From assembly GCA_018607905.1 (NCBI GenBank), contig JABBAP010000052.1, positions 1 through 59,273 of the forward strand: DNA of 59,273 bases, written 5' to 3'. The position numbers and the translations under genes are program-made. Under the pieces are notes generated by a model. It did not search any database. It was not told where the DNA came from and saw only the letters and a program-made list of their open reading frames with translations. This document shows positions 1 to 59,273 of the stretch, piece by piece. The number at the start of each line of letters is the position of its first letter. Position 1 is the first letter of the stretch. Source of the DNA: Paracoccaceae bacterium. GTDB taxonomy: Bacteria; Pseudomonadota; Alphaproteobacteria; Rhodobacterales; Rhodobacteraceae.

Positions 1-56
1 AACCCCCGACCCCCTGATTCGTAGTCAGGTACTCTATCCAGCTGAGCTATCGGTGC
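1..56 (-). tRNA. tRNA-Arg(ACG), 3' end cut off by the window edge
   Basis: Read on the minus strand the sequence folds as a tRNA: a 5' acceptor strand GCACCGA, a D arm with the usual AGCTCAGCTGGATAGAGT core, and an anticodon stem CCTGA/TCAGG closing the seven-base loop CTACGAA. The anticodon is ACG (plus-strand positions 20-22), so it decodes arginine CGN codons, probably after conversion of A34 to inosine. The variable region is present, but most of the T arm and the 3' acceptor strand lie outside the window. It sits about 75 bp downstream of the yejF-like stop codon on the same strand. Confidence 0.93.
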
Positions 57-131
57 GTCTGGCAGGGATGTATCGCCGCGCATGTATGAATGCAAGGGGC
101 AAAATGGAGTAGATTGCGTTGCATCGCATTT

Positions 132-2072
132 TTAACTGGCGGCGTCTTTCTGACTGATCACATCAAAGGCAGCGGCCATGAGAGTTTTGGCGTATTCGGT
201 TTGCGGTGCGGCAAAGATTTCTTCGCCTGTACCGGCTTCGACAATGTCACCTTGGCGCATAACCAGAACCTTGTGGCTGAGCGCACGCACAACTTTGAGG
301 TCGTGACTGATGAACAAAAACGCGAGGCCGTATTTCTTTTGTAGGTCACGTAGCAAGTTCACGATCTGGACCTGCACCGTCATATCCAGGGCGGATGTTG
401 GTTCGTCCAGCACAACAAGGCGCGGTTTTTGGATCATCGCGCGGGCAATAGCGATACGTTGGCGTTGGCCGCCCGAAAACTCGTGAGGGTATCTGTCGAT
501 TGTGTCTGGGTCTAAGCCGACCTCGATCAAGATATCTTTCACGGCTTGGCGCGTGTCCGTGTGTTTGGTTTCGGCATGAACGCCAAGCCCTTCAGACACG
601 ATCTGTTCCACCGTCATGCGCGGAGAAAGTGATCCGTATGGGTCTTGAAACACCATCTGCATGTCTCGGCGCAAGGGTTGTAACGCTTTGTTCTTAAGGC
701 CCTGAACATCATTGCCAAGGAACACGACGGGACCATCCGATGAGATGAGGCGCATCATTCCGAGGGCGAGCGTGGTTTTGCCCGATCCGCTCTCGCCAAC
801 AATCCCCAGCGTTTCACCAGCGCGAATTGAAAAGCTGGCGCCGTTCACGGCCTTGATGTGATCCACGGTGTTGCGCATGATGCCCCGTTTGATCGGGAAC
901 CAAACGCGAAAATCTTTGGTGGAGAGGATTTCTTCTGCATCTTCTGCCACTGGGTCTGGGGTGCCTGTGGTTTCGGCGGCCAGCAGGGTTTTCGTGTAGG
1001 GATGTTGTGGGTTTTCAAAAATGTCTTTGGTCGGGCCTGTTTCTACGATTTTACCGTGCTGCATGACACAAACGCGATCCGCGATTTTGCGCACGATGGT
1101 CAGGTCGTGGGTGATAAAAAGCATTCCCATGCCCTCGGCCTTTTGAATGTCTTCAAGAAGGTCAAGGATTTGCGCTTGGATTGTGACATCAAGCGCGGTG
1201 GTGGGTTCATCTGCGATCAACAAATCGGGGCCGTTGGCCAGTGCCATTGCGATCATTACGCGCTGGCGTTGTCCGCCCGACAGTTGGTGTGGGTAATCAT
1301 CAAGACGGCTGGCGGCGTTGCGGATGCCAACCTTTTCAAGAAGGTCCACGCAGGCTGTGCGATAGGGGTTTTCGGACAACCAATCGCCAAGCACGTGCAC
1401 GAGGCAAAGTTGGATTGGCAGAAGAACAAGGCCGATTGCGCCGATCCACAACAGCGCGGCGAAGACGAACCAAAGGAGGGACCAGAGCAAACTGAATAGG
1501 CCGGTGAGGGCGTAGAGAAAGATTGCGACGGCGCCTTCGGGCTGTTCAATCCATGTGAGTGCGCCTTGGCCGCGCAACACGCCGATGCCAGCCGTGATTA
1601 CGACGTATGCAAGCAGTGCGCCAACGAAGAGCAGAAGCGAGCGCAGGGTTACAATTTTGCTGATGCGTTTGGAAACAAAGCCTTGAACGAGCTGCTGCGC
1701 GACGGATTGCCCTTCGGCTGTTTGGTGCAGTGATAACCCTTCGGTCAATTGCTTTTCGATGCTGTGCAGCGGGTTAAGCGAGGTCATCGGTTCTTGGAAA
1801 ATAAAGCTGATGTCGTTGCCGCGCACCGAACGAAGTGTCGCATCATCTGCGCCCACCATTTCTGTGCTACGGTATTGCACCGAGCCCGAAATATCTGCGC
1901 TGTCAGGGAGCAGTTTAACAGTTGAAAGCGCGGTGACAGATTTGCCTGATCCGCTTTCCCCAACAAGAGCGACAGTTTCGCCTGCATTCACGGTGAAACT
2001 GATGCCGTCCACCGCGGGTTTGTTGGTGCCAAAGGCAATGCTTAGGTCTTGGACGTTCAATACTTGGGTCAT
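132..2072 (-). CDS. yejF: YejF-type dual ATP-binding protein of a peptide ABC importer, with a hydrophobic insertion
   Basis: This protein of 646 residues carries two ABC ATPase domains that power the importer encoded just upstream. Domain 1 has Walker A GESGSGKS (38-45), Q-loop at about 93, LSGGQ (264-268) and Walker B (284-290). Domain 2 has Walker A (426-433), FSGGQ (532-536) and Walker B (552-558). Proteins of this kind are usually near 535 residues. The excess lies between the Q-loop and the signature of domain 1, about residues 122-237, and is strongly hydrophobic with what look like three membrane-spanning stretches (about 144-166, 180-203, 205-228). The reading frame is intact and both flanks match the family. 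The gene overlaps the yejE-like gene by 4 bp, so it is translationally coupled. Family assignment is secure; the function of the insertion is unknown. Confidence 0.9.
1362..1710 (-). other. Segment coding the hydrophobic insertion in the first ATPase domain
   Basis: These codons (about residues 122-237 of the YejF-like protein) interrupt the helical subdomain of the first nucleotide-binding domain. The encoded stretch has a basic start (FVSKRISK), then about 85 residues dominated by Leu, Ala, Val, Ile, Phe and Trp with few charges, in three runs long enough to cross a membrane. Normal family sequence resumes at [10 protein letters not shown], which leads to LSGGQ. I do not recognise the insert as any known domain. 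Confidence 0.7.
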
Positions 2073-3184
2073 TTGAACGTCTTTCTTGGATCAAATGCGT
2101 CGCGAACCCCTTCGAAGATAAAGACCAGCAGCGAAAGCATGAGCGAGATGCTGAGGAATGCGGAAAAAGCCAACCAAGGGGATTGCAAATTGTTACGTGC
2201 TTGGAGCGCCAGTTCACCCAGCGACGGATAGGATGGCGGTAGACCGAAACCGAGGAAATCGAGGCCGGTTAAAGCCCCGATTGCGCCTGTTATTTGAAAC
2301 GGTAGGAAGGTGATTGTCGCGACCATTGCGTTGGGCAGCAGGTGGCGGAACATGATTTTCCAATCGGGCACGCCAAGGGCGCGGGCGGCTCGCACATATT
2401 CGAAATTTCGGGCGCGAAGAAATTCGGCGCGAACAAGGCCAACGAGCCCCATCCAACTGAACAGGATGATGAGCACTGTCAGCAATATGAAATTCATCGT
2501 GAAAATGGCCGACATGATGATGATGATATAGAGCATCGGTGTGGAGGACCAAATTTCCAAAATGCGCTGGAAAAACAGATCAACCCAGCCGCCGAAATAC
2601 CCCATGACAGCCCCAGCGGCGATGCCAATGGCGGACGAAAATATTACAACGATAAGGGCAAACACAGTCGAAATACGAAAGCCGTGAATGATACGCGCCA
2701 GCACGTCGCGGGTTTGATCATCGGTTCCGAGCCAGTGGTTTGCATCTGGTGGCGATGGAGCTGTCGCCACGTCATAGTTGATGGTGTTGAAACTGTATCG
2801 CACGGGCGCCCATAGGATCCAGCCTTTGTCGAAACCTTCGGTTGCGGTGTCAAATGTGCCAGCGGCCACTTTTTCGAGGATGTCTTCGGGTTCGTCAAAG
2901 CAATCCTCAACGCCGCCCGTTTTGATGAGGCATTGTACGACGGGATCGGGGTATTCTGGTTCGGTTTCAAAGTCGCCGCCAAAAGCTGTTTCTGGATAGA
3001 ATTGAAACGCTGGCGTGAAAAGTTCGCCTTTGAACGATACCAACAGCGGTTTGTCGTTGGCGACCAATTCGGCGAAAAGGCAGATCACGAAAACGATGCT
3101 GAAAACCCACAAAGACCAAACGGCGCGGCGGTTAGCGCGAAAGTTGGCAAGGCGGCGCCGTGCGATGGATGATTTGAATATCAT
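2069..3184 (-). CDS. yejE: YejE-type peptide ABC transporter permease
   Basis: Inner-membrane permease of 371 residues, OppC/DppC type. After a short cytoplasmic start and first membrane helix (about 20-45) there is a long extracytoplasmic stretch of about 130 residues rich in Asp, Glu and Pro, then the core with about five more helices. The ATPase-contacting EAA loop is visible near residues 265-290 (YVRAARALGVPDWKIMFRHL). The long loop after helix 1 fits YejE better than short OppC proteins. The gene overlaps both neighbours by 4 bp, so yejB, yejE and yejF are probably one coupled unit. Substrates of this family include oligopeptides and peptide-like compounds; the actual substrate here cannot be read from the sequence. 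Confidence 0.9.
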   Translation of the reverse strand: MIFKSSIARRRLANFRANRRAVWSLWVFSIVFVICLFAELVANDKPLLVSFKGELFTPAFQFYPETAFGGDFETEPEYPDPVVQCLIKTGGVEDCFDEPEDILEKVAAGTFDTATEGFDKGWILWAPVRYSFNTINYDVATAPSPPDANHWLGTDDQTRDVLARIIHGFRISTVFALIVVIFSSAIGIAAGAVMGYFGGWVDLFFQRILEIWSSTPMLYIIIIMSAIFTMNFILLTVLIILFSWMGLVGLVRAEFLRARNFEYVRAARALGVPDWKIMFRHLLPNAMVATITFLPFQITGAIGALTGLDFLGFGLPPSYPSLGELALQARNNLQSPWLAFSAFLSISLMLSLLVFIFEGVRDAFDPRKTFK

Positions 3185-4260
3185 GTTTCACGGCTCTCAA
3201 AATCAATGCGCGGATCGACAAAGACATACATAAGATCAGAGATCAGGCTGACGACGAGGCCCATCAAGCCAAAGATGTAAAGCGTGCCAAAGAAGACCGC
3301 ATAATCGCGATCTAGCGCGGCTTTGAAACCAAGAAGGCCAAGCCCGTCGAGCGAGAAAACGATTTCGATGATTAAGGATGATTGGAAAAATACGCCGATA
3401 AAGGCCGCGGGGAAGCCTGCGATAATGATCAGCATCGCGTTGCGAAATACGTGGCCGTAAAACACACGGCTTTCCTTGAGGCCTTTGGCGCGGGCGGTGA
3501 TGACGTACTGTTTTTTGATCTCATCCAAGAAGGAATTTTTGGTCAGCAAAGTCAGGGTTGCAAACGCGCCGATGGTGGACGCCGTGACGGGCAGCACGAT
3601 GTGCCACAGGTAATCTTTGACTTGGCCAAAGAAGCTGAGGTTTTCGAAGTTATCAGACCAAAGGCCGCGATTTGGGAACCATTGGAAAAAAGACCCGCCT
3701 GCGAAAACAACAAGGAGCAAGATCGCGAACAGAAAGCCTGGAATTGCATAGGCCGCGATAATGATGCCAGACGACCATGTGTCAAAGCTGGTGCCGTCTG
3801 ACACGGCTTTGCGGATACCAAGCGGGATCGAAATGAGGTAGGCGAGCAGGGTCGACCAAACGCCGAGTGTGATCGAAACGGGCAGCTTTTCTTTGATCAG
3901 TTCAAGCACACTGATGGAGCGAAAATAGCTTTCGCCAAATTCAAAACGAAAGTAATCGCCCATCATCAAAAAGAACCGTTGGTAGGCCGGTTTGTCCAGA
4001 TTGAATTGCTTTTCCAAATCAGCGATCAACTCGGGCGGAAGGCCGCGCGCGCCCTCGTATATTGTGGATTCGCCACCTGATTGGACCTCTGATCCGCCGC
4101 CAGTGATGCGGTCTGTGGCCGAGCTGTCGTTTTCAAGTTGCGAGATGATCCGTTCGATCGGGCCACCTGGAACAAACTGGATTAGCGTGAAATTGATCAG
4201 CATGATGCCAATCAATGTTGGGATCATTAGCCATAGCCGTCTGAAAATATAAGCGCCCAT
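3181..4260 (-). CDS. yejB: YejB-type peptide ABC transporter permease
   Basis: Inner-membrane permease of 359 residues, OppB/DppB type, the partner of the YejE-like protein. It begins with a membrane helix (about 9-30) carrying the family-typical NFTLIQFVPGGP stretch, followed by an extracytoplasmic segment to about residue 130 and then five further helices. The EAA loop appears near residues 250-280 (ITARAKGLKESRVFYGHVFRNAM). The start codon follows the stop of the binding-protein gene directly, and the 3' end overlaps yejE by 4 bp, so the cluster is a tight operon in the order yejA-yejB-yejE-yejF. Confidence 0.9.
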   Translation of the reverse strand: MGAYIFRRLWLMIPTLIGIMLINFTLIQFVPGGPIERIISQLENDSSATDRITGGGSEVQSGGESTIYEGARGLPPELIADLEKQFNLDKPAYQRFFLMMGDYFRFEFGESYFRSISVLELIKEKLPVSITLGVWSTLLAYLISIPLGIRKAVSDGTSFDTWSSGIIIAAYAIPGFLFAILLLVVFAGGSFFQWFPNRGLWSDNFENLSFFGQVKDYLWHIVLPVTASTIGAFATLTLLTKNSFLDEIKKQYVITARAKGLKESRVFYGHVFRNAMLIIIAGFPAAFIGVFFQSSLIIEIVFSLDGLGLLGFKAALDRDYAVFFGTLYIFGLMGLVVSLISDLMYVFVDPRIDFESRET

Positions 4261-6156
4261 TTAGCGAAGAGCGCCTTGTGATTTGAGGGCGTCGAGCTTT
4301 TCTTGATCGATCCACCACGTGCCGATAACGCCGCGCGAATAGAGCGGTTTGGTTTTCGGGCGGCCAAACACATCCCAATAGGCGAGGTTGTGGCTGCCTT
4401 TGTACCAGTTCGGAACCCAGATGTGCATGCTACGCATAACGCGATCCAGCGAACGCACGGCAGTTTGCATGTCTTCGCGTGTTTCCGCCTGAGCGATTTT
4501 TATGATCAGGGCATCGACAACGGGATTAGCGATGCCAGAATAATTGCTGCTGCCTGCGGTTTTGGCGCCGGTTGAGCCAAAGGTTTGTGCTAATTCTTCG
4601 CCCGGGGATAGGGACATAGACAAGCGCCCAGGAATTAGATCGTAGTCGAATTCCTTTTGGCGTTGCTGCATTTGGGCAGAGTCGATCAGGCTGTAGCGGG
4701 CATCAACACCCAAGCGTTTCAGGTTTTCAACGTAAGGGTTGATGATCCGTTCAAATGCGGGGCTGTCGTCCACCAATTCCAATGCAAGGATTTCGCCCTT
4801 GGCGTTGGTGCGTTTGCCGTTCACGACCTTCCAGCCTGCATCATCGAGCAACTTACCCGCAGCGCGAACTGCTTTTCGATCAACCTGATTGGGGCGCGAC
4901 ACCAACGGAGTGAACGGAGGATCGGTAAAGATTTCGGCGGGTAGTTGACCCCGAAATTCTTCTAATAAGGCGAGTTCGCTGCCTGACAGCACGCCCTCGG
5001 ACTGCATATTGGAATTTTCCCAAAAGCTGTCAGTGCGCTCATAAAGGCCATAAAATAGTGTGCGATTGGACCATTCGAAGTTGAACATCATGCCGATGGC
5101 TTGACGAACGCGAGGGTCCGAAAACTTGTCTTTGCGCATGTTGATCCAAAAACCCTGCGTGCCAGAGGGACGGTCATCTGGAATGGTTTCTTTGATCACA
5201 AAACCCTTGTCTATCGCAGAGAAATTATAACTGTTCGCCCAGTTCTTCGATGTGAATTCTTCGTGGAACAGGAAAGAGCCAGCTTTAAATGCCTCTAGCG
5301 CGACGGTGCGATCAGTGAAATATTCGTAAAGATAGCAGTCAAAGTTGCCTGACCCCTTGTTATGGGGCAGGTCTTTGGCCCAGTAATTTTCAATTTTGCA
5401 ATATTTGATCGAACGGCCCGGTTTGATGTCGCTCGCCGTGTAACCACCCGATGTAACTGGCACATCGATGGTGCTTTCGCCGAAATCTCTGTCCTCGTAA
5501 TAATGTTTCGCTAGGATCGTGAGGCCACCGGCTTGTGCAGGTAAATCGCGTGTATTTACGCCGTCTTTGAAGGTGAATTTAACGCGGTGACTATCAAGCG
5601 CTTCGACTGTTTCAAAATCTTTGTAGATGATTTTGTAAACTGGGTGGCCTTTTTCCATCAGGATGTCGAAGGAAAATACCACGTCTTGCGCGGTGATGGG
5701 GTGGCCGTCTGAAAAGGTTGCCTCGGGCCGCATGTTAAAAATCGCCCACTGGCGGTTTTCGGGGTATTCTATGGTTTCTGCGACATAGCCATAAATACTG
5801 TCGGGTTCATCGCCTGAACTGGTCATCAGGCTGGAATACATCAAGCCGAGGCCTTGCGCGGGATTGCCTTTCAGAATGAACGCATTGAGGCTGTCAAAGG
5901 TGCCCGATGCACCCGAGCCAAGGAACGAAATAGTTCCGCCCTGGGGGGCGTCTGGATTTACGTAATCCCAATGTTTGAAATCAGCCGGGTATTTCAATTC
6001 GCCAAATGTAGAAATGCCGTGCGATTTAGTAACTTTGTCCTGAGCGTTTGCAAGGGTTGCCCCAAGCGCCAACGCGATAAAAACAAAACTTGCAAAAAAG
6101 ATGCTGCGCATAGGTGTTTTGGATGCCGCCGCAGTCTCTGCTTTTGGTTGCCCCAT
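4261..6156 (-). CDS. yejA: YejA-type periplasmic peptide-binding protein
   Basis: Extracellular solute-binding protein of 631 residues, family 5 (peptide/nickel binding), which captures substrate in the periplasm for YejBEF. An export signal is present: a hydrophobic stretch at about 16-36 ending ATLANAQD. The family-5 features of a large two-lobed protein follow, for example YVNPDAPQGGT near 65-75 and the FSDGHPITAQDV segment near 150. The start at 6156 is supported by a GGGAGGG ribosome-binding site; an internal Met at about residue 16 would give a more conventional signal peptide. The gene is first in the operon. Enterobacterial YejABEF takes up microcin C and peptides; whether that holds here is not shown. 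Confidence 0.88.
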   Translation of the reverse strand: MGQPKAETAAASKTPMRSIFFASFVFIALALGATLANAQDKVTKSHGISTFGELKYPADFKHWDYVNPDAPQGGTISFLGSGASGTFDSLNAFILKGNPAQGLGLMYSSLMTSSGDEPDSIYGYVAETIEYPENRQWAIFNMRPEATFSDGHPITAQDVVFSFDILMEKGHPVYKIIYKDFETVEALDSHRVKFTFKDGVNTRDLPAQAGGLTILAKHYYEDRDFGESTIDVPVTSGGYTASDIKPGRSIKYCKIENYWAKDLPHNKGSGNFDCYLYEYFTDRTVALEAFKAGSFLFHEEFTSKNWANSYNFSAIDKGFVIKETIPDDRPSGTQGFWINMRKDKFSDPRVRQAIGMMFNFEWSNRTLFYGLYERTDSFWENSNMQSEGVLSGSELALLEEFRGQLPAEIFTDPPFTPLVSRPNQVDRKAVRAAGKLLDDAGWKVVNGKRTNAKGEILALELVDDSPAFERIINPYVENLKRLGVDARYSLIDSAQMQQRQKEFDYDLIPGRLSMSLSPGEELAQTFGSTGAKTAGSSNYSGIANPVVDALIIKIAQAETREDMQTAVRSLDRVMRSMHIWVPNWYKGSHNLAYWDVFGRPKTKPLYSRGVIGTWWIDQEKLDALKSQGALR

Positions 6157-6278
6157 AAAGTCACCCTCCCTGTTTGGCGAAATAATACATCTTGGTTAAT
6201 AAATAGGTAAATCTAGTCGTTCGTAAACAGCAACACGCAATACTGTGAGTTTTGTTTCGAATTTCCAACCGCATAAGC

Positions 6279-6306
6279 AAAAGGCCGCCCCAGTGGACGG
6301 CCTTTG
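6279..6306 (-). terminator. Rho-independent terminator of the cytochrome c gene
   Basis: On the minus strand, about 18 bp past the cytochrome c stop codon, AAAGGCCGTCC pairs with a GGGCGGCCTTT arm across a small loop and is followed by TTTTGCTT. The GC-rich stem plus T-run is a standard intrinsic terminator and separates this gene from the yej operon. Confidence 0.75.
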
Positions 6307-6324
6307 ATGTTCGATTTGATCCGT

Positions 6325-6846
6325 TTATTTCAGCGTTTCAAGATATTTGATCACGTTTGCACGATCCATTTCTTTTTTCAGACCTGCAAAGCTCATCTTT
6401 GTTCCGTTGATGTAAGCCGATGGTTTGATCAGAAACGCGTTCAGGCTTTCAAAGTCCCAGTCGCCTTCAAAGGATGCCATCGCACCAGAATATTCGTAGC
6501 CTGCAACACCGCCAATGCGACGATCCAAAACATTAAACAAATATGGACCAGTGCCGTTCGCGCCGTCTTCAACTTTGTGACAGGCTTTACACTTTGAGAA
6601 GATTTTCTTGCCTTTGCCAGCATCTGCGGCGGCCATCATTTCGTCCAGTGTCATGACTGGTTCGTCACTGCTGCCAGTTTCAACTGCTGCAACTTCGATT
6701 GGATAGCCCGAGACGTGCTCTTCGCCGTCGCCGTGACCACTGCTGCCAACGTGGTACATCGTTTCAGCGGCCCAGCCAGCCAAAAGAAAAACGAGCAACG
6801 CTGCGCACAGGCCGCCGACGATTTTGGTTGATTCCATTGTATCCAT
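6325..6846 (-). CDS. Membrane-anchored class I cytochrome c (cytochrome c552/CycM-like)
   Basis: A 173-residue cytochrome c tethered to the inner membrane. Residues 8-30 form an uncleaved hydrophobic anchor, followed by a flexible acidic linker to about residue 70 and a haem domain. The haem-binding motif is CKACH (Cys86, Cys89, His90), and the distal Met ligand is probably the Met of GTKMSFAG near residue 150. The domain ends with a typical helix (VIKYLETLK). Such proteins shuttle electrons between the bc1 complex and terminal oxidases in alphaproteobacteria. The gene stands alone with its own terminator. An alternative start three codons downstream (MESTK) is possible. Confidence 0.9.
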   Translation of the reverse strand: MDTMESTKIVGGLCAALLVFLLAGWAAETMYHVGSSGHGDGEEHVSGYPIEVAAVETGSSDEPVMTLDEMMAAADAGKGKKIFSKCKACHKVEDGANGTGPYLFNVLDRRIGGVAGYEYSGAMASFEGDWDFESLNAFLIKPSAYINGTKMSFAGLKKEMDRANVIKYLETLK

Positions 6847-6999
6847 GGTTCTGCCTTACCTAAGCTGCGGGACAAGTTTCCCACACATTCTATTCCGCCG
6901 CACTTCTAGCGCCTTCCCCTAGCAACTTGCAAGGTGTACATACCGCGACGAAACGCCCTTATGGGCGAAAAATAGTGGTTTTTGAGGGTTGCAAAGAAA

Positions 7000-7839
7000 A
7001 TGGTCACAAAAGCGAGCAAGATTGCCTTCCAAGGAGAACTTGGCGCGTATTCTCATCAGGCCTGCGTTGAGGCGTTTCCGGATGCCCAAGTTGTGGCCTG
7101 CAAAACCTTCGAAAGTGCTATCGCAACGGTGAAACGGGGCGACGCTGATCTGGCGATGCTGCCTGTCGAAAACTCGACCTATGGGCGTGTGGCAGACATG
7201 CATTATCTGCTGCCCGAAAGCGGATTGCATATTATTGGCGAGCATTTTGTGCGGGTGCATATCAATTTGATGGGTGTGCCAGGGGCTACGTTAGATGGGA
7301 TTACATCTGCCAAAAGCCATACGGTATTGCTTGGGCAATGTCGGAGGTTTTTGAATGAACACAACATGTTGCCAATGGTTGGTGTCGATACTGCAGGGTC
7401 GGCGCAAGAAGTCGCTGCTGCTGGCGATCCATCAATGGGTGCGTTGGCTGGGGATTTGGCTGCAGAGATTTATGGCCTCGAAGTGCTGGCCCATCATATT
7501 GAAGACAACCAAAATAACACGACGCGATTCTTGGTAATGTCGCCTGACTCTCAGATTGCGCAACAATCGGGTGATGAGCTTATCACCACGTTTGTTTTCC
7601 GTGTTCGCAACATTCCAGCCGCCCTTTATAAGGCGCTGGGCGGGTTTGCGACGAACGGGGTGAATATGGTGAAATTGGAAAGCTATATGGGTGGCGCGTT
7701 CACCGCGACGGAGTTCTATGCCGATATTGTTGGGCATCCCGAAGATCCGCCTGTGCAGCGTGCCCTAGAAGAATTGGCGTATTTTACCGATAATTTGGAA
7801 ATATTGGGCGTTTACAAAGCGGATCAGTCGCGCAGTTAG
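7000..7839 (+). CDS. pheA: Prephenate dehydratase
   Basis: A stand-alone enzyme of 279 residues that decarboxylates and dehydrates prephenate to phenylpyruvate, the committed step to phenylalanine. The N-terminal catalytic lobes start with IAFQGELGAYSHQA and contain the hallmark NNTTRFLV, with the catalytic Thr of the TRF motif. A C-terminal ACT domain follows (about 195-275), the usual site for feedback by phenylalanine. There is no fused chorismate mutase. I chose ATG at 7000, with GAGGG 11 bp upstream, over an in-frame TTG at 6982. Its stop overlaps the convergent SRPBCC gene by 4 bp. Confidence 0.93.
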   Translation: MVTKASKIAFQGELGAYSHQACVEAFPDAQVVACKTFESAIATVKRGDADLAMLPVENSTYGRVADMHYLLPESGLHIIGEHFVRVHINLMGVPGATLDGITSAKSHTVLLGQCRRFLNEHNMLPMVGVDTAGSAQEVAAAGDPSMGALAGDLAAEIYGLEVLAHHIEDNQNNTTRFLVMSPDSQIAQQSGDELITTFVFRVRNIPAALYKALGGFATNGVNMVKLESYMGGAFTATEFYADIVGHPEDPPVQRALEELAYFTDNLEILGVYKADQSRS

Positions 7840-8303
7840 CGGGATTTATTGTAGTTGTTTTCGATGTAATTCGCGTAGGTCCAAAACCGATGGTTAAACT
7901 TGCGATTCATGCTGTTTTTAGCCAGCTTTGCCGACTGCAATATGAGCCGCGCAGAGATGGTTTTTGGTTTCAAAACGGTGGTCACTTTGATGCGGGATTG
8001 CTTGCGGGTTAGTGCCATTGATTCCATTGTAGCGAAAGCTTCGATGCCAGATGATTTTACAAAGAATTTCAGTAGGTTATCGGGTCTGTATTCGGTGAGT
8101 TCGATCCGTACTTTGCGCCGTTTTCCACGCAAATCACCCGAAACATTCCAAGTCATTCCTGTGGCTTTCTCGGCTAAGGTATCTTCGCGATCAACATCTG
8201 CGCCAGTGCGTAATGCGTAGGATTCGTAGCTTTCGAAATCCGACAGTTGTTGGAAGACAAAATCGAGCGGGGCATTGACGTCTTGAACGCTGGAAAACTG
8301 CAT
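7836..8303 (-). CDS. SRPBCC (START/Bet v 1-like) family protein
   Basis: A 155-residue soluble protein with the SRPBCC lipid- or ligand-binding fold. The N terminus (FSSVQDVNAPLDFVFQQLSDFESY) is the usual first strand and helix, followed by alternating strands and a long basic C-terminal helix (about 120-150) expected to close the cavity. No signal peptide or catalytic motif is visible, so ligand and role are unknown. It is convergent with pheA and transcribed alone. Confidence 0.7.
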   Translation of the reverse strand: MQFSSVQDVNAPLDFVFQQLSDFESYESYALRTGADVDREDTLAEKATGMTWNVSGDLRGKRRKVRIELTEYRPDNLLKFFVKSSGIEAFATMESMALTRKQSRIKVTTVLKPKTISARLILQSAKLAKNSMNRKFNHRFWTYANYIENNYNKSR

Positions 8304-8349
8304 AATCGAAGGCCTGTGCTATCTATCCGACTTCGCGAATCGGTTGGCG

Positions 8350-9312
8350 CTAATCTAGTGTGTCAGATAACCAGTTGTGAATTAAAAAATGCGCAATGGA
8401 GCCTTTGCGTGCAGGTTTGAGCGCCGGATTCTCGCCATGTGTTGCCGCAAAGACCTCTTCTCTGGTGAACCAACGCGCGTCCTCTATCTCTTTGGGATCA
8501 ATGGTGATTTCGGTGTTTTCAGCCTCCGCTGCGCAGCCAATCATCAGGCTTGCAGGGAAGGGCCAAGGTTGGGATGAAAGATAGCGCACTTTTCCCAATC
8601 GAATGCCGCTTTCTTCAAAAACCTCGCGTCGTGCGGCGGCTTCCATGGTTTCACCCGGTTCCATAAACCCTGCGAGAAGGGAAAACATACCGTCTGGCCA
8701 GCCAGGAGAGCGACCCATGAGGACAGAATTTCCCTTTGTTGCCAATACGATAACAACTGGATCGGTGCGTGGGAAGTGATGCGCGCCACAGCTTGGGCAA
8801 TCACGTTGCCAGCCTGCCATTTCGGGCGCAGATTTTTCACCGCATTTGGCACAAAAGCCGTGGATTCGGTGCCATTCAAAGATGCCGCGCGCGGTAGCGG
8901 CGAGCTCAGCATCACGCGGTGTGAGTTTAGCCATGATTCCGCGCAATTCAGTGAATACCTGCGTTTCGGGAAATCCTGGATAGCGATTTTGGCTAGGGTC
9001 AAAGAAATTTGCCAGCGCTGCGTCGTCTATCATCGGGTCTTTCCACGGGGAAATATCATGTGCGAAAATAGCTGTGCCGTCTTCCTCAATACCAATGAAA
9101 ATTGGTTCACTTACGGCTTCAGACAGCACCGCATGGGTGGGATCAAGACGCATTATCTCTTTGGTTTCAAAGTCAAAAAGCGGTTTTCCGCGCCACAGAA
9201 CAATGGCTTTGCCTGACGTGCGAAGCGCATCTAGTTTTGCGGGATCTTCGCGGTGATGTGCCGCGCGTTCAAGGCCTGAGCCGCCAAAAGTTACGTCTTC
9301 TGCGTTTAACAT
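8350..9312 (-). CDS. nudC: NADH pyrophosphatase (NudC-type Nudix hydrolase)
   Basis: A 320-residue Nudix enzyme that splits NADH and NAD-capped RNA 5' ends into NMN(H) and AMP. It has the NudC N-terminal domain, a four-cysteine zinc ribbon (CAKCG and CPSCG near 155-177), the Nudix box beginning GFMEPGETMEAAARREVFEE near 216-236, and the specificity motif SQPWPFPASLM just after it. This set of motifs is diagnostic for the NADH-preferring subgroup. It is a single gene flanked by the SRPBCC gene and the SRP RNA. Confidence 0.93.
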   Translation of the reverse strand: MLNAEDVTFGGSGLERAAHHREDPAKLDALRTSGKAIVLWRGKPLFDFETKEIMRLDPTHAVLSEAVSEPIFIGIEEDGTAIFAHDISPWKDPMIDDAALANFFDPSQNRYPGFPETQVFTELRGIMAKLTPRDAELAATARGIFEWHRIHGFCAKCGEKSAPEMAGWQRDCPSCGAHHFPRTDPVVIVLATKGNSVLMGRSPGWPDGMFSLLAGFMEPGETMEAAARREVFEESGIRLGKVRYLSSQPWPFPASLMIGCAAEAENTEITIDPKEIEDARWFTREEVFAATHGENPALKPARKGSIAHFLIHNWLSDTLD

Positions 9313-9376
9313 TTTTATTCCAGTCTTTGCTTAGACAAACTTGTGACATGCAGCGCAAAGGGTTGCAATCGTGACC

Positions 9377-9405
9377 TTGGCAAGTGGGTTTTTTGATACT
9401 ATATG
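9377..9405 (+). promoter_or_regulatory. Promoter of the SRP RNA gene
   Basis: TTGGCA (9377-9382), a 17-bp spacer, then TATATG (9400-9405) lies about 6 bp before the first base of the SRP RNA helix. Both hexamers are close to the housekeeping sigma factor consensus and the spacing is ideal. Confidence 0.7.
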
Positions 9406-9410
9406 GTTCC

Positions 9411-9509
9411 TTGAGAGGTTGGCGCGGGCGAGCGCCTCGCCAACCCGGCCAGGTCCGGAAGGAAGCAACCGTAACGAGTCCCGTTTGGGTCGTTGTCCAG
9501 CCTCTCACC
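9411..9509 (+). ncRNA. ffs: Small (4.5S-type) signal recognition particle RNA
   Basis: The conserved apical domain of SRP RNA is present: GGTCCGGAAGGAAGCAACC at about 9452-9470, which holds the tetraloop and the asymmetric loop that bind Ffh. The ends pair as one long hairpin (TGAGAGGTTGG with CCAGCCTCTCA). The length of about 100 nt matches bacterial 4.5S RNA. The RNA works with Ffh and FtsY to target membrane proteins. Exact ends are estimated from pairing. Confidence 0.95.
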
Positions 9510-9654
9510 TTACCCAAGCGTTAAGTGCTGTGCGTTAATTTTGGGGTATCTCAACAAATTGAAAACGTATGGCAGGTGTCTGCAAAACGTATGGAATGCG
9601 TCGGGCAAACGTATGGCACTTTGCCATACAAATTGGCGTTAAGATGTGTTGCGT

Positions 9655-10128
9655 TCAATCGCGCGCGCGATCCATCATTTCACGAATTTTGGTCAGATGA
9701 GGAACCAGTTCCGCAATCGTTTCTGGATCAACTTGTGACACGAAATTTGCCATGTCGGGGGCAAGGGCCGCGCGGGTTTGACCAAGAAGGATTTGAGCAG
9801 TATCGGTGATCGTGACCGTTTTCGAACGACCGTCATTCGGATTTGGACCGATGGCGACAAGCCGATGTTTTTCGAGGACCTTGAGCATGTGGGTCATCGT
9901 GGTTTTGGGCTGTTGGAAAGCGGTGGCCAATTGCAGCGGCGTTTCGCCCTCAACGCGGCGGCTGAGATGGGCCAAAATACCGAAATGCACGTTCGTAAGG
10001 TTGTGGGGAAGGTGGGCTTCCACCAGTTTTGCGGACAACTGGTGGATAATGCCGACTTCGGTGAAAAACTGAAACAGATGTTGGCCCTGTTCGGGCGTCA
10101 GTTTTGCTTTGGTCGTTTCAGGTTTCAT
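9655..10128 (-). CDS. MarR-family transcriptional regulator
   Basis: A 157-residue MarR repressor. It has the long N-terminal dimerisation helix, then a winged helix-turn-helix (LQLATAFQQPKTTMTHMLKVLEKHRLVAI, about 80-110) and a DGRSKTVTITDTA wing typical of the family. The gene begins inside the 3' end of the nitroreductase-like gene (11-bp overlap), so the two are coupled and read from the same promoter. A perfect double inverted repeat just upstream of the first gene is its probable operator, which implies autoregulation. The inducing ligand is unknown. Confidence 0.88.
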   Translation of the reverse strand: MKPETTKAKLTPEQGQHLFQFFTEVGIIHQLSAKLVEAHLPHNLTNVHFGILAHLSRRVEGETPLQLATAFQQPKTTMTHMLKVLEKHRLVAIGPNPNDGRSKTVTITDTAQILLGQTRAALAPDMANFVSQVDPETIAELVPHLTKIREMMDRARD

Positions 10129-11236
10129 TCAAAATCTTTGCTTCAAGAGGCCATCGAGGCGTTTTGATGGCGTTTGTTCCATACCCCAGTCGCCCAAGCA
10201 TTTGCACGGTTTGCCCCTCGCTCGCAAGCAATTGGTGTGTGGTTTTGTACAGTGCGGCCATCTCTGCGTATTCTTGAATGGCTTGGCTGACAGGTTGCAG
10301 GCCAAGGCCAAGTTCGGTGATTTTGAGGTGCATGCGCAGCCAGCGCCGACCAGTTTCGATTTGATCAAGCCGCGTGTTTGTTTCGGTGGTGAGGTACACA
10401 AAAGCGGGTGTCGAGGCGAAGTTTGCGTTGTTCTGTTCGATCACGCCCCGAAAGGTGGGATGGCTGGTATCCATCAGAATTTCGTCGGTGATGTAGCCCG
10501 ACATTTTTCCCAAATCAAAGATGGCGCCTTGCATTTCGAGGCCGTCAGGATTGGCGTTGATTTCGCGTTTGCCGATGCGCATGACATCGACGCTTTCTTT
10601 AAGCGTGCGCGGCGTGAGCAGTTCGATTTCGAGGGCTTGCGTGACGATTTTGCGAATTTCGCTGGTTTTGGCGGGGTCGGTTATGACGTTTGCGTAATCG
10701 GCAAGCGCGGCAATGGCATCGGGGGCGACGGGTTCGCCAGAATAGAGGCCTTTGTCGCAATGGCGGTGCAGGACTTGCGCCGCAAGTGGGTCTGGTGTGG
10801 CACCTTTGGTGAAAACGGCACGGGCAATTGGACCAGTTTCCCCGTCGGGGAATAAGGTGAGGTCGATGGCATACCCATCTGCGCTGGCGGCGATCACCAT
10901 TTGTTCGACAAAACAGCCCATGCCGATGAAAATCTGGCGATGGAACGGGTCTGTCATCGGCAATTCACGGGTTTCGTCGCGGTGAATGATGACCGTGTCA
11001 TCCCCATCAAGTTCGATCAACCACGGCTGAAGGTTGTGTGGATTTGGCGCAAGAAGGGCGTGGGCAAGCGCGCGGCGGCGCGGTTCGGTATAGCTGGTGG
11101 CCATGCCCCAAGGCGCGAGGGCCTTTGTGGGGGTGCGGGTAAGGCCAAAGGTTGTAGCACCTGCGGCGGCGAGGATTGTCCCGCCCCCGAGGATTTTGAG
11201 GAATTTGCGTCTTGAGGGTTTTGGCTGCGGGGTCAT
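10118..11236 (-). CDS. Tat-exported nitroreductase-fold protein
   Basis: A protein of about 372 residues with a twin-arginine signal (SRRKFLK followed by a hydrophobic Ala/Gly-rich run), so it should be exported folded, as expected for a flavoprotein. The mature part contains ALLAPNPHNLQPWLIEL, the nitroreductase-family flavin-binding start, and resembles the Acg-like subgroup of double-lobed nitroreductase proteins. I prefer ATG at 11236, which has GGAG nine bases upstream, over the ATG at 11251 that contains that GGAG. It is the first gene of a two-gene operon with marR. Substrate unknown; the flavin and redox role is inferred from the fold. Confidence 0.78.
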   Translation of the reverse strand: MTPQPKPSRRKFLKILGGGTILAAAGATTFGLTRTPTKALAPWGMATSYTEPRRRALAHALLAPNPHNLQPWLIELDGDDTVIIHRDETRELPMTDPFHRQIFIGMGCFVEQMVIAASADGYAIDLTLFPDGETGPIARAVFTKGATPDPLAAQVLHRHCDKGLYSGEPVAPDAIAALADYANVITDPAKTSEIRKIVTQALEIELLTPRTLKESVDVMRIGKREINANPDGLEMQGAIFDLGKMSGYITDEILMDTSHPTFRGVIEQNNANFASTPAFVYLTTETNTRLDQIETGRRWLRMHLKITELGLGLQPVSQAIQEYAEMAALYKTTHQLLASEGQTVQMLGRLGYGTNAIKTPRWPLEAKILNET

Positions 11237-11252
11237 TTTGCGAATCTCCATT

Positions 11253-11292
11253 TAATGCGATATCGTACTAAATATGGTGCGATATCGCATTA
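11253..11292. promoter_or_regulatory. Perfect inverted repeat, probable MarR operator
   Basis: Arms TAATGCGATATCG (11253-11265) and CGATATCGCATTA (11280-11292) are exact reverse complements around a 14-bp spacer. Each arm also holds its own small palindrome, GCGATATCGY, and their centres are 22 bp apart, about two helical turns. The repeat lies immediately upstream of the nitroreductase-like start, where a bound repressor would block transcription of that gene and of marR. Confidence 0.8.
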
Positions 11293-11304
11293 GTCAAGAG
11301 TGGT

Positions 11305-11326
11305 AGGTATTTTGAGACCATTGAAA
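11305..11326 (+). repeat. Copy 1 of a recurring intergenic motif (GGTATTTTnnGAnCATTGAAA)
   Basis: AGGTATTTTGAGACCATTGAAA, 6 bp outside the stop codon of the phosphatase-like gene. Near-identical strings occur at 23345, 45648 and 51751. Confidence 0.6.
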
Positions 11327-11331
11327 CGGGG

Positions 11332-11811
11332 TTAGCGCGAAGCCCAGATACGTTGGGGCTCTGTTTCCACTGCAAGCGGGCGCACGGCGCGAATTTGTGC
11401 CAGTGCGTCATCGGGTTGGATGCCGCGCTCGACCATCAGGCGCATTATTGCCATGCCTGATCGACCTTGTCCGCCGTAACAATGGGCGAGGACTTTGCCG
11501 CCTTGATCGAGGATTTCATGGGCGCGTTTTGCGGCGTCGGGCCAGAGGTTTGCAGTTTCGTTGTTGGGTGCCCCGAAATCCTCAATTGGAAGGTGGCGCC
11601 AATCAGTTCCTGCGTCAGACAGACGGTTTGGCAGATCGGTGGCGTTTACTTTTGCCAGTTCCGCCGCTGTTGTCATGGTCAGGACGAGATCGGGGTTCCA
11701 TTGAAGGAGGGTTGTCATGTCGGCGTCGAATTGCCCACCGCGCCCTGGGATTGGGGAAATTGCGAGTGTTCCCCGTGAAAGGGGGACAGGGTATATGGCG
11801 AAGTTGGACAT
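11332..11811 (-). CDS. Cysteine-based (tyrosine/dual-specificity type) protein phosphatase
   Basis: A 159-residue cytosolic phosphatase with the CX5R signature HCYGGQGRSG; the nucleophile should be Cys111 and the phosphate-binding Arg is Arg117. An acidic residue in the LPIEDFGAP loop (Asp78) could serve as general acid. The fold around it (ALAQIRAVRP at the C terminus) resembles small dual-specificity-like phosphatases that occur singly in alphaproteobacterial genomes. No signal peptide. It starts 52 bp from the divergent dnaX gene. Substrate unknown. Confidence 0.8.
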   Translation of the reverse strand: MSNFAIYPVPLSRGTLAISPIPGRGGQFDADMTTLLQWNPDLVLTMTTAAELAKVNATDLPNRLSDAGTDWRHLPIEDFGAPNNETANLWPDAAKRAHEILDQGGKVLAHCYGGQGRSGMAIMRLMVERGIQPDDALAQIRAVRPLAVETEPQRIWASR

Positions 11812-11863
11812 GATGCTTTAGGGTTCTTTAAGGGACACGAATCTTATCAGTTCAGGGCGGATA

Positions 11864-13651
11864 ATGGCGGACGACGACACCACGGGTGCAAAAACAGGCT
11901 ATCAGGTTTTGGCGCGAAAGTATCGCCCAGCCACGTTTGAAGATTTGATAGGCCAAGATGCGATGGTGCGCACGCTGAAAAACGCGTTTGAGGCGGATCG
12001 GATCGCCCATGCGTTTGTGCTGACGGGTATTCGTGGCACGGGTAAAACGACGACGGCGCGGATCGTGGCCAAGGGCATGAATTGTATCGGTGCGGATGGC
12101 ACCGGTGGGCCAACGACAGAACCGTGCGGCGTTTGCGATATGTGTACGTCGATTGCGGATGGTCGCAATGTGGACGTGATGGAGATGGATGCGGCATCCA
12201 ATACTGGTGTCGCAAATATCCGCGAGATTATCGACAGTGTGCATTACCGTGCGGCGTCGGCGCGGTTTAAGATTTATATCATTGATGAGGTTCACATGCT
12301 ATCGACAGGGGCGTTTAACGCGCTGTTGAAGACGCTGGAAGAGCCGCCAGAGCATGTGAAATTTATCTTTGCGACGACGGAAATTCGCAAAATTCCTGTG
12401 ACAGTGCTGAGCCGTTGTCAGCGGTTTGATCTGCGCCGTATTGAACCAGAAGTCATGATCGCGCATCTGGAAAAAATCGCTGGACTGGAAAATGCAACGG
12501 TTGCGGGTGATGCGTTGGCGTTGATTTCGCGCGCGGCCGAGGGGTCGGTTCGGGATGCGATGTCTTTGCTCGATCAGGCGATTGCGCATGGTGTTGGTGA
12601 AACCACGGTTGATCAGGTTCGCGCCATGTTGGGGTTGGCGGATCGGGGTCGCGTGCTCGATCTGTTTGATCTGGTGATGAAGGGCGATGCCGCCGGCGCG
12701 TTGCAGGAATTGTCTGGGCAATACGCTGAGGGTGCAGATCCGATGGCGGTGCTACGCGATTTGGCGGAGGTGACGCACTGGGTTTCTGTGATCAAGATTT
12801 CACAAGACGCGGCGGATGATCCGACGGTTGGACCAGATGAACGCACACGTGGGATTGCAGCGGCCGAGGCCTTGCCGATGCGGGCAATGACGCGGATGTG
12901 GCAGATGTTGTTGAAGGCGTTGGAAGAGGTTTCAATCGCACCAAACGCGATGATGGCAGCCGAAATGGCGATCATTCGTCTGACCCATGTTGCTGAACTG
13001 CCAAGCCCCGAAGAATTGGTGCGCAAGTTGCAATCCAACCCGCCGTCGATGCCACCAAGTGGAGGGGGTGGTGCAAGCCCGCCCATGCCTACAGGTGGTG
13101 GCACGGTTGAGCATGGCGGCACAATTGGTGGTGCGCCAAATGGCGGGCCAGTTGCAATGATTGCGGGCGGTGGTGCCGTGCAATTGGGACAGGTCGATGA
13201 GGCGCAAGCCTTGGCGCGGTTTGTACGTTTCGATCAGGTGATTGATTTGATCCGTGCGCGGCGCGATATGAAATTATTGGTCGAAGTAGAACAACATCTG
13301 CGGTTGGCGAAATATTCACCCGGACGGATCGAATTTCAGCCAACAAACGACGCGCCGACAGATTTGGCAGCCCGATTGGCGCAGCGATTGCAGCTGTGGA
13401 CAGGTGTGCGCTGGGGCGTGTCGGTTGTGTCTGAGGGCGGTGGTGACACGGTTTCTGAACAAAAGGTTGCCCATCGCAACGATCTGGCAGGGCGTGCAAT
13501 GCAGCACCCGCTGGTGGCTGCTGCATTGCTGCGGTTTCCAGGATCAGAAATTCGCGACATCAAATCGCTCGAGGAAATTACAGCCGATCCAGAAGAAGAG
13601 CTGGAAGCGCAAATGCTCGATGATGAATGGGATCCGTTCGAGGACGATTGA
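11864..13651 (+). CDS. dnaX: DNA polymerase III subunit gamma/tau
   Basis: Clamp-loader ATPase of 595 residues that loads the sliding clamp and links the polymerase cores. The AAA+ module has Walker A GIRGTGKT (55-62), a four-cysteine zinc site (Cys74, Cys88, Cys91, Cys94), a DEVH Walker B and the SRC motif of the sensor region (SRCQRFDLR). A Gly/Pro-rich linker at about 400-440 leads to a tau-type C-terminal domain (about 445-595) ending in an acidic tail. The start follows AGGGCGG. No ybaB or recR follows, unlike in many bacteria; the next gene is convergent. Confidence 0.96.
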   Translation: MADDDTTGAKTGYQVLARKYRPATFEDLIGQDAMVRTLKNAFEADRIAHAFVLTGIRGTGKTTTARIVAKGMNCIGADGTGGPTTEPCGVCDMCTSIADGRNVDVMEMDAASNTGVANIREIIDSVHYRAASARFKIYIIDEVHMLSTGAFNALLKTLEEPPEHVKFIFATTEIRKIPVTVLSRCQRFDLRRIEPEVMIAHLEKIAGLENATVAGDALALISRAAEGSVRDAMSLLDQAIAHGVGETTVDQVRAMLGLADRGRVLDLFDLVMKGDAAGALQELSGQYAEGADPMAVLRDLAEVTHWVSVIKISQDAADDPTVGPDERTRGIAAAEALPMRAMTRMWQMLLKALEEVSIAPNAMMAAEMAIIRLTHVAELPSPEELVRKLQSNPPSMPPSGGGGASPPMPTGGGTVEHGGTIGGAPNGGPVAMIAGGGAVQLGQVDEAQALARFVRFDQVIDLIRARRDMKLLVEVEQHLRLAKYSPGRIEFQPTNDAPTDLAARLAQRLQLWTGVRWGVSVVSEGGGDTVSEQKVAHRNDLAGRAMQHPLVAAALLRFPGSEIRDIKSLEEITADPEEELEAQMLDDEWDPFEDD

Positions 13652-13663
13652 TATGCGCCACGA

Positions 13664-14263
13664 TTAGTCGATTGATGGCCATGCGTCTGGGTCAATGTGG
13701 CCGAGTATTTCAAATTCACCGGTCGCCAGTGGTTTCAAAATGTACATCACACCTTGGGGTTCTGGATAGATGCCCGTCGCGGCTTCGAAGGGGTCGTCGT
13801 GCCCAACAATAACTGTGTTTGTTTGCGCAGTTGGCTGCTTAGTCAACAGAGGTAGCGTGTTGTTTCGCATTTTGAGGGTCTGTTCGGGAGAATAGGTTTC
13901 TGCCTTTTCGAAGTTCAATGCCGCTGTCTTTTCGTAATGACCAAACGCCAAATCGGCGGTTTGCCATGCGCGGCAATATTGGGATGTTGTGACATCGCCG
14001 ATAGGAATGTTATGGGCCGCAATTGCAGCACCGATGGCCTTGGCTTGTGCCCAGCCAGATTCCGAGAGTGTGCGTTGTGTCGCGCAATTCGTTGGATCAG
14101 CGGTAAGTTGATCAGCGTAATCTTTTTCGGTTTTTGCGTGGCGAACATAAAGCACGTATCCACCCGATTTAAGAGAATCAATTAACGTGGTTTGATCTGT
14201 GTCAGCCTGTGATTGGATTGGTGAGAAAAAAAGAGCGACAAGTGCTAACGAGCGAAGAAACAT
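13664..14263 (-). CDS. Secreted histidine phosphatase family protein
   Basis: A 199-residue protein with a signal peptide (about 1-20, ending IQSQAD) and the histidine phosphatase motif RHAKTEKDY near residue 41, where the first His becomes phosphorylated. The second conserved His is in IVGHDDPFEAATG near 155. This resembles periplasmic histidine phosphatases of the SixA/phosphoglycerate-mutase type. It is convergent with dnaX with 12 bp between the stops. Substrate cannot be assigned. Confidence 0.8.
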   Translation of the reverse strand: MFLRSLALVALFFSPIQSQADTDQTTLIDSLKSGGYVLYVRHAKTEKDYADQLTADPTNCATQRTLSESGWAQAKAIGAAIAAHNIPIGDVTTSQYCRAWQTADLAFGHYEKTAALNFEKAETYSPEQTLKMRNNTLPLLTKQPTAQTNTVIVGHDDPFEAATGIYPEPQGVMYILKPLATGEFEILGHIDPDAWPSID

Positions 14264-14411
14264 GGGAGGTCCTTTTGAGTGCGTTTAGCAGTGCTTTGAG
14301 CAAAGCAATATTCACGCGGTTTGGAAGGTATTGGATGGGGATGGCTTGGTTTGCAAGTAAAGGGAAGCAAGACCTGACTATGTCCAGAAGAGAACAGTTC
14401 CAAAGGGATGT

Positions 14412-14446
14412 CAATATTAACTGATAAAAATAGTCAATTAATATTG
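14412..14446 (-). terminator. A+T-rich inverted repeat at the end of the DMT exporter gene
   Basis: CAATATTAA (14412-14420) and TTAATATTG (14438-14446) are exact reverse complements across a 17-bp spacer and overlap the stop codon of the exporter gene. It could act as a weak terminator or RNA-stabilising hairpin; with no GC-rich stem this is tentative. Confidence 0.3.
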
Positions 14447-15312
14447 TTGGCTGTTTTCGGAGCGAAAACCTCAACCAGTGCTGCGCTCATGACCAGTGTC
14501 GCGCCGATCAATTCAGGCCAGCCGAACGGTTCTGAAAGGAACCATGCGCTGGTGGCAAGGCCAGAAATAATCTCGCCTGTAAGCAGAAATGCCAGTGTGG
14601 TTGGATTGACGCGGCGCGCGGACCAAAGCGTGGCGATCAACACCGGTGCGATGTAAAATGCGCCTGACACTGTAAGGAGTTGGGCGGCGTAGATCGGCTC
14701 GCTTGGGGTGGGTAGAGCATGGCCGTAAAACAGCGTTAGAAGTAAACCGACCACAAATGCAGCCGTGCAGGCAAACAGGCTGAGTGTGCGTGCGCCGATG
14801 TCTTTGCCTGTGAACACAAGCGTGGAGCCAACTGCCCAGCACAGGCCAGACGTAAGCGCCATGCTGTCCCCTGAGTTCCAGTCTGAGAGCGTAACTTCGC
14901 CGCGAAAGATAAACACGACGCCGATGCCTGCGAACAAGAATGCAAGCGCGTTGATCGGGTGGAAACGGCGGCCCATGAACATGCATTCAATCGCGATGGC
15001 CCATGCTGGCGCGAGGTAGAACAGCAGGACAGAGCGCACGACTGTGGTTTCGGTAATGGCAATTGAGTACAGCATCATTGCACTGCCAACGAGCGCGCCA
15101 CTGAGCAAGGCACGGGCGTCAAGGGGTGTGTCGCGTTTGCCTGTGAAAAAGAGAATTAGCAGAATAGGAAGGGCGCCCAAAAACATCGCGGTCCCTGCCC
15201 ATGTGCTGAAAAAACCAATACCCACGAGAGCGCGGACGGGTATCCACCACAGTCCCCACAAAAGTGCGGAACCAAATGCGAGCCACAAGGGAAATTTTGC
15301 AGTTGAGATCAC
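14434..15312 (-). CDS. EamA/DMT-family transporter
   Basis: An inner-membrane protein of about 292 residues with ten predicted helices in two EamA repeats, the drug/metabolite transporter layout. The first helix includes the family-like ALLWGLWWIPVRALVG. Members export amino acids, metabolites or drugs; the substrate here is unknown. I place the start at a GTG (15312) with AAAGG seven bases upstream, because the 40 residues encoded before it are polar, low in family resemblance and would put a soluble tail before helix 1. Confidence 0.8.
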   Translation of the reverse strand: MISTAKFPLWLAFGSALLWGLWWIPVRALVGIGFFSTWAGTAMFLGALPILLILFFTGKRDTPLDARALLSGALVGSAMMLYSIAITETTVVRSVLLFYLAPAWAIAIECMFMGRRFHPINALAFLFAGIGVVFIFRGEVTLSDWNSGDSMALTSGLCWAVGSTLVFTGKDIGARTLSLFACTAAFVVGLLLTLFYGHALPTPSEPIYAAQLLTVSGAFYIAPVLIATLWSARRVNPTTLAFLLTGEIISGLATSAWFLSEPFGWPELIGATLVMSAALVEVFAPKTANNIN

Positions 15313-15434
15313 GGGCGGGCCTTTGTCACAGTCAGTTTGTAATGCTGTAACGAAAATTTTCGCGCAAGTAAAAATGCGTTGCATCTGAATGATCAAGGGG
15401 CTCGCCGCCCCCTTGGCCTTTGGCCAATTCACCG

Positions 15435-15459
15435 CAGATATTTTTGCTCAAAAGAAATG
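15435..15459 (+). repeat. TATTTTTGCTCAAAAGAAA intergenic motif, plus orientation
   Basis: The core is GATATTTTTGCTCAAAAGAAA, preceded by a small hairpin with TTGGCC and GGCCAA arms. It has an inverted relative about 125 bp away. Confidence 0.5.
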
Positions 15460-15578
15460 AAGTGCGCTCTGGCATCGAAGCAAAATTTTCACCAAGAAGG
15501 ATGCACAGAGCGGCTTCTTCGTCGGCGGTCATCGGCTTCTCAGCCTGTACCGCGTGTTTGAGTAAAACTTGAAATAGT

Positions 15579-15620
15579 TTCTTTTGAGTTAAAATATCTC
15601 GGGGTCTGGGGCTGGCCCCA
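15579..15620 (-). repeat. Hairpin plus TATTTTAACTCAAAAGAAA motif, minus orientation
   Basis: On the minus strand the 16-bp palindrome CTGGGGCCAGCCCCAG is followed by ACCCCGAGATATTTTAACTC and AAAAGAAA. It lies directly after the stop codon of the second NTF2-like gene and could terminate or stabilise that operon's transcript. Confidence 0.5.
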
Positions 15621-15629
15621 GTTATCGGA

Positions 15630-16631
15630 TTAGCCCCGTACCGTTGGCAGGCGGCCCAGAACATCAATGCCTTGTTGATTCCAGAAATGTAGAAGGTCGA
15701 TGAATATCCAGTTTTCGGTGAGTTTATCGCCGTCACGGCGGTAAATGTCGATAACGCGCATGTCGGCGGGTTTGCCAGTGGCGGGCATGCCCATGAAGCC
15801 GCCGGTGGGTTCTAGGGTTAGGTTGGGCCAGCCAAAGAAGCCACCGAAGTTACCCTCAGCCATGCGGCAGATGTGGCCGTTGAAAATGCGATCTTTGAAG
15901 CCTGCGCGAAATGGGCCTGCGTGTTGTTCGGCATAACGTTCAATTGTGTAGGTCGCACCGATGCCAGCGGGCCCCCACCAGATCATGTCTTCGTTCCAGC
16001 TGCGGCGCAGTTCATCGACGAGCGGTTCTTCGCGCCCACCAGTCCATGTTTTGATGTCGTTGACCATGAAATCGACGGCGGCCATTGTTTTGGCGCCCTC
16101 GGATGGGTCTTGGGCGTCGAACAGGAGACCAGCGTGGGTTTGCGGGCCTGGCTGAATGTTATGCGCGCCAGTTTGCGGCGAGAACGGGTTTTGGCCCGCT
16201 TGGATCATCAGGTGCGGGATGTCAAAGAACATGGCTGTTTCAACGATTTTGCCGTTCTGCACGCGATTAAATTCGCAATAGCGCAGGAAAACCATTTTTC
16301 CAGTGGGGCGAATGCCGAGCCATGCGTGATCGAACAAGCCCATCAAGTGGCCCATGCTGACGACCCAGACTCCGCCGTTTTCGAGCGTATTTGCACCTGC
16401 CATGAAGATGTCTTGGCGGCGTTGTAGATGGGTTAGGGATTTGCGAAGAGGTTGCCAGAAATTTGTGGCGACATCTGAGCCTGAAGTTTGTTCGTTGAAC
16501 GGATGGAAGCCGCGCCAGAGGTACTCTTCTTCGATGTAGCGATCCATTACGGCTGTCAGGTTTGCGTCTTGTGCATCAAGCGCAGCGTAATAGTCGCGCA
16601 CCAGCGCTTTTTCGGATTGGAAATCGGTCAT
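15630..16631 (-). CDS. Two-domain NTF2/SnoaL-like protein, second of a tandem pair
   Basis: A 333-residue soluble protein made of two NTF2-like (SnoaL) alpha-beta barrel domains, about 1-150 and 170-330. Conserved-looking stretches are GFHPFNEQ in the first domain and MIWWGPAGIGATYTIERY and MRVIDIYRRDGDKLTENWIFID in the second. The upstream gene encodes a paralogue with the same layout. The start at 16631 (MTDFQSEK) is chosen because earlier codons overlap that gene and lack resemblance. It is last in the ABC-importer operon. Single-domain relatives are isomerases, cyclases or binding proteins; here a role in handling the imported compound is inference only. Confidence 0.75.
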   Translation of the reverse strand: MTDFQSEKALVRDYYAALDAQDANLTAVMDRYIEEEYLWRGFHPFNEQTSGSDVATNFWQPLRKSLTHLQRRQDIFMAGANTLENGGVWVVSMGHLMGLFDHAWLGIRPTGKMVFLRYCEFNRVQNGKIVETAMFFDIPHLMIQAGQNPFSPQTGAHNIQPGPQTHAGLLFDAQDPSEGAKTMAAVDFMVNDIKTWTGGREEPLVDELRRSWNEDMIWWGPAGIGATYTIERYAEQHAGPFRAGFKDRIFNGHICRMAEGNFGGFFGWPNLTLEPTGGFMGMPATGKPADMRVIDIYRRDGDKLTENWIFIDLLHFWNQQGIDVLGRLPTVRG

Positions 16632-16641
16632 TTGGTTTCTT

Positions 16642-17640
16642 TTACGGTGTTTCGATGTCTGCGAACAGGTCGTTGCCAAGTTGCTTGAGCACATCGGGAA
16701 TGTCTACGAAAACCCAGTTTTCGACCAATAAGTCCCCTTGCGGAGTTTTATCGCGTCGCCACCAATCGCAGACGCGCATGTAGAGGCGTTCGTCGGTAGG
16801 GGCTTGGTCGAGAAAGGGTTTGATCTGGATCATGTTGAGCGAGGGCCAGCCGCCAGAGCAGACGTAATCACCATCGCCAAAACGGGTGAAGTGGCGGGTT
16901 TTGCTGCCCGGTATTGTGCCGCCGATCCATTCGGAAAACGCGCCTTCAAACGGGACTTGAAAGCCCGCGAAATCCTCAATGCCTATGAAGCTGCCAAAGG
17001 CGGCGGGGCCGTACCAGAACATGTTGTCATGCCAATAGGGGCGCCATGCCTCGTCTTTGGTCGCAAGGCTTTGCAGCATTTTGGTGACCATTTCATATGA
17101 ACTTTGCGAGCGGGTCGGGTCATTTTCATGCCATTGGTGTCCGTCGTGTTTTGCGGGGCCAGCCAAATACCCTGTGTAGCCGCGTTTGATGCCCGGGCTG
17201 GATTTAACCGGCCACTGGCCTGCGGCGATCATCAGTTCGGGGAGGTCAAAGAAGATGTAGCTTTCGACGGCTTGGCCGTTTTCCATGCGGTGAAATTCGC
17301 CAAAGCGCAGATGCGCGAGTGTGTTTGTGGGCTGGATGCCGAGCCACGGCTTTTTGAAGGTGCCTGTGTAATAGCCAGTGTTCGTGACCCATTCGGCATT
17401 TTCATAGTCACCGCCAAAGGCGATGTAGTCTGTGCGGCAGAGGTTCTCGAAAGCGTCTTGCAGGGATCCGAGGACGCGGTGAATGTAGGCGCCTGCGCCG
17501 GCGACCTTGTTAAAGGGGTGCACCACATTGATGTCGGCGTTTTCAGCGTAAAACGTGTTTACGGCATCGGCGTACCCGTCGGCTGATGGGTAGCCGTAGG
17601 CGTCGCAGTAGCGTTTGAGCGCGGCCTTGTTTGGATGCAC
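16642..17640 (-). CDS. Two-domain NTF2/SnoaL-like protein, first of a tandem pair
   Basis: A 332-residue protein with two NTF2-like domains, paralogous to its downstream neighbour: compare VVHPFNK, MFWYGPAAFGSFIGIEDF and LYMRVCDWWRRDKTPQGDLL with the matching parts of that protein. No signal peptide. It starts with GTG, with AAAGGG overlapping the stop codon of the permease gene, so it is coupled to the transporter. Polar and aromatic residues line the expected barrel cavity (His, Trp, Tyr), but no known catalytic set is evident. Function unknown. Confidence 0.75.
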   Translation of the reverse strand: MHPNKAALKRYCDAYGYPSADGYADAVNTFYAENADINVVHPFNKVAGAGAYIHRVLGSLQDAFENLCRTDYIAFGGDYENAEWVTNTGYYTGTFKKPWLGIQPTNTLAHLRFGEFHRMENGQAVESYIFFDLPELMIAAGQWPVKSSPGIKRGYTGYLAGPAKHDGHQWHENDPTRSQSSYEMVTKMLQSLATKDEAWRPYWHDNMFWYGPAAFGSFIGIEDFAGFQVPFEGAFSEWIGGTIPGSKTRHFTRFGDGDYVCSGGWPSLNMIQIKPFLDQAPTDERLYMRVCDWWRRDKTPQGDLLVENWVFVDIPDVLKQLGNDLFADIETP

Positions 17641-17643
17641 GAT

Positions 17644-18525
17644 TTACCCTTTCACCGCGCCTGCGGTCAGGCCAGACACGATTTGGCGTTGGAAGAACAT
17701 CACCAGCACGAAAAGGGGTGCGGTGGCAGAAACCACGGCGGCGACGGCGAACATGACGTTGCCTTCGGTTTGGGTGGTGCCCATGAAGGCGGCGATGGCT
17801 GGAACCATTGTGCGGTTTTCTTCGGCGAGCAGCAGGGTTGTCACCGCAAAATCGTTGTAAGCCAGCAGGAACGAAAACAGACCCGTGGTTATGACGCCTG
17901 GCCACATGACAGGGATGATCACATAACGGAAAGCTTGGAACCGAGTGCAGCCATCGACGATTGCGCTTTCGTCAAGTTCCTTGGGGATTTTCTGAAAGAA
18001 AGAGTGCAGCATCCACAGCGTAAAGGGCTGGTTGATGGCCACAAGTACGATGATGGTTGTGGGCAGAATGCCCCAGACGTTCCAATTGAAGAACTGCAAC
18101 AGGTAGCCAGACACAAGCGTGATGGGCGGCATGGCGCGAAAGATCAGTGCAGCGATGAGAAGCCAGAACACGTATTTGAATCCTGAACGGGACAGAGCGT
18201 AGCCGCCGAGAGTTCCAAGCGTTAGGGAGATGGTTACTGTGAAGAAACAGACAATGGCGGTGTTGATGACGGAGCGCCAAAATTCCTCTTGTACCCAAGC
18301 GCCGTGATAGCCTGCGCCAGTAAAGGGAGAGCCATATTCAACTGTGGTGCGCGCACCCGTCAGAGCGTTTGTCCAATCTGCCTTGGAGAAGAAATCAAGT
18401 TCTACCTTAAAGCTGCCCCAGAGAGTCCAGATGAAGGGAAAGGCGGCGAGGATCAGCCAAATCACGATGAAGCCCGTGGAAAACAGGCTGAGCGCGAGTG
18501 GTTTTTTGTTCAATTGAGAAGCCAT
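17644..18525 (-). CDS. Carbohydrate-type ABC transporter permease (MalG-like)
   Basis: Inner-membrane permease of 293 residues with six predicted helices. The EAA loop is visible near 195-215 (IPKELDESAIVDGCTRFQAFRYVIIPVMWPG), the point of contact with an ATPase. The arrangement with a binding protein and a second permease is that of CUT1 sugar and sugar-alcohol importers. A large extracytoplasmic stretch after helix 1 (about 45-90) resembles members for polyols and glycosides. Four bases separate it from the upstream permease, three from the NTF2-like gene. Confidence 0.85.
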   Translation of the reverse strand: MASQLNKKPLALSLFSTGFIVIWLILAAFPFIWTLWGSFKVELDFFSKADWTNALTGARTTVEYGSPFTGAGYHGAWVQEEFWRSVINTAIVCFFTVTISLTLGTLGGYALSRSGFKYVFWLLIAALIFRAMPPITLVSGYLLQFFNWNVWGILPTTIIVLVAINQPFTLWMLHSFFQKIPKELDESAIVDGCTRFQAFRYVIIPVMWPGVITTGLFSFLLAYNDFAVTTLLLAEENRTMVPAIAAFMGTTQTEGNVMFAVAAVVSATAPLFVLVMFFQRQIVSGLTAGAVKG

Positions 18526-18528
18526 GAT

Positions 18529-19554
18529 TTACGCCTTTGAATTGAAGTCGCGCCATGTGCGAACCAGCACGGGCGAAAGAAGGATGGACACACCAAGGAT
18601 GGTCAATACGGATGTGGTTGCCGCAGAGGACAAGAGCTGTGTTTCACCGTTCAGGTCGTTCAAAATGATCCACGACAGCGATCTGGCGTGGGCTTCGGCG
18701 TTAAAGCCGATGATCGGTTCGAGAACGCGGAAGTTATCCATGATTTGAATGAGCGCCACAAAGGTCACGAGCGGCATGATGTGGGGAATAACCACGTAGC
18801 GGATTTGTTGCCAGCGGGTTGCGCCATCAATGCGGGAGCTTTCAAGCGTGTCTTGGGGCAGAGTTTGAAGGCCCGCGTAAAAGACCACGAAGGCAAAGGG
18901 TGCCGAGTGCCAGACGCCATAAACGATTAACATGATCCATGTGAGGCCAGTTGATGCCTTTAGCGACAGGTCGGGGTCATCTGCCATCCATTGTAGGAAA
19001 TTCCCAAGCACGCCACGGCTGTCGACCATCCAGAACAGGATAAGCGATCCGATGAGCGGGGTGACGATCATCGGTAGGAGCGAGAAGAATATCACCAGAC
19101 CTTTGAGGTGGCGATGAAGCGAGTTCACGGCCACGGCGATGGCAAAGCCAAGGATGATCAACAACGGTGTGACGGTGAATGTGTAGGTAAGCGTGAAGCC
19201 CATCGCGCGGTAAAACGGCAGGTTGTTTATCGTCTTAAAGAACGCGCCCATGCTGTCAGTGCTGCGCCAAGCGGCGGCAACTTCGGATGTGGCGAGGTGG
19301 CCGCGATCAAGATAGATTTGCAGACCGACGAACTGACCCAGCGGTTTTGCTTCGCGCAGGGCGGCGGTAGCGTCTTGGTCGATTGTTGTTTCTGTGGTGC
19401 AGCCAAAGGGGCCGCAATTTTCGGATTCGACAAATACGGCTTCGTGCGGGGTGAAGACGGATTGAGAAATAACCGAAACGATTGGGAAAGCGATGAACAA
19501 AAGCATCGCGAGACCAGTGGGCAGGAAAAACCAAAAGAATGTTGAGTGACGCAT
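18529..19554 (-). CDS. Carbohydrate-type ABC transporter permease (MalF-like)
   Basis: Inner-membrane permease of 341 residues. After helix 1 there is an extracytoplasmic region of about 90 residues, then five more helices; the EAA loop is near 240-270 (LPQDTLESSRIDGATRWQQIRYVVIPHI). I choose ATG at 19554, preceded by GAGG at proper distance, over a TTG six codons upstream. It pairs with the MalG-like permease to form the channel. No ATPase gene follows, so the energising subunit must be supplied from elsewhere. Confidence 0.85.
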   Translation of the reverse strand: MRHSTFFWFFLPTGLAMLLFIAFPIVSVISQSVFTPHEAVFVESENCGPFGCTTETTIDQDATAALREAKPLGQFVGLQIYLDRGHLATSEVAAAWRSTDSMGAFFKTINNLPFYRAMGFTLTYTFTVTPLLIILGFAIAVAVNSLHRHLKGLVIFFSLLPMIVTPLIGSLILFWMVDSRGVLGNFLQWMADDPDLSLKASTGLTWIMLIVYGVWHSAPFAFVVFYAGLQTLPQDTLESSRIDGATRWQQIRYVVIPHIMPLVTFVALIQIMDNFRVLEPIIGFNAEAHARSLSWIILNDLNGETQLLSSAATTSVLTILGVSILLSPVLVRTWRDFNSKA

Positions 19555-19588
19555 GATTTCCTCGGCTGCCAAAGGGGAGGGACGTGGT

Positions 19589-19613
19589 GCAGAGAGGGGA
19601 GGCCCCTCTCTGC
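19589..19613 (-). promoter_or_regulatory. Stem-loop between the binding-protein and permease genes
   Basis: GCAGAGAGGGG (19589-19599) and CCCCTCTCTGC (19603-19613) pair perfectly over 11 bp with a 3-nt loop, 13 bp after the binding-protein stop codon. In many importer operons such a hairpin protects the upstream mRNA and lowers expression of the permeases. On the opposite strand it is followed by a T-run, but the genes here run on the minus strand. Confidence 0.7.
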
Positions 19614-19625
19614 GTGTTTTTTAGC

Positions 19626-20855
19626 TTACTTCAAGAAGCCGCTTTCTTTGGCGGCAGCGGTGTAGGCTGCTTCGGCATCTGCCAACGCTTGTTCCGCGCT
19701 TTCTTTGCCTTGCATGAAGTCAGACAGTTCTGCGCCAAGTGCTGTGTGCAACAGACCTTGGTACGGCAGCATTGGGTATGGCACGGAGCCAGATTGCGCT
19801 GCGGCGAAAACGCCAGTTGCTGCGGGTGTTGGGGTGTAACCGTCGATCAACCAAACAGCCTCAGTGGATGTTTTGTCGTTCAGCATTTCTGGGCGGATCG
19901 CATGGGTCAACGCGATGAACGTCGCTTCTGCTTCTGCGTCAGAGATGTTTTTGGCCACGGTCCAGCCGTCCCACCACAATGTCGTTGCAGGAGTGGAGCC
20001 ACCGGCAACGGTCATCGGGCCAGCGATTGCCATGCCGTCTTTGACTTCTTGAGAAACGCCGTCTGCATCTGTCAGAGTTGCAGCGCGTGAGCCCCACATG
20101 TTCATCAGAGCCACGTTACCCGCGCGATATTCTGCGTTGGTTGCGTTTGAATCGTGGGTCAGGAAGTCTGGGTTCATGTATTCAGACAAGGATTTCATCA
20201 TGTTCAGAGCAGCAACGCCCTGTGCATTGTTGATGGAAGCCTCAGCGGAGCCGTCCTTGAAGAATTTTCCGCCTGCACCGATGTACATGTTGTTAAATTC
20301 TTGGGCCAAGTTCCAGCCTGCTTTGTACGCGCCGCCGATTGGGTTTTCCATGATGCCCATTTCGCGGATTTTTGCAGCAGCTGCCAACATGTCTTCGTAT
20401 GTTGCAGGGGCGTCCATGCCGATTTTTTCCAGCACGTCTTTGCGATACACGAGGTGCTGTGCGTTTGCCATGAAGGCAACAGCCATGATTTTTCCGTTGA
20501 TGGTGATCAACTGGTTTTTCTTGAGGTCAGCGCCGTGTTTGGCAACCAGATCATCCAGCGGGCGGATCACGTCTTCGTTCATCAGGTTCACGATGGACGA
20601 GTTGGCAACGATAGCAGAGGTGTATTCTGCCGGGTTGCCTTGCATGCCAGCAAGGTTGATTTTCTGGTGATCAGCTGTGAGGTTTGTTTTCACCTCGCCG
20701 CCAGAACATTCTTGTGCGCCTGCGCCCACTGTTTGAATGGCTGGAAACTCGTTGCCGACGATGTTGACGCGGGCCGAGATATCACAAGCCAGTGCGGCCG
20801 ATGCTGAGATGGTTGCGAGCGCTGTCGCCGCCATCAGGTTTTTCATAATTCCCAT
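19626..20855 (-). CDS. Periplasmic sugar-type ABC substrate-binding protein
   Basis: Solute-binding protein of 409 residues, family 1 (carbohydrate/polyol type). The signal peptide is short (MGIMKNLMAATALATISASA, cleaved before CDIS). The mature protein has the two-lobed layout, with substrate-contacting aromatic residues suggested around NMWGSRAA and TLWWDGWTV. The open frame extends far upstream, but the start at 20855 is fixed by GGGAG and by the signal peptide. It heads an operon with two permeases and two NTF2-like genes. Substrate not determinable; a sugar, polyol or glycoside is likely from the family. Confidence 0.87.
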   Translation of the reverse strand: MGIMKNLMAATALATISASAALACDISARVNIVGNEFPAIQTVGAGAQECSGGEVKTNLTADHQKINLAGMQGNPAEYTSAIVANSSIVNLMNEDVIRPLDDLVAKHGADLKKNQLITINGKIMAVAFMANAQHLVYRKDVLEKIGMDAPATYEDMLAAAAKIREMGIMENPIGGAYKAGWNLAQEFNNMYIGAGGKFFKDGSAEASINNAQGVAALNMMKSLSEYMNPDFLTHDSNATNAEYRAGNVALMNMWGSRAATLTDADGVSQEVKDGMAIAGPMTVAGGSTPATTLWWDGWTVAKNISDAEAEATFIALTHAIRPEMLNDKTSTEAVWLIDGYTPTPAATGVFAAAQSGSVPYPMLPYQGLLHTALGAELSDFMQGKESAEQALADAEAAYTAAAKESGFLK

Positions 20856-21315
20856 GTTTTTCTCCCTTGGGTTTGCGAATGCGAATCCGTTTAACAATCG
20901 TAAGCAACCGATTTGATGTTCTGCAACCCAAGCTGCGCAGGGGTTTAGGACGATTCGGTTTTTTTGCATACGAATGCAATATTCGCATCGTGCGCAAAAA
21001 TTTGCGCTGTGACAAGGAAAAATATGACGTGAAAGACAGGGGGTGGGGATGCAAACCAGTTTACAGATGCGTTTAAACGGATATAGAGGGGGCAGGAATA
21101 ATGCGGCGCAGAAATTGCGCCCGTTTGGTTCCCGCCGAGGGATGGCCTTCGAACTGATGTGATACCAAGATGACACGGACTGCTTGCAGTTGCTGAAGCC
21201 TTGTTTCGCATACGCTGCCTTTGAACAGAGGGAGCCCAAACCAACCAAATGCCTGCAGTCCTAACCCAGTGTTAGATGAGCGGGGCAGTCGCAAAATTAT
21301 TGAAGGGATCAGACG
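20856..21315. other. Divergent intergenic region between the ABC importer and arginase
   Basis: About 460 bp without a convincing gene. It holds a perfect inverted repeat GCGCAAAAATTTGCGC (20992-21007), close in form to LacI-family operators, and a CGTTTAAACG palindrome (21070-21079). It must contain the promoters for both flanking operons. I could not single out -35 and -10 boxes with confidence. Confidence 0.5.
20992..21007. promoter_or_regulatory. 16-bp perfect inverted repeat, possible operator
   Basis: GCGCAAA-AA-TTTGCGC reads the same on both strands. It lies about 137 bp upstream of the binding-protein start. The shape resembles half-sites of LacI/GalR regulators, but no such regulator gene is in the window. 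Confidence 0.45.
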
Positions 21316-22272
21316 ATGGATCAGAAAACCTGTCTGTTAATCGGCGCACCTGTGGACACAGGAAAGCGGCGACAAGGATGTTTAATGGGCCCAGATGCGT
21401 ACCGCGTTGCCGGCTTGGGTGACACGTTGCAAGAGTTGGGCTTTGCGGTGGAAGACCACGGCAATGTGGCGATGGGCGATGTGGAGCCGGCATCAAGTGC
21501 AAATAAAGGTGTGTTCAAGCTGGGCGAAACAATTGCCTGGACCAAGTCGCTGTTTAGCGCGGCCAAGGATGCAATGGCGCAGGGGTTTCCGATTTTCATG
21601 GGCGGGGATCACAGCCTTTCGCTTGGAACGGTTTCGGGGGTTGCGGCCTATGCCAAAGACCAGGCGCGGCCACTGTACGTTTTGTGGCTCGATGCCCATA
21701 GCGATTACCATTCACCGCTGACCACTGCGTCGGGAAATCTGCACGGCACGCCGGTTGGGTATGTCTGTGGGCGCGACGGGTTTGACGGGTTTCCTGAACT
21801 GGTTGCTCCAGTGCCGCCCAAACGTGTGTGCATGATCGGATTGCGGTCTGTTGATCCTGCGGAACGTGCAGAATTGATGCGCCATGATTTTAATTTGCAC
21901 GACATGCGGGCGATTGATGAAAACGGAATTGCGCCGTTGTTGCGTGAATTTTTGGAACAAGTCGCCCAGCGCGATGGATTGCTGCATGTTAGTTTGGACG
22001 TGGATTTTCTGGATCCGTCGATTGCGCCAGCCGTCGGCACGACTGTTCCGGGTGGCGCGACCTTCCGCGAGGCGCATTTGGTCATGGAAATGCTGTGTGA
22101 CAGCGGATTGGTCAGCTCGCTTGATCTGGTGGAGTTAAACCCGATTCTGGATGAACGGGGTAAAACCGCGAGCCTGATGGTTGATCTGGTCGCGAGCCTC
22201 ATGGGGCGCCGCGTGTTTGATCGCGCGACTGAGAGTTTTAGCGGGCGCGAAACTGGCCCAGCGGTACATTGA
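21316..22272 (+). CDS. rocF: Arginase
   Basis: Manganese-dependent hydrolase of 318 residues that cleaves arginine to ornithine and urea. The three ureohydrolase metal motifs are intact: GGDHSLSLGT near 96, DAHSDYHSPLTTASGNLHG near 124 and the later SLDVDFLDPSIAP near 225. The GNLHG form after the second motif fits true arginases rather than agmatinases. A GAAGGGA site precedes the ATG. The next gene, ornithine cyclodeaminase, begins 11 bp downstream, so the two steps are co-expressed. Confidence 0.93.
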   Translation: MDQKTCLLIGAPVDTGKRRQGCLMGPDAYRVAGLGDTLQELGFAVEDHGNVAMGDVEPASSANKGVFKLGETIAWTKSLFSAAKDAMAQGFPIFMGGDHSLSLGTVSGVAAYAKDQARPLYVLWLDAHSDYHSPLTTASGNLHGTPVGYVCGRDGFDGFPELVAPVPPKRVCMIGLRSVDPAERAELMRHDFNLHDMRAIDENGIAPLLREFLEQVAQRDGLLHVSLDVDFLDPSIAPAVGTTVPGGATFREAHLVMEMLCDSGLVSSLDLVELNPILDERGKTASLMVDLVASLMGRRVFDRATESFSGRETGPAVH

Positions 22273-22283
22273 GGAGAAATACA

Positions 22284-23330
22284 ATGAATTTGAATCCATC
22301 AAAACTGGCTATGGTGCCGTTTGTAAGTGTCGATAACATGATGAAGTTGATCCATTTTATCGGGTTGGAAACCATGTTGAAAGAAATTGCGGATTATATC
22401 GAAGAGGATTTTCGTCGGTGGGAATTGTTCGATAAAACGCCGCGCGTGGCGAGCCATTCGGCGGAGGGTGTGATTGAGTTGATGCCAACGTCAGACGGTG
22501 AGGTTTACGGGTTTAAATACGTGAACGGGCATCCCAAAAACATGAAAGAGGGTTTGCAGACAGTCACCGCGTTTGGGTTGTTGGCGGATGTCGGGAACGG
22601 GTATCCGATCCTGTTGTCAGAGATGACGATCTTAACGGCGCTGCGCACGGCGGCGACCAGTGCGATGGTGGCCAAACACCTCGCGCCCAAAGGGGCAAAA
22701 ACGATTGCGATGATCGGCAATGGCGCGCAATCGGAATTTCAGGCCTTTGCAATGAAGGCGATTGTAGGTGTGGATACGCTGCGGATGTATGACATTGATC
22801 CTGCGGCAACCGCCAAAGCGATGCGTAATCTGGAAGGGTTCGGGATGGAGTTGGTGGCGTGTAAATCGCCCGAGGAGGCCATTGAGGGTGCGCAGATCAT
22901 CACGACCTGTACCGCGGATAAACAGAGCGCAACGATTCTGACGGACAACATGGTTGGCAGTGGTGTCCACATTAACGCGATTGGTGGGGATTGCCCTGGA
23001 AAGACGGAATTACACGCAGATATTCTGGCGCGATCCGATGTGTTTGTGGAATACCCGCCGCAAACGCGGATTGAGGGGGAAATCCAGCAGATGCCTAAGG
23101 ATTTCGCCGTGACCGAGATGTGGGAGGTAATCACTGGCAAAGCGAAAGGGCGCACAAGTGAAAGCCAGATTACGTTGTTTGATGGGGTCGGTTTTGCCAT
23201 CGAGGATTTCAGCGCGCTGCGGTATGTGCGCGATCGGCTGAAGGGGACCGGGTTTTATCAGGATTTGGATATGTTGGCGGACCCTGATGATCCGCGCGAT
23301 CTGTTTGGCATGGTTCAACGCGCTGGTTAA
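22284..23330 (+). CDS. ocd: Ornithine cyclodeaminase
   Basis: NAD-dependent enzyme of 348 residues that converts ornithine to proline with release of ammonia. The mu-crystallin/OCD family features are present: a substrate-binding N-terminal half (LPTSDGEVYGFKYVNGHPKN-like, about 65-85) and a Rossmann half with IGNGAQSEFQ near 144. ATG at 22284 with GAGGAG is preferred over a TTG at 22269. Arginase upstream supplies ornithine, and PutA encoded nearby can oxidise the proline formed. A terminator follows about 40 bp after the stop. Confidence 0.92.
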   Translation: MNLNPSKLAMVPFVSVDNMMKLIHFIGLETMLKEIADYIEEDFRRWELFDKTPRVASHSAEGVIELMPTSDGEVYGFKYVNGHPKNMKEGLQTVTAFGLLADVGNGYPILLSEMTILTALRTAATSAMVAKHLAPKGAKTIAMIGNGAQSEFQAFAMKAIVGVDTLRMYDIDPAATAKAMRNLEGFGMELVACKSPEEAIEGAQIITTCTADKQSATILTDNMVGSGVHINAIGGDCPGKTELHADILARSDVFVEYPPQTRIEGEIQQMPKDFAVTEMWEVITGKAKGRTSESQITLFDGVGFAIEDFSALRYVRDRLKGTGFYQDLDMLADPDDPRDLFGMVQRAG

Positions 23331-23344
23331 GGGTGCCTGCGGCG

Positions 23345-23366
23345 CAGGTATTTCAGGAACATTGAA
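23345..23366 (+). repeat. Copy 2 of the recurring intergenic motif, with a mini-hairpin
   Basis: AGGTATTTCAGGAACATTGAAG directly follows a small CCTGCGGCGCAGG hairpin and precedes the terminator of the arginase-ocd unit. It matches copies at 11305, 45648 and 51751. Confidence 0.6.
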
Positions 23367-23368
23367 GA

Positions 23369-23403
23369 TAACGGGGCTGTTAGGTGACAGCCTCGTTTTT
23401 TTG
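23369..23403 (+). terminator. Rho-independent terminator after ocd
   Basis: AACGGGGCTGT and ACAGCCTCGTT pair with a short loop (TAGGTG) and are followed by a run of seven T. It should end the arginase-ocd transcript. Confidence 0.8.
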
Positions 23404-23417
23404 TTTAGGGTGCCTGA

Positions 23418-24218
23418 ATGCGGGTTTTTATTTCAGTTTTGATGGTGGTTTGGGCAAGTGTGGCAGTGGCGCAAGGTGAATGCCACGCCGATGTGCCTTG
23501 TGTGCTGGTCGATGGGCGAACTTATCACGTGAAAGCGCCCGATGGCTGGGACGGTGTGACGCCGTTGCCCGTGATGCTGCACTTTCATGGTTGGGGGCGG
23601 CAAGGCACGTTGATTGTAAAACACATGCGGATTTCAGGTGCGACGCGACGGCGTGGGGTTTTGTTGTTGGCACCAAATGGCGCGGGGAAGACCTGGGATT
23701 TCTGGCGCAGCGATACCGATGACGTCGCCTTTGGTGAGCGGGTTTTGGCAGATGCAGCCAAGCGCTATCCGATAGATCGCAGCAATGTGTTTGTGTCGGG
23801 ATATTCTTACGGGTCCGCGATGGCGTGGCGGTTTGCCTGCGAAACGGATTTGGATGTGCGCGCGGTTTTGGCGGTGTCTGGAACACTGCGCCAAACTACG
23901 GAATGTTCGGGCGCACCGCGCGAAGTGCGCCATGTGCATGGGCTGACAGATACCGTGATGGATTTTCCGATGGGGCAGGATGGGGATGAAACTTATCCCG
24001 TTGCGTTGTGGCGACGACAGTTTGGGTGTGGGGATGCGCGTGCGGCGCAATGGTGGGGGAACGTGCCGCCTATAAAATACAAGCGCACGGTTTGGGATGA
24101 CTGCGCAGGCGGGCGACGGGTTGTTTTGGATGTGCATCCAAGTGGGCATTTTATCCCGAAGGGTTGGTTCGCGCGGCAGTTGGATGAACTGTTGGGGCGC
24201 GAACCAAAATTGCCTTAA
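23418..24218 (+). CDS. Secreted alpha/beta-hydrolase, LpqC/PHB-depolymerase-like esterase
   Basis: A protein of 266 residues with a signal peptide (about 1-19, ending VAVAQ) and an alpha/beta-hydrolase core. The oxyanion-hole region is MLHFHGWGRQG; the nucleophile elbow is GYSYGSAM with the catalytic Ser near residue 136; HVHGLTDTVMDFP near 175 probably carries the Asp; and HPSGHFIP the His. The layout is that of LpqC-type polyhydroxybutyrate depolymerases and feruloyl-esterase-like enzymes. It overlaps the 3' end of putA by 4 bp on the opposite strand. True substrate unknown. Confidence 0.82.
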   Translation: MRVFISVLMVVWASVAVAQGECHADVPCVLVDGRTYHVKAPDGWDGVTPLPVMLHFHGWGRQGTLIVKHMRISGATRRRGVLLLAPNGAGKTWDFWRSDTDDVAFGERVLADAAKRYPIDRSNVFVSGYSYGSAMAWRFACETDLDVRAVLAVSGTLRQTTECSGAPREVRHVHGLTDTVMDFPMGQDGDETYPVALWRRQFGCGDARAAQWWGNVPPIKYKRTVWDDCAGGRRVVLDVHPSGHFIPKGWFARQLDELLGREPKLP

Positions 24219-27200
24219 ACCTCGACGGAGGCGAGCAGTTGGGCGTTGCCCCCTGCGGCCGTTGTGTCCACGCAGATGTGTCGCTCCATTGTGCAGCGTT
24301 CTGCCAGATCATCGCCACAAACAAGCGGGATGAGTGCGCCTGTGCGCTGGGCGAGGGCTTGGCGGGCTGTGGTTTGATCCGCTGGGTTGGACCAGAGCGC
24401 GACCACATCGAAATTCGCCAAAGTCGCGAGGGCTGCACGATCAAGCGTGCCGTCGATACCGTTTGCCACATCGGGTGCGACTTGCAGTGCAGCGCAGCCG
24501 TTTTGGCGGGCGATGCGGGCTTGTTCAGCGGCGGCCTTGTCGGTTGGGCCAAGGCAAAGAACCGTGCCGCGCCCGAAGGTGGAGAGTTGATTGCTCTCGC
24601 CTGTTGGGCCAGGCAACAGCTCGGAGGAGAGGCGCGGGCGGCGGATGGCGGACATCGTGTTTAGCGCGTCTTGGACAGCGGCGATATCTGCGATTGCGCC
24701 GTTTGGTGTGTCGTTGGATTGTGTCGTGGTTGCGGTGAAGCGTTTCACGTAATTTGGGCCGCCTGCTTTGGGGCCTGTGCCTGATAGTCCTTCGCCGCCA
24801 AAGGGTTGGCTGCCAACGATTGCGCCGATTTGGTTGCGGTTGATGTACATGTTGCCCACGTTTAGGCGGGCGGTGACGCTGTCGACGCGGTCATCAATGC
24901 GCGAGTGCATGCCAAAGGTGAGGCCGAAACCGCTGGCGTTGATGTCGTCCACGATTTGATCCAGCTGTTCGGATTTGAAAGTGGCGATGTGGATGACGGG
25001 GCCGAAAATTTCGGTTTCCAGATCGGCGATGCCGTTGATGCGCAACACGGTTGGTGCAACGAAGGTGCCCGTATTGGGAGTTGGCAGTTCTTTCATCAAG
25101 CGGCCCTGCGTTCGAGCGGTTTGGATGTGGGCGCGGATGCCGTTGGCGGCGGCTTCGTTGATCACGGGGCCGACGTCGGTGGTAAAACCCCACGGATCGC
25201 CAAGGATAAGTTCGTCCATCGCGCCAAACAGCATTTCTGTGAAGGTGTCGGCGACGTCTTCTTGGATGTAGAGCACACGCAGCGCGGAGCAGCGTTGACC
25301 CGCAGATTGAAATCCTGACGCGATAATATCGCGCACGGCTTGTTCTGGCAGGGCAGTGCTGTCGACGATCATGGCGTTCAAGCCGCCTGTTTCTGCGATA
25401 ACGGGCGAGTCGGGGGCGGCGTGCTGCGCCAAGGCGCGATTGATGGTTTGCGCGGTGGCCGTGGAGCCAGTGAAGCAGGTGCCATTGATTTTATCGCTGC
25501 TTGTGAGCGCGGTGCCGATGATGCGCCCTGCACCAGGAAGGAGCTGGAGCGCTGATTTCGGGACGCCTGCTTGGTGGAGGAGTTTCACGGCGATGTAGGC
25601 GGTGATCGACGTGGGTTCGGCGGGTTTTGCAAGGACGGCGTTGCCCGCAGCGAGGGCGGCGGAAATTTGTCCTGAAAAGATGGCGAGCGGGAAATTCCAC
25701 GGCGAGATGCAGGTAAAAATACCGCGCGGCGTGTAATCGGTTTGGCGTTCTGCCTCGTCTGCATAAAAGCGTAGGAAATCGACGGCTTCGCGCAATTCGG
25801 CAATGGCGTCCATCGGGGTTTTGCCTGCTTCGCGGGCGAGGACGGCGAAAAGCTCGCCGAAATTTTGCTCATAAAGATCGGCGGCTTTGCGCAGGACAGT
25901 GGCGCGGATGTTGGCGGGAGCTTTCCAGACGGCGGCGTTTTTGATGGCGGCTTGTGCGTCTACCTCGGTGGCTTGCAGGACTGTGCCCACTGTATCATCT
26001 GGGCGTGCCGGATTTGCGATGGTTAGGGTTTCTGCGCCCGTTGGTTTTGCCACGGTTAGCGGACCTGCGGTCCAATTCGTTTGTGCAAAGTGTGCGCGTG
26101 CGGTTTCGATTTCGTCGATGTCGGCGTGGCGGTGTAAATCCCAGCCGAGCGAGTTTTTGCGTGGCGCGAAAATGTCTTTTGGCAGCGCAACGGCGGTGTT
26201 GGTTGCGCCTGCAAGGGTTTCAAACGGATCGGCGGCGACGTCGGATGGAGGGACGGTTTCGTCGATGATTTGATTGACGAAACTGGAGTTCGCGCCGTTT
26301 TCCAACAGGCGACGCACGAGGTAGGCAAGCAGATCGCGGTGTGCGCCAACGGGGGCGTAGATGCGGCAACGAGTTTGGCTGTCGCGCAGGACGATGTCGT
26401 GCAATGCTTCGCCCATGCCGTGCAGGCGCTGGAATTCAAACGTAGTTTTGTCGGTTGCTAGTTCCAGGATTGCGGCGACGGTGTGGGCGTTGTGCGTGGC
26501 GAATTGCGGGTAGATGCGATCCGTCAGGGTGAGCAGTTTTTGTGCGTTGCAGATGTAGGCCACATCGGTGGCGGCCTTGCGGGTGAAAACGGGGAAATTT
26601 TCAGTGCCCTCTACCTGTGCGCGTTTGATTTCGGTGTCCCAATAGGCGCCTTTCACGAGGCGGACCATAATTTTTCGATCAAGTGAGGTGGCGAGCGCGT
26701 GGAGCCAATCGATGACGCCGTTGCAGCGTTTGCCAAAGGCTTGGACGACCACGCCGAACCCATCCCACCCTGCCAGATCGGGGTCGCGCAAGACGGCTTC
26801 GATCACGTCGAGTGACAGGTCGAGGCGGTCTGCCTCTTCGGCGTCGATGTTGAGGCCCATGTTTGCTTTGCGGGCCATCCGCGCGAGGCGTTTTGTGGAC
26901 AGGACAAGTTCGCGCGTCACACGGTTGGATTGGCCAAGCTCGTAGCGTGGGTGTAGGGCAGAAAGCTTGATCGAGATGCCGGGGTTTTCGCGGATATCAT
27001 CGGATTTGCATTGCTTTGCAAGGGATTTGATCGCGTCGGCGTAACTGTCGTAGAATTTTTCGGCGTCATTGGCTGTGAGGGCGGCTTCGCCGAGCATGTC
27101 GTAGGAATAGGTGAATCCTTCGCGGGCTTTGGATTTGCCACGAGAGACGGCCTCACGGATGGTTTGGCCTAGCACAAATTGCGCACCAAGTTCTTTCATA

Positions 27201-27685
27201 GCGCGGGACACGGCGGTGCGGATGACGGGTTCACCCAAACGGCGCACAGCGGATTTTAGGGTGGCGGCGATGCCTGGCTCTTCGTCGTGCAAAACCTTGC
27301 CCGTAAGCATTAGTGCCCAAGTGGAGGCGTTGACGAGTGAGGAGGAGGATTTGCCTAGGTGGCTGCCCCAATCGGAGGGGGCGATCTTGTCTTCGATCAA
27401 GGCATCGACGGTTTCGGAATCCGGAACGCGCAGCAGGGCTTCGGCGAGGCACATCAGCGCGATGCCTTCGTCAGTGGAGAGGCCGTATTCGGCCATGAAA
27501 ACCTCCATGATGCCGGAATTGCCTTCGGCGCGAATTTTGGTGACGAGATCTGTCGCGCGGGCGGTGGAGGCAGATTTCAGAGCGTCTGTGATGCCCGATT
27601 TGTGTTGCAGATCGGCCAGCAAAACCTGTTCATCCGCAAGGTGCGCGGTGCGGATTTCTGTGCGAAGAGTTTGAAGATCAGTCAT
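24215..27685 (-). CDS. putA: Bifunctional proline dehydrogenase / pyrroline-5-carboxylate dehydrogenase
   Basis: A 1156-residue enzyme that oxidises proline to glutamate. The N-terminal part is the FAD-dependent proline dehydrogenase barrel (about 130-440, with IKLSALHPRYE and RLVKGAYWDTEIKRAQ); the C-terminal part is the NAD-dependent aldehyde dehydrogenase (about 500-980, with ISPWNFPLAIF, the ETGGLNAM segment and the catalytic Cys in SAGQRCSALR). A further C-terminal region of about 170 residues follows, as in long PutA proteins. There is no obvious N-terminal DNA-binding arm, and a separate Lrp-type regulator sits next door. Start at 27685 with GAGG in front. Confidence 0.95.
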   Translation of the reverse strand: MTDLQTLRTEIRTAHLADEQVLLADLQHKSGITDALKSASTARATDLVTKIRAEGNSGIMEVFMAEYGLSTDEGIALMCLAEALLRVPDSETVDALIEDKIAPSDWGSHLGKSSSSLVNASTWALMLTGKVLHDEEPGIAATLKSAVRRLGEPVIRTAVSRAMKELGAQFVLGQTIREAVSRGKSKAREGFTYSYDMLGEAALTANDAEKFYDSYADAIKSLAKQCKSDDIRENPGISIKLSALHPRYELGQSNRVTRELVLSTKRLARMARKANMGLNIDAEEADRLDLSLDVIEAVLRDPDLAGWDGFGVVVQAFGKRCNGVIDWLHALATSLDRKIMVRLVKGAYWDTEIKRAQVEGTENFPVFTRKAATDVAYICNAQKLLTLTDRIYPQFATHNAHTVAAILELATDKTTFEFQRLHGMGEALHDIVLRDSQTRCRIYAPVGAHRDLLAYLVRRLLENGANSSFVNQIIDETVPPSDVAADPFETLAGATNTAVALPKDIFAPRKNSLGWDLHRHADIDEIETARAHFAQTNWTAGPLTVAKPTGAETLTIANPARPDDTVGTVLQATEVDAQAAIKNAAVWKAPANIRATVLRKAADLYEQNFGELFAVLAREAGKTPMDAIAELREAVDFLRFYADEAERQTDYTPRGIFTCISPWNFPLAIFSGQISAALAAGNAVLAKPAEPTSITAYIAVKLLHQAGVPKSALQLLPGAGRIIGTALTSSDKINGTCFTGSTATAQTINRALAQHAAPDSPVIAETGGLNAMIVDSTALPEQAVRDIIASGFQSAGQRCSALRVLYIQEDVADTFTEMLFGAMDELILGDPWGFTTDVGPVINEAAANGIRAHIQTARTQGRLMKELPTPNTGTFVAPTVLRINGIADLETEIFGPVIHIATFKSEQLDQIVDDINASGFGLTFGMHSRIDDRVDSVTARLNVGNMYINRNQIGAIVGSQPFGGEGLSGTGPKAGGPNYVKRFTATTTQSNDTPNGAIADIAAVQDALNTMSAIRRPRLSSELLPGPTGESNQLSTFGRGTVLCLGPTDKAAAEQARIARQNGCAALQVAPDVANGIDGTLDRAALATLANFDVVALWSNPADQTTARQALAQRTGALIPLVCGDDLAERCTMERHICVDTTAAGGNAQLLASVEV

Positions 27686-27821
27686 GAGAGTGCCTCGATG
27701 CAAAAGGTTGTTTGATCTTTCGTATCACTGATTTATCGGTCAGTTTATCCAATTTTTATTGAATAGAAGGCTGAAATGACTTATTTTTGTGGGTAAATTA
27801 GACGAAGTAAGTGAAATTCAA

Positions 27822-28292
27822 ATGCCTGATAGCCAATTAGATGCGATTGATCGAAAGATTTTGACAGCGCTGCACCGTGATGGACGTATGTCGATGACGG
27901 AATTGGCGGGCACAGTTGGGTTGTCCAAAACGCCATGTCAGTTGCGGGTGAAGCGATTGCGCGGCGAGGGATATATTCGTGGGTTTCAAGCGGTTCTGGA
28001 TCTGGGAAAACTGGGATTAGATCACATCGCGTTTGTGGAGGTTCGCCTTTCAGATACACGAGAGGCGGCGTTGCGGGCGTTTAACGCAGCCGTTTCGGAT
28101 GTAAGCGAGATTGAAGAATGCCACATGATTGCGGGTGCGTTTGATTATCTTTTGAAGGTGCGCACGGTGGATATAAAAGCGTATCGTGCGGTTTTGGGCG
28201 AGGTGATTTCGAACCTACCCCATGTCGCAAACAGTTCGACGCATGTTTCGATGGAAGCGGTGAAAGATGGTGGGCAGAACGTCGCAATTTGA
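27822..28292 (+). CDS. putR: Lrp/AsnC-family regulator, probable PutR
   Basis: A 156-residue feast/famine regulator: an N-terminal helix-turn-helix (LDAIDRKILTALHRDGRMSMTELAGTVGLSKTPCQLRVKRL) and a C-terminal RAM ligand-binding domain (about 70-150). It is divergent from putA with 136 bp between start codons. In alphaproteobacteria a divergent Lrp-type gene (putR) activates putA in response to proline, which fits the placement. The regulator of the adjacent arginase genes could be the same protein, but this is inference. A GTG-initiated longer form from 27789 is unlikely, as it adds residues not typical for the family. Confidence 0.85.
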   Translation: MPDSQLDAIDRKILTALHRDGRMSMTELAGTVGLSKTPCQLRVKRLRGEGYIRGFQAVLDLGKLGLDHIAFVEVRLSDTREAALRAFNAAVSDVSEIEECHMIAGAFDYLLKVRTVDIKAYRAVLGEVISNLPHVANSSTHVSMEAVKDGGQNVAI

Positions 28293-28338
28293 TAGTCTTG
28301 GTAGCGACATTGTTAAAGGGACGGGCTAGGTTGAAAGA

Positions 28339-29034
28339 ATGAATGTTGGCGCAAAAATCCTCGTCATTGAAGACGAAGCATCGCAGTTGGAACTGCTGGC
28401 GTATAACCTTGGGGTCGAGGGATACGGCGTGTTTAAAGCCGAGACTGGCGAAGAAGGGTTGTTGATCCTGAAGGAGCAGTCGATTGATTTGATTTTGCTG
28501 GATTGGATGTTGCCCCAAATGTCTGGGTTGGAAGTGTGCCGCCAAGTGAAGCGAAAGAAGGCCACCAAGAATATTCCCGTGATAATGCTGACAGCGCGGG
28601 GCGAGGAAGACGATAAAATTCGCGGGCTTGATATTGGCGCAGATGATTATGTCGTGAAGCCGTATTTGATCAAAGAGTTGATGGCTCGGGTGCGGGCAGG
28701 ACTGCGCAATCGCTCTGAGCAGTCGGGAGCTGAGGTTTTGGAGTTTCAATCGCTTAGCATGAATTTGGTTAAGCACACGGTGAGTGTTGCCGAAAGCGCG
28801 GTTTCCTTGGGTCCGCTGGAGTTCAAATTGTTGCGCGTTTTCATGGAAACGCCGGGGCGGGTTTGGTCGCGTGATCAATTGTTGGACCGAGTTTGGGGCG
28901 ATAACCTGAACGTGGATACGCGCACCGTGGACGTGCATATCGCGCGGTTGCGAAAGGCGCTGAGCAAAGCATCTGATGTTGGGTTTGTGCGCACGGTGCG
29001 TGGGTTTGGGTATTCGCTTGATACCTCTGCTTGA
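28339..29034 (+). CDS. PhoB/OmpR-type response regulator without adjacent kinase
   Basis: A 231-residue regulator. The receiver domain has the acidic pair ED (about 11-12), the phospho-acceptor Asp in LLDWMLP near 55, the Thr of MLTARG near 83 and Lys in DYVVKPY near 105; a Tyr replaces the usual Phe after KP. The C-terminal winged helix (about 135-230, SRDQLLDRVWGDNLNVDTRTVDVHIARLRKAL) is very like PhoB. No histidine kinase, pst or phoU gene is nearby, so it is an orphan here. A true PhoB is possible, but in most alphaproteobacteria PhoB lies next to phoU. Confidence 0.82.
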   Translation: MNVGAKILVIEDEASQLELLAYNLGVEGYGVFKAETGEEGLLILKEQSIDLILLDWMLPQMSGLEVCRQVKRKKATKNIPVIMLTARGEEDDKIRGLDIGADDYVVKPYLIKELMARVRAGLRNRSEQSGAEVLEFQSLSMNLVKHTVSVAESAVSLGPLEFKLLRVFMETPGRVWSRDQLLDRVWGDNLNVDTRTVDVHIARLRKALSKASDVGFVRTVRGFGYSLDTSA

Positions 29035-29065
29035 GGCTGGGGGCATTTAGCCCTAGAATCGCTGC

Positions 29066-29806
29066 ATGGAATGGCGTGACGAAGGGGTCATCTTGGCCGC
29101 GCGTCGGCACGGAGAGACCTCTGTTATCTTGGATGTTTTGACGAAAACACATGGCCGTCATGCGGGCGTGGTGCGCGGGGGTGCGTCGCGTAAACAAGCG
29201 CCTGTTTTGCAACCTGGTAATCAAATCGAGGTCGAATGGCGCGCACGCTTGGAGGACCATCTTGGGGCGTACCGTGCGGAATTGTTGAAATCACGCAGCG
29301 GGATCATGGCGGATCGGGGACGGTTGGCCGCGCTCAGTTCGATCTGTGCGTTGATGACGTTTGCGATGCCCGAGCGGATGGAATTGACGCAGATTTATGA
29401 TCAAACCTTGGCGTTGATCGAAAAACTGAATTCCGATGAACCGTGGAGCGCGGATTACGCGGTTTGGGAATTGATGATTTTGGAAGAGCTGGGGTATGGG
29501 CTGGATCTGAGCAGTTGTGCGGCGACGGGGGGAACGCAGGAATTGATTTATGTGTCACCCAAAAGCGGGCGTGCGGTGTGCCGCAGCGCGGGCGCGCAAT
29601 ACGCGGATCGAATGCTGCCGTTGCCGGAGTTCTTGCAGATGGAGGGTGTTGATCCTGCTGCAATTGAAGTGTTGGGCGCGTTAAAAACCACGGGGTATTT
29701 TTTGGAACGATGGTTGGCACCTGCATTGGGAAATCGACCTTTGCCAGACGCGCGGGCACGGCTGATTCATGTGTTGCAGAGGGAGGTGAAGCGTGAAGGT
29801 GTTTGA
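29066..29806 (+). CDS. recO: DNA repair protein RecO
   Basis: A 246-residue recombination mediator that helps load RecA onto SSB-coated single-stranded DNA with RecR and RecF. The N-terminal OB fold starts MEWRDEGVILAARRHGETSVILDVLT, typical for RecO. A helical domain follows, with GLDLSSCAATGG and SGRAVCRSAG positioned like the zinc-binding segment, though only two cysteines remain. The following glycosylase-like gene begins inside its last codons. Confidence 0.93.
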   Translation: MEWRDEGVILAARRHGETSVILDVLTKTHGRHAGVVRGGASRKQAPVLQPGNQIEVEWRARLEDHLGAYRAELLKSRSGIMADRGRLAALSSICALMTFAMPERMELTQIYDQTLALIEKLNSDEPWSADYAVWELMILEELGYGLDLSSCAATGGTQELIYVSPKSGRAVCRSAGAQYADRMLPLPEFLQMEGVDPAAIEVLGALKTTGYFLERWLAPALGNRPLPDARARLIHVLQREVKREGV

Positions 29807-30464
29807 AGATTTTAGAGATGCTGCGATTGAGCGCAAAGGCGGGGAGGCCGCGTTAGTTGAGGCGCTTGGTGGTGCCGGTCGCGCACGCGATATCAGTGCG
29901 CTGAGCGATGATCGCATTTTGGCGGAGTTTTCGAAGCGGGTGTTTCAGGCGGGGTTCAATTGGTCCGTGATCGAAAAGAAGTGGGATGGGTTTGAAGCAG
30001 GATTTCACGGATTTGATATTGGGCGCAATGCGTTTATGTCGGATGAGGATTTCGATGCTCATTTGAAAGATACTGGAATTGTACGCCATGCGACCAAGAT
30101 TTTATCGGTGCGGGATAATGCGATTTTTCTAGGTGATTTGCGCCAAGAACACGGGTCTGCTGCAAAGTTCTTTCATGACTGGCCATCCAGTGATCTGGTT
30201 GGGTTGTGGGATGTGATGAAAAAGCGAGGCGCGCGGCTGGGTGGCAATACCGGGCAATATGCGCTGCGGTTTTTGGGTAAAGATTGCTTTATTCTAAGCA
30301 GGGCGGTTGTGACTGCGTTGACGCAAGCGGGCGTGATTGACGGCAAGGCGAGCAGTAAAGGGGATCGGCGTAAGGTGCAGGATGCGTTTAATGCTTGGCA
30401 CGCAGAAAGCGGAGAAAGCTACACGCGGATGAGCCGTATTTTGGCGATGTCGGTGCCTGACTGA
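29793..30464 (+). CDS. DNA-3-methyladenine glycosylase I family protein
   Basis: A 223-residue protein of the Tag-like group of helix-hairpin-helix glycosylases: WSVIEKKWDGFEAGFHGFD in the N-terminal half, and LGGNTGQYALRFLGKDCFILS with the hairpin and catalytic region near 145-165. Such enzymes excise alkylated adenine. Length and motif spacing differ from E. coli Tag, which has zinc-binding residues not obvious here, so activity is uncertain. GTG at 29793 is preceded by GGGAGG and overlaps recO by 14 bp, indicating translational coupling of two repair genes. Confidence 0.75.
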   Translation: MKVFEDFRDAAIERKGGEAALVEALGGAGRARDISALSDDRILAEFSKRVFQAGFNWSVIEKKWDGFEAGFHGFDIGRNAFMSDEDFDAHLKDTGIVRHATKILSVRDNAIFLGDLRQEHGSAAKFFHDWPSSDLVGLWDVMKKRGARLGGNTGQYALRFLGKDCFILSRAVVTALTQAGVIDGKASSKGDRRKVQDAFNAWHAESGESYTRMSRILAMSVPD

Positions 30465-30466
30465 GA

Positions 30467-30853
30467 TTACTTTAGCCTGTATTCGAGGGATTGGTTGCTG
30501 TCGTTTGACAGGAGCAACGTGGGCCCTGTGCGCTCAATCAGGGTCATGGATTCGAGGGCTTGGAAGTAAACTTCCTCAAGTTCGAGCTCTGGACAGGCGC
30601 GTTTTGTGGATGCAATCGCGGTGACTTCGAACCATGGCAGTGGGGCCGTTTGGGATGCAAAATAGGTGTTGCAAGGGGCGCGGCCCGCAATGCGGCCCTT
30701 TTCCGGAAAGGTTAGGGTGATATCTGCGGCAATTGCTTTGCCGTTCATTTGGCTAAGTTGCCATGTGTCGGTGGGTGTGGATTGGCCAGAGATGGTTTCG
30801 TCCTTTTGACAGGCAGTCAACGCGATTGCGATAATGAGGGCGATGTATTTCAT
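30467..30853 (-). CDS. META-domain (HslJ-like) lipoprotein
   Basis: A 128-residue protein with a lipoprotein signal (IALIIAIALTAC; the Cys at about 15 should be lipidated). The mature part is one META domain: WQLSQMNGKAI, ITLTFPEKGRIAGRAPCNTYFAS with the conserved CN, and a Cys near the middle. HslJ relatives in the envelope are linked to resistance to stress or novobiocin; the biochemical role is unknown. It ends 3 bp from the convergent glycosylase-like gene and is divergent from the FAD oxidoreductase. The start at 30853 is the ATG that begins the signal. Confidence 0.8.
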   Translation of the reverse strand: MKYIALIIAIALTACQKDETISGQSTPTDTWQLSQMNGKAIAADITLTFPEKGRIAGRAPCNTYFASQTAPLPWFEVTAIASTKRACPELELEEVYFQALESMTLIERTGPTLLLSNDSNQSLEYRLK

Positions 30854-30913
30854 GGCTGTGTTGGTGACAAATTGTGCGCGGCGTGGCAACCCTATGTGCA
30901 GGAGGGTCGCGAA

Positions 30914-32263
30914 ATGTCGCCATTAAAACGGATTTACCACGCGGATGCCTATGACACGGACACCCCCGTTGGCAGTTATTGGGAAGCGGTAACACCATCG
31001 CCTTTGGTTGATCCTGTGTTGGAAGGTGATTTTCAGACAGATGTTGTTGTGATCGGAGCGGGGTTTACGGGTTTGTCGAGCGCGTTGCATTTGGCCAAGG
31101 ATCATGGTTTTGCACCAATTGTTTTGGATGCAGGGCATGTGGGTTGGGGGGCATCGGGGCGCAATGCTGGTTTCAACTGCATGGGCGGGGGTAAGTTGTC
31201 GAATGCGGCCTACTTAAAGCGGTGGGGCGAAGTAGATTTATCGACGTATTACGCCGCACAAGTGCGTGCGACTGAGGTAGTGGATGAGCTGCTGCAAGAC
31301 AACGAGATTGATGTAGATCGTCAGCCAAAGGGTGAGTGGCTGTTGGCGCACCGACGCAAAGATTTTGATGGATTTGCAGAGGATGCTGCGTTTCTAAACC
31401 GAGTTGCTGGCGTGAAATCCGAGGTTATCGGCTCGGAGGCGTTGCGCGAGAGCGATGTGAATGGTGCGGGCGCACATGGCGCGATGTTTTCGGATGTTGG
31501 GTTTTGCTTGAACCCGCGCAAGTATGTTTTTGGGCTGGCAGATGCTGTTCGAAAAGCAGGCGGGCGCATATTTGGGAACAGTTTGGTTGAGCATATCGAG
31601 CGATTGCCTGATGGACGGTTTGGCGTGCGCACCGGCAAAGGGCGTGTGGTGGCGGATCGGCTGATTTTGGCGGGCAATGGATACAATTCAGAGAACCTGC
31701 CTGATTGGATGGGCGGGCGCTATACGCCTGTGGTCAGCCATATCATGGTGACGGAGCGGATGGGGGATAACGTGCTGGCGGATCAGGGCTGGCGCGTGAA
31801 CCAGATGAGTTGTGACACGCGCAAAATGCTGCATTATTTCCGCCTGTTGCCTGATGGGCGGATGCTGTTTGGGATGCGAGGAACGCCGAACCTTGGCCCG
31901 CAAGACAAAGCGCGAATGCCCAATGCAGTGCGTGGCGATTTTGATGCGATGTTCCCCGCTTGGGCAGGTGTTCGCACGGCCTATCATTGGTCAGGGCTGA
32001 TTTGTGTGGCGCGTAATTTGGTGCCCTATGTGGGGCCGATCGGGGAATGGAACGGTGCATTCACTGCGCTGGCGTTTCATGGAAACGGAGTTTCGATGGG
32101 CAGTTATTCGGGTAAGATATTGGCGGGGATGGTGGCAGATAAAAAGTATGATGAGCCGTTGTCTGACGGGATGAAGGCCACGCCAGAGCGGTATCCAATT
32201 GCGCAAGCGCGCCGCTGGGCCCTTCCGTTGGCGTTTAAGTGGTATGGTTGGCAGGATCGCTAG
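30914..32263 (+). CDS. FAD-dependent oxidoreductase (DAO family)
   Basis: A 449-residue soluble flavoprotein of the D-amino-acid oxidase superfamily. The dinucleotide-binding motif is VVVIGAGFTGLSSALHLA near 41-58, followed by the GWGASGRNAGF stretch that contacts FAD in amine oxidases of the PuuB/sarcosine oxidase type. The C-terminal end contains FHGNGVSMGSYSGK, which closes the FAD site. A GGAGGG site fixes the start. No partner genes point to a substrate; amines or N-methyl amino acids are likely for the family. Confidence 0.85.
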   Translation: MSPLKRIYHADAYDTDTPVGSYWEAVTPSPLVDPVLEGDFQTDVVVIGAGFTGLSSALHLAKDHGFAPIVLDAGHVGWGASGRNAGFNCMGGGKLSNAAYLKRWGEVDLSTYYAAQVRATEVVDELLQDNEIDVDRQPKGEWLLAHRRKDFDGFAEDAAFLNRVAGVKSEVIGSEALRESDVNGAGAHGAMFSDVGFCLNPRKYVFGLADAVRKAGGRIFGNSLVEHIERLPDGRFGVRTGKGRVVADRLILAGNGYNSENLPDWMGGRYTPVVSHIMVTERMGDNVLADQGWRVNQMSCDTRKMLHYFRLLPDGRMLFGMRGTPNLGPQDKARMPNAVRGDFDAMFPAWAGVRTAYHWSGLICVARNLVPYVGPIGEWNGAFTALAFHGNGVSMGSYSGKILAGMVADKKYDEPLSDGMKATPERYPIAQARRWALPLAFKWYGWQDR

Positions 32264-32351
32264 GTCTTGGCGCATTTACACAGCCAAAAGTGTGACATCT
32301 GACATTGTTTAAATACGATTTAGAGCGTTAAGTGGAGCCAACTTATCATGG

Positions 32352-32424
32352 TGCACCCTTCGAATCGGGTGCAGGGCAATTTGAAGACAACCGCTCTGAT
32401 AGGCTTGGACATCAGAGAGTCCGA
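32352..32424 (+). other. Structured leader upstream of the caspase-like gene
   Basis: Two hairpins lie in the 197-bp gap before the caspase-like gene: TGCACCC/GGGTGCA (32352-32358, 32367-32373) and CTTGGAC/GTCCGAG (about 32403-32424). No known riboswitch pattern is recognised. A role in the 5' untranslated region is possible but unproven. Confidence 0.35.
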
Positions 32425-32460
32425 GTTTTATCGCCGATCATTTAGGGAATTATAGTTGCG

Positions 32461-34083
32461 ATGCGTTTATCTTCAATTGCGTTTTATCTGTTTGCCTCGG
32501 TCTTTTTAGCGGTTTCTGGCGGGGTATCGGCCAAGACAGCGGCGCTGGTGGTCGGCAACAATGATTACGCCCATTTGCCAAAATTGAGCGTGGCTGTCGC
32601 GGATGCGCAATCGCACTGTGATCACCTTAAGGATGTTCGCAAATTTGATACTGTTGCGTGCCATTTCAACGTGACCAAATCCGAGATGGACCGCGCGGTT
32701 CTGGGGTTTTTATCCCAACTTGAAGCGGGCGATACGGCAATGGTGGTATTTTCCGGACACGGCGTGCAGTTAAACCCAGCCGATCCGAGCACGGTGTTTT
32801 TGCTGCCCACTGATTTGAACAGTAACGATATTCCCCAAGGTAGCGAAGAATACACGCTGCGCCAATATTCCACGCAGTTTAATGATCTGCGCCGCGCTAT
32901 TCGCAGCCGAAATGTGCGTCTTTCAGTTTATGTTTTGGACAACTGCCGTGACAACCCCCTGAACGCAGGAAGCGCGACCCGTGGCCTTGCGCTGGTCGCA
33001 GGGATGGGTGCCGTTCCAGCGGACCGCGGCGAGTTCATCTTTTTCTCGGCCTCCGAAGGTGAAGTCGCGATTGATCGGCTATCGGATGGTGACAATAATT
33101 CACCGTTCACGAGCGCGTTTTTGAAGTCCTTTCAGCCCAATGTTCCACTGGTTACGGTTGCCAATATCGTGGAGCGCGAAGTGATCAAAAACACAGGCGC
33201 GCTGGCCGCCAATCCACAACGTCCAAGGTATGATGACAATGTTGAAGGACCCGGCTGCATCGAAGGTATCGGCGAATGCGCGTCCGATCGTCGTGCAAGC
33301 GGTGTAGACGCAGAAATTGCCTCGGCTTTGGCATCGAGTGATTTCAACGCATTGCAACAAGTCATGCCGAAAGCGACGGGGAACGCACGATTGCCCGAAG
33401 TGATTGCGGCATTGGAAATTCATCGTTCGATTGATGCCCAGCAAACCTTGCTGGAATTGGATAAATTGAAACCAATGTACAATCGCATGAGCGGGCACCC
33501 GCGCCGTGAAGAAATTCGCGAATTGATCCGCCGCGCAATTCTGTTCAATTCCTGTATGGAATTGCAGCGCTTTGGCTGGCCGTGCCGCACAAATGATGCG
33601 ATTGCCGTCGCGCCGACGCCCGAATTGGACACGGCCGCGCTGAAGCCAGTACAGAAAGAAGACGAACCGGTTGCGCCAAATGCGTCGGCGTTTGAAACGC
33701 TGTCGGCGGGTATTGATCTGGGTACGTTGGGGGCGTTTTTCCTACCGCTCGAAAAAGTGCAAGAGGCGCTGAAATCTGCAGGGTATTACAATGGTCGAAT
33801 TGACGGACTTGAGGGGCCAGGCACAGCGCGTGCTGTAAAGGCTTGGCGTGATGACGTCGGCAGCTCGGGGACAGAAAAAGAGTTGGGCCCGATAGAGCTG
33901 TTGGTTTTGTTACAGCAAGTGGCAGAGGATTCACCGCCGAGTTTGGCGCTGCTTGGATTGTTCCACGCGCAAGGTATTGGATTTGGCAAAGACGTAGATG
34001 AGGGCCGCGAAATGCTGCAACGCGCAGCAAAACGCGGATTTTCAGATGCGAAAAATTGGTTGAAACAGTTGGAAGAGTTATAG
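32461..34083 (+). CDS. Secreted caspase-like (peptidase C14) protein with peptidoglycan-binding-like and Sel1 ends
   Basis: A 540-residue exported protein. The signal peptide covers about 1-24 (ending GGVSA). A caspase-like domain follows (25-250): ALVVGNNDY at the start, catalytic His100 in VVFSGHGVQ and catalytic Cys162 in VLDNCRDNP, both intact. A central helical stretch of unknown type (270-390) leads to a peptidoglycan-binding-like segment (about 420-475, LEKVQEALKSAGYYNGRIDG) and a final Sel1-like repeat (495-535, LGLFHAQGIGFGKDVDEGREMLQRAAKRG). Bacterial relatives (orthocaspases) cleave after basic residues. The lysine-rich protein encoded 7 bp downstream is a plausible partner or substrate; this is inference. 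Confidence 0.85.
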   Translation: MRLSSIAFYLFASVFLAVSGGVSAKTAALVVGNNDYAHLPKLSVAVADAQSHCDHLKDVRKFDTVACHFNVTKSEMDRAVLGFLSQLEAGDTAMVVFSGHGVQLNPADPSTVFLLPTDLNSNDIPQGSEEYTLRQYSTQFNDLRRAIRSRNVRLSVYVLDNCRDNPLNAGSATRGLALVAGMGAVPADRGEFIFFSASEGEVAIDRLSDGDNNSPFTSAFLKSFQPNVPLVTVANIVEREVIKNTGALAANPQRPRYDDNVEGPGCIEGIGECASDRRASGVDAEIASALASSDFNALQQVMPKATGNARLPEVIAALEIHRSIDAQQTLLELDKLKPMYNRMSGHPRREEIRELIRRAILFNSCMELQRFGWPCRTNDAIAVAPTPELDTAALKPVQKEDEPVAPNASAFETLSAGIDLGTLGAFFLPLEKVQEALKSAGYYNGRIDGLEGPGTARAVKAWRDDVGSSGTEKELGPIELLVLLQQVAEDSPPSLALLGLFHAQGIGFGKDVDEGREMLQRAAKRGFSDAKNWLKQLEEL

Positions 34084-34090
34084 GTTTAAT

Positions 34091-34648
34091 ATGCGCATTT
34101 TATGGATGATTTTGATTGCAGCCTCGTTCACTTTGGCAAGTGGGCAGGCAGCACAGGCGGCTTGTGAGAATTTTGTAGGTGGGGTTTGCCTCGATAAGAA
34201 AAAAGCACCGGCGAAGAAGCCTGTGAAAAAATCTACACCTAAGAAAAAGGTGACAAAGAAGAAAAAGGCTGCGCCTAAAAAAGCCGTGGCCAGCAAGCCC
34301 AAAGTTGTTAAGCCCGCAAAGTCAGCTGCGAACTCATGTGTAAAGTTGTCGGCAGGCAATGCGTCGTCATTGGATTTTGCGCATGGCGTGGTTGATACAA
34401 GCGTTACAGTGCGAAATATTTGCAGCGAAGCGATCACGGTGTATGTGCAATTGAATGCGTGCAAGTCACCAAGGGCATACGCGGACACCATGGTCGGAAG
34501 ATCGCGCAAAAAAATCAAGCTGCGCAAGGGCGGTTCGGTATCATTGCGCGTTTCACATCAACAAGGGCTGCGCGGAGCGTCCACTTTGGCGCGCACGAAC
34601 GCTGCCTATGCTGGGCAAAAAGGCACATATCCCAAGTTTGGCTGTTAG
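34091..34648 (+). CDS. Secreted lysine-rich protein with C-terminal beta domain
   Basis: A 185-residue protein with a signal peptide (about 1-24, ending AAQAAC). Next comes a low-complexity Lys/Pro/Ala stretch (about 36-78; KKAPAKKPVKKSTPKK and similar) of high positive charge, then a compact C-terminal domain (about 80-185) with Cys residues suited to disulfides. It starts 7 bp after the caspase-like gene and is surely co-transcribed. The basic linker resembles DNA- or envelope-binding tails. I do not recognise the C-terminal domain. Confidence 0.75.
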   Translation: MRILWMILIAASFTLASGQAAQAACENFVGGVCLDKKKAPAKKPVKKSTPKKKVTKKKKAAPKKAVASKPKVVKPAKSAANSCVKLSAGNASSLDFAHGVVDTSVTVRNICSEAITVYVQLNACKSPRAYADTMVGRSRKKIKLRKGGSVSLRVSHQQGLRGASTLARTNAAYAGQKGTYPKFGC

Positions 34649-34661
34649 GCTCGTCGTGGGT

Positions 34662-36320
34662 TTAGTTGCGGCCTTTTTCCAACAAACGACGCGCGATGAC
34701 TGTTGCTTGAATTTCAGCAGCGCCTTCAAAGATGTTTAGGATTCGCGCATCACACAAAACACGACTGATCGGATACTCGAGCGCGAAGCCGTTGCCACCG
34801 TGGATTTGTAAGCCGTTGTCGGCTGCTGCCCACGCCACGCGGGCACCAAGTAGCTTGGCCATGCCCGCTTCCAAATCGCAGCGGCGGTCGTTGTCTTTTT
34901 CTGCGGCAGAATGATAGGTCAGCTGGCGGGCGATCATAATTTCCACAGCCATCATCGCGATTTTTGAACGGATGCGCGGGAAGGCGAGCAGCTCTTTGCC
35001 GAACTGTTTGCGGTCCTGTGCGTATTTGGTCGCGATTTCCATGGCGTTTTGCGCCACGCCGATTGCGCGTGCTGCGGTTTGAATACGTGCAGATTCGAAG
35101 GTTTGCATCAGTTGTTTGAAGCCCTGGCCCTCGACGCCGCCAAGCAGGTTTTCGCCTTTGACTTTGAACCCGTCAAACGCGAGCTCGTATTCTTTCATGC
35201 CGCGATAGCCGAGGACTTCGATTTCGCCCCCGGTCATGCCTTCGGTTGGGAAAGGTGCTTCGTCTGTGCCTGCGGTTTTTTCAGCGAGGAACATCGACAG
35301 GCCAGAGTAATTGGTTGTGTCTGGGTCCGTGCGGGCGAGTAGGGTCATGACGTTGGTACGCGCGGCGTGGGTGATCCAGGTTTTGTTGCCAGTGACCGAC
35401 CAATCATCACCGTCTTTAACGGCGCGGGTGCGCAGCGAGCCAAGATCTGAACCTGTATTCGGTTCAGTGAACACAGCAGTTGGCAGCGTTTCACCCGACG
35501 CCAGCTGCGGGAGCCATTTTTGTTTTTGTTCTTCGGTGCCGCCACAGATAATGAGCTCGGCCGCGATTTCAGAGCGCGTACCAAGAGAACCAACGCCAAT
35601 GTAACCGCGAGACAGTTCTTCGGAGACCACAACCATCGACGCTTTGGACATGCCAAGACCGCCGTATTCTTCTGGAATGGTAAGGCCGAACACGCCCATT
35701 TCGGCCAGTTCGTTGATGATTTCCATCGGGATGAGATCGTCTTTGAGGTGCCAATCGTGAGCATTGGGCATGACGCGTTCGTCGGCAAAGCGGCGGAATT
35801 GATCGCGGATCATTTCCAGTTCGTCATCAAGGCCCGTCGCGCCCACGGTGGATGCGCCATCCCGTTCACGCATCAGATCAACAAGACGCGAACGTGCGGC
35901 TTGAGAATTGCCGCCTTGGGTTAGGGTTTGCACGCTTTCAACGGCAAGGGCCATTTGATCCTGTTGGGACAGGCCTAGGTCTTGGAGGCGAACAGTTTCG
36001 CCTTGGGACATCGGGATGCCGCCCCAGATTTGCCAAAGATATTCACCAAAGCTGATCTGGAGGATCAGTTGCTCCAGCTCGCCGAATTTTCCTTCGGCTT
36101 CTAGGTTCGTTGCCCATTTGTGCATTTGTTGAAGCGACAAAAGATAGGTGGCAAACCAAGCGAGGCCGTGGGCTGCGAATTGGTGTTCCTCAAATGCTTT
36201 GCCGTTTACGCGACCGTCTTGGCTGACGATGTCTGAAATTTTTACACGGGCGCGATCAACGACGTTTTCTACGGCGGGAATAGCGGCGGCACATGTGTTC
36301 AGAAGGTTTGGCAACAACAT
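34662..36320 (-). CDS. mcd: (2S)-methylsuccinyl-CoA dehydrogenase
   Basis: A 552-residue acyl-CoA dehydrogenase that oxidises methylsuccinyl-CoA to mesaconyl-CoA in the ethylmalonyl-CoA pathway for acetyl-CoA assimilation. About 165 N-terminal residues precede the common acyl-CoA dehydrogenase fold, a feature and length typical of Mcd. The fold itself shows FTEPNTGSDLGSL (about 297-309), TGNKTWITHAARTN, and YPISRVLCDARILNIFEGAAEIQ at the C terminus. The rest of the pathway (croR, ccr, ecm) is not in the window. It is convergent with the lysine-rich gene. Confidence 0.9.
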   Translation of the reverse strand: MLLPNLLNTCAAAIPAVENVVDRARVKISDIVSQDGRVNGKAFEEHQFAAHGLAWFATYLLSLQQMHKWATNLEAEGKFGELEQLILQISFGEYLWQIWGGIPMSQGETVRLQDLGLSQQDQMALAVESVQTLTQGGNSQAARSRLVDLMRERDGASTVGATGLDDELEMIRDQFRRFADERVMPNAHDWHLKDDLIPMEIINELAEMGVFGLTIPEEYGGLGMSKASMVVVSEELSRGYIGVGSLGTRSEIAAELIICGGTEEQKQKWLPQLASGETLPTAVFTEPNTGSDLGSLRTRAVKDGDDWSVTGNKTWITHAARTNVMTLLARTDPDTTNYSGLSMFLAEKTAGTDEAPFPTEGMTGGEIEVLGYRGMKEYELAFDGFKVKGENLLGGVEGQGFKQLMQTFESARIQTAARAIGVAQNAMEIATKYAQDRKQFGKELLAFPRIRSKIAMMAVEIMIARQLTYHSAAEKDNDRRCDLEAGMAKLLGARVAWAAADNGLQIHGGNGFALEYPISRVLCDARILNIFEGAAEIQATVIARRLLEKGRN

Positions 36321-36453
36321 TTTAGAATCCAGTTCGTGCGGTCTTTGAAGTTGGGCAAGAAGTATGGCGCGGGTCTGGGTGCGTCAATGCTGCGCTGCAA
36401 TAAAAACACCGGTGTGCGGCGAATTGTGTAAGATTGTTGCGCTGCGCGTTTGT

Positions 36454-37362
36454 TCAGAGCGCAGTGATTAACAGCTGTGTTGCGGTAAGCGCCACGATGA
36501 GGCCAGCGATAATTTCGAGAGCAGGAACGACGTGTCGCACTGCGCCACCTGACACACCACGCAGCGTGGTGTTGCGTAAAAGAGTTGATGCAATGGCAAC
36601 AGCAATCGTGACGCTGGCGGTGCCAAGGGCCATCGCGAAGGTGCCGACGATACCTGCGGTTACCAAATCGTAACGCCACGTTAGGATCAAAAGGAAGATT
36701 GCCCCCGTGCAGGGGCGAATCGCGATTGCGCCGACCAAAAGTACAAGATCACGCATGGAGGAGATATTTTCAGATTCTTCCATGGACGGGCGGTGGCGGT
36801 GGCCACAACTATCGCAATGGGCCGCATCGCCGCTGTGTTTATGGCCATGTGTATCTGGATGTGCGGATTTAGGCCGCCAGATTTTGCGCAAACCACGCAC
36901 AAAAAGCCACAGGCCCACAAGCGCGATTGCGCCGTAGCTCATGGGTGCGAAAAGCCGTTCGGCGCTGCTGACCATTTGTCGAAGCGATAGGCCCAGGAGC
37001 GTAATGCCTGCGTACACCACGATGATGGCGGTGAGCCCTTGCGCAAGGCTGGACAGAAGCGCGATGCCTGAAAGACGAAGCATGGCCACGCGCGAGCCAA
37101 GCCCGTAGCCACCGATGAGGATTTTGCCGTGTCCCGGGCCAACGGCGTGAAAGAAGCCATAGGCAAAACACACGGACATCAGAGTGATAAAGGCGCTGGT
37201 ATCGCCCGTTCGTAGGGCCCGCAGGCCGCGGGCCATTTCGTTCTGAAAGCTGCGCTGGCCAGTTGTGGCCCATGCCGCCAATTGATCAAAGCCGCCTGTG
37301 ATCCACAACAAACCCAACGAAGTTGCCGCCACTCCGGCGATGATTAAGAAGACGGTTCGCAT
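36454..37362 (-). CDS. NicO-family nickel/cobalt transporter
   Basis: Inner-membrane protein of 302 residues with about seven helices. The family signature HAVGPGHGKILIGGY lies in helix 2-3 (about 72-86), and a cytoplasmic His/Cys-rich loop (about 170-200, HPDTHGHKHSGDAAHCDSCG) can bind metal. Members move Ni2+, Co2+ or related ions across the membrane, by uptake or efflux. It overlaps the 3' end of the DUF1007 gene by 19 bp, so the two are a unit. Direction of transport cannot be read from sequence. Confidence 0.85.
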   Translation of the reverse strand: MRTVFLIIAGVAATSLGLLWITGGFDQLAAWATTGQRSFQNEMARGLRALRTGDTSAFITLMSVCFAYGFFHAVGPGHGKILIGGYGLGSRVAMLRLSGIALLSSLAQGLTAIIVVYAGITLLGLSLRQMVSSAERLFAPMSYGAIALVGLWLFVRGLRKIWRPKSAHPDTHGHKHSGDAAHCDSCGHRHRPSMEESENISSMRDLVLLVGAIAIRPCTGAIFLLILTWRYDLVTAGIVGTFAMALGTASVTIAVAIASTLLRNTTLRGVSGGAVRHVVPALEIIAGLIVALTATQLLITAL

Positions 37363-37991
37363 GATAACGTAAGTGTATCGGCGAAATGTTCGCCTACGGC
37401 GGGGTAATCATTTTCGGCGTTGGAATTGGAGCCATAGAGCAGATTTTCGACAAGGTCATAGGCTTTGCCAAGGTCTGCAGGGATTTGTTCCATCATGCAG
37501 CTGTCGCGGTTCAACACTTCGGCGCCGAGATCGAGCGTGTATGCGGAATAATAAGTGGGATCAAAGGCGCGTAATGCGATGCTCCCGTTGGCCATATCGA
37601 GTGGTGTTTCGAGGTGGCGGATGTGGGAGGTGAGCAGGCGGCCATCTGACAGTTCTGCGGTGGCAGAGGTTGGTGGGCCAAGCGTGAGTTTTTCATCGGC
37701 AAAGATTACGGCGAGGTCGCCTTCGAACCCATCGAGCCATTGCGTGTCAAAGCCAACTAGCTTTTCCTGCTCTTTAACCGTGATGATGCCATCCCCATCA
37801 CCATCAAGGCCCATGTCATCGAGTTGGACCATTGTGTAGAAATCATCATAGGCCCATTGCACCTGTATCGCTGACAATTGGCCCGCATCGTTAAAGATGA
37901 ATGCGATGCCAGCGTCGATAAAGACATGCGGGTGGGCCAGCGCAGGGGCAGGCAGGATTGAAAAGGCCAATGCCGTCAGGATATGTTTCAT
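37344..37991 (-). CDS. DUF1007 family periplasmic protein, partner of the NicO transporter
   Basis: A 215-residue exported protein. The signal peptide (about 1-19, ending APALA) is followed at once by HPHVFIDAG, the conserved His-rich start of DUF1007 proteins. An EF-hand-like loop, DGDGDGIITVKE, lies near 70-82 and may bind calcium. DUF1007 genes are usually next to NicO genes, as here, and the protein likely delivers or accepts a metal ion. Start at 37991 is the ATG directly before the signal. Confidence 0.82.
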   Translation of the reverse strand: MKHILTALAFSILPAPALAHPHVFIDAGIAFIFNDAGQLSAIQVQWAYDDFYTMVQLDDMGLDGDGDGIITVKEQEKLVGFDTQWLDGFEGDLAVIFADEKLTLGPPTSATAELSDGRLLTSHIRHLETPLDMANGSIALRAFDPTYYSAYTLDLGAEVLNRDSCMMEQIPADLGKAYDLVENLLYGSNSNAENDYPAVGEHFADTLTLSCEPSS

Positions 37992-38051
37992 AAGCAAAGT
38001 ATATTGACTGATTTCTACCAGAGGCAAGACGCAACTGTGCGATTGAGCGAG

Positions 38052-38342
38052 TTATTGCGGGGCGAGTAACAGCGCGCGGGTTTGTGGGAGCGCGAGTGCA
38101 ATCGCCATGAATACCTGCAACGCAATGATCCCATTCAAGATGTTGGCGAAGGGTTGTTTGTGGGTTTTATGGCGAAATTTTTGCTGGGCGATTTTTGCAC
38201 CGATGGAGCCGCCAAGAATTGCAATGCCGAGGAGCGTATTTTCGGGGATGCGCCAGCCACCAGATCGGGATTGGCGTTTATCGTAAAAGAAAAGCGCCGC
38301 TGCCAACGCGTTGATCGCTAGAAAATACAGTATCAACAACAT
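38052..38342 (-). CDS. DUF1294 small membrane protein
   Basis: A 96-residue membrane protein. It has a first helix (1-19), then FYDKRQSRSGGWRIPENTLLGIAILGGSIGA, the DUF1294 hallmark, a second helix, a basic HKTHKQPF motif and a third helix. Function unknown. It lies alone between the metal-transport pair and pckA. Confidence 0.85.
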   Translation of the reverse strand: MLLILYFLAINALAAALFFYDKRQSRSGGWRIPENTLLGIAILGGSIGAKIAQQKFRHKTHKQPFANILNGIIALQVFMAIALALPQTRALLLAPQ

Positions 38343-38356
38343 GAGTAATCCCTTAC

Positions 38357-38386
38357 GAAAAAAGCCGGAGCATTGCCCCGGCCTTT
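38357..38386 (-). terminator. Rho-independent terminator of pckA
   Basis: On the minus strand, GCCGGGGC and GCTCCGGC pair around AAT (one G-T pair) and are followed by TTTTTT. It begins about 20 bp past the pckA stop codon. Confidence 0.85.
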
Positions 38387-38405
38387 GATTTTTTGTGCAG
38401 CCGAT

Positions 38406-40010
38406 TTAGCGTGGTTTTACGGCTTCGGCCAAAACGTCTGCGCTAACGTATTCTTCGTATTGTTTGAAGTTGTCAGAGAACATTTGTACCAGTTTAGCCG
38501 CGTTACGGTCATAGCTGTCAGGGTCGTCCCACGTGCGGCGCGGATCGAGCAGAACGTCGGCGACGCCAGCGCAAGATGTTGGCACTTCGAAGCCGAAGTT
38601 TTCGTCCTTGCGGTAATCACTGGCGTTTAGCGATCCATCAAGAGCCGCTGTCAGCAAGGCGCGGGTTGCACGGATCGGCATACGCGAGCCTGTGCCGTAC
38701 GCGCCGCCTGTCCAACCCGTGTTTACCAACCAGCAGGTCGCGCCAGAGGCAGCGATACGATCGCGCAGCAACGCGCCGTAGGCTTCGGGGCGGCGCGGCA
38801 TGAATGGCGCGCCAAAACAGGTTGAGAATGTTGGTTGCGGTTCGGTAATGCCGCGTTCAGTGCCAGCGATCTTGGCGGTGAAGCCGGACAGAAAGTGGTA
38901 CATCGCCTCTGCAGGGGACAGGCGCGAAATCGGCGGTAGCACGCCAAAGGCATCGCAGGTCAGCATGATAATGTTGCGCGGAGTGCCGCCCATGCCCGTG
39001 TTAGATGCGTTTGAAATATAGTGCAGCGGATAGGCGCAGCGCATGTTTGCGGTGAGGCTATCGTCTTCAAAATCCAGCTCTTTTGTTTGTGGATCGTAGA
39101 CCATGTTTTCGATCACGGTGCCGAATTTTTGCGTTGTCGCGAAAATCTCTGGCTCTGCCTCGGGTGAGAGGTTGATCGTTTTGGCGTAACAGCCCCCTTC
39201 AAAGTTGAAGGTGCCGTTGTCGGACCAGCCATGTTCATCATCGCCAATCAAAATGCGGTTAGGGTCCGCCGACAGGGTCGTTTTGCCCGTGCCTGACAGA
39301 CCAAAGAACACTGCAACATCGTTTTCATCGCCAGTTGCGTGGTTGGCAGAACAGTGCATCGGCATGACGCCTTGATCTGGAAGAAGGTAGTTTAGAAGGG
39401 AGAAAACGGATTTCTTGTTTTCGCCAGCGTATTCAGTGCCACCGATCAGGATCAATTTCTTTTCAATCGAAATTGCGATCACTGTTTCGCTGCGACAGCC
39501 GTGCTTCGCTGGGTCTGCGTTGAAAGACGGGCAGTTGATGACAGTGTATTCTGGGATGAATGTGTCGAGTTCGTTTGCTTCTGGACGACGCAGCATGGTG
39601 CGAATGAACAGGGAATGCCAGGCCAGTTCTGTTACCATGCGCACGTTGACGCGGTAATCTGGGTCTGCACCACCAAACAGGTCTTGGACGAAATATTCGC
39701 CATCCTTCATGTGGGCGAGCATGTCTGCGTGCAATTGAGCAAAGGCCTCTTGCGCCATCGGTGGGTTGTTTTCCCACCAGATAGTGTCTTTTACCGATGG
39801 CTCATCCACAACAAATTTGTCTTTAGGAGAGCGCCCGGTGAATTTGCCAGTGGAGACAAGCATCGTTCCACCTTGGCCCAATTTACCTTCGCTTCTTTTG
39901 AGCGCAGTTTCGATAAGCGCAGGTTCAAGCAGGTTATAGTGGGCTTTTGCGATCCCAGTGATGCCAGTTTTTTCCAGCGATTGGGAAGGATTGAAGCGGC
40001 CTGCTTCCAT
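38406..40010 (-). CDS. pckA: Phosphoenolpyruvate carboxykinase (ATP)
   Basis: A 534-residue enzyme that converts oxaloacetate and ATP to phosphoenolpyruvate, CO2 and ADP, the entry to gluconeogenesis. Diagnostic sequences are present: [15 protein letters not shown] (kinase-1a loop, about 240-254), the metal site [23 protein letters not shown], and the R/G-rich MPIRATRAL near the C terminus. ATG at 40010 follows GAGGAG. It is divergent from chvI; in rhizobia ChvI and ChvG control pckA, so the arrangement suggests direct regulation. Confidence 0.97.
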
Positions 40011-40348
40011 GATGATGCTCCTCAAAGCGAAGGAATGGTAAACATTCGACGCCTGATTTTCGTATTTATGGCCTGTTCGTGGCCAGTTCGCTGCGGCAGT
40101 AACGCGGGCTATATACCATCCTAAGCAGGTAATGGAAGGCCACCGCCACGAGTAATGTTGTCGAGTTATCGTTAACTTGACCGTTTTTTATAAGGGCATT
40201 TGAGCAGAGTGTGACTCAAAGGACAAAATTGGGAAAAATTGTGGCTAAAAATAGGCCGCTTAGAGAAGAAAACATTTGCGCCGTTAATAAAGCTGTACCT
40301 AAGTGGGGCTATAAAAATAAAAATGCAGGCAGTTTCGAGGGCAAAACA
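40011..40348. other. Divergent promoter region between pckA and chvI
   Basis: About 340 bp with no gene that I can support. The half near chvI is A+T-rich (for example ATAAAAATAAAAATG). An open frame in phase with chvI from 40211 adds 46 residues that do not resemble a response-regulator start, so I exclude it. I could not identify a clear ChvI box. Confidence 0.5.
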
Positions 40349-41053
40349 ATGGCAAGAATTGCGTTGGTTGATGACGACCGCAATATCCTAACTTCTGTGT
40401 CTATGACACTAGAAGCCGAAGGTTACGACGTTTCTACTTATAATGATGGGCTGCAAGCGCTGAACGCGTTTACAGATGAACTCCCTGATATGGCGGTCTT
40501 AGATATTAAGATGCCACGGATGGATGGTATGGATTTGCTGAGCCGTTTGCGCCAGCGCACCGACATGCCAGTTATCTTTCTTACATCCAAAGACGATGAG
40601 ATCGACGAAGTGCTAGGTTTGCGCATGGGCGCAGACGATTATGTACGCAAACCGTTTTCTCAGCGTTTGTTGGTGGAGCGCATTCGCGCGATTCTACGTC
40701 GCCAAGAGGTGAAGTTGTCGGATGCAGGTAAGCCCGACGACGCGCCAAATGAAAATTTAATCGAACGTGGCGAGTTGACGATGGATCCGTTGCGTCATGC
40801 AGTGACTTGGAAGGGCAAGCCAGTCAGCTTGACCGTAACCGAGTTTCTGTTGTTGCAAGCACTTGCAAGCCGCCCTGGTTTTGTAAAAAGCCGCGTTCAG
40901 CTGATGGACGTCGCCTATGACGACCAAGTTTATGTGGACGATCGTACAATCGACAGCCATATCAAACGGTTACGTAAAAAAATGCGCAGTGTTGACGATG
41001 AGTTTTCAGCCATCGAAACACTGTACGGTATCGGTTATCGGTACACTGAATAA
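40349..41053 (+). CDS. chvI: Response regulator ChvI
   Basis: A 234-residue OmpR-type regulator. The receiver (1-120) has the DDD acidic cluster, phospho-acceptor Asp in [12 protein letters not shown] near 51, and [12 protein letters not shown]; the winged helix follows (about 130-232, with [17 protein letters not shown]). The start at 40349 has CGAGGG in front and begins [10 protein letters not shown], as expected. It overlaps chvG by one base. ChvI/ChvG responds to acidity and envelope signals in rhizobia and controls central carbon genes. Its placement with hprK, rapZ and PTS genes links it to carbon and nitrogen sensing. Confidence 0.93.
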
Positions 41054-42720
41054 TGGCCATTTCGGCAGATGAGCATTTGACAGACGAACCGCGCGGGGGC
41101 CGGGGTAATTTGTTCGCTAATTTTGCAAATACAATTGGACTTAGCGGAGGGCGCGGAATTTTGCGTTCCTTTGGTCTGGAGCAGATAACTCGGATACGCA
41201 CGTCCGCGTTGGCGTGGCGGATCATTACATTCAATCTGATCGCGCTTTGCATTTTGCTGGTTGGGATGTTGTATCTGAACCAATTCAAAGGCGGTTTGCT
41301 TGTCGAAAAACAATCGAGCATGGTGATTGAATCCGAACTTTATACCAACGTCGTCGAAGCACGTTTGTTTGATGAGCGCACCACGAATGGTGAATTGATA
41401 AAGGGATTGCCGGTTTCTGAAGGCTTGATCGCGCGCGTTTATTTGAGTGATGAATCCTTGGCGGCGCAGCTTAACGGTGCTGAAATAGATCTGCCGAGCG
41501 GCAGTGGTTTTGTTGCATGGCTCGGTGGCGCATTGGACGTTTTACCTAACCTGCGATCGGTCAGTGGTAATACGGCACCAATGTCAGAGCAGTTTTTCGC
41601 AACGGAGATGGCGAAATCTGCGCTTGAAGGTAAAGAATTGATACGCCGCTCGACTACGCAGGCTGGCGAAACAATTGTTTCGGTTGCACGTCCGATTGTG
41701 GTGGACGGTTCTGTCGTGGCTGCGATGGTTTTGACATCCCAACCTGGATATCTGGATGGTTTGTTGGCTGCGGAACAGCAAGCGGTGTTACGTTTGTTTT
41801 TACTGGCTGTGATCGTTTCGGTGGTGTTGTCCATTGCCTTGGCGAATACGATTGCGAACCCAATTCATGATTTGGCCCGCGCAGCAGAGGCTGGCACAAC
41901 CAAAGAGGGTCGCCAAGATGATGCAAGCCGCATTCGCATCCCCGATTTGTCAGGTCGACCAGATGAAATTGGCCGTTTAAGTCGTGCCATGCGCGACATG
42001 ACATCGGCCTTGTATGACCGGATTGATACAAACGAAGAATTTGCAGCAGACGTTGCACATGAAATCAAGAACCCATTGGCATCATTGCGATCTGCTGTTG
42101 AAACGCTGCGCATCGCACCTGAAGGGGATGGGCGTACACGGTTGATGGACGTGATTGAGCACGATGTTCGTCGTCTCGATCGTTTGGTATCTGACATTTC
42201 TAACGCATCGCGGCTGGATTCTGAGTTGGTCAAAGAAGAAGAAGAAATTTTTGATCTGACACTAATGTTGAGCCGTATCGCGGAGTTCCATACCCATGAA
42301 GCGCTTGATAAAAATGTTGAGGTGATTTGGGATGAGCCAAAAACGCCAATAATGTATGATGGTATGGAAGCTCGTTTGGCGCAGGTTTTTGTAAACTTGA
42401 TTTCAAATGCGATTTCGTTTTGTGGCGACGGCGATGCTGTTCGTGTTTGGGCACGTGAGAAAGGCAACCGTGTGTTGATCGTTGTCGAAGACACAGGACC
42501 AGGTATCCCTGAGGAAGCACTGACCAAAGTATTTACACGGTTCTATTCTGAACGTCCTGAGCACGATTATGGCAACAATTCGGGCCTTGGCTTGTCGATT
42601 TCCAAGCAGATCGTCGAAGCGCATAAAGGCGTGATTTGGGCTGAAAACATCCACGCACGTGACAATGAAGACGGCGATGCGCCGCTTGGTGCGCGTTTTG
42701 TGGTTGGCCTGCCTGTGTAA
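41053..42720 (+). CDS. chvG: Sensor histidine kinase ChvG
   Basis: A 555-residue membrane kinase. A cytoplasmic stretch, a first helix (about 57-77), a periplasmic sensor domain of about 175 residues (80-255) and a second helix lead to HAMP (about 270-330), the phospho-acceptor H-box DVAHEIKNPLASLRSAVETLR near 340 and an ATP-binding domain with the N-box (NLISNAISF), G1 DTGPGIPE and G2 GLGLSISKQIVEAH. The periplasmic domain fits ChvG. It is coupled to chvI by ATG/TAA overlap and followed within 10 bp by hprK. Confidence 0.93.
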   Translation: MAISADEHLTDEPRGGRGNLFANFANTIGLSGGRGILRSFGLEQITRIRTSALAWRIITFNLIALCILLVGMLYLNQFKGGLLVEKQSSMVIESELYTNVVEARLFDERTTNGELIKGLPVSEGLIARVYLSDESLAAQLNGAEIDLPSGSGFVAWLGGALDVLPNLRSVSGNTAPMSEQFFATEMAKSALEGKELIRRSTTQAGETIVSVARPIVVDGSVVAAMVLTSQPGYLDGLLAAEQQAVLRLFLLAVIVSVVLSIALANTIANPIHDLARAAEAGTTKEGRQDDASRIRIPDLSGRPDEIGRLSRAMRDMTSALYDRIDTNEEFAADVAHEIKNPLASLRSAVETLRIAPEGDGRTRLMDVIEHDVRRLDRLVSDISNASRLDSELVKEEEEIFDLTLMLSRIAEFHTHEALDKNVEVIWDEPKTPIMYDGMEARLAQVFVNLISNAISFCGDGDAVRVWAREKGNRVLIVVEDTGPGIPEEALTKVFTRFYSERPEHDYGNNSGLGLSISKQIVEAHKGVIWAENIHARDNEDGDAPLGARFVVGLPV

Positions 42721-42729
42721 ATAGGGCCG

Positions 42730-43158
42730 ATGCTGGCATTTGAAAATAGCCCCGTCCACGGTACTGCGATCGCAGTCGGTGGGCGGGGTTTTTTGATTGT
42801 CGGTTCTTCCGGGGCTGGAAAATCTGGGCTTGCGTTGCAGATGATCGCACTGGATGCGGAGTTGATTTCGGATGATCAAGTTCTGTTGGAGCGTGTCGGG
42901 GTTGATGTTGAAATGACTGCTCCTGCACCGTTGGGCAACTTGATTGAGGCGCGGTTCATCGGTGTTCTGAAAACCGATGCGTCGCGTTCCGCTGTTTTGC
43001 GTCATGTCATCGATATGGACAAAGAACCGGAGGCTCGTATGCCACAGTTACAACATAGTGAAGTGCTTGGCGTTCGAATTGACTTGATAAATGGACGAAA
43101 TGTTCCAAATTTAGCTTCTATCCTGATGATCTTAGGGCGTGGAGCGCGCCATAGCTGA
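42730..43158 (+). CDS. hprK: HPr kinase/phosphorylase, short alphaproteobacterial form
   Basis: A 142-residue protein corresponding only to the C-terminal kinase domain of HprK; the N-terminal domain of Firmicutes is missing, as is usual in alphaproteobacteria. Walker A GSSGAGKSG lies at 25-33 and the HprK signature region around LGNLIEARFIGVL near 76-90. It phosphorylates and dephosphorylates HPr on serine; the HPr encoded 1.4 kb downstream keeps that serine. It lies in one transcription unit with chvI-chvG upstream and rapZ downstream. Confidence 0.9.
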   Translation: MLAFENSPVHGTAIAVGGRGFLIVGSSGAGKSGLALQMIALDAELISDDQVLLERVGVDVEMTAPAPLGNLIEARFIGVLKTDASRSAVLRHVIDMDKEPEARMPQLQHSEVLGVRIDLINGRNVPNLASILMILGRGARHS

Positions 43159-43175
43159 AAGCAGAAAACTGCATT

Positions 43176-44078
43176 GTGACCCATTTGAAATCGAACGCGA
43201 TGCCATCAACGGACGTGAATACGACTGTGGTCTTGGTCACTGGCCCGTCGGGTGCTGGGCGCAGTACTGCGATCAATGCCTTCGAGGATTTGGGCTATGA
43301 GACCATTGATAATATACCGTTGGCATTGTTGCCGCGCCTAATTGCTGGGCCGACCGGCGGGCGACCGATGGCGCTGGGCATTGATGTGCGGACACGAGAC
43401 TTTTCGGTCAGGGGTGTTTTGGATGCCTATGATGCCTTTAAACAAGATGAATTGATGGAGCCGTCGTTGTTGTTCATGGACTGTCAAACCGAAGCTTTGT
43501 TGCGGCGATATTCTGAGACACGGCGCCGTCATCCTTTGGCGCCTGAAGAAACGCCTTTGCGCGGGATTGAGCTGGAAAACGAGCTATTAAAAACGCTGCG
43601 CAGTCGCGCGGATGTTTTGATTGATACGACAACGCTGACGCCTCATGATCTCAAAGCAGAAATTGGCAATCTATTCAGCGCCCCGGGTGTTGCAGGGCTG
43701 GCGATCTCGGTTCAATCGTTTTCTTATAAACGTGGTATTCCGCGTGGAATTGACATGGTGATGGATTGTCGCTTTCTTAGGAATCCGTATTGGGACAAAA
43801 GTTTACGCGGGAAAACGGGCGAAGACAAAGATGTTCTGGCGTATGTTGCGGCAGATTCAAAGTACCAAGCGTTCTTTGAGCAATTAACTGATATGGTGCG
43901 CCTGCTGTTGCCAGCGTACAGAGATGAAGGTAAGGCGCATTTCAGCATCGGTTTGGGATGTACTGGGGGGCAGCATCGCTCTGTTGCTGTTGCAGAAGAA
44001 TTAGCCAACGCCCTTGAGGCAGAAGGCTGGCAGGTGTCTAAACGACATCGGGAAATGGAACGGCGCGGGGGCGTCTGA
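43176..44078 (+). CDS. rapZ: RapZ family nucleotide-binding protein
   Basis: A 300-residue P-loop protein. Walker A GPSGAGRS occurs near 24-31, followed by ALEDLGY-like FEDLGYETIDNIPLALLP, and the C-terminal domain contains FSIGLGCTGGQHRSVAVAE near 260-278, both hallmarks of RapZ (YvcJ). In E. coli RapZ controls GlmS levels through small RNAs; in alphaproteobacteria the role is not settled. Start codon is uncertain: GTG at 43176 or ATG at 43200 (MPSTDV), neither with a strong ribosome-binding site. The gene lies between hprK and the EIIA gene. Confidence 0.92.
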   Translation: MTHLKSNAMPSTDVNTTVVLVTGPSGAGRSTAINAFEDLGYETIDNIPLALLPRLIAGPTGGRPMALGIDVRTRDFSVRGVLDAYDAFKQDELMEPSLLFMDCQTEALLRRYSETRRRHPLAPEETPLRGIELENELLKTLRSRADVLIDTTTLTPHDLKAEIGNLFSAPGVAGLAISVQSFSYKRGIPRGIDMVMDCRFLRNPYWDKSLRGKTGEDKDVLAYVAADSKYQAFFEQLTDMVRLLLPAYRDEGKAHFSIGLGCTGGQHRSVAVAEELANALEAEGWQVSKRHREMERRGGV

Positions 44079-44099
44079 GTTGGATAGGAGAGACCGAGC

Positions 44100-44495
44100 T
44101 TGATCGGGATCGTAATCGTAGCGCATGGTGGGTTGGCTAAGGAATACTTGGCCGCGGCGGAGCATGTTCTGGGCAAACTGAACAACATCGAGGCCATCGC
44201 AACGGCGGCCGAGGTTGATCGTGATGCCAAGCAAAATGAGATTTGTATCGCTGCTGATCGTGTTGATCAGGGTGACGGGGTTGTTGTGGTCGTGGATATG
44301 TTTGGATCATCGCCAAGTAATTTGGCGATGAAGGCCTGTTCTGGGTCAGGGCGACGCATCATGTACGGCGCAAATTTACCGATGTTGGTAAAGTTGGCGA
44401 AATCTCGCAAATTGCCGTTGGATAAAGCGGTCGAGCTTTCGATAACCGCGGGCAAGAAGTACATTAACGCCAGCAATGGTTTGCAAATTCCATAA
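44100..44495 (+). CDS. PTS EIIA of the mannose family
   Basis: A 131-residue EIIA(Man)-type phosphocarrier. The phospho-accepting residue is His9 in MIGIVIVAHGGLA. It has the fold landmarks VDMFGSSPSNLAM near 62-75. No sugar-specific EIIB or EIIC is present, so this is a regulatory phosphotransfer chain, not a sugar importer. It starts with TTG after GGAGAG at good distance; no ATG is nearby. It precedes HPr by 18 bp. Confidence 0.9.
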   Translation: MIGIVIVAHGGLAKEYLAAAEHVLGKLNNIEAIATAAEVDRDAKQNEICIAADRVDQGDGVVVVVDMFGSSPSNLAMKACSGSGRRIMYGANLPMLVKLAKSRKLPLDKAVELSITAGKKYINASNGLQIP

Positions 44496-44513
44496 GCGCA
44501 GGGAGACCGGGCC

Positions 44514-44780
44514 ATGCGAATGGATCTGACGATTATCAACGAAAAAGGCCTGCATGCACGGGCTTCTGCCAAGTTTGTTGAAACAGTTGAGGCATTTGAT
44601 GCGGATGCGACTGTGACAAAAGACGGAATCGACGTTGGTGGCGATAGCATTATGGGGCTTATGATGCTTGCGGCTTCCAAAGGATGCGAAATTACTGTAG
44701 AGACCAGCGGAAATCAGGCTCTTGAGCTTGGCGACGCCATTAAAGCGTTGGTGGGTGATTATTTCGGCGAAGGTAAGTGA
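44514..44780 (+). CDS. ptsH: Phosphocarrier protein HPr
   Basis: An 88-residue HPr. The active-site motif is GLHARASAKF with His14 accepting phosphate from enzyme I. The regulatory serine in DSIMGLMML is Ser45, the expected target of HprK. AGGGAG precedes the ATG. Enzyme I is not in the window. The stop codon overlaps the start of the next gene. Confidence 0.95.
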   Translation: MRMDLTIINEKGLHARASAKFVETVEAFDADATVTKDGIDVGGDSIMGLMMLAASKGCEITVETSGNQALELGDAIKALVGDYFGEGK

Positions 44781-45643
44781 TGAAAACCAAGGAACAATTG
44801 ATCCTAGAAGCGACGGGTGGTACGGAACCTTACAGGGCATCCGAATTGACGTATGCTGGCTCTTTCACATCGCCGTGGAAACGCGGCCTGATCCGCGTGA
44901 TTGAAAACCTGACAGGCCGATTGCGGTTGCTTTGGTTGGTGCGGCAATGGGAAAAAGACGAGAATCGCGGCGCTGATTTTTGGAAGTCCGTTCTGGACCG
45001 TTTGGATATCAAACTGACAACGCCGCAAGATCAGTTAGACGCGATTCCTAAGACGGGCCCGCTGATTGTTGTTTCAAACCATCCACACGGGTTGGTGGAC
45101 GGCATTGTGATGGCGCATTTGATGAGCCATGCACGGGATGATTATAAAATCTTGGCACGTGCCTTTCTGCGTCACGTTCCACGGATTGACAAATATTTGC
45201 TGCCCGTTGCGTTTGCACACGAGCCAGATGCCATCCAAACAAATATTCGGATGCGCAAAGAAGCAATTGCACATTTGAAAGATGATGGATGTATTGCGTT
45301 GTTTCCAGCAGGAACGGTTGCAACAAGTGACACGTGGTTTGGGCCAGTGGTTGATCCTGATTGGATGCCGTTTACTGCCAAAATGATCCGTCAATCTGGC
45401 GCGCAGGTTTTACCTGTATTTTTCCCTGGCGCAAACACGCGTGCGTATCAAATTGCGGATAAGTTATCTGTAACTTTGCGCCAGTCGTTGTTGTTGCACG
45501 AAATCAAAGCCGCAATGCACAAAGATCAGGCTGTTGTTGTTGGTGATTTGATTGAGCCAGAAGTTTTGCAATCCTATGAAAAAGACGGGCCCGGGTTGAT
45601 GAAGTTTTTGAAGCAAAAGACGTATGATCTGAAACCTGCGTAA
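44780..45643 (+). CDS. Lysophospholipid acyltransferase family protein
   Basis: A 287-residue protein with the PlsC-type acyltransferase motif NHPHGLVDG (HX4D, near 92-99) and a second block FPAGTV near 172, as in 1-acylglycerol-3-phosphate acyltransferases. A hydrophobic patch rather than a clear helix precedes the motif, so it is likely membrane-associated. It starts at the stop codon of ptsH (ATGA overlap). Alternatives include haemolysin-like ornithine-lipid acyltransferases. Its coupling to the PTS genes is conserved in related genomes as far as I recall. Confidence 0.8.
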   Translation: MKTKEQLILEATGGTEPYRASELTYAGSFTSPWKRGLIRVIENLTGRLRLLWLVRQWEKDENRGADFWKSVLDRLDIKLTTPQDQLDAIPKTGPLIVVSNHPHGLVDGIVMAHLMSHARDDYKILARAFLRHVPRIDKYLLPVAFAHEPDAIQTNIRMRKEAIAHLKDDGCIALFPAGTVATSDTWFGPVVDPDWMPFTAKMIRQSGAQVLPVFFPGANTRAYQIADKLSVTLRQSLLLHEIKAAMHKDQAVVVGDLIEPEVLQSYEKDGPGLMKFLKQKTYDLKPA

Positions 45644-45647
45644 ATTT

Positions 45648-45669
45648 AGGTATTTCTAGAACATTGAAA
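45648..45669 (+). repeat. Copy 3 of the recurring intergenic motif
   Basis: AGGTATTTCTAGAACATTGAAA lies in the 33-bp gap between two convergent stop codons, occupying most of it. Confidence 0.6.
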
Positions 45670-45676
45670 TCGAGCG

Positions 45677-46138
45677 TTAGATGTCACCTGCTTGGTCGCC
45701 CATGAGGTAACGTGGGCCGGTGCCGCGTTTTGATGCTTTGTCGGCTGGATTGTAGAGCGCGCAGGATTTCAACGACAAACAACCACAACCGATACATCCA
45801 TCCAGATTGTCGCGCATGTTTTGCAGCGTGGTGATTTTCGCATCCAAAATCTTGCCAAAGTGTGTGCCGATCTTGGACCAGTCCTTTTTGGTGGGCGTGC
45901 GGCCTTCGGGGAGGCGGGCCAATTCGGTTTTTATCTGCTCGATGGTGAAGCCGAATTGCTGCGCAATTAGGATGAAGGACACGCGGCGAATGTCTGCGCG
46001 CAAGAATCGCCGCTGGCCACCAGCATTGCGTTCGGGGTGCAGCAGATTTTGAGTTTCATAGTAACGCAGGGCCGAAACAGCGACGCCAGTTCGATCTGAC
46101 AAATAGCCGATTGATACGGTTTTTTCAATTTTTTGCAT
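45677..46138 (-). CDS. soxR: SoxR-type redox-sensing MerR regulator
   Basis: A 153-residue MerR-family regulator. The N-terminal winged helix (SIGYLSDRTGVAVSALRYYETQNLL) binds DNA and the C-terminal part carries CIGCGCLSLKSC, the four-cysteine motif for a [2Fe-2S] cluster sensed by redox-cycling compounds. I place the start at 46138 (MQKIEKT), since earlier codons would extend through the promoter region. It is divergent from the VOC gene, which has a MerR-type promoter. No soxS is nearby, as is usual outside enterobacteria. Confidence 0.9.
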   Translation of the reverse strand: MQKIEKTVSIGYLSDRTGVAVSALRYYETQNLLHPERNAGGQRRFLRADIRRVSFILIAQQFGFTIEQIKTELARLPEGRTPTKKDWSKIGTHFGKILDAKITTLQNMRDNLDGCIGCGCLSLKSCALYNPADKASKRGTGPRYLMGDQAGDI

Positions 46139-46153
46139 TTGTGAAAATAGTCC

Positions 46154-46184
46154 TTGACCTAAAGTTAGGTTGAGGTTGTAGCGT
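46154..46184 (+). promoter_or_regulatory. MerR-type promoter with SoxR-box-like operator
   Basis: TTGACC (46154-46159) and TAGCGT (46179-46184) are separated by 19 bp, the long spacer typical of MerR-family targets. Within it ACCTAA-AG-TTAGGT (46157-46170) is a perfect inverted repeat; the right half AGTTAGGTTGAGG is close to the SoxR box half AGTTAACTTGAGG. It would drive the VOC gene 38 bp further on. Confidence 0.7.
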
Positions 46185-46221
46185 AATCGTAACAGCAATG
46201 TAAAACAAGAAGGAGATTGTT

Positions 46222-46605
46222 ATGAGCGAAGTTAGATTAGAGCATGTAAATGTGACGGTGAGCGATTTGGACCGAAGCGCAAAGATGCTGTTTGATGTGT
46301 TCGGGTGGGGCATTCGGTGGGAAGGCGCATCCAAAGACGCTGGGCGCAGTATCCATGTCGGCGGCGCGGACAGCTATCTTGCGCTTTATAAAGAAGCGCG
46401 GAGTGGTTCGACCAAAGAAGACAGTTACACGACGGTGGGTGGGTTGAACCACTTGGCGGTTGTTGTTGATGATCTGGATGACATTGAAGCAAAGGTCATT
46501 GCCGCGGGATACGTGCCAAATTCGCATCAAGACTATGAACCTGGTACGCGATTCTATTTCGAAGATCACGATGGAATCGAATACGAAGTGGTAAGCTACG
46601 ACTAA
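46222..46605 (+). CDS. VOC-family (glyoxalase-like) protein
   Basis: A 127-residue protein of the vicinal oxygen chelate fold: two beta-alpha-beta modules, with LEHVNVTVSDLDRSAKM at the start and GGLNHLAVVVDD and PGTRFYFEDHDGIEYEVVSYD later. Metal ligands are plausibly His8, His near 77 and the last Glu. AGAAGGAG precedes the start. As a target of SoxR it could detoxify a quinone, epoxide or drug; the reaction is unknown. Confidence 0.82.
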   Translation: MSEVRLEHVNVTVSDLDRSAKMLFDVFGWGIRWEGASKDAGRSIHVGGADSYLALYKEARSGSTKEDSYTTVGGLNHLAVVVDDLDDIEAKVIAAGYVPNSHQDYEPGTRFYFEDHDGIEYEVVSYD

Positions 46606-47000
46606 TCGGCAGAGCCTGAATATTTGCGGTGATCGTCTTTCATGTGAAGCCATGGGAGACGGCTATCGTAGTAGACGTGGGACTTTGGTTTGAATTCTGA
46701 AGGGTTTGTTAAAGTCGCAGCATAGAGATGAATTTCACCGACGTAGTGATCTGCTTGGAACGCCATTGGTGTGCCGCAGGTATCGCAAAAGTGGCGGGTG
46801 ACACCCTTTGATGAATTGAATTGTTTTGGGGTTTGGCCTGTCCACTCAAAGCCCTCGAGTGGGGTTCCGAGAAAAGCGACAACGGGTGCTGCGCAGTTTC
46901 GCCGGCAATCTGAACAGTGGCAGTAACAGGCCCATGTTTGTGGGCCTGTGTAGACGAATGTAACCGCGCCGCAAAAGCAATGCCCTGTGGTTTTGGTCAT
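46602..47000 (-). CDS. GFA/CENP-V family zinc protein
   Basis: A 132-residue protein with the cysteine pattern of the glutathione-dependent formaldehyde-activating (Gfa/Mss4) fold: HCFCGAVTF (Cys8, Cys10), CYCHCSDCRRNC near 26-38 and FCDTCGTPM near 78-86. These bind two zinc ions. Despite the name, most members are not shown to react with formaldehyde. It starts at 47000, overlaps the ABA4-like gene by 4 bp and the VOC gene end by 4 bp. Confidence 0.83.
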   Translation of the reverse strand: MTKTTGHCFCGAVTFVYTGPQTWACYCHCSDCRRNCAAPVVAFLGTPLEGFEWTGQTPKQFNSSKGVTRHFCDTCGTPMAFQADHYVGEIHLYAATLTNPSEFKPKSHVYYDSRLPWLHMKDDHRKYSGSAD

Positions 47001-47446
47001 TGTGATGTTTCTTGAAGAGACCAACCGCGCCCTGTGATTCCTTTGAACAAAAGCCAAAGCGCGAGGCCAAGTGGGGCGAACATGAGTGCGAAGAAAAGGA
47101 AGGGAAGAGTTGCGATTTGGCCGATGTTATGGCGGATCGCATCGCGGCTGATCCATGCCCCAATGAACAGGTCAAAGATCAGGAAATGGGTCCATGAATT
47201 TAGCGCACCGATAGGATGGGCGAAAAGGGCCATGACGGCTGGGAGGGAGTTGAAACCTGCCCCTGGTGTGCTTTCACCCATGATGCCGCGTGCAAGCAAG
47301 GTGGAGTAGAGCGCGCCAAGTATGAGGGGGATCAGGGCCGAATGAACGAAGAATCGTGTGCCGCGCCAACGAGGAGCAACGGCAAGAAGCGCCCATGCGG
47401 GGAAGATGGGTAGGTGAATTGCATAAAACAATAGATCGGGGGACAT
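46997..47446 (-). CDS. ABA4-like (DUF4281) membrane protein
   Basis: A 149-residue inner-membrane protein with four predicted helices. The stretch LNSWTHFLIFDLFIGAWISRDA (about 81-102) with conserved Asp and Trp is typical of ABA4-like proteins, whose plant members act in neoxanthin formation. The bacterial role is unknown; a carotenoid or lipid link is possible. Translationally coupled to the GFA gene. Confidence 0.78.
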   Translation of the reverse strand: MSPDLLFYAIHLPIFPAWALLAVAPRWRGTRFFVHSALIPLILGALYSTLLARGIMGESTPGAGFNSLPAVMALFAHPIGALNSWTHFLIFDLFIGAWISRDAIRHNIGQIATLPFLFFALMFAPLGLALWLLFKGITGRGWSLQETSQ

Positions 47447-47543
47447 TTGGCGGCTCCTGCGGTTTGCTTGAGCCTATGGGATTGGTGCATGGGAGCAAGT
47501 GGGGATTTTGGATGTTAGATCAAGAAAAAATAGGAAAGAAGGT

Positions 47544-48026
47544 TTAGATTTGTTTTTCCATAGTGATTTCGGTGGGCTGGGAGAAACCAGCATGAATGCC
47601 AGTGGCGGTTTTGATGAAGCCAAAATGGGCGAAGATGGCATGATTTTCGGTGAGTTCGATACGGGTTTGAAGGCGGAGTTTGGAATGGCCAAGAGATTTC
47701 GCATGTTCGGTTGATTTGTCGATGAGTGCTTGGGCGATGCCCTTGCCGCGATGCTTGGGATGGACTGCCAATTTGCCGAGATAAAGGCAATCGGGTTTAT
47801 CGGTTAGAAAGGTGCAGGCGATTGGGGATTGAGCAGCATCAAAGACGAGGAGAAGAATTTCATCTTTCGCATGGCGTTGGATATCTTTGGGTGTGAGTTC
47901 GTGCAGTGATGATGGTGGATTGATGCGGGCATCCATGTAAGCAAAGCAGCTGTGGAGCACGGCGAGAATGGCGTGCCAGTCTTGATCGATTTTTGCGCGA
48001 ATGATGTTGTCTTTTGTGATCCTCAA
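47544..48026 (-). CDS. GNAT-family N-acetyltransferase coupled to cobN
   Basis: A 160-residue GNAT protein. Acetyl-CoA binding is indicated by LAVHPKHRGKGIAQALID near 86-103, and the preceding strand by CLYLGKL. It overlaps the cobN 3' end by 4 bp (GTGA/ATGA-type coupling), so it is made with the chelatase. Substrate unknown. Confidence 0.85.
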   Translation of the reverse strand: MRITKDNIIRAKIDQDWHAILAVLHSCFAYMDARINPPSSLHELTPKDIQRHAKDEILLLVFDAAQSPIACTFLTDKPDCLYLGKLAVHPKHRGKGIAQALIDKSTEHAKSLGHSKLRLQTRIELTENHAIFAHFGFIKTATGIHAGFSQPTEITMEKQI

Positions 48027-51000
48027 TTTGACAGCTCTTCCAACGTTGCTTTAGCTGAGTTGGATTTTGGGGCCCAAAGACCGCGGTCTATGGCCTCTAG
48101 CAGGCGGTCCGCAATTTCGCGGAGGGCTGGGGCGTTGTGGTCGTTGATGAAGTCGCGGGTGTCGTCGTCTTCGATAAAGGCGGCGTGGACGAGATCGAAG
48201 TGGTGGTTTTTGACAGCCCCCGTGGTGGCGGAAAAGGCGAACATGTAATCCACAGTTGCGGCAATTTCGAACGCGCCTTTGTAGCCATGGCGTTTCACCC
48301 CATCGATCCATTTGGGGTTCACAACGCGCGAACGGACGACGCGGGAAATTTCTTCGTCCAATGTGCGGATAACGGGGCGTTCGGGGCGGGAATGATCGTT
48401 GTGGTAGATAGGGCGATCGCGGCCTTGGAGGGTTGAGATGGCCGCAGCTGCGCCGCCTTCAAATTGGTAGTAATCGTCTGAATCGAGCAAATCGTGTTCG
48501 CGGTTGTCTTGGTTTTGCACGATGGCTTCGGTTTGGGAGAGGCGGGTTTTAAGGGCCTCTTTGGCGCGTGTCCCTTCGGTTTTTGCACCGTATGCGTAGC
48601 TGCCCCATTCAAGGTAAGCTTCGCCAAGGTCTGCTTTGTTGGCCCAAAGACGTTCGTCGATCATGGCTTGAAGGCCCGCGCCGTATGCACCGGGTTTAGA
48701 GCCGAACACGCGGAAGGCGGCTTCTTCTGTGCCTTCTTCACGCAAGCACGCAGCGGCGGGGTTTTGATCGGCTGGTTCGTCGAGGTCCATGACGGCGCGG
48801 GCGGCGGAATCGACGAGTGCCATTTGTTGGGGGAAGGCGTCACGGAAGAAGCCGGAAACGCGCAAGGTGACATCGACGCGGGGGCGGGCGAGGACAGAAA
48901 GTGGGAGGATTTCGAAACCCGTGACGCGGCGATTGGCGCTGTCCCACTGGGGTTTGACGCCCATAAGCGCGAGGGCTTGTGCAATATCGTCACCACCTGT
49001 GCGCATGTTGGCGGTGCCCCATGCTGTGATGAGGAGTGATCGGGGCCAATCACCGTGATCTTGGAGGTGGCGTTCAATCAACAAATTGGCGGATTTCCAG
49101 CCAAGTTTCCATGCGGTGGGGGTTGGCACGGCGCGGCTGTCGACGGAGAAGAAGTTGCGGCCTGTTGGCAGCACGTCCATGCGGCCACGGGTTGGCGCAC
49201 CTGAAGGGGCGGGCGGGACGAATTGACCGCTGAGGGCAGTGAGGAGGCCGTGGGATTCGGATGGACCGCAAGTACGGACTGTTGGGCGGATGTGGGTTTT
49301 AATGTGGTCAAGGACGGCTGTGGTTTGGGGCAAGTTGGTGCATTCCTTGCCGTCGATAAGTTGGGTGCAGAGCAGTTCAACTCGTTCAACGGTGTCGCCT
49401 GTTGTGCGCCATGTGCTGGTGTCGAGGTCGGCGAGGGTTTTTGGTTTTGGCCCTGTCCACGGGTCGGACATTTTACAATCGAGTGGATCGAAATTGAGGT
49501 CAAAGTCGTTTGCAACGCTACGTTGTAGGGACGCGTTTTCGGGAGTGTCGTTGCCGCGTGGTACACGGGCGAGGGCGGCGATTAAATCGGTTTCTAGGCG
49601 GTCTTTGGGAGAGGTGCCGAAGATATGCAGGCCGTCGCGGATCTGGGCCTCTTTCAACTCGCAGAGATATTCGTCAAGTTTGGCGAGGTCATTGTCTTCG
49701 TCGGTGCCTGCCATGCCTGCATCTGTGTCGATGCCCGTGGCAGAGGTGAGCGCGAGGATGTCTTTGCGCAGATGCGTCAGGCGGCGGGGATCGACGCCTG
49801 CTGCCTCGTAATATTCGTCAACGAGGGCTTCGAGATCGCGCAAGGGGCCGTAGGTTTCGGCGCGTGTGAGCGGTGGTGTGAGGTGATCAATGATCACCGC
49901 TTGAGCGCGACGTTTGGCTTGTGTGCCTTCACCAGGATCATTCACGATGAACGGATAAATGTGGGGCGTTGGGCCGAGAATTGCCTCTGGGAGGCAGGTT
50001 TCGGATAGGGCAAGCGCCTTACCCGGGAGCCATTCGAGATTGCCGTGTTTGCCCATGTGGATGAGCGCGTGTGCGCCAAATGCGTGGCGCAGGTAGAAGT
50101 AGAAGGCGAGGTAGTTGTGCGGTGGAACGAGATCGGGGGAGTGATAGGTGTCTTTTGGGTCAATATTGTAACCACGAGCGGGTTGGACGCCGACAAGAGC
50201 GTTGCCGAAATCGAAGATTGAGAGAGCGAAGTGGCCGTTTGCGAAGAACGGGTCAGCTTCGGGTTTGCCCCAGCGGGTTTCGATTTTATCACGCACGTCG
50301 AGTGGGAGTTTTTGATAGTGATGCAAGTAGTCAGCGACAGGGAGTTGTGCGCCGCCCGTACGGTCTGCACGATCGGTGAGCCAGTTTGTGGGGCCTGCCA
50401 TGATTTGGGTCATGAGGGCGTCACTGTCGGCGGGGATGTTTTCGACTGTGTAGCCGTTTTTCTGGAGTGTGTTGAGGGTGTGAACCGTGGCGGCAGGCGT
50501 GTCTAGGCCGACTCCGTTAGCGAGGCGTCCGTCTTTGTTTGGGTAGTTGGCGAGGATGAGTGCGGTTTTGCGGTTTTCTGGCGCGGTGTGGCGCAGAGTT
50601 GCCCAGTTCTTGGCAAGCAGAGCGACAAATTCGATGCGGTCGCCGCGTGCGCGGTAGGCGGCGATGGGGCATTCGGTTTCTTGGTCAAAGTAAGCTTCAC
50701 CTTTGAAAGAAATGGCGCGGGATAGGATGCGGCCGTCGACTTCTGGCAGAGCCACGTTCATGGCGATGTCGCGGGCAGAGAGGCCGTGGAGGCCTTCTTC
50801 CCATGAGGCTTCGGATGCGCCTGAGAGGACAACTTGGAAGATGGGTGATGCGTTTGCGAAAGGCGCGGCGAGCGGGTTCTGCGCGGATGTATCGCCCGCA
50901 TGCGGAGAGCCGACGGCGAAGGATGTGCAGTTGAGGATGACGCTGGGCGGTGCGTCGTTGAAGAGGGTTTCGAGCGTGGCGACAGAGACGGGATCTTTGA

Positions 51001-51715
51001 CGCTGGCGACGAAGATCGGGAGCGGGTTTAGACCTGTGCGGAGCAGAGATTTTGTGAGGCGGTTGATGGGGTGGAGGCCAGCACCTTGGACGAGGGCGCG
51101 GTAGAAAATGACGGGGACTACGGGTGCGCCGTCGGTCCAGTTTTCTTGGGCAGCGGAGAGGTCAGCGATGCCTGCGCCTGGCCAATAAACGCCTGCCCGC
51201 AGCAAAGGTTTCGCGGGGGCAGGTTTATCGCCACTGTTGGCCATGCTGGCGGCGTAGTTGAGGAAGTTGGTGTTATTTTCGGGGCCGCCTTCGACCATGT
51301 AGGCCCAAAGGTTTTCCCAGTCTTCACGAGAAACGGTGGAGAGACGCCAGAGGTCTTCGTCGGGTTTATCATCACCTGGGAGGGCAACAAAAGGGATGTC
51401 TGCTTGGCCTAAGTGGATGGCGTATTGCTCAATGCCGTATTTCCAATACCCAGTTCCGCCAAGGCAACGGGCGATGACGAGTTTGGATTTTGTGGCGCAC
51501 TGTTCGATGTGCAGATCGACGGACATTGGGTGCTGCAGGTGCATAAGATTGGCGAGGCGCAGGGTCGGGGGAGATGCATGTTCGGATCGTGCTTCGGACA
51601 GGCCCGCAAGCTCGGTATCGGCGGCGGAAATGAACACGATGTCGGCGGGTGTTTGACCCAAGTCTACGGGTTCGTTGTTGTCGATGGTGCCGGGCTGGGC
51701 GTTCAGGAGGTGCAT
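48023..51715 (-). CDS. cobN: Cobaltochelatase subunit CobN
   Basis: A 1230-residue large subunit of the aerobic cobaltochelatase, which inserts Co2+ into hydrogenobyrinic acid a,c-diamide with CobS and CobT. Length and motifs agree: LIHMGKHGNLEWLPGKALALS near 555-575, GTQAKRRAQAVIIDHLTPP, and the C-terminal DYMFAFSATTGAVKNHHFD. Context with cobW and cbtAB supports CobN over the magnesium-chelatase homologue BchH. cobS and cobT are not here. An intergenic motif copy and about 70 bp separate it from the preceding acetyltransferase gene. Confidence 0.95.
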   Translation of the reverse strand: MHLLNAQPGTIDNNEPVDLGQTPADIVFISAADTELAGLSEARSEHASPPTLRLANLMHLQHPMSVDLHIEQCATKSKLVIARCLGGTGYWKYGIEQYAIHLGQADIPFVALPGDDKPDEDLWRLSTVSREDWENLWAYMVEGGPENNTNFLNYAASMANSGDKPAPAKPLLRAGVYWPGAGIADLSAAQENWTDGAPVVPVIFYRALVQGAGLHPINRLTKSLLRTGLNPLPIFVASVKDPVSVATLETLFNDAPPSVILNCTSFAVGSPHAGDTSAQNPLAAPFANASPIFQVVLSGASEASWEEGLHGLSARDIAMNVALPEVDGRILSRAISFKGEAYFDQETECPIAAYRARGDRIEFVALLAKNWATLRHTAPENRKTALILANYPNKDGRLANGVGLDTPAATVHTLNTLQKNGYTVENIPADSDALMTQIMAGPTNWLTDRADRTGGAQLPVADYLHHYQKLPLDVRDKIETRWGKPEADPFFANGHFALSIFDFGNALVGVQPARGYNIDPKDTYHSPDLVPPHNYLAFYFYLRHAFGAHALIHMGKHGNLEWLPGKALALSETCLPEAILGPTPHIYPFIVNDPGEGTQAKRRAQAVIIDHLTPPLTRAETYGPLRDLEALVDEYYEAAGVDPRRLTHLRKDILALTSATGIDTDAGMAGTDEDNDLAKLDEYLCELKEAQIRDGLHIFGTSPKDRLETDLIAALARVPRGNDTPENASLQRSVANDFDLNFDPLDCKMSDPWTGPKPKTLADLDTSTWRTTGDTVERVELLCTQLIDGKECTNLPQTTAVLDHIKTHIRPTVRTCGPSESHGLLTALSGQFVPPAPSGAPTRGRMDVLPTGRNFFSVDSRAVPTPTAWKLGWKSANLLIERHLQDHGDWPRSLLITAWGTANMRTGGDDIAQALALMGVKPQWDSANRRVTGFEILPLSVLARPRVDVTLRVSGFFRDAFPQQMALVDSAARAVMDLDEPADQNPAAACLREEGTEEAAFRVFGSKPGAYGAGLQAMIDERLWANKADLGEAYLEWGSYAYGAKTEGTRAKEALKTRLSQTEAIVQNQDNREHDLLDSDDYYQFEGGAAAAISTLQGRDRPIYHNDHSRPERPVIRTLDEEISRVVRSRVVNPKWIDGVKRHGYKGAFEIAATVDYMFAFSATTGAVKNHHFDLVHAAFIEDDDTRDFINDHNAPALREIADRLLEAIDRGLWAPKSNSAKATLEELSN

Positions 51716-51750
51716 GGTGTTTTGGCTTTGTGCTGGGCGCGGGTGAAGTA

Positions 51751-51772
51751 AGCTATTTTAGGAACATTGAAA
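51751..51772 (+). repeat. Copy 4 of the recurring intergenic motif
   Basis: AGCTATTTTAGGAACATTGAAA lies between the second acetyltransferase gene and cobN, about 35 bp upstream of the cobN start. It thus would be within the cobW-cobN transcript. Confidence 0.6.
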
Positions 51773-51786
51773 CGATTGGGGCGGTG

Positions 51787-52239
51787 TTAGATTTGGCGTT
51801 CCATAAAGGTGCTGTCGGGGTGATCTGTGTAGTCTCCGAATGGGCGACGGCGCGCGAAGCCGTGTTTTTCGTAGAGTTTGATGGCGGCGGTGAGAGCTTC
51901 GCCTGTTTCCAGCCTCAATTTCGGTAGGCCTGCGTCACGGGCGAGCGTTGTTATGTGGCTGATGAGGGCGTCGGCGGCACCTTTTCCACGGGCGGCGGGG
52001 TCCACAAACATGGATTTCAGTTCGCCGTAGCTGACCTTGTTCGAAAGTGCGCCGCAGCCAATGATTTTGTCGGCGTCGGTCACCGTGAGGAAGGTGATTT
52101 CAGGGGCGCAGAGATCATCGATTTCAAGGTAATGGCAGCCATCTGCCGGGAAGAGTTCGTTCATCAGGGCGTGCGAGGCCTGCAACAGTTTCATCACTGC
52201 CGGATCGTGGGGATCGCCCTGCTGAACGGTGAGGGTCAT
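51787..52239 (-). CDS. GNAT-family N-acetyltransferase coupled to cobW
   Basis: A 150-residue GNAT protein with the acetyl-CoA motif KSMFVDPAARGKGAADALISHI near 78-98 and the C-terminal LYEKHGFARR. It overlaps the cobW 3' end by 4 bp. It is not a close duplicate of the acetyltransferase after cobN: outside the core motif the two differ. Substrate unknown. Confidence 0.87.
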   Translation of the reverse strand: MTLTVQQGDPHDPAVMKLLQASHALMNELFPADGCHYLEIDDLCAPEITFLTVTDADKIIGCGALSNKVSYGELKSMFVDPAARGKGAADALISHITTLARDAGLPKLRLETGEALTAAIKLYEKHGFARRRPFGDYTDHPDSTFMERQI

Positions 52240-53315
52240 TGCAGGGCGGCCGTGATCGCTGCTTGGTCTAGGCCTGCTTGGCCGATCACCACAAGACGTG
52301 TCATACGGGGTTCGTTCGCTGTGAAAGGGCGATCGAAATAGGTGTCGACCCGTGGCCCGACGGCTTGGAGTGTGAGGCGCATCGGTTTTCCTGTTACAGC
52401 AGCAAAGCCTTTGAGGCGCAAGATGTCGTTGGCGCGAATGACGTCTGCAACCTGTTGCGCGAAGGCGATTGGATCGGTGATTTCAGCGCGTTCAACAACG
52501 AAGGATTCAAACTCATCGTGTCCGTGGGTGTGTTCATGATCATGGTGATGATCTTCGTCTTCATGATGGTCGTCGTCGTCATCATGGTGGTGATGGTGGA
52601 CTTCGTGGCGGGCATCAAGATCGTCTTCTGCTCCGATGCCTTGGCCAAGGAGGACGTCAACGGGAAGGGCGCCCATAGACGCTTTGACGACTTGCACGCC
52701 TTTGCGAGATTCGGATTTGAGTTTTGTGACGAGGGCCGTGGATTCATCCGCAGACAACAGGTCGGATTTGTTGACCACGATCATGTCGGCGCAGGCGATT
52801 TGGTCTTCAAACAATTCGGACAGTGGTGTTTCGTGATCGAGGTTTTCGTCCAGTTTGCGCTGTGCATCAACGGCGGCGACGTTATGGGCAAATTGGCCCT
52901 CAGACACGGCTTTGCCATCTACGACCGTGACGACACCATCGACGGTGACTTTGGTGGAAATTTCTGGCCAGTTGAATGCGCGGATCAGAGGCTGTGGCAA
53001 AGCGAGGCCAGAGGTTTCGATGACGATGTGATCTGGTGCGTTTTCGCGAGCGAGGAGTTTTTCCATTGTTGGGATGAAATCATCGGCGACGGTGCAACAA
53101 ATGCAGCCGTTGGAAAGCTCCATGATGTCGTCTTCGGTGCAGGTTTCATCGCCGCAGCCTTTGAGGATGTCGCCGTCTACGCCAAGATCGCCAAATTCGT
53201 TGATGATTAGCGCGATGCGTTTGCCGTTGGCGTTTTGCAGCATGTGGCGGATGAGGGTGGTTTTGCCAGCGCCTAGGAAACCTGTGACGACTGTGGCTGG
53301 AATTTTTGCGGGCAT
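52236..53315 (-). CDS. cobW: CobW-type GTPase metallochaperone
   Basis: A 359-residue G3E GTPase. Walker A is GFLGAGKTT (12-20); the metal-binding CXCC motif is in NGCICC near 70-75; and a GxxG base motif VVNKSDLL lies near 180. A long His/Asp/Glu stretch (about 235-268, with HHHHHDDDDDHHEDEDHHH) precedes the C-terminal domain and should bind divalent metal. CobW is thought to supply cobalt to CobNST. It begins the cobW-GNAT-cobN-GNAT unit. No cobalamin riboswitch is found directly in front. Confidence 0.94.
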   Translation of the reverse strand: MPAKIPATVVTGFLGAGKTTLIRHMLQNANGKRIALIINEFGDLGVDGDILKGCGDETCTEDDIMELSNGCICCTVADDFIPTMEKLLARENAPDHIVIETSGLALPQPLIRAFNWPEISTKVTVDGVVTVVDGKAVSEGQFAHNVAAVDAQRKLDENLDHETPLSELFEDQIACADMIVVNKSDLLSADESTALVTKLKSESRKGVQVVKASMGALPVDVLLGQGIGAEDDLDARHEVHHHHHDDDDDHHEDEDHHHDHEHTHGHDEFESFVVERAEITDPIAFAQQVADVIRANDILRLKGFAAVTGKPMRLTLQAVGPRVDTYFDRPFTANEPRMTRLVVIGQAGLDQAAITAALQ

Positions 53316-53372
53316 GGTGGCCTCCGTTAGTGCAGCGATTGCACGAGTGATTTGTTTGGTTTAGGGGAGCAC

Positions 53373-53711
53373 ATGGCCCACACGATATTCATTTGTACGA
53401 CTTGCGCGGAAATTGGCGGCGATCCGAAAGGGGCGGCGTTGATTGCGGATGTGACTGCACGACTGGCTGGGTTCGGGGATTTTGAGGTGCGGGCGCAGGA
53501 CTGTCTCAATGCGTGTGACAAGCCGACAGCGCTGGCGTTTCGTTCCGAGGGTAAAGCGGCATATTTGTTTGCAGGTGTGGACGGCGATGCAGATGGCGCA
53601 GATGTTGCAGCGTTTGCGAGACTGTATGCGGATGCCCCTGATGGCTGGGTCGAGGATGCGCGGCCCGCGGGCAGGTTAAGGTTTTGTCTAATCGGACGGA
53701 TACCAGCGTAG
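53373..53711 (+). CDS. DUF1636 metal-binding protein
   Basis: A 112-residue small protein with a ferredoxin-like layout: FICTTCAEIGGDP (two Cys near 7 and 10) and QDCLNACDKP (two Cys near 45 and 49), the four ligands of a thin-fold [2Fe-2S] or other metal site. DUF1636 genes are commonly found with B12 genes. It lies on the opposite strand to the rest of the cluster, between cobW and the His-rich gene; AGGGGAG precedes the start. Confidence 0.85.
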   Translation: MAHTIFICTTCAEIGGDPKGAALIADVTARLAGFGDFEVRAQDCLNACDKPTALAFRSEGKAAYLFAGVDGDADGADVAAFARLYADAPDGWVEDARPAGRLRFCLIGRIPA

Positions 53712-53712
53712 C

Positions 53713-54198
53713 TCATGGGATCGTGACCGTTTGTTCAACTGCGACTGGGGCCCCATCGACGGTTATCACGCCGTGCGAATTTGCGTTCAATTCTACTTTG
53801 ATAAGATGTTCCCCAGACGCAAGGCCTGTGATGTGGAACCAGTTGCCGTAGATGCGGGATAGCTTTTTGCCATCAACATAGACGTGGGCGTGGCCAGTGT
53901 TCGGGGTGTTCGCTTGGTTCACGGATTCGGGGGAAAACGTAAAATTTGTGGTCTGAATTTGCAGGTTCAGGCCAGACATAGTGTCTGGATGCAGGGTAAT
54001 CGCGAGTGTTGGGGCGGCAGGGCCTTTAGGGGCGTCGAAGGGCGAGTGATCCATGCTGGCGTGATCTGTGGTGCCCGTTGCGCTGTGTTCAACGTGGTCG
54101 TGCCCATCAAATGTTACGCCCTGCGAACCTGCCCAGATGAAGCCGATGCCTGTGCCAAAGAAAAGACCGATCAGCAAAAATGGGATCGGGTTCCTCAT
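53713..54198 (-). CDS. Membrane-anchored His-rich periplasmic protein of the cobalt cluster
   Basis: A 161-residue protein with an N-terminal signal or anchor (about 5-27). A His/Asp-rich stretch (about 31-55, with GHDHVEHS and DHASMDHS) may bind cobalt or another metal. The C-terminal domain (about 65-161) is beta-rich, with GHAHVYVDGKKLSRIYGNWFH and GEHLIKVELNANSHG, like a small immunoglobulin-type fold. It overlaps cbtA by 4 bp, so it likely works with CbtAB. I do not recognise the family with confidence. Confidence 0.72.
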   Translation of the reverse strand: MRNPIPFLLIGLFFGTGIGFIWAGSQGVTFDGHDHVEHSATGTTDHASMDHSPFDAPKGPAAPTLAITLHPDTMSGLNLQIQTTNFTFSPESVNQANTPNTGHAHVYVDGKKLSRIYGNWFHITGLASGEHLIKVELNANSHGVITVDGAPVAVEQTVTIP

Positions 54199-54878
54199 GA
54201 ATCAGCCTCTTTGGACCAGAAATATCCAGCGAGTAGACCGAGTATTGACCAACAGACCAAGCCAACGCCGATTGCGCGTGCTGAAAAGTGGGCGGCAAGT
54301 TCTGGTGGAACCGGACCGGTGAACAGATCGGGATGTGGTGCGCCGATTATGTGAGGGATTGCGAGGGCAAGCACGGCAATGGCCCAAGTGATCGGTGATT
54401 TGCCAAAGGCAATGAGCCAAAGACCGAGCGCGGTGGCAGCGACAGTTCCAAACCACCAGACTTGGCGTGCGGCAACATCCGCGGCCCCAGCGCCAGGAAG
54501 TTCTGGTGGCAGGCCCATTGCCGGGGCAAGATGTAACGCGATGAACCCAGCAAAACCCCAGATTAGGCCAGAGCGCGGTGAGATGTGATGGCCTTGTTCA
54601 GCAGCCAAAGAAATACCAGCAACAAGAAGGAAGCTATAGCCTGTGTAGATGATGGCCGAGAACAGAATGCTGAGGAGATCGCGCTGTGGATCAAGGCCAA
54701 GCCAAACCATGTGGCCTGTTGTGCCTGCGCCTGCATCGCCGAAATGAGTGAGCGTGCCGTTTTCAAACAGCTCAGCATGAAGCAAAAGCGGTTGGATCAA
54801 CGCGAACTGTAAAATAGCGGCGATGATACCTGTGATGAAACCAGCAAACAGGGCGGTTGTAATGACTCGGGTTAACAT
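54195..54878 (-). CDS. cbtA: CbtA-type cobalt transporter subunit
   Basis: A 227-residue inner-membrane protein with about six helices, matching CbtA, a predicted cobalt importer found under B12 riboswitch control. The residues AELFENGTLTHF and the later HLAPAMGLPPELPG are family-typical stretches, with His available for metal binding. It lies 100 bp after cbtB, with a hairpin between, and overlaps the next gene. Confidence 0.88.
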   Translation of the reverse strand: MLTRVITTALFAGFITGIIAAILQFALIQPLLLHAELFENGTLTHFGDAGAGTTGHMVWLGLDPQRDLLSILFSAIIYTGYSFLLVAGISLAAEQGHHISPRSGLIWGFAGFIALHLAPAMGLPPELPGAGAADVAARQVWWFGTVAATALGLWLIAFGKSPITWAIAVLALAIPHIIGAPHPDLFTGPVPPELAAHFSARAIGVGLVCWSILGLLAGYFWSKEADS

Positions 54879-54953
54879 GATCGAAACCTAGCATACGCAG
54901 TTGGCCAGAACGCAAAACGCGGTCCGGCTGCAACGAGCGAAATTGTGATAGGA

Positions 54954-54973
54954 GCGCTGCGTTTCAGCAGCGC
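54954..54973 (-). promoter_or_regulatory. Stem-loop between cbtB and cbtA
   Basis: GCGCTGC (54954-54960) and GCAGCGC (54967-54973) pair over 7 bp with a GTTTCA loop, just past the cbtB stop codon. It may protect the cbtB message or attenuate cbtA; no T-run follows. Confidence 0.5.
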
Positions 54974-54980
54974 CGAACGC

Positions 54981-55163
54981 TTAGTGGCAGGGGAAGCCGG
55001 TTGCGTGACGCACATCATGCGCTGCATCGTGCAATGCAGCTGCTTGCAGATGACCTGCAATGGTGATCATGCCCAGGCCCACAAATGCGGCAAATGCGAT
55101 TACCATCATGTTTGTGGATGTTTTGGTCTGTGTTTGAACAGCTACTTTAGCTTGCGTATTCAT
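54981..55163 (-). CDS. cbtB: CbtB-type cobalt transporter subunit
   Basis: A 60-residue protein with one membrane helix (about 19-40) and a His-rich C terminus (HDAAHDVRHATGFPCH), the usual CbtB layout. It is thought to bind metal for CbtA. The start at 55163 follows AAGGAG. It is the first gene after the B12 riboswitch, and its ribosome-binding site is about 30 bp beyond the riboswitch, so translational or transcriptional control is plausible. Confidence 0.9.
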   Translation of the reverse strand: MNTQAKVAVQTQTKTSTNMMVIAFAAFVGLGMITIAGHLQAAALHDAAHDVRHATGFPCH

Positions 55164-55204
55164 ATTGGTCTCCTTCGCCGCCACTCCCGACAGCATGGGT
55201 TACA

Positions 55205-55405
55205 GTTCTTCGCAGGCTGGTCTCCTGACTTGCGGGTCGCTGCGATGATCTGGCCTTCCCGTGTTTCCACAGTGGCTGTTTCAGACATCGCTCGCCGCTT
55301 ACAGTCGCGGGGGCGGTTGTGGATTTAGGCCCCAGATAACGGTCTGCCTTCACCACATTCCCAATTAATCCCCAACGCTTGGCGTTTGAATGGGGAACCT
55401 TACAG
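55205..55405 (-). promoter_or_regulatory. Cobalamin (B12) riboswitch
   Basis: On the minus strand the conserved aptamer parts are visible in order: GGGAATGTGGTGAAGGCAGA, then CCCCCGCGACTG, GCCACTG (55270-55276), and the B12 box GTCAGGAGACCAGCCTGC (55212-55229). Size is about 200 nt. It lies directly upstream of cbtB and should switch off cbtBA and the coupled gene when adenosylcobalamin is abundant. Ends are estimated. Confidence 0.95.
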
Positions 55406-55604
55406 GTCATGTGTGCATCTAATTGCGAAAGGGTTCAAGAAGGATTCCGACATTCAATTGGTTTTTTACGGCGTATTGAATCGGAATGTTTTGAGGGGAA
55501 TATGCAATATCTTGTGGATAACTCTGTTCAAAGGCCTAAATGCAGGGGTTTTTGGTTGACTCAAAGGCGCTGGGCCAAGAATTTAGTCGGTAACTAAGAA
55601 TCAA

Positions 55605-58600
55605 GTGGGCAGTACACCTTTGCAGTTTTCCAAAATCCGTCTGACAGGCTTTAAAAGCTTTGTAGACCCGACTGAGCTGGTGATCTCGGACGGGTTAACG
55701 GGTGTTGTGGGGCCAAACGGCTGTGGTAAGTCCAACCTGCTAGAAGCGTTGCGTTGGGTGATGGGCGAAAACCGCCCAACCGCGATGCGTGGTGGCGGCA
55801 TGGAAGACGTCATCTTCGCAGGGGCTGCATCGCGACCTGCGAGGAATTACGCTGAAGTTTTGCTGACGTTGGATAATTCTGATCGTTTGGCACCTGCTGC
55901 ATTCAATGATTCAGACAATCTAGAGGTTGTGCGGCGAATTACTCGCGATGCTGGGTCTGCGTATAAAACCAATGGCAAAGAGGCCCGTGCGCGCGATGTG
56001 CAGATGTTGTTTGCCGATGCCTCCACCGGCGCACATTCACCTGCGTTGGTGCGCCAAGGGCAAATTTCAGAACTGATCAATGCCAAGCCCAAAAGCCGAC
56101 GTCGGGTTTTGGAGGAAGCGGCTGGGATCAGTGGATTGTACCAGCGCCGTCACGAAGCGGAGTTAAAGCTGAATGGGGCCGAGACGAATCTAGCGCGTGT
56201 TGATGATGTGGTCGAACAACTGGATGCGCAGCTGAACACGTTGGCGCGCCAAGCTCGCCAAGCGGCGCGGTATCGCTCGATACTGGATGAATTGCGCCAA
56301 TCCGAAGGATTGTTGTTGTACCGGCGTTGGCGCGAGGCGGATTTGGCGCTGGCGGCGGCAATTGATCAGTTGACTGCGGCGACCAAGTTGGCGGCAAGTG
56401 GGCAGGGCGGTGCGACGCAAGCGGCAAAACTGCGGATGGAGTTAGAGGGTAAAGTTCCTCCGTTGCGTGAAGAAGAGGCGATTGCAGGGGCAATTGTGCA
56501 GCGCTTGCGTGTCGAGCGTGATGCGCTAGGCGATCAGGAAAATCGCGCACGGGCAACGATAGAGACGTTGCGGGGTCGAATTGATCAGCTGGGCAAAGAT
56601 ATTGATCGCGAGTCTGGGCTTAATCGGGATGCGGAAGAAACGATCAAGCGGCTCGATTGGGAGTTTGAGGCGATCGTAAAGGCATCAGATGGACAAGACG
56701 GACGGATCGAGGCAGCGGGAACGCAAGCCCATGATGCGGCCTCTGTGATGCAGGAAAAAGAAGCGGATCTGGATCGTCACAATGAAGACGTGGCGCGGTT
56801 GTCTGCGCGGCATCAATCGGCGCATCGCATGTTGGGCGACGCAAAACAGGTAATGGGAAAACGATCCGAACAATCCGAAGCGGCGGCGGCTTCTGTGACT
56901 GCTGCAAAGGCTGGGCTGAACGAGGCGGAGCAACGATTGGCCGAGGCCAGCACTACATTTGGTGTGGCACAAGAAGCGGCCTTGCGCGCAGAAAACACGT
57001 TGGCTGATGTCGAAGTGCGCCGCTCTGAGGAGCAATCCAAGGACTCAGAGGCGCGCGCCGCGTTATCCGAAGCGGACGGCGAGGCGAATGCGCTTAACGC
57101 TGAAGTGGGTGCATTGGAACGGGTGATTGCGCGGGATCAATCCGGCGGCGCGCAAGTGATCGACGAGGTTCGTGCCGCCAAAGGGTATGAAGCCGCGCTG
57201 GGCGCTGCATTGGCGGACGATCTGAAAGCGCCGGTTGTGGCCGCGGATGGAATCTCGGGTTGGGCGCAAATGCCGAGTTATTCGGGGGTTGCGGCGTTGC
57301 CGAGTGGTGTTGATGCGCTGGGTGTGCATGTTACTGCACCTGATGTTTTGGCACGTCGGCTGGGGCAAATTGGTGTTGTTGCGCGCGCTGACGGCGCAGG
57401 TTTGCAGGCCGATTTGCAACCAGGGCAACGGCTGGTTTCGCTTGAGGGTGATTTGTGGCGCTGGGATGGGTTCCGGGCGGGCGGCGATGATGCGCCATCG
57501 GCCGCCGCTTTGCGATTGCAGCAAGTGAACCGTTTGGAAGAATTGCGCGAAGCGCACGGCGTGGCGGCAGATGCCGCAGGCGCGGCGCGGGCCACCTTCG
57601 AAACCGTTCATGCGGCATTGCAAGCGACGATTGCAGCAGACCAAGAGGCACGGCGCGCGCGCAAAGTTGCGGATGAAACGGCGACAACTGCAACGCGGGC
57701 GATGAGCCGCGCGGAAGCGGACCGTGATATGTTGTCGGGTAAGGTTGAAACGCAAACATTGGCCGAAACGCGGCTTCGTGAGGAAACTTTGGCGGCGTCT
57801 GCGACAGTTAAAGAAGCGGAAATGGCGGTACGTGATCTTGGTGATTTGAATGCGGCACGCGAAACGGCTGAGGCGTTGAAAGTTGCAGTTGAAGCCGCGC
57901 GGATGACGATGTTGACAAAACGCAGCCTGTACGACGAGCAGCGCCGTGACGGCGAAGCACGCACAAAGCGGCGCCAAGAAATCACCAAAGAAGTGTCTGG
58001 GTGGCGGCACCGTTTGGAAACAGCCGAAGCGCGGATTGCAGAATTGGCGGCACGTAAGGAAACGTCTGAAGCTGAGTTGAAGGATGCGACAGCCGCACCA
58101 GAAGAGATTGCTGCAAAGCGTGAAGAACTGGGCCGTGAAATCGAGAAAGCTGAGGGGCGGTTAAAGGCTGCCTCGGATGGGTTGGCAGTGGCCGAGACGA
58201 ACTTGCGCCAAGCCGAGCAGGGGGAACGGGACGCGGAACGGGCGGCATCGGAAGCCCGCGAAGCACGCGCGCGCGCGGATGCAATCGCTGATTCTGCAAG
58301 GGTGCAAATGGAGGCTGCCGGTGATCGTATTCGCGAGGAGCTGGAATGTTCGCCCGAGAAGTTGTTGGAGAGTTTGCAAGCTGATTCCGAAGATATGCCA
58401 CCTGTTCAAGTGATTGAAAATGATGTGGCACGGTTGCGCCGTCAGCGTGATGCGTTAGGTGCCGTGAACTTGCGTGCGGAAGAAGATTCTAAAGAAGTGA
58501 CCGAAGAACGTGATGCTTTGGTCACTGAGAAATCGGATTTGGAAGAGGCGATCAAAGCGCTGCGCACAGGGATCGCAAGCCTGAACAAAGAAGGCCGTGA

Positions 58601-59075
58601 GCGGTTGTTGGCGGCGTTTGATGAAGTGAACGCCAATTTTTCGTTGCTGTTTAAACACCTGTTTGGTGGTGGAGATGCGAATCTGGTTTTGGTGGAAAGC
58701 GATGATCCGTTGGAAGCTGGTCTGGAGATTATGTGCCAGCCGCCTGGGAAAAAACTGTCTACCCTGAGCTTGCTATCGGGTGGGGAGCAAACACTGACAG
58801 CGCTGTCGTTAATCTTTGCTGTTTTCTTGGCGAACCCATCGCCGATCTGTGTGCTGGATGAGGTGGACGCGCCGTTGGATGATGCAAACGTTACGCGGTT
58901 CTGTGATTTGCTGGATGAGATGACACGCCGCACCAACACGCGGTTTCTGATCATCACGCACCATGCCGTAACCATGAGCCGAATGGACCGCCTGTTTGGC
59001 GTGACGATGGCCGAGTTGGGTGTAAGTCAGCTAGTGAGTGTTGATTTACGACAGGCTGAGCGGATGGTTGGCTAA
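55605..59075 (+). CDS. smc: Chromosome segregation protein SMC
   Basis: A 1156-residue SMC ATPase that, with ScpA and ScpB, compacts and segregates the chromosome. The N-terminal head has Walker A GPNGCGKS (36-43); long coiled coils flank a hinge domain at about 500-625 (VIDEVRAAKGYEAALGAALADDL to the GDLWRWDGFRAG part); and the C-terminal head has LSLLSGGEQTLTALS and Walker B ICVLDEVDAPLDD. Start is GTG at 55605 without a strong ribosome-binding site; a TTG lies five codons later. It is divergent from the B12 riboswitch operon. Confidence 0.96.
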   Translation: MGSTPLQFSKIRLTGFKSFVDPTELVISDGLTGVVGPNGCGKSNLLEALRWVMGENRPTAMRGGGMEDVIFAGAASRPARNYAEVLLTLDNSDRLAPAAFNDSDNLEVVRRITRDAGSAYKTNGKEARARDVQMLFADASTGAHSPALVRQGQISELINAKPKSRRRVLEEAAGISGLYQRRHEAELKLNGAETNLARVDDVVEQLDAQLNTLARQARQAARYRSILDELRQSEGLLLYRRWREADLALAAAIDQLTAATKLAASGQGGATQAAKLRMELEGKVPPLREEEAIAGAIVQRLRVERDALGDQENRARATIETLRGRIDQLGKDIDRESGLNRDAEETIKRLDWEFEAIVKASDGQDGRIEAAGTQAHDAASVMQEKEADLDRHNEDVARLSARHQSAHRMLGDAKQVMGKRSEQSEAAAASVTAAKAGLNEAEQRLAEASTTFGVAQEAALRAENTLADVEVRRSEEQSKDSEARAALSEADGEANALNAEVGALERVIARDQSGGAQVIDEVRAAKGYEAALGAALADDLKAPVVAADGISGWAQMPSYSGVAALPSGVDALGVHVTAPDVLARRLGQIGVVARADGAGLQADLQPGQRLVSLEGDLWRWDGFRAGGDDAPSAAALRLQQVNRLEELREAHGVAADAAGAARATFETVHAALQATIAADQEARRARKVADETATTATRAMSRAEADRDMLSGKVETQTLAETRLREETLAASATVKEAEMAVRDLGDLNAARETAEALKVAVEAARMTMLTKRSLYDEQRRDGEARTKRRQEITKEVSGWRHRLETAEARIAELAARKETSEAELKDATAAPEEIAAKREELGREIEKAEGRLKAASDGLAVAETNLRQAEQGERDAERAASEAREARARADAIADSARVQMEAAGDRIREELECSPEKLLESLQADSEDMPPVQVIENDVARLRRQRDALGAVNLRAEEDSKEVTEERDALVTEKSDLEEAIKALRTGIASLNKEGRERLLAAFDEVNANFSLLFKHLFGGGDANLVLVESDDPLEAGLEIMCQPPGKKLSTLSLLSGGEQTLTALSLIFAVFLANPSPICVLDEVDAPLDDANVTRFCDLLDEMTRRTNTRFLIITHHAVTMSRMDRLFGVTMAELGVSQLVSVDLRQAERMVG

Positions 59076-59079
59076 CGAC

Positions 59080-59273
59080 TTAGAGTTTTACGAGAAGCGT
59101 TTTCGTAGGCCATGCATCGGCTGGTATTCCGAGGCGGGTTTGTTCTGATTGAACAGCTGCGCGGGTTTTCGCCCCTAAAATTCCGTCGATTTTCCCAACA
59201 TCGTAACCACGCGCTGCCAGTTTCTTTTGCAAGGAACGCATTTGGGTGTCTGATAAAGATGGATCGGGGTTTC
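59080..59273 (-). CDS. C-terminal peptidoglycan-binding domain, probably of a lytic murein transglycosylase; partial
   Basis: An open frame on the minus strand enters from beyond the window and stops at 59080. The 64 visible codons encode a PG_binding_1-type repeat: residues such as MRSLQKKLAARGYDVGKIDG and LGAKTRAAVQSEQTRLG, with the helix-turn-helix-like spacing of that domain. In alphaproteobacteria this domain often ends MltB-type lytic transglycosylases. The catalytic part is outside the window, so the enzyme class is inference. Confidence 0.7.
   Translation of the reverse strand, partial: NPDPSLSDTQMRSLQKKLAARGYDVGKIDGILGAKTRAAVQSEQTRLGIPADAWPTKTLLVKL

Follow-up and report, generated by a model that had tools for sequence, protein, structure and literature searches.

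The window analysed here, the whole of a 59,273-nucleotide stretch from a Paracoccaceae bacterium, starts at base 1 of its contig and carries near that contig end a gene for a dual ABC ATPase whose two halves, NBD1 and NBD2, share one chain (Table 1). The preliminary description of this DNA had called the product YejF-type, and NCBIfam bears this out, with the YejF family NF011713 as the best match of all families. The score misses the curated cut-off of 834 bits, as do those of three insert-free Rhodobacteraceae relatives (733.5, 746.2, and 748.6 bits) and of two other insert carriers (708 and 699.3 bits); because insert-free kin miss it too, the cut-off does not separate an insert-bearing YejF from its relatives. 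The neighborhood is that of a yej operon, in which yejF is preceded by yejE, yejB, and the gene for a YejA-like binding protein (2069–6156, all on the minus strand). Both NBDs are complete; the columns that we take to be Walker A, Q-loop, signature, Walker B, and H-loop are invariant in each half across a 35-row YejF alignment. The protein resembles the YejF of YejABEF and YejBEF-YepA in having two NBDs on one chain, each with ATPase motifs, and in being encoded in one operon together with YejE, YejB, and a binding protein; it differs from them in a 121-residue hydrophobic insert in NBD1. The first 57 positions of the window look by eye like a tRNA gene truncated at the contig end; ARAGORN reported no tRNA in the window.

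Table 1. Coordinates of the yej genes in the window and of the sequence and predicted structural features of NBD1 around the insert.
Feature	Position	Strand	Evidence and remarks
yejF, dual ABC ATPase with insert	132..2072	-	646 aa; best NCBIfam match NF011713 YejF, 718.7 bits
yejE, permease	2069..3184	-	NCBIfam NF011596, 409.2 bits, below cut-off 439
yejB, permease, probable NBD1 partner	3181..4260	-	NCBIfam NF011712, 511.7 bits, above cut-off 445; motif ITARAKGL
Substrate-binding protein gene, yejA position	4261..6156	-	Weak matches to substrate-binding families, all below cut-off
NBD1 Q-loop FQEP, aa 92-95	1788..1799	-	Sequence; invariant in 35 rows
Helix before insert, aa 105-116	1725..1760	-	AlphaFold and alignments; E111 at 1740-1742 aligns with DppD E114
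Insert, aa 117-237 (121 aa), replacing ~8 residues	1362..1724	-	Alignment against insert-free and insert-bearing relatives
Short insert helix, aa 124-134, amphipathic by eye	1671..1703	-	AlphaFold; L039 model has helix 126-136
Predicted first hairpin helix, aa 137-174, hydrophobic core 147-165	1551..1664	-	AlphaFold and hydropathy
Predicted second hairpin helix, aa 178-233, hydrophobic windows 180-198 and 199-217	1374..1541	-	AlphaFold and hydropathy
Helix after insert, aa 238-247	1332..1361	-	AlphaFold
NBD1 signature LSGGQ, aa 264-268	1269..1283	-	Sequence and 35-row alignment

The insert separates the Q-loop of NBD1 from its signature in a reading frame that is open throughout, with normal sequence on both flanks, all of which had been recognized beforehand. 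The distance between the two motifs is 172 residues, versus 59 in 103 of 113 YejF proteins, which places the window protein 113 residues above the norm; the preliminary description had estimated about 110 and had drawn the insert at 1362..1710, within 14 bases of the limits in Table 1. In the remaining ten proteins this distance is 149–200 residues; the corresponding distance in NBD2 is 55–58 in all 113, the window protein included. No insert was detected in NBD2 of any of these proteins, all ten being in NBD1; the collection was assembled partly with insert-bearing queries, so that 10/113 is no estimate of frequency.

The insert is real. G003, assembled as a single contig, and G005, both from the window's genus, carry the same insert, again 121 residues long. 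The position of yejF near a contig end, in a window that begins at contig base 1, could have favored an assembly artefact, and this is refuted by the two additional genomes. Protein-level constraint makes it very unlikely that the insert is an intein, an intron, or another element removed before the protein is mature: among the three genomes carrying what we designate type A, pairwise dN/dS of the insert is ~0.11–0.16, a range obtained with dS near saturation. By inspection, moreover, the junctions have no residues like those of intein splice sites, judged against what we take to be the intein motifs. Together, we regard an artefact or an excised element as exceedingly improbable, and the insert is very probably translated. 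It nonetheless changes fast. Type A inserts are 59–64% identical pairwise as against 90–91% for the rest of YejF, with dN about fivefold that of the remaining protein, and dN/dS reaches 0.54 in type B (L039 versus L043) and 0.23 in type C (L040 versus L121), so that constraint in these types is weaker or less well measured. The GC fraction of the window insert is 0.567, versus 0.539 in the rest of yejF.

Hydropathy analysis identified three hydrophobic stretches in the window insert (19-residue Kyte-Doolittle windows with a mean of 1.4 or more; Table 1), with peak means of 2.42 and 2.56. Among eight inserts so analyzed, five have two such stretches and three (those of the window, L003, and L040) have three. 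An AlphaFold model of the window protein, built from the 35-row alignment (mean pLDDT 87.2, pTM 0.75; block pLDDT 60–87 in the hairpin), predicts a short helix followed by a hairpin of two helices, 38 and 56 residues long, joined by a turn of three residues. The three membrane-length stretches of the preliminary description are thus recovered by hydropathy, while the model merges the last two into one helix. Three spans are unlikely, since the insert starts and finishes in a cytosolic domain, which fits an even number of spans, and since the model shows a single hairpin after the short helix; two spans are the likelier arrangement. The model of the type B protein L039 (helices 107–119, 126–136, 139–162, 170–213, and 218–227) has the same layout of a short helix and a two-helix hairpin, despite no detectable relation between the two inserts. 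Both models are of single chains.

From hydropathy and the AlphaFold models we infer that the insert would cross the membrane. Charge distribution mostly favors this: between the two best segments, Asp and Glu outnumber Lys and Arg in 9/10 inserts, and the N-side flank is richer in Lys and Arg than the inter-segment stretch in 8/10, among them L041, whose segments were poorly chosen by the script. Exceptions to a positive-inside pattern are the window insert, which has no Lys or Arg after its second segment, and those of L121 and L042, which have no excess before the first. Hydropathy is no topology measurement, and the hairpin might instead stay in the cytosol and pack on YejB, NBD2, or another protein; with segments this hydrophobic, and helices as long as membrane spans should be, we consider such packing improbable. 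A further reading casts the loop between the spans as a periplasmic or lipid sensor whose signal would gate the ATPase. L042, with 71 residues between its best segments, would offer room for one. In most inserts the inter-segment stretch, as set by hydropathy (18–35 residues in eight of ten, seven in another), is too short for a folded sensor, and the turn in the window model is of three residues; we regard a sensor as decidedly improbable.

The site of the insert lies close to where the permease should hold NBD1. In E. coli DppABCDF, DppB is reported to contact Thr100, Ser101, Asn103, and Glu114 of DppD, with a Lys243–Glu114 salt bridge at the coupling helix of the permease (PMC12136057). These four DppD residues (structure 8z1v) align with Thr97, Ser98, Asn100, and Glu111 of the window YejF, which are invariant across the 35 YejF rows, and the insert starts six residues past Glu111. 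The preliminary description had placed it in the permease-contacting helical subdomain, which this alignment supports. Of the two halves, NBD1 corresponds to DppD and OppD and NBD2 to DppF and OppF, which by homology makes YejB the likely neighbor of NBD1. The YejB motif ITARAKGL is compatible with the spacing of Thr239 and Lys243 in DppB, in what we take to be the DppB sequence. A hairpin might have offset the loss of a permease span, and no such loss was seen in those carrier permeases that the script could read: neither gene was found for L042 and L043, YejB alone was read for L039 and L041, and YejE alone for L040.

Among solved structures, the dual ATPases of M. tuberculosis OppABCD and DppABCD (8j5q, 8wd9) are closest to the window protein by sequence and fold, and their OppD and DppD chains head a Foldseek search, which also lists EttA. 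At the insert site the solved chains (8j5q, 8wd9, 8z1v), in contrast to the insert carriers, stay within two residues of an insert-free YejF in the alignments listed. The presence of EttA recalls the arm of ABC-F proteins, which is reported to lie inside NBD1 (residues 94–136 of M. tuberculosis EttA; PMC8782954), to be rich in charged residues, and to bind the ribosomal L1 stalk (PMC6723617). Arm and insert are alike in position; the insert is hydrophobic and belongs to a transporter, and we claim no homology. The EttA encoded in the window genome itself has a Q-loop-to-signature distance of 81, versus 59, with the extra residues in the same region of a loose alignment. A search of open-licence papers with a few phrases turned up no report of an ABC importer ATPase with a membrane hairpin.

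Such inserts are rare, in keeping with the earlier judgement that this one is unusual for its family. We surveyed 394 Rhodobacteraceae genomes, mostly one per genus, with a 103-residue insert-free query spanning the site, to which 393 gave a match. A gene with an insert matches this query only by halves, so that a best E value better than 1e-40 was taken to mean a contiguous gene; the four carriers (G000, G036, G413, and G420) gave 1e-29 to 1e-26, and among the best-scoring matches listed all were contiguous at the site. Four of 394 genomes thus have an insert, with about ten more not classed, in a census blind to a second, insert-bearing copy beside a contiguous one. G000 and G036 had already been recognized as carriers; of the other genomes, 26 picked by eye for E values worse than 1e-40 or no match were all rechecked with full YejF. 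Besides G413 and G420 with their inserts, this group comprised ten genes contiguous at 62–73% identity, four contiguous at 48–54% (G291, G143, G322, G219), two cut off by the edge of a contig (G207, G115), four genomes with only 46–48% matches, possibly to paralogues (G083, G185, G383, G414), and four without a match at the limit (G170, G178, G180, G427). A search of the 394 genomes with an insert profile gave four matches and missed G420, and the counts therefore rest on the junction query and its follow-up.

At the genus level, the insert is present in 3/33 genomes of the window's own genus, which excludes that all close relatives carry it, an outcome the preliminary description had allowed for. 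The genus of G413 is richer, with 7/13 genomes matching a whole 173-residue query, flanks included, at 57–100% identity; one of the seven is identical to L040 over the query region. The genus of G420 consists of one genome. A scan of named genomes kept 80 loci from 589 relatives, five of which (L039–L043) have inserts, a proportion biased upward by a query that itself contained the insert. Altogether, hydrophobic inserts of 98–149 residues occur at the same point of NBD1 in other Rhodobacteraceae, and at least 15 genomes have a hydrophobic insert at this YejF site. None was seen outside the family in a class-wide search of 387 genomes, 330 of which matched, the best-scoring matches listed being contiguous. 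On rechecking 52 weak genomes from that search, 40 matched, some paralogue-like and none starting at the site, and 12 gave no match at the limit; the match in G700 starts at residue 80.

Several records in these collections deserve separate mention. L042, besides its NBD1 insert, has about 25 extra residues in NBD2 before the Q-loop (gene at 3908–6031). Its record is named Oceanobacillus sp. HTM 045, yet the yejF is Rhodobacteraceae-like and the insert coordinates equal those of G036, so that the name seems wrong. L110, in a record named Nocardioides marinus DP1N28-1, likewise has a Rhodobacteraceae-like yejF (66% identity) and is mislabelled or contaminated.

We sorted the inserts into six types: A (window, L002, L003), B (L039, L043), C (L040, L121, and others), D (L041), E (L042), and F (L133). 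Roseovarius spongiae HN-E21 and Pseudooceanicola spongiae HQ09 are strains with a type B insert. Lengths are equal among the three of type A and the two of type B, and within two residues in type C (eight rows, seven distinct). Profile comparison free of flanks linked B with E (E value 1.1e-5) and the combined BE with C (1.5e-5), at HHalign probabilities of ~80; BE with D gave 0.006, A with D 0.024, and the other seven of 11 pairs 0.09 or worse. With reversed targets as control, all 11 pairs scored 0.05 or worse. Class-preserving shuffles reached the pair score in 0/150 cases for both B–E pairs, 1/150 for L043–L040, and 2/150 for L040–L042, and in five or more of 150 for all other pairs. By sequence, then, types B, C, and E are related, D perhaps, and A and F not detectably.

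A tree of the 113 proteins built without the insert columns requires six changes between presence and absence of the insert, at least four of them forced by supported branches. This tree has long branches, one joined to the carrier L042, and six changes are still required after five long-branch or odd rows are dropped. A single clade of the ten carriers, set against 98 other rows in a quick tree, was rejected (p-AU 2.9e-8), and one origin for all inserts is not supported by the tree of 113 proteins. Repeated gain, for A, for F, and for the B–C–E group, is the simplest account; one ancient gain followed by very many losses, or spread of the segment by recombination, is possible. The like layout of the window and L039 models could itself stem from shared descent faded beyond detection.

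Searches for a source of the insert were negative within their scope: no Pfam family above cut-off in eight inserts (best E 0.02), no NCBIfam family above cut-off for the window insert, a best E of 0.047 in PHROGs, one PDB chain at E 0.43, no second copy in its own genome at E up to 10, and no plasmid match at E up to 1. Weak matches within the genus (G024, G028, G015, G010; E ~0.01) were read as chance hydrophobic matches. A second place in G003 (E 4e-4), within what we read as a cytochrome-oxidase-like frame, was set aside as chance, and a match in G244 (E 3e-4) lies in what we read as an FtsK-like frame.

Taken as a whole, these observations suggest a model in which the window YejF would be an integral-membrane ATPase. 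A short loop between two helices after the NBD1 Q-loop has been replaced by a cytosolic short helix and a putative hairpin; the hairpin would cross the inner membrane twice and, since the loop adjoins the residues that hold the coupling helix of the permease, would run up along YejB. It would thereby tether NBD1 to YejB, and the tether may bias how the transporter assembles or how ATP hydrolysis is coupled to the transport of peptides or muropeptides. We would accept this model about as readily as reject it. A self-anchored ATPase, or one with an added regulatory module, as the preliminary description had suggested, is plausible. Counted against a tether are the nearly universal absence of the insert among relatives, which live without it, the fast change of the insert with the dN/dS of type B, and the pLDDT of the hairpin.

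The main rival explanation is that of a tolerated decoration: the loop would put up with additional sequence, and the insert would cross the membrane harmlessly and do nothing specific, with selection keeping only hydrophobicity and frame. The fast change, the rare and patchy distribution, and the existence of several types without detectable shared sequence fit such a decoration. It accounts less well for lengths that are constant within types A and B and near-constant in C, for the confinement of inserts to NBD1 and never NBD2 among 113 proteins, and for the similar hairpin predicted in two types without detectable relation; we consider it rather unlikely. Extending the tether model to the family, several Rhodobacteraceae lineages may have made a peptide-importer ATPase integral to the membrane, repeatedly, through hairpins at one loop of NBD1, a broader proposition that we hold tentatively and at somewhat less than even confidence.

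In the textbook view of ABC importers, the ATPases are soluble proteins, distinct from the membrane permeases to which they are clamped. If the broader proposition is true, the carriers would represent a new architecture among ABC importers: the ATPase would contribute a membrane part of its own to the permease, and the transporter would have structurally unequal halves. A hairpin at the coupling interface would also be a natural experiment on what holds an NBD to its permease, and on the reason for altering only one NBD of the two. The physiological setting is indicated by work on Agrobacterium, which reports that YejBEF and its binding protein YepA take up muropeptides and recycle cell-wall fragments, that YepA is widespread in Rhodobacterales, and that the same role is suggested there (PMC9790009). 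Given that role, altered coupling in YejF might affect how these bacteria maintain their cell wall.
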